NCBI GenBank assembly: GCA_022925895.1
Contig: JAKSYS010000350.1
Span: 1 to 62,999, forward strand
DNA length: 62,999 nt
Source: Fragilaria crotonensis
Lineage: Eukaryota > Bacillariophyta > Fragilariophyceae > Fragilariales > Fragilariaceae
Direction of reading: 5' to 3'
Of this stretch, positions 1 to 62,999 are shown one piece after another. The notes below the pieces were generated by a model. The model was not told where the DNA came from. It searched no databases and saw only the letters and a list, made by a program, of their open reading frames with translations. The position numbers and the translations under genes were made by a program. Positions within the stretch are counted from its first letter, which is position 1, and the number at the start of each line of letters is the position of its first letter.

Positions 1-2
1 CA

Positions 3-292
3 ACGAAATAAATTCGAGTCTTGTCCAAATTTCTCTAAGTCCGTTTAGTCGGATGAGTCGTCTGCTTCGTGGTTTCGTCGTACCGTTGTCCGCGCACTGT
101 CGCGTCGATTCGTGTGTTGTCTGTGGTCATTCTTGCTCTCTCTTTGTGCTCGTGAGACTAGTAGAAATAAATAGATGGCATCGGAATCTGGTCCTAATAG
201 TTTTGTCTCTCTCTCCTGGTTCGTCTCGCGGTGTCGGTCCCGTGATAGTTATCTAGCGGGGTCCGTCGCGATTGTGAGTCGACCTGGTTTCC
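3..292 (-). repeat. B2 split direct repeat of the YR retrotransposon
   Basis: A copy of about 290 bp, nearly identical to 538-829. Both copies start with ACGAAATAAATTCGAGTC and share the segment ending in GACCTGGTTTCCGCC. A few small indels separate them. This is the outer 3' repeat of the minus-strand element. Confidence 0.85.
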
Positions 293-382
293 GCCCCATG
301 CAGAGCATGGCCAGGAGGTAACCGGCGCCAGGGGCGCCGATGAACCTAGGCATCGGGCCAGAGAGGAGGTGTGGGTGGGTGG

Positions 383-537
383 GATTAACTAGAGTAGTGT
401 CTTTGTCGATTCGAGTTCGTTCGGATTGTGAGCAATTCGTATCTTGTGTTGTGTTGTGTCGTGGTGTTCGTCTGTCTGTGTCTCGTGTTCGTCTGTCTGA
501 TGGCGACTGCCCCGTCCTTTCGATCTTCGGACATGCC
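383..537 (-). repeat. A2 split direct repeat of the YR retrotransposon
   Basis: A 155-bp block starting GATTAACTAGAGTAGTG and ending CGGACATGCC. It matches 6777-6931 almost base for base. It abuts B1 directly at 537/538, giving the B1A2 junction expected for circular YR intermediates. Confidence 0.85.
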
Positions 538-829
538 ACGAAATAAATTCGAGTCTTGTCCAAATTTCTCTAAGTCCGTTTAGTCGGATGAGTCGTCTGC
601 TTCGTGGTTTCGCTGTACCGTTGTCTCGCGCACTGTCGCGTCGATTCGTGTGTTGTCTGTGGTCATTCTCGTTTCTCTTTGTGCTCGTGAGACTAGTAGA
701 AATAAATAGATGGCATCGGAATCTGGTCCTAATAGTTTTGTCTCTCTCCTGGTTCGTCTCGCGGTGTCGGTCCCGTGATAGTTATCTAGCGGGGTCCGTC
801 GCGCGATTGTGAGTCGACCTGGTTTCCGC
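538..829 (-). repeat. B1 split direct repeat of the YR retrotransposon
   Basis: The internal partner of the repeat at 3-292, adjacent to A2. Past 829 the sequence diverges into the 3' end of the recombinase region, which marks the end of the repeat. Confidence 0.85.
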
Positions 830-859
830 CATTTTCCGGTTGTCGTTCGTCCGCAGAAT

Positions 860-2029
860 CTGGGGCGATCGTAGAAAGATTGTCGACTCGTCATGCGTGC
901 GGCTACCCGAGTGTCGAGTCCGGCACTTGAATTCGGAGGTATCTCATGAACGTCTGGCGCCACCTCCCACCATCTGAATCGTCTCACTTGGAACTCCGGC
1001 GAGGTGCATGGCCATCGCGGCGCCTGATCTGATCGAGTGAGTGCCGATGCCACTCGCCTGGAGGCCAAGCCTCCTCCTGCGCGAGTCGTCGCCATCCTGA
1101 GCTGCCTCAGTATGGACTTGGAAGAGATGTGTTGGGGTTCGTCTGAGTCCTGCGTCCTGACGGCGTTAATCTTCGGGTTCGTCCGTGAATGGCAATCGTA
1201 ACTCCGTACCCTCGTCGTCAGGTCCGCTAGCACGCGGACGGGGCAGATGTCCGTTTGTCCCTGCCTGTCGTTTCGATGCTGAGTCACTGTCGCGCCTTTG
1301 TCCCCGTTTCTTTGTCGCCGGAAGGTGATCGACACGGTGTCGGCATTCTCCAGTTGTCCTCGGTCGGTTGTCTGCAGGTCCTGTCCCTTCTGTCGGAAAC
1401 GAACGTCGTCTCTGATCACTGATGTCGTCCGTCGGCTTCCGACATCGGAATATTCGCACGACCTCATGGCGAAAAAGAACGCGACCACCACAAGTTGTCC
1501 AATAGCGATGTCCGTCTCGTTTCTTGCCCAGGATCGAACCTTTCGAATCACCTCTAACGGCAGCGCCTGCGGGTAGGTCCTGGGTCCTCGTCGGCGTAAC
1601 GTTTCAGTTGTGCCAGAAGGGGGTCGAGTCGTCCGGCGGCGTCGTGGATTGGGCTCTCAAATTTGTTAAGCCTGAAGGCCTGAGCCACACCGTCGAGGGT
1701 GGCACGAATGGAACCGGACAAGGGTCCATTGCCAGCTTCCTGAGGTTGTCGGGAGCGGCCGTCCGTCCCGGCGGCGGCGGCAGGCGAACGTTTCTGCTTT
1801 CGCTTCTCGTCCGAGTCCTTGAGAAAAGGCTCTCTCCGACTCCGTCGATTCGTCCGAGGAATCTTTCGTAACAGCGCCAGCTGCTATCGCGCTTGGCACG
1901 GGTTGAGTCGGCAAGAGCTGCGTTTTGGGCAGCAGCTGCAGCCAGCCTCCAATCTGCGAAATAAGGGCTGGCCGCAGGGATGATCCTGAAGTTCTGTGGA
2001 ACAAACGGTGAGCAGTTTTTCGTGATCAA
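860..2029 (-). pseudogene. Tyrosine recombinase (YR) of the retrotransposon, frameshifted
   Basis: The recombinase performs integration of circular cDNA in this element class. In minus-strand reading, the N-terminal core-binding part is seen at about 1900-2029 (ADSTRAKRDSSWRCYERFL). The first catalytic arginine region FFAMRSCEY lies around 1450-1480. The H-x-x-R box THSIRSGAAMAMHLAGVP lies around 980-1040 in another frame, and FMRYL, probably carrying the catalytic Tyr, lies around 935-955 in a third. All landmarks are present in the right order but in different frames, so the copy is broken. It follows the RT-RNase H region directly and may originally have been part of one polyprotein. The family call is firm; the exact ends are not. 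Confidence 0.75.
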
Positions 2030-4057
2030 GTCTGTCAGTGCCGCGTCTAGAGCGAAATCTGGAGAGCATGTCCGCCACCTTGTTCTCTTTCCCGAACCAC
2101 TGCGTGTAGTGGTCTATCTCGTGCGTGAGGCAGAAATCAGCGAACGCTCGGGCTATCGTCAGGTGAAGCGGACAATCGTCGTTGAAGTTCGACTTAGCAA
2201 GCCATCCCGCTGCTGAGGTGCTGTCTCCTGACTGAGCAGAACGTCTTCGTCCGTCCACGCGGCCCCTTCGTGGAATTCCACGATCATCCCCACAAAGGCA
2301 GCAAGGAACTCGAGAGTGTTTAGGGTCGCCGCCCCAGCAGGTGCTCTGGTAGCTGATATCGCCACGCCAGGCGCTCTTGAGGCAGTAGCCTCCGATGCCT
2401 TGTGGGCATGCGTCCACCCTCACTATGCGCGTCGGCCACCGGCAAACCAGCCTGTTGATCGAGATACCTCGCGACGCCTTCTGAAGGAAAGCCTTCCACA
2501 GAATCAGGTCGTCCAGTTGGGGTTTGGTCAGTCTCGCCTTCCCGGCCTGCTTCGAACGCTCGCAGGCCTTGTATAGCCTTCCCATAAAGTGTCTTGCGTA
2601 AGGGATGACGTAGGCGGCGTGGCTAAAACGTCCGAGGGTCGTCTCTAGGTCTCTCGTCGTCACGAAGGCATGTCTGTGCGTCAGCATCCTGTCAACGGCT
2701 TGCGTCCAGCTCATGTGCTTATCGTGAGGCAGTGCGACGACGAAGCGGGTGTGTCCACGATCCATCCGAGGATCATCTTCGGATGGTTTGGCCTCGGCCA
2801 GGAACTTTGGGATCGCAAGGATATCGTCTCTGGGAAAAGTCTCCTTAACCTCGGGGTCGCAAGGCCTCCCGACCAGGTGGAGCGCCAGCGGATCGCGGCA
2901 GCGCTCTTTTCTGCGTCGCGGGGTTGAAGGCCCCAAAATGTCGTCCAGGTAGCAGTCGAAGCGAGGGAGGTCGTCGTAGGGTGGATAGTTCACTGCGAAG
3001 TAGTCCGCCTTGCCGAAAACACTCATTTTGTCGACCGACCCTTTGTCATTGTCCACTGCCCTTCGGTGTCCAGGAGGTGCTGGTGCGGCGAGTGGTAGAC
3101 GCTCGGATCCCAGTCGTCCCTGCGGACAAGGTCGTTTGCCAAGTCCGTGATCATCTCCGACACGTCGCTCCATTGCGATGGGTTTGGCGCTCCACCGAAC
3201 GTCATCCTCAGCGCCACTAACAGCAGGTCGTCGATACGTGCAGGACTTCATGGCTGTGGCTGCTTTGAGATGGATTCGTCTGTAGGCGGATTTGCAGTCG
3301 ACCTTCGTCATCCAGATAGGCTCGTCTGGCCATAGTTGGCGCAGGAACGAGATGTGGTACATGAGTCTGCTGAATGCTTTTCCGAAACGTGCTTCTGTCA
3401 GTTGGGATGTGTCCACGCGTTCATTTACGCTTCGTCCTGCCACTCCGCTCGGGCTGAATGACTGGTCATGTGTCAGTCGGAGTTTCTCTATTGAATTTCC
3501 TTTCGCGATCGACGTCTGCGCGACCATCCCCAGAGGCGCGACCTCGCATCCCTTGATCTCTAAGGCGGCTTCTCGCGGCAGTGGTAGCTGCCAACCCTTG
3601 AGGCTTCGTCCTTCAGCATGGATATCAACTTTGCCTCGTGGCCTCGGGCCGATTTGTGATTGCCGCGAGCTAAGTTGGCGCGCACGTCCGCGAGGCGGTC
3701 AGAATCCGAGATCTCGCGAAGCGGGAACTCGCCCCTTCGAGATGCGCTCCTGAAAACGCGGCCAGAGGGGGTGGGCGGACAGGAGCGGGGCGAAGTTCGG
3801 GGGCGAAACTCGGATCCCGGCGTCAGGGCGCTGAACGGCTGGGCCCGAAGGGCGGCGTCGAGGTCGAGGGCGTACCGTTTGAGCACCGCGAGGTTGTGGC
3901 GGGCGGCGTCGTGCGTCCAGTCGAAGCGAAACTCCGTCGCGTGGGTGCGCGGTTGGCCGGAGTGCAAAATAGTGGCAAGGGCATCGGCCAGGCGTGGTTC
4001 GGGAGTCGGGAACGGCGAGTCGACGTTCGGGAGCGGGATCGTCGGCAATGGCACCAA
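2030..4057 (-). pseudogene. Reverse transcriptase-RNase H of the YR retrotransposon, frameshifted
   Basis: Minus-strand reading gives an N-terminal segment (DWTHDAARHNLAVLKRYAL and ARGNHKSARGHEAKLI, 4057-3560). Then come the RT palm motifs LTHDQSF and WMTKVDCKSAYRRIHL (about 3460-3300), the RT catalytic box CYLDDI (about 2950), and an RNase H-like tail ending WFGKENKVADMLSRF (about 2060-2110). This order is typical of DIRS-order RT/RNase H. At least three frame changes occur: about 3540, about 3220, and between 3217 and 2950, where a short piece (FGGAPNPSQWSDVSEMI) lies in another frame. No single ORF covers the protein. Confidence 0.78.
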
Positions 4058-4439
4058 CGATGGGAACTTACCGGGAAGCGGGCGTGGCGTGTCTGCGAGG
4101 GCTGATGTCGGCGCGTCGGGGCGTCTCCGGGCGACAATGCGCGCGCCACGGAGTGGTCGGTCGGTGGCGAGTCGAGGGCGGGAGCGTAGCGCCCAGGCCC
4201 GACTTCGTTTCGTGACGGGTCGTCGCGGGCTGGCGAGAGATGCGGGGCGTCGGCGACGTGGCGGGGCGAGAAGGTTCGTGCGCGTGGGTTCCCGCGGGAC
4301 TGTCTCGGCGGCAGATTCCGATAAAGTCCGGGCGTCCTACGTGGCGTCTGTTGTGGAACTCGGCCGTCGACCGTTCCTGGTCGAACGCCCATTGCGACGG
4401 CTGTGCGACGAAGGCGGGCTGGAAGTAAGCAGATGCAGA

Positions 4440-6644
4440 GGGTCCTAATTTTGTTTTCTTGCTGGGCGGCGTCGCGTCGGACGAGGGGCGGCATGCGCGC
4501 CCGGCACTGCTCTACCCACGCTCGTACGGCGGTCGTCTGTTCGGTCGTGAGGGCGACGTGCGAGGCGCTCAAGAAACAGCTCTTGACGCACTTCCCGTTT
4601 AGGTGCCACCTGCAGCACATGTTCGGGATCGGTCCACTTCGGACGTGATCGAGGAACACCTGCCAAGTGTCGTTCGCGTCTCTCGGGAAAAGGTCCTGCT
4701 GTGGGTTTGTGACTGCGTCCGCGGGTTGCCCGCGACGTCCGGCTCGAGCGCTCCCGGCGGCGGCTACAGGCTGCGAGTCGCCCTTTTTGGTCGACTCCAC
4801 GTCCCAGCCGCTCCTTGAGGAAGTCGCAGGCCGGGAAGACAAAGGCGCCGTCCTCCAACTGCTGCCGGGTGGACCTGAATTCTAGGAGTGCTGGGTTGAT
4901 CTCGTCCTCGTGTTCGACTCCAGCGCAGAGAACTAGGTATTGTTGCATGCGTTTTTCGATGAACCAACCTAACCTGCACGCGGCTGAGGGGTCAGCGTGC
5001 GCTAGCTGGCGGAGCGTCGCCAGTGTGGAGCCGACCGCCCTGGTCAGGAAACGGCTCCACTCGTCCAACATGTGTGTGAGCGGGGAATTGGCTCCGAAAA
5101 AGGAGCTCCAGCACTCCGCTCATGTTCTCGATAAGCCGCGCGAGTTCGTGAAAATCTTTCGGCACCGTGAAGTTGAGTTTTGTCATGCTCTTGATGTCCT
5201 TCTCCGAGAAGCCCGTGGTCGTGTCGGTCGTCTTGAGTTGCATTTGCACAAGGGTGCTGGCGTGATCAGAGGCTTCTCGCCCGATCGCTGCTGCTCGGGC
5301 GAACGTCTGGGGACCGCAACAGAAGAGGCTGAAGGCCCCTGGCCGGTCAGGTGTGTCGGCCGTGAAAGAAGCGGTGCGGATTGCGGCGCAGAAGCCCATG
5401 GGAATGAACGCGTCTCGACCTTTGGTGTTCCTCAAGAAGTGGTGGATGTGGTTTTGTACGTAGGCCACGTTGCTAAGCGTCAGGATGTCCGAGAAAGACT
5501 GGACCGGGCGGCTGCGAATCATCCTGTCGGCGTCCCTTTCGGACACGAAAAGGACCATTCGTTTCGTCGACGGCGGGAGAGTCAAAGCCTGTCTTCGACG
5601 TTTGGGGGACGAGGTCGCTGCGTTTGCTGCCTGTCGCTCCAGTAACGTTGACAGGTTTCGAATGGCGTCCTCTGTGCGTCCTGGCGTGCTGGCATGGTCG
5701 TCCGTCCGAATGAGGCTCCTAGCTCTGACCGCCAGATGCTTGAGGTGTAGCGATTTCGCCCATTCGTCCGATCGTTTGGAGTATGCGTTTGATGCCGCCA
5801 CCCCGCTTTGTCGGTCCCGGGTCCTCCTCGAGTTTACCGCTACGCTGAGGACCCACCGCGGGATGTAAGAGGCTGCCTCCGCGCGGATGGTTGCTCTGGA
5901 CGGGTCTGGGTCCTCGCTCGCTCTCTGTTTAATGGCGTTGACGATCAGTAGGGCGAGCTCCTCTGGCGCGGTGACGTAAGTGTCCATGATGGCGGCTGCG
6001 ATGAAGGCCGGCACCGGGACGGTGGGCTTCATCGTGAACCCGACGACCGTGACGTCGTCTGTGTCGTCCTCGCTCGCTTCGACTGGCTTGCTTGGCTTCG
6101 CCCGGTGCTTCGTTCCGCTTCCTTTCTTCGGTCGTCCTCTGGTTGCAGTCGGCAGGGTGCCGGCTGGCTCGGCTTCGCGCGTGGCTCCGGTGCTGACGCC
6201 TGACACCTGGGCACGTGTCGTCAGAGATTCATTGATCGCCGCCAGTACGTCCGACGTAGAATTCCACGAGAGCATCCTCGACCAATCAAAAGGCGTTCCG
6301 ATGTGTCGCTCTACGACCTGTTTCGTGTCGACCGCCATGGCGGCGGCGAAGCCGCCAGCCCCCATCAGTGCCCAAAGGGCGTTCGTCCCGTCGTTGAGTC
6401 CATCGTCAGCGTCGTGGTGGAAGTGGTGAAAGAGTCGGATGACTCCGTGCGTGTTTACCATAAGGTGGGCGACTTCCGGAGAGCACAAGTGTACGAATCC
6501 TGTAGAATTTGTACTGACCGAGTTCGTCTTCGAATTCAAAGCGCTGAGCTTTTCGACGACCTCCCACTGGTCGAGCTTCCTGAAAACGTCCAACCACGTC
6601 AAGGTCATCGTCATCGGTGAGCGAGCGTCGTCTGACCCCTCCAT
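4440..6644 (-). pseudogene. Gag-like first ORF of the YR retrotransposon, frameshifted near its 3' end
   Basis: The first 500 or so residues are open from ATG 6644 (MEGSDDARSPMTMTLTWLDV) and contain a basic linker (RGRPKKGSGTKHRAKP). The reading then moves frame near 5080, within the stretch encoding GVLELLF next to a T-run, and again near 4830. It ends with a Cys/His cluster, CCRWHLNGKCVKSCFLSASH (about 4580-4640), resembling a gag zinc finger. The position upstream of RT on the same strand and the zinc-binding cluster suggest a nucleocapsid role; the sequence itself does not show function. No conventional retroviral capsid domain was recognised. Confidence 0.6.
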
Positions 6645-6681
6645 TGCGTCTGTGGTTCAAGTCGGGTCGGGGGAGAGGCCA

Positions 6682-6931
6682 GATTAACTAGAGTAGTGTC
6701 TTTGTCGATTCGAGTTCGTTCGGATTGTGAGCAATTCGTATCTTGTGTAGTAGTGTCTTTGTCGATTCGAGTTCGTATTAACTAGAGTAGTGTCTTTGTC
6801 GATTCGAGTTCGTTCGGATTGTGAGCAATTCGTATCTTGTGTTGTGTTGTGTCGTGGTGTTCGTCTGTCTGTGTCTCGTGTTCGTCTGTCTGATGGCGAC
6901 TGCCCGTCCTTTCCCGATCTTCGGACATGCC
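6682..6931 (-). repeat. A1 split direct repeat with partial internal duplication
   Basis: Positions 6777-6931 match A2 (383-537). In front lies an extra partial copy (6682-6748) and a third short fragment (about 6747-6776), so TAGTGTCTTTGTCGATTCGA occurs three times. The terminus CGGACATGCC at 6931 marks the element end against the LINE sequence. Confidence 0.78.
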
Positions 6932-9900
6932 AGGCTCGTGAGACGCTCGGTAAAGTTAAACCTGCTGAACGACGGCCAACATGGATCAGTTCCAGGTAGG
7001 ACCACCATGGACCCAGTCATGTTGAACCAATTGACGACCGATCTGTGCCGATTGTTAAAGATTAACTACGTTCGCTTCGACAACGACGCTTCAGCCTGTT
7101 TCGACAGGATAATTGTTGCTCTTGGAATGCTCGCAGCACGTCGGTGCGGTATGCCATTCGAAGCAGTGCGAACACATTCCAAAGCTCTGGAGTTAATGCA
7201 ATATATGGTAAAAACCATGTATGGCGTTTCTGATGACTCGTACAGGGGTACGGCACTGGAACCATTATTCGGGACGGGACAAGGAAGTGGGGCATCTCCT
7301 GCAGTATGGCTTTCACTGGTGGTTCTTCTGTTAAACACGATGGAAAAAGTAATCCCAGATAGAATTACTTTTAAATCGGCGGACGGGAACATTGTACATC
7401 CACGACTCGTGGATGCTTTTGTCGATGATACCGCCATTGGATTGACGGATTCAGGTGGATTGGATATGCCAGAACTTATTGCCTCTCTGGAAAAGGTCGC
7501 ACAAACCTGGGAACAGCTTCTCCATTTCTCGGGAGGCGCCTTAAATTTAAACAAGTGTTCGTGGTACGTCATGTTTTGGGATTGGCGCCAAGGACGACCA
7601 CACCTCAGGGAAATTGACATAAATGATCCGAAAATTCGTCTGTCTCAAGGGCTCAACAACCACCATAAGGTTGTGATACGACGACAACCGTTGAGTACAT
7701 CATCCCGGATATTGGGCGTGCACCAAACGCCCCTAGGAGATTTTTCTGATCACATCACGGTACTGAAGAAAAAGGCAGATCAATACGCAAGTCACTTAAG
7801 ATCACCTCGATTAACTCTTACCGACATAAAGGTTTTCCATCGGTCCGTTTATTCTCCGGCTATGCGATACTCGCTTCCCGCATTAGCGGTGGACGAGGAG
7901 GAACTTGAACGTGTGCAGTCCAAAATTATTCCAACTATTGTTCAACGAATGGGATTTTCCAGCAAAATGTCAACTGCTATCCGCTACGGACCCACATCAA
8001 TGGGGGGATTGAATCTAATGGATCTCCGCACAGAATGCGGCATCGAAATGATCAAATACTTCAGACATGAAGTTTATGGCAACACAAAAGTCGGACAACT
8101 TCTTTTGCTCCAAGTCCAAGCTTCACAATTGGAGTCTGGGCTCCCGGTTAATCTTTTGGAGGAACCAACCGTTCACAACCCATATCTCACACCGACATGG
8201 ATTTTGTCAATGCGACAGTTCAAGTCCAACCACAATATTCTGATTACGGTGACGGATCCATATCAAGTTAGACTCAACAGTCCAACAGACCAGCACATCA
8301 TGGATTTGACCCGACTCAAGGGATATACAACTCGACAGCAAAAAGACATAAATCTGGTTCGTATTCACCTGCAGTCGTCCACCCTGTTTGATCTCGTGGA
8401 TCGCCAGGATAACACCAAAATTGCAAAATGGGCAATGGAAGCTCGGAGACCAGCGACTTTCCAAGATGACACGGCATGCATGGCCTAGGCAAGCAGAATT
8501 GGGGGCGTCAATGAAACGATTATGGAGGAGATACATATCTTCGCAATTTCTGCGATACGACCGATTCTGGAGAGAACCGCCATGCAAAGAGAATCGAAGT
8601 CCAGGCGACGTCTCTGTTTTTGCAAATCCTTCAAATGCTGGAACCGGATCATCCATCTCTCGGGCAATCAAACAACTTCCAAGGCATCGTCGACGACTTC
8701 TGTCGCATGTTCGGCAGCTGGCATCATCCGAGCGTATGTGGGAGGCATGTCAAACAAAACAGACGCTGACAATTGCTTCAGATGGTGGACTAAAAGGCCG
8801 TAAAGGGACGTTCGGGTGGTTAGTGACAACACCCTCTGATGAGATTCTGGTGGAAGGAGCTGGTCCGGTCGATGGTCCCTTCAACACGGCAAATTCCACT
8901 CGGTGTGAACTTGGAGGCTATGCTGCTTCGTTATTATATCTCGCGCTTTTACATTCGGTGTGGGGTAAACGACACAAATGCAGGTTCCGATGGCTCACAG
9001 ACAGCAAAGGTGCGATTGCCAAGGTACAGAAACACTCCAACCATAATGTCCACATCAAACAAAGACAACCGAGTAATGCGGATTACCTAGGTATCATTCA
9101 ATTGGAGACATCAGCAATACGTCGGAGGATCAAAACAGAATGGGTGAAAGGCCATCAATCGATGAAAGAAGGACAAGGTAATCGCCGAGACATCAAATGG
9201 AATCACCATGCCGACAAATTGGCCTCGTGGTACCGTGATCAGACCAACCAAAGGCAATCGGTCGAACATACTGAACATACTCCCGAAGCACGTGTCTCTA
9301 TCATCATCAACGGCGTGCGGGTTGTGGGCCAAGAAGAGGCATCCTCACGATATCACATCAACGGATATCATCTTCGGCAGTATATCCAGTCGCGACAGAA
9401 GTGGACAAACCAAGTATGGGACAGGACTGATCTCGAGGTATTTGGAACTTTTCACAACCGGCTGTCACCCAGTGCGCAGATCGCTCATACGAAATTCGCT
9501 TTCGAGCAATGGTGTACAGGGACCAAACGTTTTCGCATCGCGCCTATCAAAGACGACAATCTCGACAAGTGTCCATGTTGCAAGGAACATGAAAACTGGC
9601 AACATGTGCTACGATGCCGTCAAAACCCGGATCGCACTAAGACTTTGACTGAACTGGCAAAGAGACTAACTCCGACAGAATTTCAACCAGTGTTCACGTT
9701 ACTGAGAGACGGGGTACTGACATGGCTTGAAGGAAATACATACGATCCTGACATCTCCGGTTTTCCTATGAAATTGTGGGGTATCATTCGAAACGCGTTA
9801 TCTGACCAAGAACAGATTGGTTGGCAGAACGCAATGAAAGGTTACTTGAGCGTCGAGTGGCGAGCCATTGCTGAGACGGATCCATATGGAACTGCCATTA

Positions 9901-10256
9901 TGACTCAAGAAGGGAAGGGGATTCACACTCTCCGAACAATATTGATACATGTTAATCAGGCCACCCAATGTCTATGGAAAGCCCAAAACAACCTCCTGCA
10001 TCAATCAAATGAGGCAGAAATGCAACTTGTCCGGGATTCGGAAATCGCAGAGATTCGAGAGATGCATGCAAGCATAGAAAAGATTCCTGCAGCCAATAGA
10101 CACTACTGTGAACGATCACTTGATGTTCTTCTCAAGAAAAATCATTCTTCGCGGAGAAGGTGGTTACGTTATATGAGGATGGCGAGAGCCCGCATGGAAC
10201 AAGATGGCAAACGTCAACTACTTTTGACCCAATTTTTTCGACCTGTTAGTATTTGA
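6932..10256 (+). pseudogene. LINE reverse transcriptase / RNase H polyprotein (one frame change)
   Basis: The RT part (6932-8488) shows GQHGSVPGRTTMDPVMLNQL, YVRFDNDASACFDRI (first catalytic Asp), GTGQGSGASPAVWL, and the catalytic box AFVDDTAIG. The RNase H part (about 8390-10256) shows TIASDGG, CELGGYAAS, WLTDSKGA and HHADKLASW, which supply the D-E-D-D set. A C-x2-C-x7-H-x4-C knuckle and a C-terminal domain of about 200 aa follow. The first frame stops at 8488 while the second is open across 8388-10256. The protein reads smoothly if the frame shifts near 8470, so either one nucleotide was gained or lost or the element uses a frameshift. No endonuclease domain is in the window. The N-terminal residues of the long ORF before 6932 belong to the inserted YR repeat. 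Confidence 0.72.
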
Positions 10257-10450
10257 GATGTGACCCGGATCAAGCAAGGACTCGATATGTTCATTAGGGG
10301 GAGGGATAATTTATTGTCGCCGACCTGAAATATGGTTAGGCCACAAGGGGTACTCACTTCGGTTTTGGAAAAAGATCGAAGACGGAGACTAGCCCAATAA
10401 TTAGGTTCTATTTATTTTATCATGACCTTTCGGTCACTGGCGACCGCGGC
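6932..10450 (+). mobile_element. LINE-like (non-LTR) retrotransposon, 5' end cut off by the YR element
   Basis: RT, RNase H and a CCHC-type C-x2-C-x7-H-x4-C knuckle (CPCCKEHENWQHVLRC) follow one another on the plus strand, as in RNase H-bearing non-LTR elements. RT coding begins immediately at the YR element border without its N-terminal fingers, so the missing 5' part should lie left of this window. About 200 bp after the stop contain an AGGGGGAGGGATAATTTATT tract and then lead straight into a transposase pseudogene. The 3' border near 10450 is an estimate; no poly(A) tail or target-site duplication was found. Confidence 0.68.
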
Positions 10451-10462
10451 GGACCACGTGCT

Positions 10463-11904
10463 GTGATGTATCATAATCCACAGTATCAACATGGTTGTCG
10501 ACGAAGTGTGAAATCCTCTCGCCACGTGACAGGTGTATATGCAACTAATGCGGCAGGTGAAGTCCTACCGCCCTTGTTCATCTTTGATTCGAATGCTAAG
10601 ACTGACGAGAATTTTCGTGTCAAGAATAGTTGGCTTGAAGGCCTTCCAACAATAACTGGACGATTCGGCTGTCCTACCCTGATTGAATCATCAAGCTTCT
10701 ATGCCGTGCGATCAAAAGGATCTATGGATGACTCGCTACTAAACAGTTATATCGAAGACGTTCTGTTGCCCTTGTATCCTAACATAAACAAACGGCATCT
10801 TTCGATGCAACAGGTAAGGATGCTTCTTGTCCGTTGATTGGTCATCATGTTCCTTCTCCCACCACTTCTTACTCTGCTTTCATTGTCGCATGCAAAGGTA
10901 AGCTTCTTGCAGGTCCTGTTGTCCTGAAGCTTGACTCGGGCCCAGGTCGTATTGTTGCGTCGCACGAGAGTATCCTCAAGCGCGAAGGTTACTTCGAAAG
11001 GGGATTGATCATTCTTGCTGGTCTCCCCAACGCAACAAGCGTTCAACAAGAAATGGACGCCCTTTATGGGTCGTTCAAGCCTGCAACTAACGGTCGAGGT
11101 GAGATGGTTGTAATGAGGAAGATAAAGGAACAAGGCGAGCGTCAGGGTACGAACGATCCGGGACCAGCCATTGTATCCTTGGGTTTTGAGGATCTGTCCA
11201 CGATTGTAGATGGGAATGATGGTGACGATGTGAGTATGAAGCCATTCAGTAAGTGCTTCACAACCGACAAAGTCTTGCGAGCTTGGAACAAGATTGGATT
11301 TGTTCCCTTTACGAGGAAATGTCTTTATGACAAGAAGGTTCGTCACGAGCTCGGTCAAGATGATGCCAATGTTGAGTTGGAGAATTTGCAGGAGGACTAT
11401 GCTGGCCTTGTGTCAAACGCCGAGATCTGTGGAGCAAGCAAAGGTGGGTTTAATGCATCTATCGAGCGCGCTCGAAAGCTCAATAGAGCTATTGATGAGG
11501 ATGAGCAGGTTCGGCAATTGGTTGCGACCAGAGGTGCCTTCTTAGCAGGTTCGCTGTGGACGACATGCAAATCGAGGGTGGGTAACTGACGTGTGACGCT
11601 GCGAGCGCAACGTGAGCAAATGGCGATTGACGAGGCGAAAGCCAACACTGTAAGTCAAAATCGTTTGGATCGCCAGGCAAAGCTACTGGCAAATGCACAG
11701 ACAGCTTTACAGAAGTTCAGAACAGCTGGTGCAATCATGTCAATGACCGATAAGGATTGGGGTGATGTTGTGAGGTGGGTTCTGCCTGAGGCAAAGGTGT
11801 CGGGTCTCATGCGAGACTTGAAGAAAAAAGAGGCCATGATCGCAAAATTGGCGACTCTGGAAAGGGACTGGACAACATACATCCCGGCACCAACAGAACT
11901 TTAA
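10463..11904 (+). pseudogene. pogo/Tc1-like DDE transposase, truncated, with a retained spliceosomal-type intron
   Basis: Reading gives HVTGVYATNAAGEVLPPLFI and later LKLDSGPGR (a catalytic Asp region) followed by GLPNATSVQQEMDALYGSFK (the third acidic residue). This spacing is typical of pogo/Tc1-type DDE superfamily endonucleases. The helix-turn-helix and first Asp are missing at the N-terminus. Three lesions or features stand out: a 1-nt deletion in an A-run near 10785; a plausible 84-nt GT-AG intron (10814-10897) whose removal joins ATG-K-LLAGP in frame; and an in-frame TGA at 11587-11589 before the C-terminal 103 residues. The LINE lies immediately upstream and may have removed the 5' part. 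Confidence 0.68.
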
Positions 11905-12640
11905 AGGCTCAGTCCTTTCAATACAGTAGTTCTAAACACATCAAAATCACTTGGAATCAAATCCTTCATCATCTTCCTGTTCATTCTGCATCATCATGGT
12001 CGGAAATGAATTAACGCAAAATTGTTTTCAGTCCCGTCCCGTTTTATTTGTATGGGAGTCTCGGTTCTATGTTCTATATATCCGGGTTCGAAAATAGCCG
12101 ACCAAACATAACTTCATCAATAACACGACTTCTTCAAATCTTCTTGATTTAATCTGTTCACGGGATAAAGCTCGTGCGTTTGGTATGTCTTGAGGACCGT
12201 ACGGTGATTTCTTGGTGTCGATTAATTCTGTGGCTCCCACTACTCTAGTATGTTTATACTTGTACCGTCCATGTACTATGCAGTGACGTAAGAACAAAGT
12301 ACCAGTAGTACTCCGAGTACTAGCGACACCGAGTGTAGAGCAAAAACCTACTCTCTCTAGAGAAAACATTTGATATCCTAATGCTACTATACGGTTCCTA
12401 CTACAAGACAGTGGCCGGGCTGCGACTTGCGATACATTCCCTGACCTTGCCTTCCCAAATAGACAATAATTCATGAGCGGCAATAATGATCTGAATCAAC
12501 AAGAGAGCCATTCTATCGGGAGGCTAGAAGTTCGCCGCGAGGCGTAGTGCTAAGCACAAAACACAAAATACACAAACCAAAAAAACAAAATGGAAATACA
12601 TGCAGACAATGAAATCGGCGCCCCCTCCCCCCCTTACGCC
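11905..12640. other. Non-coding interval after the transposase pseudogene
   Basis: No ORF here has recognisable protein character. Positions 12230-12330 are rich in GTAC and AGTACT words. The right part should carry the 3' untranslated region of the minus-strand phytochelatin-synthase gene. Confidence 0.4.
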
Positions 12641-14749
12641 TTACACAATCTTTTCAATCGTAATGAACCCTCGGCGAGTCGATTCGCATCCCAACATGAC
12701 GGTTGCACTCATGTAGTCAAGCTCTGTCTTGGCGTTCAAGTATTCAGGTGGAATCACGTCCTGAGCACGTGGAAAGTCCCACTTGCCACACGCGTCCAAG
12801 GTTTGAAGGGACTTGTAGAGCAACGACGTCGATACCCATGCGTTGGGATATTTGTACTTGGCCACATCCATGACCAAGAACGCGTCCATAACTGGTGAGA
12901 AGGCACCCAGGGGGCTAAAATGTCCACCACCAGCCTGGCCAACGCCCTTGCGATCAAAGTTGATCATAACTCGGGCTTTCGTGTTGGCCAATGCTTGTTG
13001 TAAGATGCGACGGAAATCTTCAATGGACAAAGTGAAAGGATCGACGTGATGAACGCTTACATTCCATGCCTCTTTGTCCAAGTGGCATTCCAACAATGCC
13101 TTAGTCTGAAGCATGCTCAAGCCTCCGGGAGCTTTAAAGATGCCATCAAAGGAGGCGTTCCTGCGAATCACGTGCGAGTTGGTGCAGTGGTTAAACATGT
13201 CAGCCTGGGTAGCGTATGGATGAGGATTGTAGATTGGGTCAATAGGGAGTTCGATGTCACCACGAAACGAGTTAAGGATGGCAGCAGATGTCGCTACCGC
13301 ACAGTATGCTTGATTAATCTGCGCATCAAATCCTTGTTGAATCAAGAAGTAGTCGTGCGCAAAGTCAATGAATGCGATACCACCGTGCGCCAACATCCGG
13401 TACGCATCGGTAGTGTTTAAGTAGATCACAAATTCAGGCAGCTCTTTATGCCGATGTGTCACGTTATACCACCAATCCTCAATCTTGTGATCCGTTTCGT
13501 TCCAAGATTCAGCAGTGCGGTCGACTGTGTGTTCGATCAAATCATCGACGTGATGAAACCACGCTGTCGCCTTTTGCTCGGTGGTGTTCCACCAAACTCC
13601 AATTCTTTCTTCTTCGCCGTTGAACCATCCGCCTGTTTCGTGTTCTGTCTCGTTCCACCATTCGCCCGACGCATATTCCTCTTCCTTTACCCAGGAGGAT
13701 GCTTTGCGTTCAGTCTCATTCCACCACTCAGCTGTCTTGTGCTGTTCGTCGTTAAGCCAAGCCGCAACGTCATGCCCCGTCCGATTCCACCATTGCTCTG
13801 TTTTGTGTTCTTCATCGCTGAGCCAGTCGGCACTTTCGTGTCCTGTTTCGTTTAACCACTCGGCAGACTTACGTTCTTCGTCGCTCAGCCAACCGGCGCT
13901 TCCGTGTACGGTTCCATTTAACCACTCAGCAGAGCTATGTTCTTTATCCTCTAACCAACCGGCAGTTCCGTGTTCTGTTTTGTTGAACCACTCGGTAGAC
14001 TTGTGTCCTGCCTTGCCTATCCAGTCAGCCGTTTTGTGCTCTGTCTTGTTCCACAAATCGATAGATTTGTGCCCATTTCCATCCAGCTTTTGTTCCGTCG
14101 CATTCCACCATTCCGATGTTCGTTCCTTCCCAGTATCGACGAACTCCTCTGTTCTTTTCGTAGTCTCGTTCCACCAACCGGCGCCGGATCCGGGTTTAGC
14201 CTGTTCGTGCTTGAGCCACTCTGATGTACGTTTGTTCTCGGCGTCGATAAAGTGCGCCGCCTTTAGGGTTGTTTCATTCCACCACTCGGCAGTTTGTTCA
14301 GCAAAGTTTTTCCACCAGCCCCTGGTCTTCTCTTCAATCAACTGCGAATCTTGATGCAAGGTGTCCTTGTACTCGTTCCACTTCATGTTAGTTTCGTTCC
14401 AGAAGGGACCCCATATATCTGCAATCCTTCGTTTCCATTCGTCCATTCGATCAAATTGAGCATCTACTGACTCAAACATTCGATCGTGAAGCCTGGTTTT
14501 GTCGAACAACTTTGATTCTTCCTCGATGCCTTCCTGATTAAGGTCGACAATGGTAGGTTGCGAAGAACTACCGCGAGAATACGCGACGCGGACGGAAACG
14601 ACAATTGCTGCAAGGATGACCAGCACGTAGAACAATCCCAGTCTGGAATCGTGCCGCTCCTCCTCCATTGACCTGTCATCGACGCGTGATGCCGGAGCAA
14701 CCAGAGGTTGGTGCTCGGGGAGTATGGACTGATAATTCTTCCTGTTCAT
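12641..14749 (-). CDS. Membrane-anchored phytochelatin synthase-like protein with hendecad-repeat stalk
   Basis: A single uninterrupted ORF of 702 aa from the ATG at 14749 (MNRKNYQSIL). The longer upstream reading lacks protein character. Residues 36-58 form one hydrophobic segment (LGLFYVLVILAAIVVSVRVAY) with no cleavage site evident, suggesting a type II anchor. Residues 145-436 are an 11-residue repeat of the form WWNETEHKTAE / WLSDEEHKSAE with about 14 N-x-T sequons. Residues 440-700 match phytochelatin synthase (peptidase C83): catalytic Cys483 in QAYCAVATSA, His610 in AGGGHFSPLGAF, Asp628 in FLVMDVAKYKYP. The His-Asp spacing of 18 equals that known for plant PCS. The domain is short, like the cyanobacterial form, without a Cys-rich C-terminal half. 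The family role is transpeptidation of glutathione into metal-binding phytochelatins, or glutathione hydrolysis. Lumenal or extracellular orientation is inferred from the sequons. Catalytic assignment is strong; the fusion appears unusual. Confidence 0.85.
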   Translation of the reverse strand: MNRKNYQSILPEHQPLVAPASRVDDRSMEEERHDSRLGLFYVLVILAAIVVSVRVAYSRGSSSQPTIVDLNQEGIEEESKLFDKTRLHDRMFESVDAQFDRMDEWKRRIADIWGPFWNETNMKWNEYKDTLHQDSQLIEEKTRGWWKNFAEQTAEWWNETTLKAAHFIDAENKRTSEWLKHEQAKPGSGAGWWNETTKRTEEFVDTGKERTSEWWNATEQKLDGNGHKSIDLWNKTEHKTADWIGKAGHKSTEWFNKTEHGTAGWLEDKEHSSAEWLNGTVHGSAGWLSDEERKSAEWLNETGHESADWLSDEEHKTEQWWNRTGHDVAAWLNDEQHKTAEWWNETERKASSWVKEEEYASGEWWNETEHETGGWFNGEEERIGVWWNTTEQKATAWFHHVDDLIEHTVDRTAESWNETDHKIEDWWYNVTHRHKELPEFVIYLNTTDAYRMLAHGGIAFIDFAHDYFLIQQGFDAQINQAYCAVATSAAILNSFRGDIELPIDPIYNPHPYATQADMFNHCTNSHVIRRNASFDGIFKAPGGLSMLQTKALLECHLDKEAWNVSVHHVDPFTLSIEDFRRILQQALANTKARVMINFDRKGVGQAGGGHFSPLGAFSPVMDAFLVMDVAKYKYPNAWVSTSLLYKSLQTLDACGKWDFPRAQDVIPPEYLNAKTELDYMSATVMLGCESTRRGFITIEKIV
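13442..14317 (-). repeat. Coding tandem repeat: 33-bp units encoding Trp-anchored 11-mers
   Basis: Inside the phytochelatin-synthase-like gene, Trp recurs exactly every 11 residues from residue 243 to 397 (15 consecutive repeats), with looser copies on both sides. Units alternate between a sequon type (W-W-N-x-T-E-H-K) and an acidic type (W-L-S-D-E-E-H-K), giving a 22-residue higher-order period. The register resembles hendecad helices of LEA group 3 or apolipoprotein-like proteins, here Trp-rich. Confidence 0.85.
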
Positions 14750-17700
14750 TGTCGTCTCCCCAATAAATGAGACAATAAATGCTGTACCACAGCTGCATGT
14801 GTGTGTGCACAGGTGCACGTTTTGAATGAACCGATTGGCCAACGATTCGAACGCAGTCACATACGCAGTGCTGGTATCGAATCTCGCGTACAAGCCGGCA
14901 GCCTCGAAGGAATTCTTGAACGATTTTCTGTTCTGGATCATCAGCCGCGTGCCTCGTGCCGTCATTATGATAGTGCAGCACGCCAATCACCAGGCAGTTC
15001 GGTAAACTACGGTTTGGTGACTATTGATTCTTATTTTTTATATGCTTCGATGCGTATGAACTGGAGCATACTGTACTCTGTTTATAGTGTATACATATAC
15101 TATTGCGCGCTGGGGTGCATGCATATGTGAAGTACGTGCAATGTGCACCTCAGCATTGTCGGTTGAAATGAGACTCAGCAATTAATCAGCCATTGCTTGG
15201 GAGATTCGAGAGTACAATTGTAGTACTGGAGTACATGAGTTCATTTTTCAGTCAAAGGATAGCGATTAGTTTGAAACTGAACCCTGTATGAACATCAGGC
15301 AGCTTCTTGTTAAATGTCAGCTGATCCTGCACCCACCCATGCATTCTTGGCCACACTATGCAAGCTGCAGCAAGACATGGAAAACCACAAAATGCATTAT
15401 TCATGAGACTGATTCTGTTCCACTATTCTCCATCTTTATTGTTCCTGCTGATCGGCACTCCAGCAGGAACTGGCTGGTGGTTGCTGGAGAGTGTTGTTGT
15501 TGATCCTTCACCAAGTTCCTCATTAAGTGCATTCTGCTAAGAATTGAATGTAAAGCATTGCCATCATTGTCCTTGGGGACTACTTGGTGCCAGTGCTTGT
15601 TCTTGTGCACCTTGGTCTCATCAGACAATATGAATTATCATCATCCTAGAAACCTCTGCTAATGGTTACTCTTGATCAGCGCAGTCATTCTTCCAGTGTT
15701 GATGCTTTTGAGTCTTTGTCATTGTGATTATAACTCAACAAGGGTCAGACTTTGAACTCTGAATCCCACCCACCCTGATGCAATGGGTGGAGAGATGAAT
15801 CTGCTTGGCTGATGATGAAGTCCTAGTGGCTTGCTAGTATATGAATGTTGTGCTGGATGGTCACGTAGGATGAAATTTGGAAGCAGAGGCCGGATTACTT
15901 TTTCTTCCTTTTTCTCATTATCAAGTGCTGGTGACCAGCAATATTCTTGGCAGCTAGTACAGCCAGCCAACTTTTCCACTTCTGGTATTGAGGACCTGGC
16001 TGGTTACATGGTGTCCTCATCTCTTATTTTTTGAAATGGCATATTGATGATCATCGTCTTGAACGAACTGATTGCTAGTACGTGCATAACTCAGCAGCAG
16101 TTTTGCCAATGACAAGTATACTGCATAAGGACATCAGATGCTGATTGGAGTCAATATCTCTGTATAATTGTCAAAAAACAATCTATCATTCACCAATACT
16201 CTGCCTGTTGGTGTCTTGACCAATGGTTGGCATTCAATGAGCCCTGGAACTTTGGGCTGGTACTACGACAGCTAAAGAGCGCCATGGTAGAGACACTGTA
16301 GTACTGGCATTGTGCGCTTTTGGGTTTGTTCCCCCCCCAACATGCTGCCTGTTGTTGGACAGCATGCTACTTGCGTTCATGAAATAATTTGCTGTTCATT
16401 GAAAAGAAAGTCTGTATAAACCACAGAGGCCGGCACTTGTCTATGGTTTGTGGTGGTTGTGTACAGGAGCAATAACTTCACACTTGGTCGTTCAAGATTA
16501 TAAAGACTATCAAATGATTCCTCCAGAGACTGAAAAATTCCCCGTTGTTCTGCTTTGTTTAGGCTGCAATCATCATGAACATGCAGTCCCTGGTTGTTCA
16601 TTTTCCTAAGGTCCTGTCATTTCTTCCAAATATGGTCATAACTAATTTGAGCTGCCAAGATGTTCCCACCATTTTGCTTTGGGAAGCTTGTCTCAAAATT
16701 GCGATCTATAACTTTCTTGAAAGGATACCAATTCTGACCTGAGAGATCCCATGATCAACTCATTCCAACCAATTCAAAACTGCTGTCCTATCAAGTGATG
16801 CAAACTGGATTTACGGATCAGTTTGGAAATCATCAAACGATGAAGTGCTCTGCCATGAGCATAGTGTATATCCAGCAGGAAACCACCACCACAAATCAAT
16901 CATTGTGGTTGGGGACAATGCAATATGTGCAACTGACCATCGTGTTCATGGTGACAACTGGGACAAAGGCACCTGTTGAGAAATCCCAAATATTTGTGAG
17001 CTCAGTACCTCTGTTCGTTCTCTAATAATAGGGTGATAACTTTGGTTGTCACGGCTTACCAAAAGTCAGAAAGTAGAAGCTATGTGGCACTGTCAAACTG
17101 AACATTTATTCCAATGACATTAAAGGTTCCATAAACATATTGCAATAACTCTCTTGAACATTCTCGTACCAATGTTACGTGTACAGCAGGGATGGAATGG
17201 GTCATTAATCCCTTCCACCGTTGATCAGGAATCGGGAGTATCAATAGAGACCCAAAATTCCCCTTGAAATGACACCCACACTCGAAAAGTACTAGTACGT
17301 AGCATAAAGACGGAATTCAAGTTAGATCGACGTCGGAATGACCGCGCCCGATAGAAAGCATGGACATCCGGAATTCCGGGTTAACCCAAACATTTCGAAG
17401 TTTTTGGGGATACGAGTGGTTCTTGTCGGGAGCATGGCGGGAAACCGTACAAGGGTACTGTACGATGCCAGGCAGAGCTCCTGTATCATACTCATTGATT
17501 TTCCCCGCCTATCATAGGCACAGACACCTAAAGAAAAAAAATTGTCGTTAACGCATATTAATAACGATCATATAACGTCATCAGAAGATGGAAGGCGACA
17601 ATAATACTTCTGCGCCGGCCGGCCACAAACTCAAGTTTGCATGTATGGACATCGCTCCGAACACGATTTCCATTGAACCGATTTCGATGAACCAGATTTT

Positions 17701-18817
17701 CGATGAACCGATTTTGATGAACCGGATTTTCGATGAACCGATTATGATGAACCGGATTTTTGATGAACACGGTTTGATGAACCGGATTTCTCTTGAATAC
17801 AGTTAATGAACCGACTCCTTATGACCAAAGAATAGAAGCGGGATTCTTAATTGACCAAAAAAATAACCGTATTCTAAATGACCGAAAGAATGAATCGGGA
17901 TTCTTAATGAACCAAAAAAATGAACCGGGATTCTAAATGAACCGGAAAAATGAACCGGGATTCTCAATGAACCGAAAACATGAACCGGGATTTATGTTGA
18001 ACTTTTGCCGTTGCGCGCCGGCCGACCGATGAATCAAGAGTTACGCGCCTGCCAAGCTCTTCGCGCGCCGGCCTACATTGTAATAATTTGATATTTCGAT
18101 AACCGTTTTCCATCGAATGATTTAAAATACCTTTCGTGTTTGAATATGTCTATAACTTTCATTCTTTGTCAGCGTGTCTGTTCTATCTTCCATCCAAATG
18201 ACACATCATTTTTCGAGCTATTTTCTAGTTTTCATAATTCGGTCATTTGATTGCATTGCTCCATAATTCTGTCCTCCACGTCCTCAACGACACGATTTTC
18301 CGGATGTCCCATGTATTAGTGCTTTGGGTTTCCTTCAACTTGTCAATCCTTGTCTTCATGCAAGTGCAATCTTGCTACTTGTACTGTTGTCGTAGCTTGA
18401 ATCATAAGCAGTACAAGTAGACCTACCACGTATTGTACTACTGGAATACAGAGTCCAGAGTCGAGTGGCGCTCCAAAACCCCGATTTATTCTCTGTGCCG
18501 CCTGCGGGCTGCGGACAGTGTCGCATCGCATCTTGTGGCTGAAGCAGTGTAAGTCATCATCGGAATCCGTTGAGGCGGTTGGAGTTAGGGAAAAAAACCC
18601 TACTGGAGTATCAACGAGAGTACTTTCCTACTCCCTAATTGAGAGGTGACATTTCATACCGATCGTGACTGACTGACATTAGAGGAGGATCCAATTGCGG
18701 CACTATACGCGTAAACTGATTTCTGGTGTATACTCACCTTCTGCATGGTTGTGCCCACGTCTCAGCCTACAACAATTGCTCCGGACTCCGGAATTCTCGT
18801 CGAGTCAAGTGTAAAGC
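14750..18817. other. Four kilobases without a recognisable gene
   Basis: No ORF here has homology or domain character that I can support. The sequence is AT-richer than the flanking genes and broken by many stops in all frames. It includes the presumed promoter and leader of the phytochelatin-synthase gene (14750 to about 15100), a tandem repeat at 17667-17995, and GC-rich GCGCCGGCC blocks near 17613, 18014 and 18064. Confidence 0.45.
17667..17995. repeat. Tandem repeat of ATGAACCGG-containing units
   Basis: At 17667-17800 the unit is about 30 bp, built on GATGAACCGGATTTTC. At 17805-17995 a related unit of about 32 bp appears, built on AATGAACCGGGATTCT with A-rich linkers. The two halves look like diverged subfamilies of one array. 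The block is flanked on each side by GC-rich GCGCCGGCC motifs. Translated ORFs here are artefacts of the repeat. Confidence 0.7.
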
Positions 18818-20101
18818 ATGGATTCAGTGAATGACTGGACCGCATATGGGTTTGGCGATGAGATGAGCATCGCAAAGAAGGATAAGAAAAAGGCCAAGAA
18901 AAGCGATCGCAGTGACAGCACTGCGAAGAAGAAGAAGAAATCAAAGCGCAGCAGCTCGAAGGATGACGATGACGACCTTGAATCATTCGCTGATATTGGG
19001 CTATTTGCGAAAGCAATTGCACAGGCTCATCGAGAAGATAATTATGCGCTGTCTGAGGCGTTCCAAGATATGCACGAAGACCAAGAGTTTGTGAAAGCCT
19101 TTGATTCCAATTCCAACTTTGATGCCGTTAAAGCTGACTTCGGAATAAGACCACAAGAGCAAGCGCTGGTCAAACCTCCTGTCCCCGAGGCCAGTGGGGA
19201 TGACGGCGAATGGTTCGTGGATAGCAACAGCAAAGGAGCTGAAATGAAGGAATACGCTCGAAGACTGAGTATCCACTCCGCGCAATCCACCAGATCTAAA
19301 GAGAGGGAATCGAGAGGCCAGCCAAGTGGCCAGGCGCGTGCAATCTCAAAGACGCAATCAAAGGCTGACGTTTCGGAGGGGACCTCACAGGCCAGAAACG
19401 TTAGTTTCGAAAATGGCAACCTTACGTCAAGGACGATCACAACCGTTGACTTTTCCAACGATCAGTTTCATGAAGCTCATGCGACCTCGACAGTCCAATT
19501 CAATGACAGTGCAACTATCCGCTCGGAGCTCACTGGGCTAACAGGTGTTTTCTCTTCCATGACAAGTAATCATGGTGATTTCGATGACGATAGTGACTCC
19601 TCCTCGTCGACGGACGAAGACGAGGAAGTACTCGACTACCCCATTTACAATCCAGCCACGAAAAGGCCGGTAATGACGCAGTCCGCCAATGAAAAGCGGA
19701 CGACGAAACCAAAAGGTAAGGTACAGTTTGGATCTGTGACCGTACGTGGTTATCAGCGTATCATCGGCGACAACCCTAGCTGCAAGACTGGAGCGCCGAT
19801 ATCGATTGGTTGGACTGTGGAGTCAGAAACGCGACATCCCACTCCCGAGGCGCACGATTTGGCTCGGGGACGAGCGATTCGAACTTCGTATGAACTCATC
19901 TTGCCACGAGAAGTTCGACACGACATGCTCCTGAAGCTCGGCTACACGGAACGTGAAATCGCGCAAGCTGTCCGAACTGTACTTAGAGACAAAAACAAGC
20001 GTCGCACCACTGTCAACAACTTGTCAGCAGAGGTTGTGGAAGAAAAGCTGGAAACTGTGACCAGTGGAATGAAGAAAATCCTATTTTTGAGGAAGCGATA
20101 G
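18818..20101 (+). CDS. Conserved hypothetical protein of a diatom-type family
   Basis: A 427-aa intronless ORF starting MDSVNDWTAYGFGDEMS. Residues 20-55 are a lysine- and serine-rich basic tract, followed by a helical region (SFADIGLFAKAIAQAHREDNY). The middle is low-complexity Ser/Thr and acidic (DDDSDSSSSTDEDEE near residue 265). The C-terminal part carries VQFGSVTVRGYQRIIGDNPS and GAPISIGW, then a helical stretch REVRHDMLLKLGYTEREIAQ ending in basic residues. I associate the RxYxRxxGDNPS...G.P...GW pattern with many diatom hypothetical proteins of unknown function. There is no signal peptide or membrane segment. Composition fits a nuclear or cytoplasmic protein; function is not assignable. 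Confidence 0.8.
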   Translation: MDSVNDWTAYGFGDEMSIAKKDKKKAKKSDRSDSTAKKKKKSKRSSSKDDDDDLESFADIGLFAKAIAQAHREDNYALSEAFQDMHEDQEFVKAFDSNSNFDAVKADFGIRPQEQALVKPPVPEASGDDGEWFVDSNSKGAEMKEYARRLSIHSAQSTRSKERESRGQPSGQARAISKTQSKADVSEGTSQARNVSFENGNLTSRTITTVDFSNDQFHEAHATSTVQFNDSATIRSELTGLTGVFSSMTSNHGDFDDDSDSSSSTDEDEEVLDYPIYNPATKRPVMTQSANEKRTTKPKGKVQFGSVTVRGYQRIIGDNPSCKTGAPISIGWTVESETRHPTPEAHDLARGRAIRTSYELILPREVRHDMLLKLGYTEREIAQAVRTVLRDKNKRRTTVNNLSAEVVEEKLETVTSGMKKILFLRKR

Positions 20102-20516
20102 TAATTGAGTTAACCAATTGAATGTGCTGTATAAACCCGTCGATCAACTACGTCATGTTGAGCTATGCCCTAATGCCGTGAAAGGGTGCATTGTCGTCCT
20201 CTCCGATCCTATAGTTCATGTATTTTGGTTTGCTGAATTGTGTGGGTCCTGGGTCTTTCAAGCTCATAGGCTTCCCCTTATTGCTGGTTGGAGGGGGCAT
20301 CCATTCGATGTGTTTGATAGAGCAGAGTTGAACGTTGACCCAGGACAAAACAATGCTGCTCAGGGCGGCCATACAACAACAGCATTCCTTTGCTACCTTC
20401 GCGATCTTATCTAGAAATGGACGCCTGATAAACATGTTAACAAATGTTTAAAGATTTTGGTCGGAACACCTCTGCCGATACAAAATGAAGTGCCAAGCCT
20501 TGATCCCTTAACTAGT

Positions 20517-21563
20517 TCACAAATACGTGCAGGATACACTCAACAGCTGATGACGCATTATTAACGGATGCGTCTCTCGGGATAGTTTAATGGTTGTCAC
20601 TGCCACTTGCAAATGGAGACAATTGGTGCTTAGGCACGGTTCAGTGTCTCGCGTGGACAGTGGAAACATGGTGTTCAGCGAAGCAGGGATTCCAAGAAAT
20701 TCTCTTGAGGGTGGGTCTCGTACCGGTGACCGCGGCGGCGTTGTGCTTATTCCTCCACCGGATTGTAACATGATGGCTCGATGTGCTCCTGCCGTTGACA
20801 GTTGACCTGTCGATCTCATTCTTTGTTTCAATTCTTTAAAGTCATCACTTGCCTCATTAGGTCCGGCAGCCAACACGGCTTGCTTCGATGCGGTCGCGTT
20901 GCGATCGTAGTTGTTGTTTTGACGCAGCGAAGGCGATTGTGAAGATTCGCCTAATGAAGTCCTTGCAGAGTAATGCTGTTGTATGGTGGAGCGAATCTTC
21001 CGAAAAATTTCAAGAGGAGAGCGTCGTGGCGCGCAGAGCCTCTCGGAAAGCTCCAAGGGGTTGGTCGTGTTCACATGATTGGAATCTGCAAAATTCAAGT
21101 TCACGTGACGACGATCACATTTACCATCTCCTCCGGCTTCACCTCCTTCACGTTCCGGATGATTGTCATCCGCATCGTCCCCTGCGGTTGATGAGGGACC
21201 ATTCGCACAGCGCTCGTGAGTACCTCGACGCGGCGGAAAGTCTTCAAGAAGAAGCCCAAAGCTAGAGCCTTGCGACTCCTCACCGTATTCATCCACGTCG
21301 TTTAAAACCGTCGACGAATCACCATTCGAAAAGCGTCTGTGAGAACTTCGACATGACGGAAATTCTTCAAGGAGAAGGCCATCGCTGCAGCTTGGCGGGG
21401 ACATGATACTCATCACGTGGTCGTGTCGAATAAAATTCGAATTTGGGTCCTTTTGAGAACTTACGAACCGTAACGAACCCAACGAATGATGATGTCCGTG
21501 ATTGGGGAACATTCCTGGTTCAGTTGTTACAATAAGAACAAGTGCGACATCGAATTTGGTCAC
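20517..21563 (-). CDS. Uncharacterised Ser/Pro-rich protein with an internal duplication
   Basis: A 348-aa reading. The start is uncertain: the first Met is at 21563 and later in-frame Mets include MFPNHGHHHS. No known domain was recognised. Two copies of a segment of about 35 residues are visible, one around DGLLLEEFPSCRSSHRRFSN and one around FGLLLEDFPPRRGTHERCAN, each followed by an Asp-rich stretch. That shared pattern (LLLE-[ED]-FP-x2-R-x2-H-x-R-x2-NG) supports the frame being translated. The rest is polar and low in hydrophobics, with RSP-type sites, suggesting disorder. No homologue is recognised and it could be lineage-specific. Confidence 0.5.
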   Translation of the reverse strand: MTKFDVALVLIVTTEPGMFPNHGHHHSLGSLRFVSSQKDPNSNFIRHDHVMSIMSPPSCSDGLLLEEFPSCRSSHRRFSNGDSSTVLNDVDEYGEESQGSSFGLLLEDFPPRRGTHERCANGPSSTAGDDADDNHPEREGGEAGGDGKCDRRHVNLNFADSNHVNTTNPLELSERLCAPRRSPLEIFRKIRSTIQQHYSARTSLGESSQSPSLRQNNNYDRNATASKQAVLAAGPNEASDDFKELKQRMRSTGQLSTAGAHRAIMLQSGGGISTTPPRSPVRDPPSREFLGIPASLNTMFPLSTRDTEPCLSTNCLHLQVAVTTIKLSRETHPLIMRHQLLSVSCTYL

Positions 21564-24238
21564 TTATAGACTTCGGAACCAAGACAACCTCGGAAATCGG
21601 AAAAGGCGAAATTCTGTCCCCTACAGCGGCAAAGTTCACTTACTATCGTACAATTGTACTCGGAGTATGAAGTTCGCAACGCTCATTCGTTATGTAATCG
21701 GGGTAGATAGCTCAGAAATCATAAGAAAAGTCATTTTCGACGAAAAGCCAGCTTGGAAACGAGGGATCCGAAAACCATTTGACGTACACGTTTGAAGGTA
21801 CGAATCATCCACCCAAAATACTGTGTTGGTATTGAATACGGTTGCAACAGATGGGTCATTCAGAAGCATAACCATCTTCTTTTATATCAAAGTTAAACTT
21901 CGTTTTCTCAGACATTTCGTTGAAGGACCTCTTTGAACTTGGTACACGGTACTACTCCGGTATCAGGTACTGTCCTACGGCAACCCGAAAAGGTCTTGAA
22001 CCACTCTTGTTTTCTAACCATCCACCACACGGGTAATAATTGGGGAATTTCCAAAAACATACATGAAACGCCTAATGACCTATGGTGGGAAAGTTCACCG
22101 CTTTTTGTCATGCCGCGCTGAAGGTTTCAAAGTACTACTAGTACGGTACCTTGTACCTTATACCAACAAGAATGTCATGCATGTCGCATGTCATTTCATT
22201 ACTCGTACATCCTACAGTAACACCTGTTCTTACCATCTAGTACACCATTAGTACCAGTACCAAACATAAAACATTTGGAATACGCACCACATTGCCATGG
22301 TCCCTTTCTTTATCATTTCATTGGCAAACATGTGACTCCATGCCTTCATCTACATGGTATTTCATTAAAATCAAACAAAGCGGCCATAATTTGGTGTAGT
22401 AGGGATACTTCATTGCAATCATCAAAATCATTTGCTGGGACTTGTGGTGGTGTGCTTTTACTCTACAGCACAAATGCCAGTAATGTATGCAAATTTCTGG
22501 TATGCAGCGCAACACCAGAGGGATTCCAACTTTCTGAAAATTTTGCAGATTTCTGGGGATAAGTGTCACAAATTGACATTCCTGCAGGTGTGATGAGTTT
22601 CTGGAAATATCGATACTGATTTTTACTGTTCAACTGGTCAGGATGCTTCACCATAGGCCCACCAGAACTTGCATGTGACTGGATGCCTCACAAGCATTGC
22701 TGACTGATTATCCATTGTAAGAGGAGCAGAAAGTCTCTCATTACTTGTTATGCACAAATATAAGAGCTGTGGGAAAGGAATGTGAGAGATTTCTCTTTGT
22801 TGATCCTTTGAAATCACAGCAAAAAGCCAGCCCAATTATGATATCAATTATTGCACTGACACTTACTTTGTTGACAACAAGATGGAACAGTCATCATGTG
22901 GTCCTCAAGGACATACTTTGTGTTATCTTATGGATTGTTTTGCGCACTGCAGCATCACTTTGTATATCCCGTGAGACCTTAGTAGACGAGAACTCATTGT
23001 TGTGGCGTCCTAGATGTGGTCAACATATCATCGCGTTTCTAAACATACCAGTCACGGCCTGGGAGAGGCAATTTGTGACTCTTGTTCAGGTCATATGGTC
23101 CTTTGCCCCATCCTCTGTCATGTTTCCTGCATCACTGACTACTGCCATCACTGTAGACAAACAACACTCGGCGTCTAAATGTGGTGCCCTTGACTTCCAT
23201 ACTCTGTATTCCTGGCTCACATAAATGGTGCTATCCTTGCTCACATGCAGCTGTCTTGTTTCCCAATGTTGGCCGCATCTGCTGATCCTTTGGCCCATGA
23301 CAGATACTGACCGGCACCTTTTGCTCCTCATCCATCATGGTCAGGCCAAGCAGCAATCAGCACATCATTTGTGGCTTTGCTGCCAACACATTGCTATGAA
23401 GCCAGGCCTCTTTCTTAGTTGCACCCCTCTCTAGTTCAATATATTCCATCTGGCCCTAGGGCCTTGAGATGAACCTGCCATACTCCAAGGAATGATGGTC
23501 TGAAGCGTGGCAGTGTGGTAGCACGAACAACAGCACTGGTAAAGTGGTGTGCACAGTGACCACCTGCCAGTTCTGGAGTACCTACTCAATCTACCGCTAG
23601 GAGTACAGCAGTAAGCAGTAATCCAACTGTCAGCAGGCAGCAGAGTCCCCCTACTAGAGCACATTTTCAAGGAGCACCCAAGAAGGTTGGAGGAGGCGCT
23701 ACACCAGTAAGCTAACCTCTTCTCAACATGTTTATCACAGACCTATTTTTGGATATGCATTTGATGATGCTGGCCTCAAGTCCAGGCAAACTATGTGCAG
23801 GTACCAGCATGCTGTTGAAATAGTGCTGAAGTATGAATCATGAGAAGGAGATGTCTTTGCTGCTGGTCTACTATCCTACCATGCTTGTGGTCCGATCACT
23901 CCGTTTTGTTTTCGTGTCATTGCTTGCAGGTTTTTCAACTCCGTATCTTCAACCAGCAATACTACAGTACACGTTCAAATCACGTACAACACTCGACCAT
24001 TGTACCGGTGCCACTTTGTACTCGGAACGTGTATGCAGACGTGAATACGGTTCATATGTCCATATGATCCAGTTTGAGTTCAAGACAAAAAGTAGGTCCA
24101 CTAACTAATAGCTGAACGGCATTGAGGCATTGATCCTACAATCTTCATAGCCAACAGTAGCTAGTCATCTATAGCTTCTTGAGTTGCTCTCCACAGAAGA
24201 AGGCAGAGCGGACAGAATCACGGAAAGGGCATGCGAGT
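21564..24238. other. Non-coding interval of 2.7 kb
   Basis: No supported gene. Positions 22120-22270 and 23940-24060 are dense in GTAC/TACTAG words. Positions 22270-23720 are a stop-rich region similar in composition to 15.2-17.1 kb, possibly old repeats. The last few hundred bases should contain the promoter of the gene starting at 24239. Confidence 0.4.
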
Positions 24239-26636
24239 ATGGCGTCCAAATTAGACCAGGACGGATGGCCCGTCACGACACAAGAACCGTATGATTTAGT
24301 AACCGAGCTTGGTCTTCCACCCGGTCCAGCTTTGCTTGCCTGTTCCGGGTCGGATATTGTCCTCTCGCGAGGCGCATCTGCCAAACCTAGCGTTGCCAAA
24401 CAAAAGGGACGCTACGTTATAATGCTACCTGGGATACTATCGCTTCGACCAAAGTCAAAGGAATCAGCAGATGCCGGTGCTGACAAGACTGGGGAAGATG
24501 AGGACGAGCGGGATGGGACAACGGATGGCGCGACTGACGAATTGCAAGCCGACGTTGCAACGAAATCCAAAGCACTAATCACAAGCACATTACTGGGTCG
24601 CATGGAAGGGCTATCAACTGATACTCCAGTTTTGAAGATTCCCTATCCAAACGGTGGATGCTTAACGTTCCAAGGTCACAAAGTCAACGATTCGACCTCG
24701 AGATTTATGATGCTTTCCTTCAAGAAAGGTGACGTTGTTTGCAAGGATGCTGTCTCTTCAGTAATTATCTTTGGTGAAAGCACCTACAGTGGACCTGAGT
24801 GTACTGACGTGGTCGAACTCGACGAGCTGACTCATTTTGGTGGATCTGATCGAACGATTGATGGAGGAAAGTCGGTGAAGGTGAAGAAGGGGACACGGCC
24901 AGTCGTCAAGACTGCTCGATTGACACAAATTACAACGGAGGTACCTTCGCAAACGATTAAAACCCCATTAAGGAAAACCCCCGAGGCAAAGGTTCTTGTC
25001 ACTTCAGATGTCGACGAGGACGATAGCGATGCCTACCTCGATGATACACGCGACATTCATTCGAATCACGCCTTGGACTCTGCTCGCCGTTGCTCAAGAC
25101 GTAGTGCTAGTAGCAAGGTGTCCTATGCAGTGGATGAAGACGAAGAAGATGGCGACGATGATGTGGAAGTGGAGGTAGACGACGAACAATCCAGCGACGA
25201 CGATGGTGAGGAGGCCAATTCGAAGAAGCTAGCCCGAAAACGAACCCGGCCAAAGCGAAAGCAGCGCTTGCCAGTGATCCGGATGAACAGGAGGAGGAGA
25301 AGCCCTCGAAGTCAACCCGAAAGCGTGCTCCAGCCAAACCGGTGCTTGACAGTGATTTCGAAATGGACGAGGGGGGAAAGCCATCACAGCCTACACCAAG
25401 TCGAGCACGTGCCAAGCCGAAAACTGTGCTTGACAGTGATTCTGATGAAGAGCAAAAGGACAAGAAGCCATCGATGTCAGCTCGAAAACGAGCACCTGCC
25501 AAGCGGCAACCTGTGCTTGACCTTGAATCGGATTACGAGCAGGAGGAGGAGGAGAAGACCTCAAAGCCAGCCCGCAAGCGAGCCCCTGCCAAGCTGAAAC
25601 TTGTGCATGACCTTGATTCCGATAACGAGGAGAAGAAGACCTCAAAGCCAGCCCGAAGACGAGCCCCTGCCATGCCGAAACCTGTGGTGGACCTTGACTC
25701 CGATAACGAGGAGGAGAACCCGTCAAAGCTAGCCCGAAAACGAGCCCCTGCTAAGCCGCAAGTTGTGTTTGATGTCGATGATAGTGACGATGCGGCGGCG
25801 GTAAACCCTTTAAAACGAAAGCGTGGCGCGAGAAACCTTCAAAAGGAGGAGTTCGAACCGTCGAGTACCCAGCGATCGGTGCGCCGGTCGACTTCGAAGA
25901 AATCCGAGTTGGAGGATGCAGTTAACCTTGATGATCGCGAAAGTGTCGACGAAAGGAATGTAGAGAAATCCTCAAAAAGGGCAAGCCACAAGGCACGTGA
26001 AGGGGTGACCAGCAGCGACGGCAGAGGCTCTGCTGCCGACGGTAAGGGGTCGGCAAGCGCTCCAAAGCTGTGCCTACGAAGAGAAAAGCAGAAACAGTTG
26101 TCATTGACATTGCTGAGCGGCTTGGCGACGAAGTGTTGAATATAAATGCAGATAAGGTGTCGGCATCACGTGCGAGAAAGTCACATGTGACTAGTAAAGC
26201 AAACGGGAAAGCGATAGGATCTGGCAACGATAACGCTGATGACGATGGCATCGACGAAGACTTCACACAGGAATACACCCCAAGCGCCAAGAAGAAGGAG
26301 CTACATGGAAAAATTGGGAGGGACGATGGGGTCAAGGAGAACGAACCCCCCAAAAAGCGCAATCGAACCACGTTGGCTCCTTCAAGTCAGAAAAGTTCAG
26401 TTTTGGCAGACGAAAAGTCAAAATCGCCTGTGAGTCGAAGCTTGGTTATGGCTTCTCCTCGAAGCAGACGGCGAAGAAAGCCAGCTGGGGTGCCTACCTC
26501 ACATTCACCAAAACCTCAGGTCGACACGATGAAGTCCAATCCAGACGATGAGTACGGGACGTTTGACTTTTCAGCGGATGATATTGCCGTCCTCGCAACG
26601 CCAGAGAAGAGGGTTAGGGTAAAGACACGAACTTAA
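24239..26636 (+). CDS. Basic/acidic repeat nuclear protein, possibly BIN4-like; two 1-nt frameshifts
   Basis: Starts MASKLDQDGWPVTTQEPYDL. Residues 1-220 look folded: YVIMLPGILSL, LLGRMEGLSTD, LTFQGHKV and SRFMMLSFKKGD. That succession recalls plant BIN4/MID (a topoisomerase VI-associated DNA-binding protein), but only loosely. An acidic tract follows, then seven copies of a unit of about 29 residues (KPSKPARKRAPAKPK-VLDLDSD-EEE) mixing AT-hook-like basic and acidic blocks. The C-terminus is again basic, ending FDFSADDIAVLATPEKRV. The reading moves frame at about 25247 (a C-run; one added C restores ARKRTPAK) and about 26045 (a G-run; one added G restores GKRSKAVPTKRKAE). Both look like homopolymer deletions, so the gene may be intact in reality. 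Nuclear location is inferred from composition. Confidence 0.55.
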
Positions 26637-26717
26637 GCAAGCACTACAGATGCTTGGAAGAAGTAGAAATATAGCGGGACCGAGAAGGGGAAGCTGATGT
26701 CTTGTGATAAGAAGCTC

Positions 26718-28550
26718 TCACAACCCCGCTGATTTCATCTCCATTGTTAAGGTAATGATGATGGCTTCGCCGCCGCGGTCCGGGAATTCATCGTACGCTC
26801 GTATAACTGTCTGGTACGTGATCCGATCTGGCTTGAGGCTGAGGTGACCTTTCGCGCAGTGATCTTGCATTTCTCTGAGTAGCGCCGTTGCTTTCGCTGG
26901 GGCTTGTGAGTTTCCGCAACTTGCATACGCGTGAATGACGTTCGTATAACAGATTGCATCTGGCTTCAGTGATTCATCCCCATCTTCGTGATACTTCTTC
27001 CACTGATCGCGAAGCACTGCATGGCACAACTCGGGAGGAGCGCCAATGGCAGCCATGGTCGAAATCAATGTTGAATACGTTTTGGCGTCGGGCTTTAGAA
27101 AACGAACACCATTCTTGTAGTGCTGCCACATGTCTTCTACAAGTGCAAGGACTCGAATAGCCGATTCATCTCCAACACGCGAATGCCTCCAGGCTCGAAG
27201 GACAGTATTGTAAGACGTTTTGTCTGGCTGTAGGCGACGGTGTCCTCGTTGATATAAATCCCAAAGTTCAGCCAGGATTGCGGATGCTTTTTCTCCAGCC
27301 ATCACATTTTCATTGTTAGCCCATGCATTCAGGACAGAACCATATGCTTTTTGATCTGGAATCAAGGTCGCATCACCAGCATTACTGCGGGTCCACATTT
27401 CTTGAAGTAGCGCTGACGCTTTTTCTCCGGCATTCGAACTCCCGCTATTCGCCCAACTCTTGATCACGGTCGAGTACGTGATGCAATTAGGTTTGAGGCG
27501 TTCGTCGCCCTTCTCGTCGTAGGTAGCCCAAAGCTCATTAAGCACCTTTGTAGCTTCCTTGGCAGCTGTTCGGCCTTTTCTAGTAGCCCAAATCTTTAAA
27601 ACTGAGTTGTAGGTTGCTATATCAGGTTTGAGAGACAAATCATCTGCCTTTACAGAGAGAGCACACAATTCCTTTAAAAGACCAGTTGCTCTATCGCCTG
27701 ATGATGGGTCGCAGGTGTTGCTCCAGGCATTGATGGCAGAATTGAATGCCATCGTGTTCGGTGCTAGTTCCTTGTCACCCGCCGCATGTCGAACTATCAT
27801 GTCCCGAAGCACAATTTCTGCATCTTCGCCCTTGTCACGACATTGACTTAATGCGTTTATCATAGCGCAATAAGTTCTCGCATTTGGTTTAACCTCCTGG
27901 TCGCGACGAGACCACATGTCTTTCAGCAGCGCCATTGCCCGATCTGCCGCACTGTCACAGCCACTATTACCCCAGGCGTGTATCACTGAGTTGTACGAAA
28001 TAGTGTTGGGCTTGACGAGAATATTTCCCAAGGCATAGTGTTGCCACATTTCCGCCAGGACTTTATCCGCCCGCTGTGCTTCTTGTCGAGCGCGACCTCT
28101 TAAGCAGGTTTTTATGACGGAATTGCAGTGAATGACATTGGCTTGGATTTCACTGGAAAGCGACAGCATGATGTTTAGGATCTGATGAGCTCGTTCTGAC
28201 GCCCTGGGGTCACGACTTTCAGCCAAAGCATTGATAAGACGTGTCAGAGACTTGGCATCCATATCGCGAGTCCTTTGAATCTCCTGCCTGACGCGTCGAT
28301 CGCGACTCGTCCGAACGACAGATTCGACGGATGCTCGAAACGGTGAGATTGTTGAATGGAAGGGGACCATTGCCATCGGGTTGGTGTTCTTGAAATCTCC
28401 AATCGATTTTGCCCCAAGAAATCCCCATCCTCTCTCGAGGCAGAGTGTTAACAGTACAAAGGCCTCTCGAAGTCTTGGCATCATATGGTTGCGGTTGGCT
28501 TGAACTCTATTGTTGAGACCGAAGCTCAAGTGAATATCGCGGATCGTCAA
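26718..28550 (-). CDS. Pentatricopeptide repeat (PPR) protein, probably organellar
   Basis: A 610-aa single exon. About 12 PPR-type helical pairs run from residue 95 to the end, each with a TYNSVI-like first helix, for example NTISYNSVIHAWGNSG, DIATYNSVLKIWATRK and DRITYQTVIRAYDEFP. Repeats are spaced about 42-45 residues apart with an extra EMWxxYxxGxxxLKPD insert, a spacing I associate with diatom PPRs rather than land-plant P-class. PPR proteins bind organelle RNA base by base and act in processing, stability or translation. The N-terminus from the second Met (MMPRLREAFVLLTLCLERGW then GFLG) looks like a signal peptide with a Phe near the cut, as in diatom plastid targeting. Mitochondrial targeting is possible. 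Confidence 0.85.
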   Translation of the reverse strand: MTIRDIHLSFGLNNRVQANRNHMMPRLREAFVLLTLCLERGWGFLGAKSIGDFKNTNPMAMVPFHSTISPFRASVESVVRTSRDRRVRQEIQRTRDMDAKSLTRLINALAESRDPRASERAHQILNIMLSLSSEIQANVIHCNSVIKTCLRGRARQEAQRADKVLAEMWQHYALGNILVKPNTISYNSVIHAWGNSGCDSAADRAMALLKDMWSRRDQEVKPNARTYCAMINALSQCRDKGEDAEIVLRDMIVRHAAGDKELAPNTMAFNSAINAWSNTCDPSSGDRATGLLKELCALSVKADDLSLKPDIATYNSVLKIWATRKGRTAAKEATKVLNELWATYDEKGDERLKPNCITYSTVIKSWANSGSSNAGEKASALLQEMWTRSNAGDATLIPDQKAYGSVLNAWANNENVMAGEKASAILAELWDLYQRGHRRLQPDKTSYNTVLRAWRHSRVGDESAIRVLALVEDMWQHYKNGVRFLKPDAKTYSTLISTMAAIGAPPELCHAVLRDQWKKYHEDGDESLKPDAICYTNVIHAYASCGNSQAPAKATALLREMQDHCAKGHLSLKPDRITYQTVIRAYDEFPDRGGEAIIITLTMEMKSAGL

Positions 28551-28554
28551 GGCA

Positions 28555-30229
28555 GTGCTACTTCAACAATCAACGTCACAGCCAATTTTTCGCTCGCGAC
28601 TCGCGTTCACCTCCTGCAGTCCCGTGAAGGGTCGGTACCGTAGTGCTGGTGGTACGGTACGTGACGTGCGAGTCGCGGCTCGTAGTGCGTGCTATACCGT
28701 ACCTGTAATTGTTGCTGGTGGTGGAAGTGGCGTAGCTCTTCGTATGTCAGTAGTGTTAGGTTTCACTACAGTATCGTGTCAAATTGCAAGTCTAAACGTA
28801 TAATTCAGCCAATTCTCAACGATTAACTACGCCTCAATTGATCCCACCACCGACAGTAGTATTCGTTGAACAGACTTTGATTCATTATTTGTTACTATGA
28901 AATGGTACGTGTGAGGTTGTGTCAAGAACTAGTTTGATCGCTTGTCATAAGAGTGGCATAAGGCCAGGATTGTAGCAGTGCTCACAAGCACCAAGGTTGA
29001 ACACGTCCTGCATCTTGTACTGAACTCTCTGCATTTCGTGCGGAAAATACTCCATACTAGTGACCCCTGGTGAAATATACATAAAAATGTGTGAAGCTAC
29101 AGTGAAGAACTGCCGAGGAACAATGAACCACGCGCAACAAATTAGATTTGGGGCTTATTCTAGTAGTGTCCTCAATTGGCAGACTGGTTTCAATTGCCGA
29201 GACCAAAGTTGTTGTGTTAAACATCTAGTACTACAATACTGAGAGCAGGGGTGCACAACAACAGACTGTATTACCATGTATTGCATACTATATTGTTTCC
29301 ACGACATTCAATTGGTCAGCCTTACAACAACAATACACTGTATTGCTAAATCTAAAAATACCAATATATTGTATTGTGAACACTGACAGTATAAAGATAG
29401 TGTACAACATATCGAATACAACTCTAACATGGTCTGATGCATTAACTCTGACTGGTGCATGGAATATAAATCCTCTTCTAGGACAATAGATTGTACTGGT
29501 GTGCTCAACATGATCAATTTATTATAGGTCGTTGGATTGGTGGTTCAAGATATTGCAATGTATTGTATTGGATGTAGCAGATATTGCAATATTTTTTTTG
29601 TTCGAATATTGAACCACCAATACAATAACAATACTATTGTGCACAGAGTAGCAAATACCTAGTTCAACAATATGCATACAACTATACTGGAATACATAGC
29701 ATTGCTGGCTGATCCACATTCAATCCAGTTCAAAGTTCAAAGTGCAACTGAATCTCGATGTTCCCAGAACATGTCGGCCATGATGTTGTAAATTGTACGC
29801 AAGATCGGCTTTTGAGCTTGCCACTCCGGTTTTGCCAGGATCGCCGGCCAGCATTCATTCAAATTAGGTGCTCGAATAAGGCCCCTCAAATGGTATTAGG
29901 CCGTTGCTTACGGTCCAACAAAAACTCTCATAAAGCAAACGGGACTGTCCCATTTGCGAAATAACTGCCTTACAGGGGACATTCCCAAAACAAAGTGTCC
30001 CGTCCCATTTGTGAAGCCGGGTTCCTTTTGAAAATTTCACAAATGGGCCCGTCCCGTTTGTGAACAACCCGGAAAACAAATGGGCCACGCAAACGGGCCA
30101 GATGGCCTCTCGCTTGCTTCGGATCACATGTGGAACACACACCTCACTCCATTCATCACACATCTCTTATCCTAGTAGAGAGCTCCATTCTTAAGTCTAT
30201 CTTGTTCGGTTATCACCAGCATCATCAGC
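28555..30229. other. Non-coding interval upstream of the PPR gene and the Harbinger element
   Basis: Positions 28600-28720 are rich in TACCGTAC/GGTACC words and likely include the PPR promoter. Positions 29230-29720 are AT-rich with repeated ATTGTATTG/CAATACA words. No ORF with protein character was recognised. The last about 350 bp hold the subterminal repeats listed separately. Confidence 0.45.
29885..30102. repeat. Subterminal motif cluster at the left side of the Harbinger element
   Basis: At least seven copies of CAAAYGGG or its complement CCCRTTTG lie within about 220 bp, in both orientations. They include two longer direct copies of CCCGTCCC-R-TTTGTGAA. Such subterminal motif clusters are usual transposase binding regions. 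A matching cluster was not found right of the second ORF. Confidence 0.5.
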
Positions 30230-31993
30230 ATGAACTCCCGAAACATTTCTGCACTTATCATTAATCAATTGATGAGGAACCTTCATTCCGAAGCAAGAGA
30301 CGAACCAGTAGCCTATTTTGACGACATTGACTCCTGCTACCGTGATGATGGAACACTTGATTGGGATCGCCTGGAGGACTTCCTTGGGAGAGAGGACGAA
30401 GAAGATACGGCAAAACAACAATACCTTTTAACGTTAATGTGCTTGTGTGCAAGCGCTAAAATGGAGGAAACTGCTAGAAGTGTGCATCAAAAGAAAGCTA
30501 CCATTCAGACACCGAGGGTCAAGAAGTCACGAAAGCGACGACCGAAGTACTTTGTGGACCCATCAACAGGTAAAAAACGAAAGTTGACGCCAACAATCAG
30601 TCTTTGGTGGATTTTGTACTTGCAAAATCCTCAGCCAAATTGCTCTCGGTGGTCTCAGACGTTTCGAAATCGCTTTCGTTTGCCATATCAGTCATATCTG
30701 GATCTTTTGTCGATGCTGAAGGACGAAGATGACGAGGGGCTGTTCTGTAGATGGACCGGATGGACCGATCAGCAGCAGAGGAATTGCCAACCCGCCTTTA
30801 CTAACAATGCAGTGCCTTTGAAAGTGTCGCCAATAGAACTTCTATTGTTGGGAAGTTTAAGATACCTTGGTAGGGGGATCACTTTTGACGACGTTGAAGA
30901 GGCAACTTTCATCAGCCGCCATGTGCATCGTGATTTTTTTCACAAGTTTGTTGCGTTTGGAGCCAGCAAGCTGTATACGAAGTATGTACGAATGCCAACA
31001 TCTTTGGAGGAAATCAGAGAATGCGAGCACGCCTACAGGATTGCCGGATTCCCAGGTTGCATTGGTAGCACCGATGCAACCCACATCCCGCTTGAGAAAG
31101 TTTCCTTCACGATTCGGCAGAGTCATCTTGGTTTCAAAATGGGAGCTACGACACGAACATACAATCTAACAGTAAACCACAAAAGGCAGATTCTGCATAC
31201 GACAACAGGCCACCCAGGTCGGTGGAACGATAAGACCCTTGCAAGGTTTGATCACTTCCTGGACGAGCTTCGAAAAGGAAGTTTCGATGAAAAGATAACC
31301 TTTGATTTGTTGGACAAGAGTGGAACAAAGACCATTGGCATGAAAGGAGCCTACGTCATCGTGGACAACGGATATTTAGAGTGGTCATCAACCATTCCGC
31401 CTTTCAAAAACTCATCGAGTCGATCGGAAATTCGTTTCTCACAATGGTTGGAGTCTTTACGTAAAGATGTCGAGTGTACGTTCGGTATATTGAAGAATCG
31501 ATGGAGGATTTTAAAAACTGGGATTCGGATGCATAACACGGAAGTTGCTGACAATGTCTGGTTAACCTGTTGTGCACTTCATAATATGTTACTCGATGTT
31601 GACGGATTGTCGGTTGGATGGCAAAACGGTGTACCCTCGTATTGGCAAGTCGAGGCAAATGGACAGTTTGAGTTATCAGATATGCCGCGTGCCATTCAGA
31701 GGTTGATTTCTCCTTCTGAAGTGCGAGACTTCCTCACGATGGATCGAAGTTCATGCGGGTGGCGTTACCATGCTGACAACTGGGTAGAAGAGGAAGAAGT
31801 AGAAAACGACGTTGCTCCTGATGACGACCAGATTAGAAACGACAGCAGTCATGGTGTCGTTTCGGTTTCCAAGTTATCGCATCGGGAATTTCGGGGATTG
31901 CTCGTTGATAATTTCAACGCCCTGTACCACCAAGGGAGGGTTTCTTGGCCGAAGAGGCTCCCAGTTGCGCCAAGAAACGTGCCTTCGTACTAG
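30230..31993 (+). CDS. PIF/Harbinger-type transposase (DDE_Tnp_4)
   Basis: A 587-aa intact ORF. The catalytic core shows GCIGSTDATHIPLEKV (first Asp, about residue 285), YVIVDNGYLEW (second Asp, about residue 385), and RKDVECTFGILKNRWRIL (catalytic Glu, about residue 421). These are characteristic of PIF/Harbinger and the HARBI1 family. The N-terminal about 120 residues include a basic stretch (KKSRKRRPKYF), probably the DNA-binding or nuclear targeting part. An acidic patch follows the core. The full-length uninterrupted frame suggests recent activity or host domestication. Its partner ORF runs convergently at 32079-33902, stop codons about 85 nt apart. Confidence 0.9.
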   Translation: MNSRNISALIINQLMRNLHSEARDEPVAYFDDIDSCYRDDGTLDWDRLEDFLGREDEEDTAKQQYLLTLMCLCASAKMEETARSVHQKKATIQTPRVKKSRKRRPKYFVDPSTGKKRKLTPTISLWWILYLQNPQPNCSRWSQTFRNRFRLPYQSYLDLLSMLKDEDDEGLFCRWTGWTDQQQRNCQPAFTNNAVPLKVSPIELLLLGSLRYLGRGITFDDVEEATFISRHVHRDFFHKFVAFGASKLYTKYVRMPTSLEEIRECEHAYRIAGFPGCIGSTDATHIPLEKVSFTIRQSHLGFKMGATTRTYNLTVNHKRQILHTTTGHPGRWNDKTLARFDHFLDELRKGSFDEKITFDLLDKSGTKTIGMKGAYVIVDNGYLEWSSTIPPFKNSSSRSEIRFSQWLESLRKDVECTFGILKNRWRILKTGIRMHNTEVADNVWLTCCALHNMLLDVDGLSVGWQNGVPSYWQVEANGQFELSDMPRAIQRLISPSEVRDFLTMDRSSCGWRYHADNWVEEEEVENDVAPDDDQIRNDSSHGVVSVSKLSHREFRGLLVDNFNALYHQGRVSWPKRLPVAPRNVPSY

Positions 31994-32078
31994 TGTAGTG
32001 TTGCTTGATGAATGACTGGACAGTACTAATAACATCATACTAATAACATCAATTTCATTATCGTGCTGGGTCTTCGTT

Positions 32079-33902
32079 CTAATCAGAACAGTAGTCGCCT
32101 GCTCGTATGATTGCTTTGCTCTCGGGACTTTCCTTATTAAAGCACATATCGCACCACCAGACCATTTCAAGTTGTCGTTTCGTGTTACAACATGCACTGC
32201 ACACCCGTCGCGTGCACTTCCGACAACGATGGTCTGTTGGAACCGACATGCACTCGATGCACTTGTTAGTGTTTTGTGCTTCCTCGTTGTTTCTATTGGC
32301 TTCCTCGTACTCGTTTCTATTTGTTTCTGTAGGAGTACCGCCAGTGTGAGTAGCAGTTGTCAGCGGTGACATGGACATCAAATCACGTGCAGCACCTGGC
32401 ATAGTAGCAGCGTGGTCAACCAGAATAGACGACGAAGATGACCAAGACACCGCACGGTCATTGTCATGATTTGCAATTGCTTGTGACCTTCGCTGAACTT
32501 CTGCATCCTGTAGAAGTGTTAACTCCACCTCCAAGTCGCCAACTTGAGACTCCAAATCATCTTGCAACTTTTCTATCGCTTGCAATGCCGTGTTATCAAC
32601 TGGTTGTCGGTTAAGCATGGCGCTGTATCGCTGTGAAAGGACATTCTGTTTTCGTGAAAGAGCACAAAGTTTATCTCGCAAAATCCGTTCCTTGAGAAAA
32701 TTGTTCTTCTGGCGCTCTTTCTCCAGTGCTTGCCTCTCCAATAGTGCAAGGCTTTTGGCAAGTAGCTCTGTTAGCTGTTTCTCGTTCTTGTTTGCTGCAT
32801 CGTCGTCACCCGCTTCGGAGCTTCCCAGCATCGAACTATTCCTTCCACTACTTGCTGCCTTCTTTTGATGGCGTGTTGTTGGCCCTTCTTCGTCGACATT
32901 GACAGACGACGCAGCTCGCTTTAGACGGGACATCCTTTTGCCGAAAGAAGTGCCGACCTTCGTATCGCCGAACAGCGTTGACTTCATCGTTGTCGTTGAC
33001 GACTCCACTACCGGAATTAGTCCCCACAGACTCCAAGCAAGGAAACCCTTAAAGAAATATCCCACAGGAACTGCACCGCCATCAGTAGACTCGTCCTGTT
33101 CGTCACCATCAAGGTTCAGTCCTACGGAAGCTCTCCCACCTTCGTTTTCTGTGAGTGTCGAGTCGAATACATCATGTTGACCAGCATCATCCCTTTGCTG
33201 TCGGTCGTTGCTTGCTGTGCAAGTACTACTAGTCATAGTACTTGCACTATCTGCTCGATACACACCACCGCCGCTGATCTCACTTTTATGGAATGCAATA
33301 AGGCACCATTTTGCATAATCATCCCAATTGGAGCCAGATGGGAAGCATCCGTCTTTGTAGGGCGAATCGCTAGCCATCACAAGAGCCATCATCTTCTTAC
33401 AGTTGCAGAGCACTTCTTTTGCCAATCGGAGCAAGGTCCTTCCACTGATTGTAGCAGTTGCATTAAGTAAACTCTTCCTCGCAAGAAGGCCCTTCTCAAT
33501 TGAACCTTCGCCCACGTATATGTTGATGGATGACTGCCGGTGAAGAGACGGGAGCATGGTCAAGACAGTCGCTCCATTTGACGCCCTTGAGTCCACATCA
33601 TCGATGAAAAGTCCTTGGAATTTGTTAAGCCCTCCAAGGAACTGATCTTCATAGCACATCACATCAGGGTCGCCATTTTTGTCACCAAAACAAAGCTTTG
33701 CCATCAAATGCTCCATGACTGTTTCAGTCATGGAGGTGCCGCCTTGACTAATTGAAGGGGAGTCGTAGCATGCAAAAGCAATTAGTCCTTGAAACTCCGC
33801 TAGGAGCTTCTTCGTTACATTCGTATCAGCTCTCCTGGTGCGATCCTGTCTCTTGTTTGAAGACGAGGCATCTTGAGTAAGGATGCTGTGTGACGATGCC
33901 AT
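32079..33902 (-). CDS. Second ORF of the Harbinger element, zinc-finger protein
   Basis: From MASSHSILTQDASSSNKRQD it encodes about 607 aa without interruption. The N-terminal region is globular (ELLLAEFQGLIAFACYD-like, SNWDDYAKWCLIAFH). The middle has a serine-rich linker and then a predicted coiled coil (ELLAKSLALLERQALEKERQ). The C-terminus has a Cys-rich cluster, CIECMSV...HRCRKCTRRVCSACC...WWCDMCF, that could bind two zinc ions. PIF/Harbinger elements normally carry a Myb/SANT-like partner needed for nuclear import and DNA binding. No Myb domain is visible here, so I infer this unrelated zinc-finger protein fills that role. It could instead be a neighbouring host gene, but the tight convergent packing argues for one element. 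Confidence 0.65.
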   Translation of the reverse strand: MASSHSILTQDASSSNKRQDRTRRADTNVTKKLLAEFQGLIAFACYDSPSISQGGTSMTETVMEHLMAKLCFGDKNGDPDVMCYEDQFLGGLNKFQGLFIDDVDSRASNGATVLTMLPSLHRQSSINIYVGEGSIEKGLLARKSLLNATATISGRTLLRLAKEVLCNCKKMMALVMASDSPYKDGCFPSGSNWDDYAKWCLIAFHKSEISGGGVYRADSASTMTSSTCTASNDRQQRDDAGQHDVFDSTLTENEGGRASVGLNLDGDEQDESTDGGAVPVGYFFKGFLAWSLWGLIPVVESSTTTMKSTLFGDTKVGTSFGKRMSRLKRAASSVNVDEEGPTTRHQKKAASSGRNSSMLGSSEAGDDDAANKNEKQLTELLAKSLALLERQALEKERQKNNFLKERILRDKLCALSRKQNVLSQRYSAMLNRQPVDNTALQAIEKLQDDLESQVGDLEVELTLLQDAEVQRRSQAIANHDNDRAVSWSSSSSILVDHAATMPGAARDLMSMSPLTTATHTGGTPTETNRNEYEEANRNNEEAQNTNKCIECMSVPTDHRCRKCTRRVCSACCNTKRQLEMVWWCDMCFNKESPESKAIIRAGDYCSD

Positions 33903-34109
33903 TGCTGATGTAACAGTGATCAGAATTGGAGGGATAGATCGATTCAATGTGGTCGTGGAATGTGGTATGCATTATTCGTGTCAGGATACAAGGAATGAAT
34001 AATTTATTTTGTGTTTGTTTTGCTGCGTTTCTTTTGTTTACGTAAGCATCGACCTTAAAACCTTGTCCAGTATGAAAGTCCGGTAGCAACATATCAGATG
34101 AACAAGGTG

Positions 34110-34310
34110 TCTGCAGCAGAGTCCTGCACTGGGTACCCATACCCAGTACCCACCCAGTACCCACCCAGTACTGTACCCACCCATACCCATGGATAATGGG
34201 TGGGTATGGGCACGCCCAACCAGTGGGTGGGTGGGTATGGGTGGTCCAAACTCCACTGCGCAAATCGTGGGTGGGTAATGGGTGGTCTAACCTGCCCACA
34301 CGAATCGACC
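34110..34310. repeat. GGGTGGGTA-rich dispersed repeat, copy 1
   Basis: Starts CAGAGTCCTGCACTGGGTACCC and contains CCCACCC/GGGTGGG stretches facing each other around CCCATGGATAATGGG, so it can fold back. The GGGTGGGTATGGG...GGGTGGTCC section recurs at 39205-39330 in the same orientation, and the CCTGCACTGGGTA end recurs there inverted. Confidence 0.65.
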
Positions 34311-34329
34311 ATTGGACTCCAGTACTCCA

Positions 34330-34398
34330 TCCTGTATCCTGTATCCTGTATCCTGTATCCTGTATCCTGTATCCTGTATCCTGTATCCTGTATCCTGT
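34330..34398. repeat. Heptanucleotide microsatellite (CTGTATC)n
   Basis: About nine perfect copies of CTGTATC follow one another. All six-frame ORFs crossing it are periodic artefacts. Confidence 0.92.
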
Positions 34399-34449
34399 AG
34401 CTAGTAGCCATAGGATACTCCAGTACCATTTCCTAGTGTGCTGCGAGGC

Positions 34450-37400
34450 GCAAATCAATGTTGATTGTCACAATCCCCAATTTAATTCATATTCTGCGTT
34501 CAGACTTGGAGTTGCAGAAAATAGTCCGATCAATGCTTCATTGGTGATATTGATGGCACCCTTGGATTGTACTCCGAGTATGTACTAAGCTTACTCATAG
34601 ACTAGTACACAAATCAATGTGCCTCAATCCCAAAGAACAGGTCCTGGGTGCCAAATTCCTCTGTAGATGCAAAATGTGAGGGCTGAAATGGAGATGCAAA
34701 AAATGCTACTGTCAGGAATTATGAAGATTTTTGGTCGTACTGACGGCAGCCATTGATTGCAATGGATATGCAAACTGATTGACTAGTGGGCAATTCAATG
34801 AGCAATTTGCAACTATAGCACATTTGATGCTTTCCACTTAAATGGATGATATTCAGTAGGCAGACAGTGAGATAAAACAAAATTGTACTGGTGTGGGTTG
34901 CTTGGAGTGCATTGATTGTATTGCTTGATGGCATCCTTAGAAGTGCTTCACTTTCCAAGCTCATTGACTTCTTGAACAAGATTCAATGCATGATCCCAGA
35001 ATGCAATAAAAATACTACGCAGAAATTCTTGTTTTGGAAATGATAAACTAGCTGTCATGATGGTTTTTAAGTGTGTATTGGGTGTATTGACAGCACCCTT
35101 TGATTGTCAGTACTATCCATGCCCATCAACACTTGTTGAATTCAATGCACAAATCAACACTTTGGGTGTGGGATCCTAGTTAAACAGGTGCAAAATCTGT
35201 GGTCAACCTGGGAATTGGAAAGTTTTGGTCAATATTTGTTGAGTTTTTATTGGTTGTGGTATTGATGACACCCATCAATGGTAACTGACTTGCTTCTGGT
35301 AAACTCAGTGCACAAGCAAATCAACACTTGTTTACTTGGTGTAGGATCCGTGCTCAAATGCAAAAACTGCGGTCAGCTATGGGCATGGAGAAATTATTCT
35401 GTCAGTGTTTGTTGTATTTTCTTCAGTTGTTTTGTTGACCCTTCTTGATTCTAACAACTTTCAATACAACTGACTGTTGCGCAAGCAAGTATGCAAAACC
35501 CCGAGTTCAACTTTTGCAGATTGGGGTTCCCACTTCAATTCATATTCTGTGGTCAGACTTGGAGATGCGGAAGATGGTCCTGTCAAAGTCTCTTTCAGTT
35601 GCATTGGTGATAATCATGACACCCTTGGATTTTTCGTAGTGAGCTTACTTATTGGTTGAATCACAAGGCGATGCACAGCCAAGCCCCAAATATACAGGGT
35701 GCAGGATCCCCATTGTAATGAAAAATCTGAGGGCTGCATTGAGATGCAGAACAAATCTTCTGTCAAGGATGTTGAGGTGTATCAGAAATGTTTTTGACAC
35801 CTAGGATTTTTGTAGTGAGCTTACTTATTGGTAAAGGCAAGTCAGTGCACAAGCAAATATACAGGGTCCCCATTGTAATGAAAATCTGAGGGCTGCATTG
35901 GAGATGCAGAACAAATCTTCTGTCAAGGATTGTTAAGGGTGTATCAGAAATGTTTTTGACACCCTAGGTTTTTTTGTAGAGCTTACTTATTGGTTGAAAG
36001 ACAAGTTAGTGCACAAGCCCCAAATATACAGGGTGCGGGGACTTTGTAATGCAAAATCTGAGGCTGAATGCAGATGCAGAAAAATGTTCTGCCAGAGTTT
36101 GTCAAGTTTGCATTGATGATACCGACGGCATCCTTTGATTGGAGTGGGTATATATACCCATTGACTAGTGTGCAATTCAGTGGGTAATTTGCAATTGCCG
36201 ATACAGGGTTTTTGATTAATAATATTCTGCAGTCAGACATTAATATTCCGCAGAATTGTACTGTTGTATTTTGTTGAGTGTGTATGGATTGTATTGATGG
36301 CATCCTGAGATCCTTTCAACCTTTTTGCTCATTGACTTCTTGAAGATTCAATTATGATGCCAAAATGCGAACAAAAAATACACAAAATGATCAATACTCA
36401 ATCAATTTTGGATTTTAAAAATCAAAACTGGCATTTACTCCATCATCAAATGCCTGAGACTCATTTACTGAAGCTCCAGCAACAATATTCTGCTAGGGTT
36501 GTTTAGTGTTACTGACAAGCTAGAACATAAGTATTGATTTGTGTAACTACAACACTAGTAGTAACATGTCAGAAGTACTTAATTTTTAGCTTATGTCAGC
36601 TTGCACTATAACAACTCCCAATTGACTTTGTTGCTGGAGCTTCTGTAAATGAGTCTCAGGCATTTGATGATGGAGTAAATGCCAGTTTTTGATTTTTTAA
36701 AATCCAAAATTGATTGAGTATTGATCATTATTGTGTATTTTTTTGTTCACATTTTGGCATCATAATTGAATCCTCAAGAAGTCAATGAGCAAAAAAGGTT
36801 GAAAGGATCTCAGGATGCCATCAATACAATCCATACACACTCAACAAAATACAACAGTACAATTCTGCGGAATATTAATGTCTGACTGCAGAATATTCAT
36901 TAATCAAAAAACCCTGTATCGGCAATTGTGGCAAATTACCCACTGAATTGCACACTAGTCAATGGGTATATATACTCCAATCAAAGGATGCCGTCGGTAT
37001 CATCAATGCAAACTTGACAAACTCTGGCAGAACATTTTTCTGCATCTTTCATTCAGCCCTCAGATTTTGCATTACAAAGGTCCCGCACCCTGTATATTTG
37101 GGGCTTGTGCACTAACTTGTCTTTCAACCAATAAGTAAGCTCACTACAAAAAAAACCTAGGGTGTCAAAAACATTTCTGATACACCCTTAACAATCCTTG
37201 ACAGAAGATTTGTTCTGCATCTCCAATGCAGCCCTCAGATTTTTCATTACAATGGGGACCCTGCACCCTGTATATTTGGGGCTTGTGCACTAACTTGCCT
37301 TTCAACCAATAAGTAAGCTCACTACAAAAATCCTAGGTTGTCAAAAACATTTCTGATACACCCTCAACAATCCTTGACAGAAGATTTGTTCTGCATCTCC

Positions 37401-37580
37401 AATGCAGCCCTCAGATTTTTCATTGCAATGGGGACCCTGCACCCTGAATATTTGGGGCTTTTGCATTGACTATCATACTAGCTAGTCAGCATTGAATAAA
37501 GGGATACAAAAATCCATGGGTGGAACAGTGAGAAAACCTTTAAGAATTATATTTTGCATCTCTAACTCAGACTTCAGATT
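34450..37580. repeat. Satellite-like array of about 175-bp units with a head-to-head inversion
   Basis: Landmark words such as CAAAATCTGAGGGCTG, GAGATGCAGA, TGATGGCATCCT and ACTTATTGGT recur at intervals of about 158-184 bp. On the left they fall near 35183, 35358, 35538, 35722, 35880, 36050 and 36222. After 36628 they run as reverse complements near 36886, 37061, 37240, 37415 and 37570. Units from 34450 to 35670 are more diverged. There is no coding potential. Confidence 0.78.
35672..37466. repeat. Large inverted repeat (arms about 0.8 kb, spacer about 142 bp)
   Basis: The left arm 35672-36485 and right arm 36628-37466 are reverse complements with small indels. They match through GCTCCAGCAACAA/TTGTTGCTGGAGC at the centre and AAGCCCCAAATAT...ATATTTGGGGCTT at the outside. 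The transcript or single strand would form a hairpin of more than 800 bp. Confidence 0.82.
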
Positions 37581-38086
37581 ATGAACGAACGCAACGTGTA
37601 GTAAAAGACTGTGTACTGGTTACTGGTGTACTGAAATCGCTGAACACCGGTAGTAGACTAGGTGCTACGGTAGTACACCAAGTACAATCATGATTACGAT
37701 TTGCCAACAACTGAGTAAATTGATTTGACTTTACAACAATAAAAAATTGTACAAAAACCAGGACCATTTTGTAGTAGTAACTCAGAAGCCCTGATGGCAT
37801 TAGATGTATTGCTACTACTAGCTACTAGTATGCAAAGTTTAGTACCTAGTACTACATAGATAGGATGGGGGATCAGGAAGAGCACTGCCAAGTTCTAGTT
37901 TACCTGCTGCTACCGTAATGATTTTACTGTACTTCCATCAAATACATTTAGCTGCTGTTTTTCTCTGTCTGCCAAAGCCAAGATATCTTCATCAGCAATC
38001 ATGTCGACTCCACCAGTCAGATTCCGCATCAGGCATTGTCATCGTTCTCCTCTTCAATCATCAGGTTCTGGCATGCAAGATTGTCT
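37581..38086. other. Non-coding interval
   Basis: No supported ORF. Positions 37590-37690 are GTAC-rich. Confidence 0.35.
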
Positions 38087-38938
38087 TCAGCAGCAGCCAG
38101 CAAGAAATGGAGATCCAAGATGTTGCAGCCACTTGCAGAATTGAGAACTTCTTGTTGTGTCCATTTTACGGAGAAGAAGAAGGTGCTTTGCATTAAAATG
38201 TATCGCAGTCCCTGTCTCAACCTTTGCAGCACCTAATCCGGGCACACACTGTGCACATGTTTGCCAACTTGTGGTTTCTCTCTCCCCACCACTTGCTCCA
38301 GCTACATTGCGGTGTACTGCAGACAGCAGGTGTTTGATTGAACTGTAGTCAGAGTCGTCGGACAACATCCGCACCTCTGACGGTTTCATCATTGGATCCT
38401 TGAAGTTGCGAAACATCTCTTCATTTGAATTGTCATGCTTGGACCTTGTAATGTAAGTGGCAAACTCACCGAACATTTTCTGATGACGGTCATCATTGCC
38501 ATTTGCAAGACAAGCGAGAGCAATCTTGGCTTGTTGATTAATTGACGGCTTCCCCAGTTGAAGGAACTCTTCTCAAATTCACCTGCAATCCTTGTCCGCC
38601 TCTCAGTATACATTGGATGAGTTGCAAAGGCAAGTGCATGTGCTTCTGTGTAGATGGTTGCAAGACAATGGTCTGTTAGAATTGTCATTCAAAACAATAT
38701 CATCATTATTCAGGTTCAAGCCTTACCTGACAGCACCATCAAGCTTCTTCAGGTGATATTTTATTGCAACAAAGCAAGCATAAACAGATAAACAGACAAG
38801 GCAGAAGGTAGCATCCTTGCCTTCAAAATAGGTGGGACAGGAACTGATTGTTCGAAAAAGGACTTCGAAAGCGGCGACGCCCTTCCCATACGCCGGATCT
38901 GCGACAAGCTGCTTCAGCTTGTGCAGCTTGTCACACAT
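38087..38938 (-). pseudogene. Transposase remnant, possibly hAT-like
   Basis: Three minus-strand pieces read in order: CDKLHKLKQLVADPAYGKG (38938-38723); TEAHALAFATHPMYTERRTRI (38688 onward); and MFGEFATYITRSKHDNSNEE through HLLSAVHRNVAGASGGER (38476 onward). Between the first two, a GT-AG intron of about 54 nt (about 38675-38728) is plausible. Between the second and third the frame changes. The ending HLLSAVHRNVAGASGGER resembles the conserved C-terminal dimerisation region of hAT-like transposases, where a Ser/Ala-rich motif precedes E-R. The match is weak and other transposon families are possible. No complete catalytic core is visible. Confidence 0.38.
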
Positions 38939-39189
38939 GTCGATGTCAAGAGAGGGGAGTAAGGGGTTGCTGTTTGATGGACAGCACGTGCAAAAACATG
39001 TTTAACTTCTGCATTTCGTCTGCCTTGAGAGAATCAAAGTGTTGCCAACCGCCAGAAAAGAATGATGAAATATTTTACAGGTGTTGTAAACAGCGTCTAT
39101 TAAACAGCAATTAAACAAACACATCCATAGTTATAGTTCGCGGAGTGCGTACTACAGTGTGCTCTCGTGTTGTGTCGAACAGGGATTTT

Positions 39190-39400
39190 TACGCGAGGAC
39201 AACGGGTAGAATGGGTAATGGGTGGGTATGGGTACGACCTAGTGGGCGTGGGTGGGTAATGGGTGGTCCGAGCTCGACCGTGCGAAGAGTGGGTGGGTCA
39301 TGGGTGGTCCAAGCCTGCGTACCGGCTCCCTTGGGTACCCATGGGCACAGGCGTCATACCCAGTGCAGGACTCTGGTCTGCAGTATTGGGTCGGATTAGT
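39190..39400. repeat. GGGTGGGTA-rich dispersed repeat, copy 2
   Basis: Shares GGGTGGGTATGGG, GTGGGTGGGTAATGGGTGGTC and the terminal ACCCAGTGCAGGACTCTG with the copy at 34110-34310, the latter in inverted orientation. About 5 kb separates the copies, on either side of the satellite array. Confidence 0.65.
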
Positions 39401-41636
39401 CTTCTCAGGTTGTTTTTCGATACATTGCATATCATACACGGATTTGTATTCTTCGTATGGCTGGATTCACGAAGAGGATTCGCGAGGTAGAGCTCTACGT
39501 ACTAGTACCACTATTTTTTTAGCGCTCGCATATTGAAAATTGATTTACACGCCAAATCACTTGCTTTTCATTCCATTGACCATGGCAGTGAATATCTCAA
39601 CCAATTCTTGATATTCCGTGGAGCTTCTTGAAGCTACATCATCTCCTTGCTCTTCATGAGTGAAAGCACATTGAAGCTCCACAGAAAACGCAGTTTTGAT
39701 AAATTCACGACCATTCCAATTTCTACTGATCACGCGCCAGGAGATGGCAGTAAAGGGGGAGCACCTTCTTCTCTTGTGATTCCAGAAACGTTGTCTGATG
39801 AAGAGAACAGTTACCAGCATGTTGCCCAATTGAGTGTTGGTGTCAGTCATACCAAATGTCACGAACCATGATGACGATGACAGTGGATCTTGGGATGGAT
39901 CCAGATTCGAACCCTTAGAGCATCCCCACCCGAGGCGAACACGTGGTGAACTCCGTTTGGAACATTCTTGGAAGCATTTTCACCATTCCTACTTTTTCCT
40001 TTCAAAATAAGGACGGAAGAGGCTCACAGAATGTCACTCCTCGGAACTTTTTGCTCCCCAGACGTTGGATCAATTTGTTGGCTGTCGATGTGTCGACCGA
40101 TGGCTTGCTCTCACGACGTGACATGTGAAGTGCCATGAGTTGGGCATGCATTGCCTGGATACAGATGAAGGTCATAGCAGACTAACAGGGAAGATGAATT
40201 TGATACTGTCACCGATGAAGCCTCTGTTGTTGGTGTGCTCCTTGATGGTGCTAGCAAGCAGCTCCAAACGTTTTGGCTACTAGAGCCCAATCCTGGTTCC
40301 ATCGCTGGATCAATGCATCACGGCATCTCGTGATCTGTTGTCACTGCTAAGAGATAAGGAATCACCCATCATCATCCTGCAGGACTCGAGTCATGGACAC
40401 CGCACGTGTGAGGAACTTCTTGACGCTGGGAGCCCTTCACTTGCATTTGTCACCCGACACGGCGGTGGTGCGCAAGTTTCGAGATTTTGCTGTAAAACCT
40501 ATCCAGAAGTTGCCAATTCTCTGCCCATTCAAGTTCATGAATCGAGAGACAGAATTGGCTGATATATGTCAATATCAATTTGAATAACCGGACTTCTTGG
40601 CCAGTATTCGATTTGTCAGGATATGTCAATGACCAGCCAAGATATCTCATACAAGATTGGCATGAACTACACAATCCTGCTGCCCAATACAAACCTAATT
40701 GTCAACAACTTCAAATTGATTGGTGTTGATTGAAAGATCAAATGCTACTTTCTGAGTGGCTGCCTCACCCTGCCAAGAAATTTGAATGAATATGCTACTA
40801 TGGCACATCTCGGATGTATTTTGTTGGGTGCGGTCGCCTGCAATCATGTTGCGTACAATCATAATGCTGCTTTCTTTAAAGCAGACCTCACTATATTTAT
40901 CCAACAAGCCGGGCAATCAAGAGCATGGCGGATGAGATGGAATCACTTTGATTTCAGCATACCCTTTCTTGGTGTTCGACTGTGGGCTCATTCCTCCTGG
41001 TCATGACTCATGACTGCTCACCATCTTGTTGCCATTACCTTGCTTTGTTGGTGCAGATCTCACGCTGGCGCTCACGCTGCGGGTTCTGAAACTCTCGAAC
41101 ATTATATTGTACATCGACTAGACTAGCTACTTCTTCATTGCCACAGTTGGGGTCTATTTCGGCTAGATGAACAAAAGCTGCACTGACAACCCGATTAGAA
41201 TCACCAATTCAGTAGCTGTACCGTAACCTTGGTATACTTTTGACGTCGGAAATAAAAAAATTAATACTAGGCCTACGTAGAGCTACCTCGTGTACCCAAA
41301 ATATGCATCCAGCCATATGATACGAGCATATTCGAGACTTTGTCACGTACCCCAGAGTACTGGAGTATTCCACTAGTAGTACAAGATGCATACAGTGGAC
41401 ACTGAAGAGAAGGATGTACTGTACATGCCGATGCAGAAGTACAGTCGTAATAACATATGGAAGTTGTGGAAAACTACAGTATGACAGTATGACAGTATGA
41501 CACGAGAACAGAGATCCTGCATACAAGCTGTCTCTATGCGAACACCTCTGGCAACGCATCGAACACACGCGAACAGGAAGAAAATCAAAACCACACAGAT
41601 ATCACAAATTCATGATCTGCGCAACTCGATTGAGGC
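39401..41636. other. Non-coding interval of 2.2 kb
   Basis: Several short ORFs occur, for example 39557-39862 on the minus strand (101 aa), but none shows a family signature. Positions 41340-41440 carry a GTAC/AGTACT-rich segment upstream of the aldehyde dehydrogenase. The last about 200 bp should contain its promoter. Confidence 0.35.
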
Positions 41637-43318
41637 ATGTACGGCACTGCAGGGATGAATGCTCGAGTTATATATCGAAAAGATGAACTTAACGTGGAGG
41701 AGCTCGTAGCCCCCATGTATGCGATTCACAAGTCCGCGGTTAACCAAACGTATGCTTGGCGCATGGACAATCTACGCATCCTTCGCAAAGTGCACACAGA
41801 ACATGCAGCTGAGTGGCAGGAAGCCCTTCTGCAAGACCTCGGGAAACAGATGGTCGAGTCCTTTATGACAGAAATCAAGCTCAATCTTGCTGAGATTGAT
41901 TACTTCTTGAGCAAGCTTAAGTCGCTAATGAAGCCAACACAAGCATCATCAATGGGATACAACCTCCCTTGCTTCGCTCAGGTGCAGGATGTGCCCCTCC
42001 GACCCCCCGCTGTCCTCATCATTGGACCCTCCAACTATCCTCTACAACTTACACTCTCTGTTGCTGCAGGAGCTCTTGCTGCGGGCAACCCAGTCGTGAT
42101 CAAGCCATCGGAACTGACACCAGCCGTTTCTGAACTAATGGCCAAACTCTGTTCCAAATACTTTTCGCCTGGCTGTCTTCAGGTGGTACAAGGAGGTCGA
42201 GAAGTGGTAACACCATTGCTGCAACATGAGTGGGCGAAGATTGCATTTACTGGCTCGGAACGTGTTGGCAAGATCGTTGCCGAAGCGGCAAGCAAAACAC
42301 TGACACCGGTGTTATTAGAGTTGGGAGGAAAGTCTCCATGCTACGTCGATGAACACGCTCCTGCAAACATCAGACTTGCCGCCCAACGCATTATTTGGGG
42401 TAAGACACTGAATAGTGGTCAAACGGTGAGTTTCGAGTGTGAAGTTATTACTTCGCTATGGTGTACGTTTTCCTCACAATGCTTGTGCCCTCCTGAATAG
42501 TGTGTCAGTCCAGACTATCTCATCGTTCATGAGACTCACTTAAAGGTGTTGTTAACGAACTTGAGCAAGCGATTCAAAGTCAATTTGGTCCCAACATTGA
42601 GAAATCCGAACTTGGTCGAATGGCGCAGGAAAGTCATGCCGAGCGTCATGTCGAGATGCTGCGGGAAGTAGAGTCTTTGAGTGGCTCGTGGGTCGTTGGT
42701 GGATCCGCCAAATGCAATCCCAGTGAGCGATTCACCTACCCTACGCTGGTTATAGATCCACCCCTTGGCTGCCGTTTGCTCACGGAGGAAATCTTTGGCC
42801 CGATCCTTCCCATTGTTCCTGTCAAGTCTCGCAAAGAAGCCAAAGACTTTATCAACTCCATGCCTGGAATCCCGCTCTCCATGTACGTCTTCACTAGTAA
42901 GGATTCTGTGTTTCGCGAAATGATTAGCGAATGCCGCGCGGCTTCCGTCGTGAGGAACGATGTGGTGATACACTTTGGCAATCCGCATTTGCCAATGAGT
43001 GGTTTGGGATCTTCTGGGTATGGCAGCTATCACGGTATTCATAGCTGGAGGTGCTTTACACACTCACAGTCTCAAGTCTACCGTCCTTGCTTTTCCTTTG
43101 CTGATTTTGGACTCGTTCGGTATCATCCGTACGGAAAGATCAAGGAGAAGCTGGTCATGATACTCACAGACTTGCCTGCGTTGCCTCCGTTGCATATTCG
43201 ATTTTGGTCCATCCTCGCGGTTTCCGTGTATGCTGTTCTCTCGGTGGATCACCTTCGCTACGGATTGGCTGATTGCATGGCGTTTGCTGTTGATTGGTTG
43301 AGACGACCCGTGAATTGA
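41637..43318 (+). CDS. Class-3 (fatty) aldehyde dehydrogenase with C-terminal membrane segment
   Basis: Oxidises long-chain or lipid-derived aldehydes to acids with NAD(P)+. Exon 1 (41637-42425) shows LIIGPSNYPLQLTL, KPSELTPAVSELM, IAFTGSERVGKIV and the catalytic-Glu motif LLELGGKSP. A 75-nt GT-AG intron (42426-42500) follows. Splicing gives NSGQT-C-VSPDY, restoring the catalytic Cys. Exon 2 contains EEIFGPILPIVPVKS and NDVVIHFGNPHLPMSGLGSS. The tail FWSILAVSVYAVLSVDHL is hydrophobic, as in ER-anchored ALDH3A2. Just after the splice site the frame moves near 42542: one extra A in TTAAAGG restores HLKGVVNELEQAIQ. I treat this as a probable assembly error rather than gene loss. The start at 41637 is the first Met; MNARVIYRKD six residues later is an alternative. 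Confidence 0.85.
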
Positions 43319-43492
43319 GCCACTCGGCGTCCCAACCTATCAATGGCATTATGGAGCAGAAACAATAATCGTACATTAGTGTTCATGGAAAAGTTGGCTC
43401 TAGTAGTTATCTCGTGAGTCCTACATGCACATCAGGTAAAATGGAATCTCCTGTTGGAGCCCTGCTGAAGGTCGGCTTCCAAGGACAGTCCC

Positions 43493-45880
43493 CTACTCTC
43501 GCGAGCTTTCAGAGTCGCTGTCCTCTTCATTCGCTTGATCCCTATCGCCGAGCAACAACTTTTTGTATTGCTCTTCTGATATCTTTTTCCCGCGCAGCTT
43601 CTTGTAGAGTCTCTCTTCTTTTGCCAACTCGTCCCACTCATCAAAGATTTGTGCCTGTCGGCCTCGCTTCTTTTTCGGATTTCGACCCTTGGCGAGCTCT
43701 CCTTCACGCTTGTCCTTGGCCCGCTGAAGGAGTTCAGCTTTTTTCTGCTCTGCCTTGATTTGCTTCGCATTCTTGCCTCCCGCTGCCAATTCGGCAGCCA
43801 ACCGTGCTTGCCGGGCCGCTTCTCGCACCTTGTCTTTGAAGGGAATGCCGTGAATGTTCACTTCCGGTCCAGCGGGTGTGAAGTTTGGAAGTTCCTTCTT
43901 ATCGCGAAGCTCTGGCATTTTGGGCAATCGGAGGAGACTAAAGGCTGTCGCCAACGTCCCAAGATCAAGGGATGCAAACCTGAAGGTTAGAATTGATAGT
44001 TAGATTGAATTGTCTGGTCTCTGGGTTTCAGCACATTCATGAACGAGGATGGCAGAGAATATGAGCCCAAGGAGAACTACTGATTTCTCCCCCGCGTACG
44101 GTTTGGTTTGGCATTCGACGGATCAATCCAAGCACTATCGCGAGCAGGTCTGATCTATTTTAGTTCTGGCCCACAGCACATTGGCAGCAAGTCCGTCCAT
44201 TGCAGTACAAACGATTAGCAACAATGACACGTACCGAAAAATAAAAGCGCAGGTGTGTTCTTTGTACGCTCGAATGAAAGATGTGAATGCCTTGGTTCCC
44301 TTTTCCAGGATATCACGATCCTCTAGGCATAAATCACGAACTTTTTCCAGCATGTCAGGCAAGGGCTCTCCGCACGAGTCTCTCACCACAACCTTGCCGC
44401 GTTTTAGCACGTCGCCTTCCTCTGTGACGGAAGGAACGCACTTTTCACTGTTTGGAAGTGGCGACAGTGGGACTTTGCGATTCTGCAAGAGATCAATGTA
44501 ACTTTCTTCCTTGGGCGCCAAAAATAGCAAACTAGATCCTGTTCTACCTGCGCGTGCGGATCGACCAACACGATGAACAAAGGAGGAAGGTTCCTTGGGT
44601 GCATCAAATTGAACCACCCAATTAACATCAGAAACATCCAACCCGCGAGCAGCCACATCTGTACAGAAGAGGACACCGCATGTTTCACGAAATCGCTCCA
44701 TTGTTTTTTCTCTTCGCTTCTGGACCAACTTCCCATGAAGCATCTCAATGTTGAGATCGTCTTTCAATAACAATTGCAAAGCCGAGCCCCAGAATTCTAC
44801 GCATGCACAGGTAAGGAAAAAGACGATAATCCTCTCGCCCTTGTGGGATTGCAGAAAGGCTACGAGTCGAGTGAGCTTTTGATCCATTGGAGTAATCAAG
44901 TAGTAGTTCGTCAAAGACGTCGGAGTCGCCTGTTCGGACAGTTCTTGTTGCGCAAGCGGTTGATTGGTTGCCGCAATTGCTACACTGACGAGAACAGGAT
45001 TGCGCATTCCTGCGCGCTTCATGAGTTCCTTCATGCTTCTTGTGCCCGTTGTTGTCTTTTGTGAGGTTCCAGTTGCAGAAAACAACCCCGTTCGTCTCAT
45101 TCGCGGAAGACGTGCTAGGATCGTGCTCAGTGTTTGGTCAAAGCCCATGTCAAGCAAGACATCGGCTTCATCCAACACCAAGACCTCTAATTCAGACACA
45201 TCCATCCCGTCGTATCTTGTCAACACGTCTTCCAATCTGCCAGGTGTCGCCACAACAATGTCGTTGGCTTCCTTGGCAAAAATTCTTAAATCATCCTTGG
45301 CATCTCCATGACCACCAACCAGAAGCAGTGGATGTTGCAACGATACGTACTGACAAACTTCTTTCGCCACGTTGAAGGTCTGTTGTGCCAACTCCCTTGT
45401 GGGCGATAGGATAATGGCCCCCACTTGATTGGCCTTCAACACTGTGACACGACGCAACAACATTTCGACAATGGGAATGACAAAGGCAAGTGTCTTTCCA
45501 GATCCCGTAACGGCTTGCACTGCAACATCCTTGTTTGTGAGAAACAGAGGGATAGTGGCTGCTTGAACAGGCGTCATAGTGTCGAATGACTTCGACTTGA
45601 GGTATTCCAAAATGCCGTCCGACAGGCGCGGGACGATGGAATCAAAGGAGTCAGGACGCAGCTTGATAATCTCCAGTGGTTTGTCTTTCGCAACACTCTT
45701 CTTTGCAGGGTTTTTCAAAGGCAACTCATTCCTTGGATCACCAACATCACCCTCGTGTGCTCGTTCATCGTCGTCGTCGTCCACTTGCTGTTCCCCCTCA
45801 GTTTTGGGAGGAAGATGCGCCGGCTTTGTCTCCTTCTTCTTCGCAATTTGCTTGTTAACGTTCTTGCTCTTCTTACCCAT
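43493..45880 (-). CDS. ATP-dependent RNA helicase, SPB4/DDX55 type
   Basis: A DEAD-box helicase for 60S ribosomal subunit assembly in the nucleolus. Exon 1 (45880-44235) starts MGKKSKNVNKQIAKKKETKP. It carries the Q-motif region TMTPVQAATIPLFL, motif I AVTGSGKT, PTRELAQQ, TPGRLEDVL, motif II VLDEADVLLDMGF, motif III SAT, and motifs V/VI CTDVAARGLDVSDVNWVVQF and HRVGRSARAGRTG. A 255-nt GT-AG intron (44234-43980) follows the SPB4-typical FIRAYKEHTCAFIFR. Exon 2 (43979-43493) restores FASLDLGTLATAFSLLRLPK and continues into the basic coiled-coil tail (KQIKAEQKKAELLQRAKDKR), giving about 710 aa. FIRAYKEH and LLRLPKMPEL are the features that point to DDX55/SPB4 over other DEAD-box members. Without splicing, exon 1 would run into a non-homologous tail. 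Confidence 0.9.
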
Positions 45881-46242
45881 TCTTCAATTACCTATCAGCC
45901 TGCTAAATTGTCGAATCCTTTCACTAGAAGGGCAGAAGCAACAATGAGCCTAACGAGGCGATCGATTTTTCATGTGAGTTTGAGCTTTGGTTGGCGAGGA
46001 ACCCATGGTCTGTCCATTACCCTCCGAGTGCAGTAAAACGTACGGTATACCAGGTACGGTGCGCCTTGCCGGATGACAAGCAAGTCGAATGAGTCGATTG
46101 AGCAAGGGCGCGCCATAATTAATGATCGAAGCGGTTTCAGAACTCATCCCTTCTACCAACCTTTTCAGCCACCTGCACGGTGCAAGTGACATGTCGACAA
46201 GACTCATGCACAACACGACTTTATCACCTCACACCTCAGAAC
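45881..46242. promoter_or_regulatory. Shared divergent promoter region (helicase / RNase H2A)
   Basis: Only 362 bp separate the two divergent start codons, so both promoters must lie here or inside the genes. Around 46040-46070 there is a GTAC/ACGTACGG-rich stretch. I identified no TATA box or core element with confidence. Confidence 0.5.
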
Positions 46243-47346
46243 ATGACGCTCGATAAAGTACCAAAAACGACCCGAGAAGAAACCCGTGGAGCCATCGAAG
46301 ACCTCATTCATGGTCCTCGCCCCGTCTCGGTTGGACCCTTGCTGGTATCTGACCTCCCTCCCAATCACAAAACCAAGTCTGTCATCATGGGAATCGACGA
46401 AGCCGGTCGAGGCCCCGTCCTGGGTCCCATGACCTACGCTGCCGCCTATTGGGAGGATGGCATTGAAATTCCAAAGGGTTACAACGATTCGAAACAATTG
46501 ACCCCCGACATGCGCGACAAACTCTTCGCCGCCACTGTTGCCGATCCGAACATTGGCTTTGTCATCCGAGTCCTGCACGCGAAGGAAATCTCCCAAAACA
46601 TGCTGCGCAAGAATGATCCCTACAATCTCAATGCCATGAGTCATGATGCTGCCATGCAAATGGTGCAATGCGTCATTGATGCAGGTGTTACAATATCGAA
46701 ATGCTACATTGATACAGTTGGGAGAGAAGAAACCTACAAGGCGCGACTCGATCGAGTCTTTAGCGGCAGTGGCATTGAGTTTGTCGTGGAGAAAAAGGCA
46801 GATGCGAAATACGTACAATGTTCTGCGGCATCAGTTTGTAAGTGTGTGACTTGTACAAAACAACCATATGTATTACTCGCAAAACCTGACTCTTTATACT
46901 TCACTCATGGAATTTGCTACTCGCTCTCGTTGACTCTCTCTCTCTCCTCTCTCTCTCTGTTTCTGAATTCGTCCATTACTATACTAGTGGCCAAGGTGAC
47001 ACGCGATCGCATCGTTGAAAACTGGAAATTCACGGAACGTCATTTCCAAGCCGATCTGGATTATGGCAGTGGCTACCCAAGCGATCCAAAGTGCAAGGCC
47101 TGGATGGCCCGCAACATGGAGGACAAACTATTCTGCTATCCAGATTTGGTGCGATTCAGTTGGGGGCCTGTCAAGGACGCCTGTAAGGATAAGGGCATCA
47201 AGGTGGAATGGGAAGCCGACGAAGAAGACGAACAGCAGGGAGCAATGCTGGCTTTTGTGTCCGGCGCACAGCTGACCAAAAGACCAAGGCTAGCGTATTT
47301 CGAGACCCACAAACTCAAGAGGGTCACCAAACTCGCGTCGAGATGA
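46243..47346 (+). CDS. Ribonuclease H2 subunit A (catalytic)
   Basis: Type 2 RNase H removes ribonucleotides and RNA-DNA hybrids in the nucleus. The ATG at 46243 gives MTLDKVPKTTREETRGAIED. The upstream 21 codons of the open frame look untranslated. Motifs are MGIDEAGRGPVLGPM (catalytic Asp-Glu), YNDSKQLTP, KCYIDTVGREE (catalytic Asp) and VEKKADAKY (catalytic Asp region). A GT-AG intron of exactly 150 nt (46838-46987) interrupts CSAASV-LAKVTRDRIVENW. It has no in-frame stop, so the frame runs straight through it and would add 50 residues rich in Ser/Leu, partly from a TC microsatellite. Removing it restores the conserved region. Encoded length after splicing is about 317 aa, within the usual range. 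The C-terminus is basic (HKLKRVTKLASR). Confidence 0.92.
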   Translation: MTLDKVPKTTREETRGAIEDLIHGPRPVSVGPLLVSDLPPNHKTKSVIMGIDEAGRGPVLGPMTYAAAYWEDGIEIPKGYNDSKQLTPDMRDKLFAATVADPNIGFVIRVLHAKEISQNMLRKNDPYNLNAMSHDAAMQMVQCVIDAGVTISKCYIDTVGREETYKARLDRVFSGSGIEFVVEKKADAKYVQCSAASVCKCVTCTKQPYVLLAKPDSLYFTHGICYSLSLTLSLSSLSLFLNSSITILVAKVTRDRIVENWKFTERHFQADLDYGSGYPSDPKCKAWMARNMEDKLFCYPDLVRFSWGPVKDACKDKGIKVEWEADEEDEQQGAMLAFVSGAQLTKRPRLAYFETHKLKRVTKLASR

Positions 47347-48232
47347 GGGCTTGAGCGACTGCGGAGCGAAAACGACTTGGTCAGCATGGTTCCAACAGAT
47401 TGTGAACCACACCAAGCGTTCCTTAAATTTGAAAACTAAATCGTATTATTTCATATCCACGACCCAGCGGTTCGGAGTATATCACCGTGCGGAATGGGAG
47501 GTCTTGTTCTACACTACTACTGCTCTCGTATGTTCATTTTGATTGATACCTGCACCTTGGACCGGAGTTTAGCACTCTGTAGTACCTGGTAAGATCCAAC
47601 CGACAACTGAAAAAAGGATATGGATTGTCCGCCAGTAGGGAATACAAACGCCATCGGAAAGATGCCTTAAGTGACCTCTCCGTGTTGAACGTCACCAAGG
47701 CCAACCCTGCAACGGCGACGTATCGCTGAGTCGGATATTGGCGAGGATTTGGAATGTGAGGCGGAGAAATGGATCCAACCGTTGGGTGCGCGGTGAACCT
47801 ACCATAGGCGACGAGTCTGACGAACAGGACCCGCTTTCTTCTCGATACAGACGCGCAGTTTGAGCGTGCCAAGTCTCTTTCTTTTTCACTCTTGGAATTG
47901 TTACCGCAATGCTGACGTCTGCAAAGGTGCTTCAGTCATTGTGAATAGTAAAACTTCAAGCAGCGACGAGGTCTCCATTGAGCTATCATATGGATGTGAG
48001 ATATGCTACACGTGAAAGTACTTACATCGTAAATCCAAGTTCTTAGAATAGCTCGCACCTGCTGCTGATGAGTTGGCCAAATAACTTCCTGGTCATCTGC
48101 AGAATTTTTAAAAGTTGTTTACTGTGTGATGTGGCGTCGTCCTTGCCCGGTTCGAACCTTCCGCCATCATTCGCCATCGGCATCCCCGGGTCACAACTTC
48201 ACTTCGTACTGCTAGCGATCCATCAGACAACC
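47347..48232. other. Non-coding interval
   Basis: No ORF here has recognisable protein character. The last about 200 bp should hold the promoter of the small mitochondrial protein gene. Confidence 0.4.
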
Positions 48233-48652
48233 ATGATTGCCCGAGCAACGTTCACCCGAATTCGTGTCGGCGCTGTGCAGGCACGATTACTTTCCACACA
48301 AGGAGAAACGGCACTGCGAAAGTTTCAGCAGGTGATGCAGGAATATCGAATTGCAAAGTACGTGCCGCCCCGCCGATGAAGGAAATGATCCGAAGACGTG
48401 CGTATGAGAAAGCAATACTAACTCTCGCGTCCCCATTACAGTTACTCTCAATGTACTCCACGACGATTCAAGAAGGAAGTCGTAGCCGCTGCGAAGGATT
48501 CTGAAAACCGAATTGTTTTGGCGAATTTGCAAAAGGTCCTGAACAACATTGGTGCTGGTCAGAAAATGACCGATGAGGAATTGCAGCTCATTTTCGCCGA
48601 AGTTGGTGATGCTAATGGAATCCCTGCCGATCGACTGGCTACTTTGTTTTAA
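48233..48652 (+). CDS. Small mitochondrial EF-hand-like protein, copy 1 (111 aa, one intron)
   Basis: Exon 1 (48233-48357) starts MIARATFTRIRVGAVQARLL, an Arg-rich amphipathic presequence with a likely cut near RLLSTQ. An 84-nt GT-AG intron (48358-48441) splits an Asn codon. Exon 2 (48442-48652) encodes YSQCTPRRFKKEVVAAAKDS and then VLNNIGAGQKMTDEELQLIF and AEVGDANGIPADRL. The second half has the helix-loop-helix cadence of a calmodulin-type EF-hand pair, but the loops lack a full set of Ca2+ ligands. Without splicing the frame ends after YVPPRR. It is paired with an almost equal gene 2 kb downstream. Function is unknown; a subunit of a mitochondrial complex is one possibility. Mitochondrial location is inferred. 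Confidence 0.72.
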
Positions 48653-50251
48653 ACCTGACGAACCCGTGTCACCGTAATGCACTCGATAGACCGCCCATCG
48701 CCCTTGATAGACTCAAGCTAGACAAGACGCAACGCTACAGCGCATTAGACGCCGGAGAGGAACCTGTCAAAGTTTTCATCATGTAATTAGCATCTTTTTG
48801 ATTATGCATGTGATGGAATGAGTGCAGTTTGTAGCTTTCTACGACTCGCCGTGGGTATGATAGTAGTTCTGAATAAGAACTCCCCACATGAAGTCACCTA
48901 CGGTCACTTGAGAAGCACGTTGACCAACTACTTTTCGCAACATGCAACAAAAATGTGGTGATTGCAGGATTGATATCAAAGGCAAGGTCGTTCCTGTCAC
49001 TGGCAAAAAGGAAAATGCTGAAAGTCAATGCGATGACTTTGCGGTTCGCTTTCGTGAGAGCAGTGCGTGGGCGGTCAATACAGCGCTCTTGTTTTCAGTA
49101 TTCTTGTAAATAGTCTCGGCGCTGGAGAATGAAGCCATCAGTTCGCCCAAGTTATCATGGCTATCAATGATTGCTGTGCAAATGCAAAGCAAGAACATCA
49201 TGCAATGGCATTGTTCGCACTAGAGTATACCCCCAAGTGGATGCAAATGCATTGACGTTGTGTTCTCATTCTAGTGAGCAGCTTACTCGACGGCCTTGAG
49301 AGAGTTCCAGGGATCGTTCACCAGCGAGTTTTCTAACTATGAAACTGAAAAGCCACCCTAATTGCCGCGGCTAATACTCAGGATAGCCATCCTATTGTTG
49401 CGTCGTTGATAGTTGATGTCACACGCACCCCCGCCTCAAGACGAATGCAAATGCATTGACATCGTTGTTCGCCTTCGTCTGAGTAGTGTATTCGGCAGCC
49501 TATGCACAGGTCATGGTCTTGTTCTTGGGAACCGTGAGGGCATCGGACCATGAAATTGCAATGCGCTTCTCATTCATTACCCCAACCACATAAGAAAGGG
49601 ATTAAACGTGAATACGACTGATGGACTGATCAATTGAGTCGTACTTCGATCCTGCCTCCACGACCACCACCGTCACACATGAATACCCCACGACGAAATA
49701 GAAGTGTCACATAAAAAAACATGACTTTTGGGAGTTCCCGAGTGTTCCCACTTCGTTCGTGAAGTGCACCACATCAGCGTTACGGCTTTACTCGACGTGT
49801 CAAGTGCGAAGGCCTCTCGCACCTCGCACTATGGCATTACGGTATCTACTCTAGTAGTGGTCTATTAGCAGTAGCATCTGAAATGATACGTGGTATTGGA
49901 GTATAGCAGTATAGCACATATCATACATAGCAGTATCAGAAATGACGGTATGACCATACACATGTATACTTGGATTTTGCTTGGACTGTCTTGCGCCGTT
50001 GCAGTTATCTGCCAGTTGGCCGGTAGGGATCGAGTTGAAATGACTCAATCACCGTGCGGGAATGAATCAATGACCCTCAACTCATGTTTGTCACCTCCAA
50101 CGGTGACGAAGTGACACCTCCAACGCCCTTCCCAGTCGCAAGACTGCTCAGGATTACCAAGTGTCAAAAATTTCACTTATCGGCATCAGACACTTCATCT
50201 AAACACGTTTTCATAAATTTCATCGACAACAGTACATCAATCATATCAACC
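48653..50251. other. Non-coding interval between the duplicated genes
   Basis: No ORF with protein character was found. Two related segments about 200 bp apart (GCAAATGCATTGACGTTGTG near 49244 and GCAAATGCATTGACATCGTT near 49447) suggest an old local duplication. Confidence 0.4.
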
Positions 50252-50664
50252 ATGCTTGCACGAATTGCCATCACCCGCATGCCCTTCAACGCCATGACGG
50301 CCCGTCTCCTCTCAACCCAAGGAGAGTCAGCCATCCAAAAGCTTCGAGACGTAATGCAAGAATATCGCCTTGCGAAGTAAGTTTCACCGCGCACCTTTCA
50401 ATCATCTCAGTCTGGACTTCGAAGAGCAAAAGACTAACGCGCCATTTCTTCAGCTACACTCAGGAGACGCCTTTGCGTTTCAAGAAGGAGATTGTTGCTG
50501 CGGCCAAGGACGCTGAGAATCAAATCGACCTGGCGAGGCTGCAGAATGTCCTCAACAATATTGGTGCCAGCCAGAAGATAACTGGGGAGGAACTTCGTCT
50601 CATCTTTGCTGAAGTTGGCGACGCAGGTGCCATTCCAGCTGAACGCATGGTCCAGTTGTTGTAA
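50252..50664 (+). CDS. Small mitochondrial EF-hand-like protein, copy 2 (111 aa, one intron)
   Basis: Exon 1 (50252-50376) encodes MLARIAITRMPFNAMTARLL and STQGESAIQK. A 77-nt GT-AG intron (50377-50453) lies at exactly the same codon position and phase as in copy 1. Exon 2 (50454-50664) encodes YTQETPLRFKKEIVAAAKDA, LQNVLNNIGASQKITGEELR and LIFAEVGDAGAIPAERMV. By hand alignment 74 of 111 residues match copy 1, with the highest conservation in FKKE-VAAAKD, VLNNIGA and LIFAEVGDA and most changes in the presequence. The pair is a tandem duplication whose products are both under constraint. The helix-loop-helix region again lacks a canonical Ca2+ loop. Function is not known to me. Confidence 0.72.
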
Positions 50665-51707
50665 GGAATTGTGGTTGCAGCACCTGCCCTGATCCAGCGA
50701 TGACTGGCCTAGAATCCATGCGAAGTTGCTATCGATGCCACGCGACAAGCTCCAGATTACGCCTCCAGACCAACATAGAATAGAAAATATAGATGTAGTA
50801 GAGAATAGAAGTAACACATATTCTCGGAGCAATGAAAAAAGTAGGTTCCGCGTTGCGACGCAACTGGAAGTGAAATATACAATCCGATATCCTGAATATC
50901 CGGTTATCCAAACCAGGTACAGCACTCCTCTCTCGACAGAAGCATACAACTTGAACTGAAGTTGGTTCAATAGTGCTCAATACTCCGGCGATGAGATCCA
51001 ACACAAGTGGGATTGACCAGCCAATGGACGGGGTTCAGGATGTCAACAAAATTAGACGGAGTGTCAACTCTGACCCTAAACCAACATACACGGAGTACAG
51101 GACTGGAGTACGGGGTTACCTGTTTACTAATTGTGCGGATACTGGAGTAGTCCCGTACTGTCAGACCCATCCCTGAATGCACCTATGACGTGCCTTGTGG
51201 ACCGGTTGAAGACTTAAAGCGCACGGAAGCAGAGTGACCAAGAATGAAGGTGCTGGGCGCCTGTCACGGCGTGGAGTAAACAGCTTCCCAAGATGCCTAT
51301 GGGACAGTACCGGTTTGCAACACAACATACCTGGTAGCTATAGATAATGATATAGTCACACCCTAGGGCCTAGGGTATCGAACGCTGTAGAGAATGCCAT
51401 TCGACACTGCCGGGGACTGGTAGGTGGTTTTAAGTGGGCACCCGCTACAGATGTCAATGGAGGTTCAAATTCCATCAAATACATATAAACTTGATGTACT
51501 TGAGCTCTCTCAATAGGTCGATCTGGGAGGTGGTGCTGCACTGAGGAATGCAGAGTTTGAAGGGCATCTCACTTTTGCGAAGCATTGTCGAATCAAAAAT
51601 GACCAGAATATCATTCGAGGAAAGTGACTGACTTTACAAATACACATTTAAATCCGATTATTTCCTTGATTATACGGAATCACTGAATACGTCAATAACT
51701 CAACAAC
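50665..51707. other. Non-coding interval
   Basis: No supported ORF. The interval is A/T-rich around 50760-50960. Confidence 0.35.
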
Positions 51708-52082
51708 TCAACAGGGGAACAAGCCCAAGTAACTCAATACTTCTTGAACCCTCGTGCAACTACTGGATGGTGCCGCAGTGGGCGATGGGGGCGCAGCAGG
51801 GTCCAATTGCACATTGTGCTTTTTCAAAGCTGCTTTGAAAACCGCTGAACCGAAGAACCACCAGGATAGAAAAAAAATCCCAAAAAGGATGATAAACATG
51901 ATAGACAGTGCTAGATAGATTTGCAGCTTGTCTTCGACCGACATGGGTTCTTCTTCTTCGTCGTCGGTGATGAGTTTGCGACGTTCCCTTGTCTTCGTAG
52001 GTGGAGAAATCGCCTTTCCTTTTCCGTCAACTTCGATCGTCTCGCCATAATCGACGTCTTTACGAGATGGGCTGTCAGTCAT
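51708..52082 (-). CDS. Small single-pass membrane protein
   Basis: From ATG 52082 (MTDSPSRKDVDYGETIEVDG) the frame encodes 124 aa. The N-terminal about 50 residues are polar and charged (TKTRERRKLITDDEEEEPMS). One strong hydrophobic segment follows, IYLALSIMFIILFGIFFLSW, continuing WFFGSAVFKAAL. The C-terminal about 45 residues are Pro/Ala/Ser-rich. No family was recognised. A start at 52220 would add 46 residues with little protein character, so the internal Met is preferred. A single-pass protein with its N-terminus outside the membrane fits the charge pattern, but topology is uncertain. Confidence 0.5.
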   Translation of the reverse strand: MTDSPSRKDVDYGETIEVDGKGKAISPPTKTRERRKLITDDEEEEPMSVEDKLQIYLALSIMFIILFGIFFLSWWFFGSAVFKAALKKHNVQLDPAAPPSPTAAPSSSCTRVQEVLSYLGLFPC

Positions 52083-53018
52083 TTCTCCTTCCGAATGCGT
52101 CGGGCGAGGGCAGGAAAGAGGGAAGTCAAGTGTTCCGCACCAAGATAGGCTTAATGTCGCTGTGTGTGCACGTATCCCCCGAACGGTTACAGGCGCACTC
52201 CTGCAAATATGCGAACTCACAACTTCGTTCGGTTATATGTTTCCAACTGGATTTTGAGACGTGATTCTATGTACTGGCACAACGAACAGCGACAGAAGAC
52301 TGTATGCATACCGCTAGTATTGCAGTCGACTTCGTTCTTAGTTTTTCTACTGTACCGGTAGAGTGGTGTGTTAGCATACGCAGTATTCAGGATTCACTGA
52401 CGCATTACAGTATCATACTTGTACGAGCTCGTTAGGGTACTGTGCCCGTGTATGGGTATGATATACGATTTTTTATTCACAGTACTTGCACTATGCACTG
52501 TAGTATGCTCTACGGTAGATATGAAAGAACTAAGAGCATGCGCACCGGTACTCGAGTAGCTATTTTATAGCGTCTTTAGAAACTTAAGGTGTCTTTAGAA
52601 ACCTATTTTGGATATTTCGGAAATGTCCTGTGTGGGTCCTATGTCCTATCCCACACCCGTAACTTTATTTTTTCGTCAGATTCAAAAACTGGCGAGGACC
52701 CGTGCCGAAAATTACGAAGGTCTGACCCGCGCCCCGCGCCTAATTACGAAGTACTACTATGATCCATAGTTCACTCCGTTCTTATAATGGGCACTGTCGT
52801 CTCTCGAAGCATCTTGTCTCGAACTTTTATCATGAGTACTCTGTATCATACCAGGTACAATGTACCACTACAGGAGCAGGAAGGTCCGGCCAAAACAAGT
52901 TCTAGCCGTTAAGCTCCGTTACCGGAGTAATTCCACGTAGGCTGGCTTCCAATAACGTGTGTTGCGATATTTGTAGCTGGACCTGTTGATCCAAACGAGC
53001 CGGCAAGGTATTCTCATG

Positions 53019-53320
53019 CTAAGTGAAATTCCACTTACGGTCAGTGGAATTCCACTTACCGTAAGTGAAATTCCACTTACGGTAAGTGAAATTCCACTTA
53101 CCGTAAGTGGAATTCCACTGACCGTAAGTGAAATTTCACTTACATAAAATGTCTTCATACGGATCTGCGTAGACGACACGTGTCTCTTTCGGATTGTGAG
53201 TAAGTGAAATTCCACTTACCGTAAGTGGAATTTCACTTACGGTAAGTGGAATTCACTTACGGTAAGTGGAATTTCACTTACCGTAAGTGGAATTTCACTT
53301 ATGGTAAGTGGAATTGCACC
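53019..53320. repeat. Two arrays of tandem 20-bp palindromes at a 21-bp period
   Basis: The unit is GTAAGTGRAATTYCACTTAC plus one alternating spacer base (G or C). Six units occupy 53019-53143, starting at 53019, 53040, 53061, 53082, 53103 and 53124. After a unique spacer of 56 bp, six more occupy 53200-53320, one of them 1 bp short and the last partial. Each unit is itself a near-perfect inverted repeat centred on GAATTC or AAATTT. This is not a CRISPR: there are no variable spacers between units. Confidence 0.9.
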
Positions 53321-53730
53321 GATGATGATCCACATGATAAACGCGCCGGCCTTGCTTTTTTCAGTTGAAAACGACTCAGCGTGGAGCGATACTCTTACTA
53401 TGATGTGTCACGTGTTCTCGGATTTTCCACGATTCCGACGGTCCGGCCGGACCTTCCAGAAGACAATGGGGTTGTACCTGGTTTGCGTTCAAAATGTATG
53501 CCAAACTTCAGGGCTGAAGACATTGTCGTCGAATATACAGGAGGAAAGAAGACCATCCATGTTGATTGGTGTCATTTTTCGTTTTTTGTTTCCTTCCCAA
53601 GATATGACATACGGCGCACGATCGCACGATCGATGGAAGCAAGTCAATCGAAGTGATCAAATAGAGGAAATGCTGCAATCGAACTAATCGAATAGGACAT
53701 ATTTCGACACGCTACAATCTGACATTTGGT

Positions 53731-53782
53731 GACCAAACGCTATTCCAACGTCCACATGTAGACGTTGGAATAGCGTTTGGTC
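53731..53782. repeat. Perfect 22-bp inverted repeat (hairpin) inside the transposon
   Basis: Arm GACCAAACGCTATTCCAACGTC (53731-53752) and its exact complement (53761-53782) are separated by an 8-nt loop CACATGTA. Imperfect pairing extends outward, with CGCTACAAT on the left and ATGTAGCG on the right. Confidence 0.85.
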
Positions 53783-54046
53783 AGAAAATTGCGTCGCAAA
53801 AGTTACAATGTAGCGTATCAGGCCCAACCGGTGGTTATTATTTTACGATTTTTCGGTCAGATCTGACCGAAATCAGAAAATAGCGTTACCGGTGCGCATG
53901 CTCTAAGAAACGACCTGTGACCTGTGACCTGTGATGGTATCTGACATTATCCCGATCCCGTTTGAGGATGACAATGCCTCATTGAAGTATTCGGATCTCA
54001 CAATTTTTGCACAAATCTCTGTTGAGAAGCACCCCTCCTATACACC

Positions 54047-54856
54047 ATGGTGTCTACCGGCGGCGGTCGAATCGCATTCTTGTTGGTCGTCTTCTTATCC
54101 GCGCATAGTACACAAGCGTTATCGACTTTCGGTCGACGCGAGGTAATCCATGCAGCAATTTTGGCATCCACGACGTCGATGGTACCGACGTACTCAATCG
54201 CGGAAACGACAACAACAACATCCGGCAACACTGTTAGTGCGATCCCTTATGAATTGCGAGATCGGCGCGGAAATAAGGATGCCTTGATTCGAGAAGATTA
54301 TTGGTACATGATGGGGAGGGCACCTCCTCGACTCATGGGTGAGGGAATGATGAAGACTGATAATCCGCAATGGAATACATTTGGGACGTGCGAATCATCG
54401 GGCGGGACCAACAGTTGCACCTACGTGTCTATCAAGCAGCAGCGCATTCCCGCATATTCGAAATATGCATTTTTGATTCAATTAGGCGCCAAAGACTATC
54501 GAAGGCTCGGGGTGGCTCTGGACAACGCTGACTGGGAGACTGCGGAATCGCTGCTGTCGTCTGCTACATCGGTCCCGCCTCCAGCAATTGATGCGCTGCT
54601 GAAAATGATTCTCTTCGCATCGAGCATGCTGACATCCCCAAATTATAGTGGACCGAATCGAGAATTGCTTGTGGCACGTTTCTATGTGAATGAATGCGGC
54701 TTTGCTACGAAAGAAGTAGCGTCCGCAGTGGAAGCGCGAGATTTGAATCGAGCCAAGGCAGCGTGGGACTTTGGTCGAGACTCGTGGAATTCCTATCTTA
54801 CCATTGTAAACCGACAAATTACTCCCAAAGTAGGCGACAAGTTCGAACTAATATAA
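54047..54856 (+). CDS. Thylakoid-lumen helical-bundle protein (PsbQ/Psb31-like)
   Basis: A 269-aa single exon. The leader is tripartite: an ER-type signal peptide MVSTGGGRIAFLLVVFLSAH ending near TQALS; then STFGRREVIHAAILASTTSM with a twin arginine and hydrophobic segment; then a probable lumenal cut near YSIAET. This order targets proteins into the lumen of a complex plastid by the Tat route. The mature part contains mainly amphipathic helices (YAFLIQLGAKDYRRLGVALD and WETAESLLSSA with later helices). The last helix pair includes NRAKAAWDFGRDSWNSYLTI. A four-helix bundle behind such a leader is what PsbQ-family extrinsic photosystem II proteins, including diatom Psb31 and PsbQ', look like. 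The family assignment is by pattern only. Its stop lies 23 nt from the convergent carboxylase stop. Confidence 0.6.
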   Translation: MVSTGGGRIAFLLVVFLSAHSTQALSTFGRREVIHAAILASTTSMVPTYSIAETTTTTSGNTVSAIPYELRDRRGNKDALIREDYWYMMGRAPPRLMGEGMMKTDNPQWNTFGTCESSGGTNSCTYVSIKQQRIPAYSKYAFLIQLGAKDYRRLGVALDNADWETAESLLSSATSVPPPAIDALLKMILFASSMLTSPNYSGPNRELLVARFYVNECGFATKEVASAVEARDLNRAKAAWDFGRDSWNSYLTIVNRQITPKVGDKFELI

Positions 54857-54879
54857 ATACCTGAAACATATGTTTATTT

Positions 54880-57138
54880 CTATGCAGCCATTTTCTTCTC
54901 TTCAGTGGGAGAAGGGTCCTGCTCAACTTCGAAGTCCAAAATCACCTGGTCGGCAGCCAGCGTCGCGCCCACAGGAACGCGACAAGTGGCGATGACACCA
55001 GTCCGTGGCGACCGGATGATATTCTGCATTTTCATGGCCTCCAACACGCACAGCTCTTGTCCGATCTGCACGCTGTCGCCGGGCTGCACAGCGATTGAAA
55101 TCAACGTCCCCGGCATGGGTGATAAGACCATATCACTGGTGTCAACAACCAGGGGCTCGTGCATGTGCTTGCTTAGTTCATACTCTCGCGGACTCTGCAA
55201 CAGCATTTCAATGCTCGCACCCTTCATTTCGATCTGGATTTCACCAGTTGTAGAGGATGACAATGTTTGAATCGTCTTCACATCGCCACCGTTCAAGCTG
55301 ACTCTCGCCAAGAGGTCTGACTTTTTGTACGTAGGAGGTTCGTCGAGATTTATAATTCGGACATCGTCATCCTCGTCGCCCATTGTTGACACCATGAACG
55401 AAACATCATTCAGACGTTCCACTTTCAGAGCCTCTCCAAACATGCCTCCAAGTCTCGCGATAACAACAGGTCGAGTATCATTCTCCAGAACTACCATACA
55501 GACAGCCACGTCCTGCTTGTCTTCTTTGGAGAGTTCAACTCCCGAAAATCCATCTGGATAGTGAGTTGGCAAGAACGATGTTGGTGTCTTTCCAGCTTGA
55601 AATGCTGGATGCGCGATGACATCCATCACGAGCTTTGTGTTGTGACGAATGGTTCCCCCAATGACATACTCCTGCAAAGCCAGATGGAGTTGATCGAGGG
55701 ATGCTTGTCGACCCTCTGCACTCCATGCAATGACCTTGCTCAACATCGGGTCGTAGTGTGGCGTGACAATGTGACCCTCCGCAACTCCCGAGTCGACGCG
55801 CAAAATGCGGTCGGCGGTACGAACGGAGATTGGTTCTTGATACGGGACAAGTGGTCCTGTGGATGGCAAGAAACCACGAAGTGGATCTTCAGCATAAACG
55901 CGAGCCTCAATAGCGTGTCCGTGATGAGGGTAGTAAGGTTTGTCACCCAGTATTTCCAGGTATTCTTCTGGAACTCCCCAACCAGCTCCGACCCACAACA
56001 TTCCCTTGACCAGATCAAGATTGCCGACAGAAACGGATTCTGTGACTGGATGTTCAACTTGTAGGCGAGTATTCATCTCCAAAAAGTAAAAGTTCTGCTC
56101 TTCGTCCACCAAAAACTCCACCGTTCCAGCCGACGTGTATCCGACTTGTCGGACCAGCTTCTTAACTTGCTCCACCATTTTCAACCTCGTTTCTTCCTTC
56201 AAGAGGGGCGATGGCGATTCTTCCAAGATCTTTTGATGTCGGCGCTGAATGGAGCACTCGCGTTCGCAGAAGACCACAATGTCGAGTTCGCCGGGGTTCT
56301 TTTTGGAAGGCCCCGACAGGAGCTGGAATTCAATGTGATGAGGGTTATCGACGTACTTTTCCAACAACAGCCGATCGTCGTTGAAAAACTTGAGTGCCTC
56401 GGACTTGGCCAACGGATAGGAATCTCGGACATCTTGATCGGACCGGCAAATGCGCATTCCTTTGCCACCGCCTCCAGATGCTGCCTTGATCAAGACGGGG
56501 TAGCCAATGTCATTGGCGACGGTCAAGGCGTGGTCCAGACTTTGCAACTCTCCCTCAAAGCCTGGGACGATGTTGACTCCTGCCTGGAGTGCCAAGACTT
56601 TGGAACGAATTTTGCAACCCATCTGATCGATTGCTTCGGGGGAGGGACCGAGCCATTTTACGCCTGGCGGCAGACTCGCGGCGAATTTGGAATTTTCTAA
56701 TTTAGGATAAACATATCTTAGTATCGGCTGTCACAATTCATGGAATGTTTGGATGACGTTCATCGAGAAAACAGACTTACCGGAAAAGAAGCCATAGCCG
56801 GGCATGCAGGCTTGTGCACCCGATTCTTCAATGGCCTTGAGGACTCGATCCGCATCCAGATAGGATTTGCCAATGCAGATGGTGTGATCTGCCTCCTTCA
56901 CGTACGGAGCCTGACTGTCATACAACGAATAAATTGCGACGGATTCAATGCCGTGCGCAGCACAGGTTCGCATTACACGGCTGGATATTTCACCGCGATT
57001 GGCAATCAAGATCTTGTCAAATGGCTTGTTGGCGTCACCAGGAATGGTTGTTGATGTCGCTGCTGCCTTGGCAGACAGGGATATAAGTCGCTGGACAACG
57101 TTGGCACGTGCGTGGCGTCGGAGATGTGATGAAAGCAT
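54880..57138 (-). CDS. Propionyl-CoA carboxylase alpha (biotin) subunit, mitochondrial
   Basis: Carboxylates propionyl-CoA with a biotin carrier in the mitochondrial matrix (catabolism of odd-chain and branched substrates). Exon 1 (57138-56781) starts MLSSHLRRHARANVVQRLIS, a presequence, then FDKILIANRGEISSRVMRTC and GYGFFSE. An 84-nt GT-AG intron (56780-56697) is followed by exon 2 (56696-54880). Biotin-carboxylase motifs are KAASGGGGKGMR, NNPHHIE-like DNPHHIEFQLL, CERECSIQRRHQK, LEMNTRLQVEHPVTE and HAIEARVYAEDP. The BCCP end is LSPMPGTLISIAVQPGD and VLEAMKMQNIIRSP, the Lys in AMKM being the biotinylated one. EAMKMQN is nearer to PCCA than to methylcrotonyl-CoA carboxylase (usually AMKMEH). 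About 724 aa, near the usual length. Confidence 0.85.
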
Positions 57139-58710
57139 GTTGCGCAGCTACTCCAACGTTGGTGTAAGAACTACTTTACTTGCAGGTATCTGGCAGATTC
57201 GTTGATTTGACGATGGAATTGTCCTCGTTCAATTGTTTTTATTTCGATTATTGTGAGCGCTTCTCATTTTGCATGTCGAAATCTTGAGGTAACGAATCAG
57301 AACCGTTTCAGGTCTCCGATTTCGGATCGGGTTCCCATTCTCACGGATCCCAGTTCTCGTTTGAGACGACTTGTTCCATCGATTAAATTAGCTCAGTCGC
57401 CATTACTCATTGAAACACGAACGTACCGGTGTACCGGTACAGTTTGGATGGATAGAATTCCAGAATCCAAAGAAAACTCTCCCGTATCGCTGTCCTGTAG
57501 AACAGTTCCGGAACTTGGCCATGAGCAGCATACGAGAAATCAGTTTAATAAATTTTGAATGATTACATAATCTGACTGTAGATTAATTTTAAAGTAAACC
57601 AGACTGGATATGTGCCGCCCAAGGCCGCGTTGATTTTGTCGGGATGTTTACATGATTCTTCAGTTTAATCTGGGCTACTGGCGGAGTTTATTGTTGGCGT
57701 ACTGATAGTGTGGTTGTTTCAGTAGTAGTATCGGTCTACCTGTGAAATGTCGCTGCATTGTATGGCTTGTTTCATTGTTTCGCTACATATCGTTGGGACA
57801 CGTAGACTCGGTATATAAAAATTAAGTTGAAGCCTCAAATTCTTGCGGAAAGCTCATCCAGAACAGATTGACACCATACGCATGTTGTCAATCGATCTTT
57901 CATGAGATTGTCGCCATTATTTCACTTATTGGTTTTCAATGATCCCAGGCAGAAAGCTGTTCACAAATCCAGAATCGAAGTCGACTGCTGCTCGGTGTGT
58001 TTTGAACGCCTTCACGAGGCGTTCAATAAGTTGCAAGGAAAGTGCAGGCATCGTGTTATCGTCTCCTCCGCTGTTTTCTTTGTTTTTTTAAACAGCAAAG
58101 TAAGCACATATGTATGCCCGTGCCCGTCGAGAGAGCTTGCGCACTGTTTTCGTTGTTAGAATGTCTCTGCTTGAACATTCATGTACTAACGCCTTGAAAG
58201 ACTCCCATCAGAAGGCCGCTTTTGTTAAGTATGTCAAAAAATGGTTACTTTTTGGTCGTAAGTCATTAATATATTGCCTAATGTTAACATATAATAATCA
58301 TAAGTAAGTATAGTCTTATGATAATTGAATATTATAATTTATGTTTCTACAATGTTTGTTTTATTCCACTGACGGTAAATAATAAGCAGTGAACATCTTC
58401 AATTTTCGATGAACAACGTTTTTTTTGTCATGGTAACTTAGACCATACTTCAAACAGATATAGTAACATATCTCAAGGCGTCAAACCATACATAACATAT
58501 TTCAATAAAATATATTGATATTCAAACATTTCTTTTTACCCATTCCATTATGTACGACTTGTCATGCTGATTGTTGGTATGTCGTTTGACAAGGGAATTA
58601 TATTCTCACCACCATATCTGGCAGTTCTTAAAATATTACATTCGTCTGATCAAAGAATTGTGCTCGTATTGCAACACTCTTCACTCGTTGTCTATCTTTA
58701 ATCTACTACT
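57139..58710. other. Non-coding interval of 1.6 kb
   Basis: No supported gene. Near 57420-57445 there is GTACCGGTGTACCGGTAC, a GTAC-rich short inverted repeat. Positions 58290-58560 are strongly AT-rich. Confidence 0.4.
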
Positions 58711-61700
58711 ATGTCGACATCACTTTCTGAGGATTGTGCTGTTTGTGGGAAAAGTTTCAAGAGGCTTGTGCGCACCTTGTGCGTAGTTTGGCATGTGGTT
58801 CTTATTACATGCCACGCCGCGCTGACACAGATGAGTGTCGTGAAAGTGAAGGCGCTGATCATGGCACCCGTCCGAATTTGAGATCCTCTTCGTATAGCAC
58901 TCTCTTTCGTGCACAACGTGCAACTGTAAGAGGAGAGGCGATGACGAGCCGCCAATCATCAATGTGGAATGGAGTTGACGACGAAGACTTTTGTGATGGA
59001 TGACGATGATGGTTTTCCGAATGACAATGTTGATGAGGAGGATGTCCCCAGTGATGCAAGTGAAGGCGAGGAAGGTCCGGATGCCGGTGTTTTGGACTTG
59101 TATCTGAAACTTTTCCAGCTGCGAGATAACCCGCTAGGTCTTGCGCGTTTTTCTCGGGAAGAGGAGGTCTTAATTGAGTTATTGCAGCTCCTAAAGGAGC
59201 TCCATTGTCCACTCAAAGCGTTTGAGATCATACTCAAGTGGGCTGCAAAATCAAATGGTAGTGGTCATACTTTCCGCGAGGGTTGTCAACCCAGTCGCAG
59301 CAAGGTAATCGCTAACTTGTACGAAAGGTACAACATGAACGGATTGATCCCGAAGGAGAAGAAATTGTACCTGCCTTACACCCAGAGAACAGTGTCCATG
59401 ATTTACTTTGATGCCCGCGAAGTGTTTGGCGCTACTCTCATGTCCCACACTTAATCAAGACGAAAATTATTTTTTTGACGACGCAAAGGATCCATTCATC
59501 GCACCACAAGCATCGTCTGATGTTGGCGACATCCACACTGGTCGTTGCTACAGAAAGACATACGAGGCTCTAATAAAGAAGTTTGGCGTTGATATGCTGT
59601 TACCTTGCGTCATAGCAATGGATAAGACACATATCGATATGGCAGGACGGCTCCAAATGGAGCCCATAACAATCTCACACGGTCTATTGAATCACACTAT
59701 GCGCCGCCTCCCAAGTGCCATGCGATCCTTGATACATCAATCACAGCACCCCCGCGCACCTCCCAACTAGCGCAGATGTTGATTCCGATTTCAATTCTCC
59801 AGAAGATCTGGCGGATGATGTTGTGCGAATCAAGAACCCAATTCATCCGCCCGCCAACGGTGATCTTAGTTGGGCAACGTTACTCCTCAATGAAACACAT
59901 GCAGATTCAGTTTATACTGAAGAGTCTGGATTTTTGATTCTACAGAACAGTGGCTTCAAATGGAATTTGCATTACAACAACACCATTCACAAAGTGGTGT
60001 TCCACCCGTATGTACCTTTCATCGCCGGCGATACAGAGGGTCACGACCGTCTCTGTGGTCATTACACAGCAAGATTCATGGAGGTCAAACAGCTTTGCCG
60101 AATCTGTGAATGCCCCAGTTACTTGACGTATTCGAAGTCAAAGTTCCCACCGTCTCCCAAAAAAGTTGATTCCTTAGTGCAGAGGGGCTTGACTGCTGAG
60201 CTCCAATCAATGTCTCAGAACTATCTCAAGAACGGGTTTGAAGGCGTCCGATTTGGCATGCACAATAAGCGCGGAATTTTTGGTGCGTGCCCAGGCGAAA
60301 TGCTGCACTTGATCTCGCTTGGTTGGTTTAAGTACTGCCTCCAGGCTTTTCGGCTCAGGCCGGTCCCAAGTCCCAGGCATTGAAGGATTACGATGCACTG
60401 TGCGCTGTTGGGCTGCACCCTATCAAGGCAGAGGACCGTGATGTTCCACGAACAAATTTCTCTCGAGGTTTTTCCTCTGGCTCCAATCTCATGGGACACG
60501 AGATGGCGGGATGCCTTTGGTGAAACTATTCGCATTGCACACGACGTGTTTCCGCTCCATCTTCAATGTTGGCAAGAAGGTCACCCCAAAAGAAGGGTCA
60601 ACGATCAAAGGCTATGTTACAGCAATCATATCGAAGATTGATAGTTGTCGTATCCTCCTCCTGGTCTGGCACCAATGGATGAAGCAGCCAACAATCCCAA
60701 AAAAATGGTGAGGCGCTCCCATGTTGCTGTGCAGTGGTTGATGCGGTTTGTCGCTGAAGTAGCACCTCGTCCTTCAGGCATGGGAAATAACACCATCAAA
60801 ACGCACTTGGTCCTGCATCTGTGCGAGGACATTCTGGACCATGGGGTTCCAGAGAACGTGAACAGTTCGTACGCTGAATCAGCCCACATTCCCTTGCGAA
60901 GATAACAACAAGAAACTCGCAGAAACGAGCTGTTTCTTTCACAAAACAAGCAGCCCATCGGTACGTTGAGAATCTCGCTGTATCACTTGCTTGGGCAGAT
61001 GTTGAGAGCGACAAAGGCAGTGCCATACCAACATCAGGGAAGAAGAACCAGAGAGAGGAACCAGCAACCATCAATTCGACCCTGGACGTGAATTCCACCT
61101 TGTGTGAAAACTGGTGATGAATTCCCGTGTCGTTGGACACATGTGCGTAGCGGTCAGAACGCAGAGCCAGTCGTGAAACTTCCACCTTGGTGTCAAAGTT
61201 TCTTGAAACTTCTGCCTGCCCCAAATGCCACAACAGTCTCTTCGGTGCTTTACCTCGTACACAGATGAAAGGGGTAACATGTACCGAGCACATCCATGTT
61301 ATGACGGTAAACCTTGGAATGATTGGCAATGATCGACTGGAGGGGAGAAGCATGACCTTCCAGCATTCATCCATACATTCGTTGATCTGCGCCAGCTTCC
61401 GAGCTCAATCAGAAGAATTGAAGTGAATGGGCAGACAAGTGTGCAACCTGGATTGTACGCCGTTGCCCACACCTTTGACCCAGTTAACCCCATCGACTTC
61501 AACACGCCCAATGTCCTCATAGGCGCGTTACAAACCCCATTTTTATTCTCCCGACCACAGACAACCAACATTGTTCCTTGTGGATGTCAAGGCGATATCC
61601 TCGCCGCTACTTGGCACAGAAGACATCCCACCATTTGGAGAAAAGAAAGCGTCAAGGTGGGATCGGCATTACCTTTCCTCATCAGAAGGAAAGTGGAATG

Positions 61701-61975
61701 GTCCCTGCATGGGACGCAATAATTGAGCGGAGCATAGTGATCTGGAAAACAATGTTGAAGATGACACCTGGTTCGAAGAGGATTACGAGACAAAGATGTT
61801 GACCACCATGTCTTGCCCGGTGGTAGAGTCGTCTTCGGCGTGAAGACACCCGAAGACAACGCCAAGGAGGTGGCAAAGAAAGCAGAAAAGCTTGCCACCA
61901 AAAAGAAGAAGGAAGACGGGCAGCGGCCAAGAAACGCAAACGAGCTGCGGAAGGAGAACGTTCGCAAGTAGTAGA
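58711..61975 (+). pseudogene. Plavaka/CACTA-like transposase, many frame changes
   Basis: An N-terminal zinc finger is encoded at 58711-58800 (CAVCGKSF, then CAHLVRSLACGSYY after a 1-nt shift). An acidic linker follows (DDDDGFPNDNVDEEDVPSDA). The core reads YLPYTQRTVSMIYFDAREVF, LLPCVIAMDKTHIDMAGRLQ, FIAGDTEGHDRLCGHYTARF and LCRICECPSY, then GHEMAGCLLVKLFALHTTCF and NTIKTHLVLHLCEDILDHGV. This succession (DKTHID; GDT-G-D-L-G...C-x2-C; K-H-x3-H-x2-D) is what I know from Plavaka-type transposases of the CACTA clade in fungi and algae. At least five frame breaks occur, and no splice sites were found that would join them all, so it is probably dead. The C-terminal part (YAVAHTFDPVNPIDFNTPNV) continues to about 61970. 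Confidence 0.52.
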
Positions 61976-62063
61976 CTTATTTTTCACGTTCTTCGTTTTT
62001 CAATAGTAACGTGCAGGTCTTGCCCCCGCACTTCGTCCTCCTGGTAACAACGAAGCGGTTAAG

Positions 62064-62959
62064 TCAACCGCCGCAGTAGCCCCTGCACATCACCAGCTCT
62101 TTTTTTCTTGGTACCGTGTATGCGCCACCAATTGCCAGGTCAGCTGCTGTAGGCTGTCTAGGTACGGCCTTTCGCTCGCCATCAACACCACCCCATCGCA
62201 GAGGTCCCCATTCCTGGCTCCACTTGCGGTTTCTCTTTCTCCCAACAAGGGAAAGCTGTCGAGACACCGTGACAACGTGCTTCGGCAAGCGCACACTGAT
62301 GGGCTCGACAGCAGCCGCTTCAAGGGTGGCTGCCGTTGCGATCACCTCGTCTTCAATTGGTTTTGGGCAACCGTCAATTCATCCCGGTGTTTCGGCGGCG
62401 CTGACGTTTTCGGTTCAAGTTTACTGGGCACCCTTTCTCCAAGGATCGGGTCGGAGAACAGGCCGATAATTCGCAGCACACCCAGCACGTCCAGCCTGAA
62501 CGATCTTTTCTTGGCGCAGGTGAACACCCTGCAGAGGGTGTTCACGAAGGATGAATCCTTTGCAACACCAACGTAACCGCTGTCCAAGCCATCAGGACAT
62601 GAAACAGACGCGCAGTGCCTTACAATCCTGCCATCCCAGCTGATCGCGATTCCGTGGCAAGTTTTATGGCCAAACCAGTGAACTTGGTTCCATTCGGTCG
62701 CTTGCCTTCAACATTGGGCATGATGAAGTACCAGTTCTCCCCAGCCAAGCATCTCCTCTGTCCAACAACTGTACTCCTGCGAGGCATCGTTAACGTCAAA
62801 GTGAGACGAGTTACCCAGGTTATAACTCAGGTCGATAGTGTACGCAACCTGTCGCCGACGCCCAACACCGCAGCAGCCCCTGATTTTCCTGCTTAGGAAA
62901 TCCAGGCGGCGGGCGTTGGCGGTATTGGCCTGCGTCTTGGCCTGGGCATCGGCCAACAA
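62064..62959 (-). pseudogene. Convergent accessory ORF of the 3'-end transposon, broken
   Basis: Minus-strand pieces read in order: DAQAKTQANTANARRLDFLS, then FDVNDASQEYSCWTEEMLGW (62959-62708); GVAKDSSFVNTLCRVFTCAK (62587-62342); and KHVVTVSRQLSLVGRKRNRK (62345-62064). Stops and frame changes separate them. No domain was recognised. The convergent placement 90 bp from the end of the transposase mirrors the two-ORF Harbinger element at 30-34 kb. The gene continues past the right edge. Confidence 0.4.
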
Positions 62960-62999
62960 ACGAGCAGTGATGAAGAGATCATCATCAACAACGCCACAG

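What the first reader, a model, noticed from the sequence alone, without database searches (positions are those of the whole stretch)
12641..14749. Phytochelatin-synthase domain fused to a membrane anchor and a sequon-studded Trp-hendecad stalk
Seen: one open frame encodes a hydrophobic segment (36-58), an 11-residue repeat stalk (145-436) and a PCS catalytic domain with Cys483, His610 and Asp628, the His-Asp spacing equal to plant PCS. Known: peptidase C83 enzymes are soluble and act on cytosolic glutathione. Inference: about 14 N-x-T sites and a type II anchor would place this catalytic domain in the secretory lumen, vacuole or outside the cell, where metal chelation or glutathione processing by such an enzyme would be a new arrangement.
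Basis: partly seen in the sequence, partly recalled or inferred. Interest (0 to 1): 0.9.

Follow-up and report, generated by a model that had tools for sequence, protein, structure and literature searches.

The report
Stalked membrane phytochelatin-synthase relative of diatoms
Diatoms carry a relative of the heavy-metal-detoxifying enzyme phytochelatin synthase that appears to be anchored in a membrane and held, on a long sugar-coated stalk, in the vacuole or outside the cell rather than in the cell fluid where this enzyme is normally placed.

Summary
One open frame (12641-14749, minus strand, 702 aa) encodes an N-terminal hydrophobic anchor, a Trp-rich 11/22-residue repeat with 14 N-x-T sites, and an intact PF05023 domain (E 3e-39). 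It is no chimera: 71 of 120 listed family sequences (itself included) are W-rich and stalked, one from an MMETSP transcript.

Family evidence favours a lumenal or extracellular enzyme. Sequon N445 is kept in 71/71 with a varying middle residue. N-x-T is about 4-fold enriched in stalks and stalked catalytic domains, but not in E-form PCS. Before the anchor, 86 of 94 tails carry a YxxPhi or [DE]xxxL[LI] sorting motif (25 expected); a di-leucine of this type targets the diatom vacuole. Flanking charges of this protein itself disagree.

The domain is the known NsPCS-like 'N-form'. A 2024 paper lists this class in diatoms but could not predict localisation. Bacterial relatives mostly look exported, so export itself is not new.

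Best reading: a type II, N-glycosylated vacuolar/endosomal enzyme, arranged like gamma-glutamyltransferase, removing glycine from glutathione-type peptides. Activity, compartment and stalk shape are untested. New variant of a known kind.

The parts
12641..14749 (-). whole coding sequence, 702 aa plus stop, one uninterrupted frame
   Evidence: start supported by relatives P0002 and P0004
14645..14749 (-). N-terminal tail, residues 1-35, predicted cytosolic
   Evidence: sorting motif in 86 of 94 anchored family sequences against 25.4 in shuffles
14723..14734 (-). YQSI, residues 6-9, YxxPhi-type sorting motif
   Evidence: a YxxPhi at the same place in P0002, P0004-P0009; many other relatives have [DE]xxxL[LI] instead
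14576..14644 (-). hydrophobic segment, residues 36-58, proposed signal anchor
   Evidence: KD 2.57; AF2 helix 36-58
13454..14437 (-). Trp-rich repeat stalk, residues 105-432; 22-residue units (two 11-mers) in its regular part, one N-x-T per unit
   Evidence: predicted helical with low confidence
13807..14002 (.). 66-bp tandem repeat, 3.0 copies, DNA level of the 22-aa unit
12644..13432 (-). catalytic domain, residues 440-702, N-form phytochelatin-synthase fold
13301..13303 (-). catalytic Cys483
   Evidence: 70 of 71 stalked sequences (1 gap), 48 of 49 others (1 Ser)
12920..12922 (-). catalytic His610
   Evidence: 71 of 71 and 49 of 49
12866..12868 (-). catalytic Asp628
   Evidence: 70 of 71 (1 gap) and 49 of 49
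13184..13186 (-). Cys522, invariant, proposed disulfide partner of Cys555
   Evidence: 71 of 71 and 49 of 49; the E form C284 also has Cys at this column
13085..13087 (-). Cys555, invariant
   Evidence: 71 of 71 and 49 of 49; the E form C284 also has Cys at this column
12788..12790 (-). Cys654, at the start of a 33-residue stretch (655-687) that is much shorter in Alr0975
   Evidence: 69 of 71 (2 gaps) and 49 of 49; gap in C284; Alr0975 hairpin
12686..12688 (-). Cys688, at the end of that stretch
   Evidence: 68 of 71 (3 gaps) and 48 of 49 (1 gap); gap in C284
13415..13417 (-). Asn445, sequon NTT at the start of the catalytic domain
   Evidence: N-x-S/T in 71 of 71 stalked sequences, middle residue varies
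13157..13159 (-). Asn531, sequon NAS
   Evidence: N-x-S/T in 58 of 71
13061..13063 (-). Asn563, sequon NVS
   Evidence: N in 27 of 71, all 27 followed by x-S/T

Best explanation
A type II single-pass, N-glycosylated membrane enzyme of the diatom endomembrane system. The short N-terminal tail stays in the cytosol and carries an adaptor-type sorting motif (YxxPhi here, acidic di-leucine in many relatives). The hydrophobic segment is an uncleaved signal anchor. The Trp-rich 22-residue repeat forms an amphipathic helical spacer with a glycan on the polar face of each unit. The N-form (NsPCS-like) papain-fold domain sits at its end in the vacuolar/endosomal lumen, probably held by two disulfides. 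There it acylates Cys483 with the gamma-Glu-Cys part of glutathione, glutathione conjugates or phytochelatins and releases glycine; hydrolysis (salvage or degradation of thiol peptides and conjugates) is likelier than chelator synthesis. Shown: the parts, their conservation, the predicted fold. Inferred: topology (strongly), compartment (moderately), reaction (by homology), disulfides and stalk geometry (weakly).
For: Topology. Sequon N445 in 71 of 71 stalked sequences with 8 different middle residues; N531 in 58 of 71. Of nine alignment columns where Asn reaches 35%, only 445, 531 and 563 are sequons; the other six give 0 or 1. N-x-T in stalked catalytic domains 173 against 44.7 shuffled, in stalks 543 against 121.4; in the 120 listed relatives of the own E form 120 against 109.0. 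Sorting motifs in 86 of 94 tails against 25.4; [DE]xxxL[LI] 51 against 4.9; in the E-form set 28 of 120 against 35.0. C-minus-N charge difference negative (type II-like) in 58 of 94. Cys654 and Cys688, absent from the E form C284, are present wherever the column is aligned, and 62 of 71 stalked domains have exactly five Cys.

Compartment. A di-leucine motif directs a protein to the diatom vacuole (Schreiber 2017, seen only as cited in PMC11085791 and PMC9964374).

Stalk. Length differs by exactly one 22-aa unit between otherwise near-identical P0004 and P0006; sequon Asn lies over 120 degrees from the hydrophobic face in 486 of 603 cases against 323 of 720 for other Asn.
Against: Charges around this protein's own anchor (N side -2, C side 0) do not favour type II; 27 of 94 family sequences are positive too, 9 zero. 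Of the 71 stalked sequences 13 show no usable anchor with Met start and tail; incomplete gene models are likely but not shown. A hydrophobic N-terminal stretch is not peculiar to this family: 18 of 84 E-form-set proteins with enough sequence pass KD 1.6 as well (33 more were too short). Cys522 and Cys555 also occur in the E form, and PMC11314372 predicts disulfides in E forms too, so those two Cys say little about location. The vacuole is not distinguished from endosome, plasma membrane or silica deposition vesicle by these motifs; PMC9964374 adds that vacuolar di-leucine seems to need a signal peptide. YxxPhi, the type in P0001, is only about twice its expectation (51 against 21.9). Sequons inside tandem repeats are not independent. 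The 49 other relatives show no N-x-T excess in the catalytic domain (22 against 33.9) and little in the linker (27 against 15.4), so glycosylation is not essential to the family. The stalk helix has low confidence (pLDDT 45.5 alone), and an 11-residue period fits 131 degrees per residue as well as 98. No activity, substrate or localisation was measured.
Confidence: 0.6

Rival explanations
1. Same topology, but the final place is the plasma membrane, cell wall or frustule: an ecto-enzyme that trims external glutathione or metal-thiol ligands, with the tail motif serving endocytic recycling.
For: YxxPhi and [DE]xxxL[LI] are also endocytic signals (recalled). A PCS gene, Phatr3_J48175, is co-expressed with iron-starvation ISIP genes in P. 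tricornutum (PMC5156380, passage). The E form there is listed as Phatr_24704 (PMC11314372 table), so that gene is presumably the N or the D form.
Against: The di-leucine type dominates in many relatives and is the documented diatom vacuole signal. No wall- or silica-binding domain found by Pfam in P0001 or the 8 relatives scanned.
Confidence: 0.25
2. Same topology, but a true phytochelatin synthase: it uses the acyl-enzyme to lengthen phytochelatins inside the vacuole, where metal complexes are stored.
For: Cavity residues are conserved; Alr0975 itself makes some PC2.
Against: The C-terminal Cys-rich domain of eukaryotic PCS is absent (the protein ends 14 residues after Cys688). The same genome has separate E and D forms that fit that job. 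The nearest characterised relative favours hydrolysis.
Confidence: 0.15
3. Opposite orientation: the N-terminus faces the lumen, and stalk and catalytic domain stay in the cytosol, tethered to an organelle.
For: Flanking charges of this protein's own anchor, and 27 of 94 family sequences in all.
Against: Sequon conservation with variable middle residues, and sorting motifs that work only on the cytosolic side.
Confidence: 0.05
4. Assembly chimera or decayed gene joining a stalk protein to a PCS gene.
For: Repeats and transposable-element-like frames lie nearby.
Against: The same order in relatives on many contigs, in the Fistulifera solaris and Epithemia gene models and in an MMETSP transcript, P0011; no stop inside; triad kept.
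Confidence: 0.01
5. The repeat is not a spacer but a membrane-surface amphipathic helix of the 11-mer kind, lying flat on the lumenal leaflet with its Trp stripe in the lipid and the glycans pointing away. (A variant of the main reading, so its odds overlap with it.)
For: Trp stripe with sequon Asn on the other side; Trp prefers membrane interfaces (recalled).
Confidence: 0.3

Closest known systems
NsPCS / Alr0975 of Nostoc sp. PCC 7120 (6th5, 2btw, 2bu3, 6tho, 6tjl)
   Different: Its cyanobacterial relatives have a signal-peptide-like N-terminus and only the catalytic Cys downstream of it; no long tail, stalk or Cys654-Cys688 stretch
Diatom N-form (group 1) PCS of PMC11314372: P. tricornutum XP_002184892.1 (735 aa) and T. 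pseudonana AGE13359.1 (340 aa)
   Same: QINQAYC motif, 5 Cys, and N, D and E forms side by side in both species; G000 has the same three
   Different: The passages seen describe no anchor, stalk, sequons or location; their sequences were not compared here, so identity of class is inferred from the table. The T. pseudonana disulfide Cys164-Cys184 given there spans 20 residues, Cys522-Cys555 here 33
Eukaryotic E- and D-form PCS (AtPCS1-type)
   Same: PF05023 catalytic core and triad; Cys at the columns of Cys522 and Cys555
   Different: E-form set: no sequon enrichment, 10-15 Cys in 100 of 120; separate branch of the tree (split support 0.76)
gamma-Glutamyltransferase (works like, not a member)
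   Same: Membrane-bound glutathione-degrading enzyme of plasma or vacuole membrane in eukaryotes (PMC10295655 passage); type II glycoprotein arrangement (recalled)
   Different: Unrelated fold (recalled); cuts the gamma-glutamyl bond, whereas a PCS-type enzyme cuts the Cys-Gly bond
11-mer repeat helices (LEA group 3, synuclein, perilipin)
   Same: 11-residue amphipathic period (resemblance recalled)
   Different: No Pfam match to the stalk up to E 1; a sequon in every second 11-mer and Trp in nearly every one

Membership tests
PF05023 / peptidase C83 (phytochelatin synthase) | Pfam model over its cut-off | tested here: met
   134.9 bits against 24.9
PF05023 / peptidase C83 (phytochelatin synthase) | Cys-His-Asp triad and oxyanion Gln | tested here: met
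   C483, H610, D628 and Q477; columns invariant or nearly so
PF05023 / peptidase C83 (phytochelatin synthase) | Papain-like PCS fold | tested here: met
Metal-activated eukaryotic phytochelatin synthase | C-terminal Cys-rich domain | tested here: not met
   protein ends at residue 702, five Cys in all
Metal-activated eukaryotic phytochelatin synthase | Metal-dependent synthesis of phytochelatins | not testable with these tools
   needs an enzyme assay
N-form (group 1, NsPCS-like) PCS | Asn-Gln ahead of the catalytic Cys | tested here: met
   P0001 reads INQAYC; family NQ in 104 of 120, NE in 1, 15 not classified by the pattern
N-form (group 1, NsPCS-like) PCS | Branches with NsPCS-like bacterial enzymes rather than with E/D forms | tested here: met
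   tree of 166 sequences rooted by choice on 41 E/D-set sequences: diatom N-forms group with bacteria; split support 0.76, diatom clade 0.805, diatoms plus three bacteria 1.0
N-form (group 1, NsPCS-like) PCS | Glutathione to gamma-glutamylcysteine activity | not testable with these tools
   needs an enzyme assay
Type II N-glycosylated membrane protein | Single hydrophobic segment near the N-terminus, after a tail | tested here: met
   helix 36-58 after a charged 35-residue tail; that it is not cleaved was not tested
Type II N-glycosylated membrane protein | Positive-inside charge bias | tested here: inconclusive
   P0001 opposite; family 58 for, 9 neutral, 27 against
Type II N-glycosylated membrane protein | Selected glycosylation sequons C-terminal to the anchor | tested here: met
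   for the stalked sequences; occupancy itself not testable here
Diatom tonoplast proteins with acidic di-leucine | [DE]xxxL[LI] in a cytosolic tail | tested here: inconclusive
   51 of 94 family tails have it; P0001 itself has YQSI instead

The most novel reading that the evidence does not exclude
Diatoms turned an exported, bacterial-type glutathione deglycylase into a vacuolar (or cell-surface) stalked glycoenzyme. The stalk is a new structural module: a Trp-striped 22-residue helix with one N-glycan every six turns on the face opposite the stripe, lengthened or shortened in whole units, that self-associates or lies on the membrane and holds the enzyme at a set distance in the lumen. Thiol-peptide and metal-complex processing would then run in the lumen, apart from cytosolic phytochelatin synthesis.
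Probability: 0.4. Interest if true: 0.75.

Novelty: new variant of a known kind. Interest (0 to 1): 0.62.

Why it matters
Phytochelatin synthase is described as cytosolic (PMC9265389, start of abstract in the listing), and diatoms matter for marine metal cycling. A lumen-facing form found in both pennate-type and Thalassiosira-type diatoms would mean that glutathione or phytochelatin breakdown has its own membrane enzyme, would help explain why diatom genomes keep three PCS forms, and gives a ready target in the model diatom P. tricornutum (XP_002184892.1, class inferred from a table). The stalk offers an unusual natural glycosylated repeat helix for structural study.

Tried and rejected
Chimera or annotation error: rejected by relatives and a transcript.

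Stalk on other enzymes: a protein search with residues 100-432 found 9 proteins, P0001 and 8 relatives, all of this fused family; a six-frame search of the own genome found only this gene. Word-based searching of a repeat may hide others.

Plastid targeting by a bipartite leader: disfavoured because in most relatives listed the hydrophobic segment lies 30 or more residues from the start; no dedicated predictor was available.

Stalk as a confident coiled coil: not shown (pLDDT 45.5 alone; 31-60 in residues 181-380 of the full model).

Genomic neighbourhood: 24 frames of 220 aa or more listed, 9 of them scanned with Pfam: RNase H, DDE transposase, PPR protein, aldehyde dehydrogenase, biotin carboxylase, four without a match. 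No metal or thiol gene among these nine. The bacterial promoter scan is not informative for a diatom.

First scan of genome contigs with the diatom alignment gave no confirmed locus; the second, with the Alr0975 fragment, gave 56. NCBIfam gave nothing for 4 proteins.

Rows dropped: one search used 94 of 120 family sequences (26 without Met start, anchor or a tail of 8); with a looser anchor threshold used 58 of 71 stalked and 43 of 49 others; one search used 57 of 71 stalked and 47 of 49 others because a motif pattern failed on the rest. One search took 54 of the 56 loci. Of 12 matching loci (398 genomes searched), 8 were examined for a signal peptide. Homolog lists show 120 of 132 and 120 of 1638 hits. 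'Stalked' means at least 15 Trp in the protein and rank up to P0109.

Claim not in print: the stalk/anchor architecture was not met in searches of the held open-access library, of which I saw listings, and passages or one section of nine papers.

Full report
What is there. The window is the whole contig C281 of a 62.1-Mb genome. The minus-strand frame 12641-14749 encodes 702 aa. Residues 1-35 are a charged tail, 36-58 a hydrophobic helix, about 105-432 a Trp-rich repeat, and 440-702 a phytochelatin-synthase domain (PF05023, E 3e-39).

Not unique. A search with residues 440-702 gave 132 proteins, 120 listed, P0001 among them. Where an organism is shown it is a diatom (Fistulifera solaris, Epithemia clementina, Cyclotella atomus, Skeletonema marinoi, Thalassiosira exigua, Conticribra weissflogii, Cyclostephanos tholiformis); most entries are unnamed. 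By a threshold of 15 Trp, 71 of 120 are stalked. P0011 comes from an MMETSP transcript and carries tail, anchor, stalk and enzyme. A stalk-only search found only this family, and the own genome has the stalk only here.

The own genome has three PF05023 genes. By the residue ahead of the catalytic Cys they are an E form (C284, SEPAYC), a D form (C497, SDPAFC) and this N form (INQAYC). PMC11314372 (passages, section 13 and part of Table 1 seen) reports this N/E/D trio for diatoms, lists P. tricornutum XP_002184892.1 as a 735-aa N form with 5 Cys, notes two conserved Cys and a predicted disulfide in the T. pseudonana N form, and states that cell localisation could not be predicted. Term searches in its main text found no 'signal peptide', 'transmembrane', 'secret' or 'glycosyl'. 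So the class is known; the anchor, stalk and glycosylation pattern are what this work adds. One caution: the Cys164-Cys184 distance given there for T. pseudonana (20) is shorter than Cys522-Cys555 here (33).

Topology, for. First, sequons: N445-x-S/T is in 71 of 71 stalked sequences while the middle residue varies; N531 is a sequon in 58 of 71 and N563 in 27 of 71; six other columns rich in Asn are almost never sequons (0 or 1). N-x-T is enriched 543 to 121.4 in stalks and 173 to 44.7 in their catalytic domains over composition shuffles; N-x-S is not (97 to 111.0; 64 to 63.4). In the 120 listed relatives of the own E form N-x-T is 120 to 109.0. Second, tails: 86 of 94 anchored sequences have YxxPhi or [DE]xxxL[LI] before the anchor, 25.4 expected; with a looser anchor threshold and the first 45 residues of the tail, 54 of 58 stalked (15.5 expected) and 36 of 43 others (8.6); E-form set 28 of 120 (35.0 expected). 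Third, cysteines: C522, C555, C654 and C688 are kept wherever aligned in 120 sequences, bar one or a few gaps, and 62 of 71 stalked domains have exactly these plus the catalytic one. C654 and C688 bracket a stretch that in Alr0975 is a short turn between Asp225 and Arg232 (alignments; the role of those two residues in gamma-glutamyl binding is recalled). Fourth, ancestry: 47 of 54 cyanobacterial relatives pass a hydrophobic-segment threshold at the N-terminus and the other seven look similar by eye (the first possible start codon was taken); 7 of 8 proteobacterial-type loci look signal-peptide-like by eye. In a 166-sequence tree rooted on the E/D set, the diatom N forms sit with three such bacterial sequences (support 1.0; two of the three with a signal-peptide-like start) and apart from the E/D set (split support 0.76).

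Topology, against. Flanking charges of this protein's anchor do not favour type II; of 94 sequences 58 favour it, 9 are neutral and 27 do not. Thirteen of 71 stalked sequences show no usable anchor. Hydrophobic N-termini also occur in 18 of 84 E-form-set proteins. Cys522 and Cys555 are shared with the E form, and E-form disulfides are predicted too (PMC11314372). The 49 non-stalked relatives show no sequon excess in the catalytic domain (22 to 33.9) and little in the linker (27 to 15.4).

Compartment. An acidic di-leucine (EGTPLL, C-terminal, in cystathionine beta-synthase) targets a diatom protein to the vacuole (Schreiber 2017, seen only as cited in PMC11085791 and PMC9964374). Many relatives have close look-alikes (SERTRLLP, DERRALLG). 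P0001 has YQSI instead. Vacuole or endosome is therefore the first guess, with plasma membrane next.

Stalk. In the regular part (225-400) each 22-residue unit reads roughly [WLF]-N-x-T-E-H-K-T-A-x-W-[LFVI]-x-D-E-E-H-K-S-A-E-W; N-x-T is at the same place in all 8 units. P0004 and P0006 differ by one whole 22-residue unit. On an alpha helix the sequon Asn of the W-rich sequences lies on the polar side: mean 158 degrees from the hydrophobic moment, 486 of 603 beyond 120 degrees and 22 within 60; other Asn 323 of 720 and 132. This suits a glycosylated helix, but the period alone does not fix the helix type (98 and 131 degrees fit alike), and AF2 confidence is low.

Verdict. What is unreported in the sources I could search is the stalked, sorted, glycosylated architecture. 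Localisation in the diatom and an enzyme assay would settle it.

Noticed in passing
window 6821-10256 +: Overlapping frames that look like a reverse transcriptase (by eye; no Pfam match) and an RNase H (PF00075, E 1.6e-4, below its cut-off): perhaps a LINE-like element beside the gene.
   Followed up: partly
window 30230-31993 +: DDE transposase (PF13359, PF04827), 587 aa, uninterrupted frame.
   Followed up: partly
window 13581-14354 +: A 257-aa antisense frame mirrors the stalk repeat; probably a by-product of the repeat codons, no other evidence of a gene.
   Followed up: no
L003/L004 (G000 C497): The D-form PCS is split between two overlapping frames, so it has an intron or a frameshift there.
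   Followed up: no
P0079-P0120 (relatives): Most of these, several named as Thalassiosirales, keep tail motif, a weaker anchor and all Cys but have a shorter linker with few Trp or sequons: stalk gained in one lineage or lost in the other.
   Followed up: partly
L067: This bacterial PCS-like protein has a lipobox-like segment (MLTAC), so some relatives may be lipoproteins (by eye).
   Followed up: no
literature, PMC5156380: P. tricornutum PCS gene Phatr3_J48175 is co-expressed with iron-starvation ISIP genes; it is presumably the N or the D form. If N, this family may belong to iron uptake or storage (passages).
   Followed up: partly
P0049: Its precomputed annotation lists PF28068.1 besides PF05023, which the Pfam copy here did not report.
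   Followed up: no
window 54047-54856 +: 269-aa protein whose start looks like a plastid-lumen leader by eye; no Pfam match.
   Followed up: no
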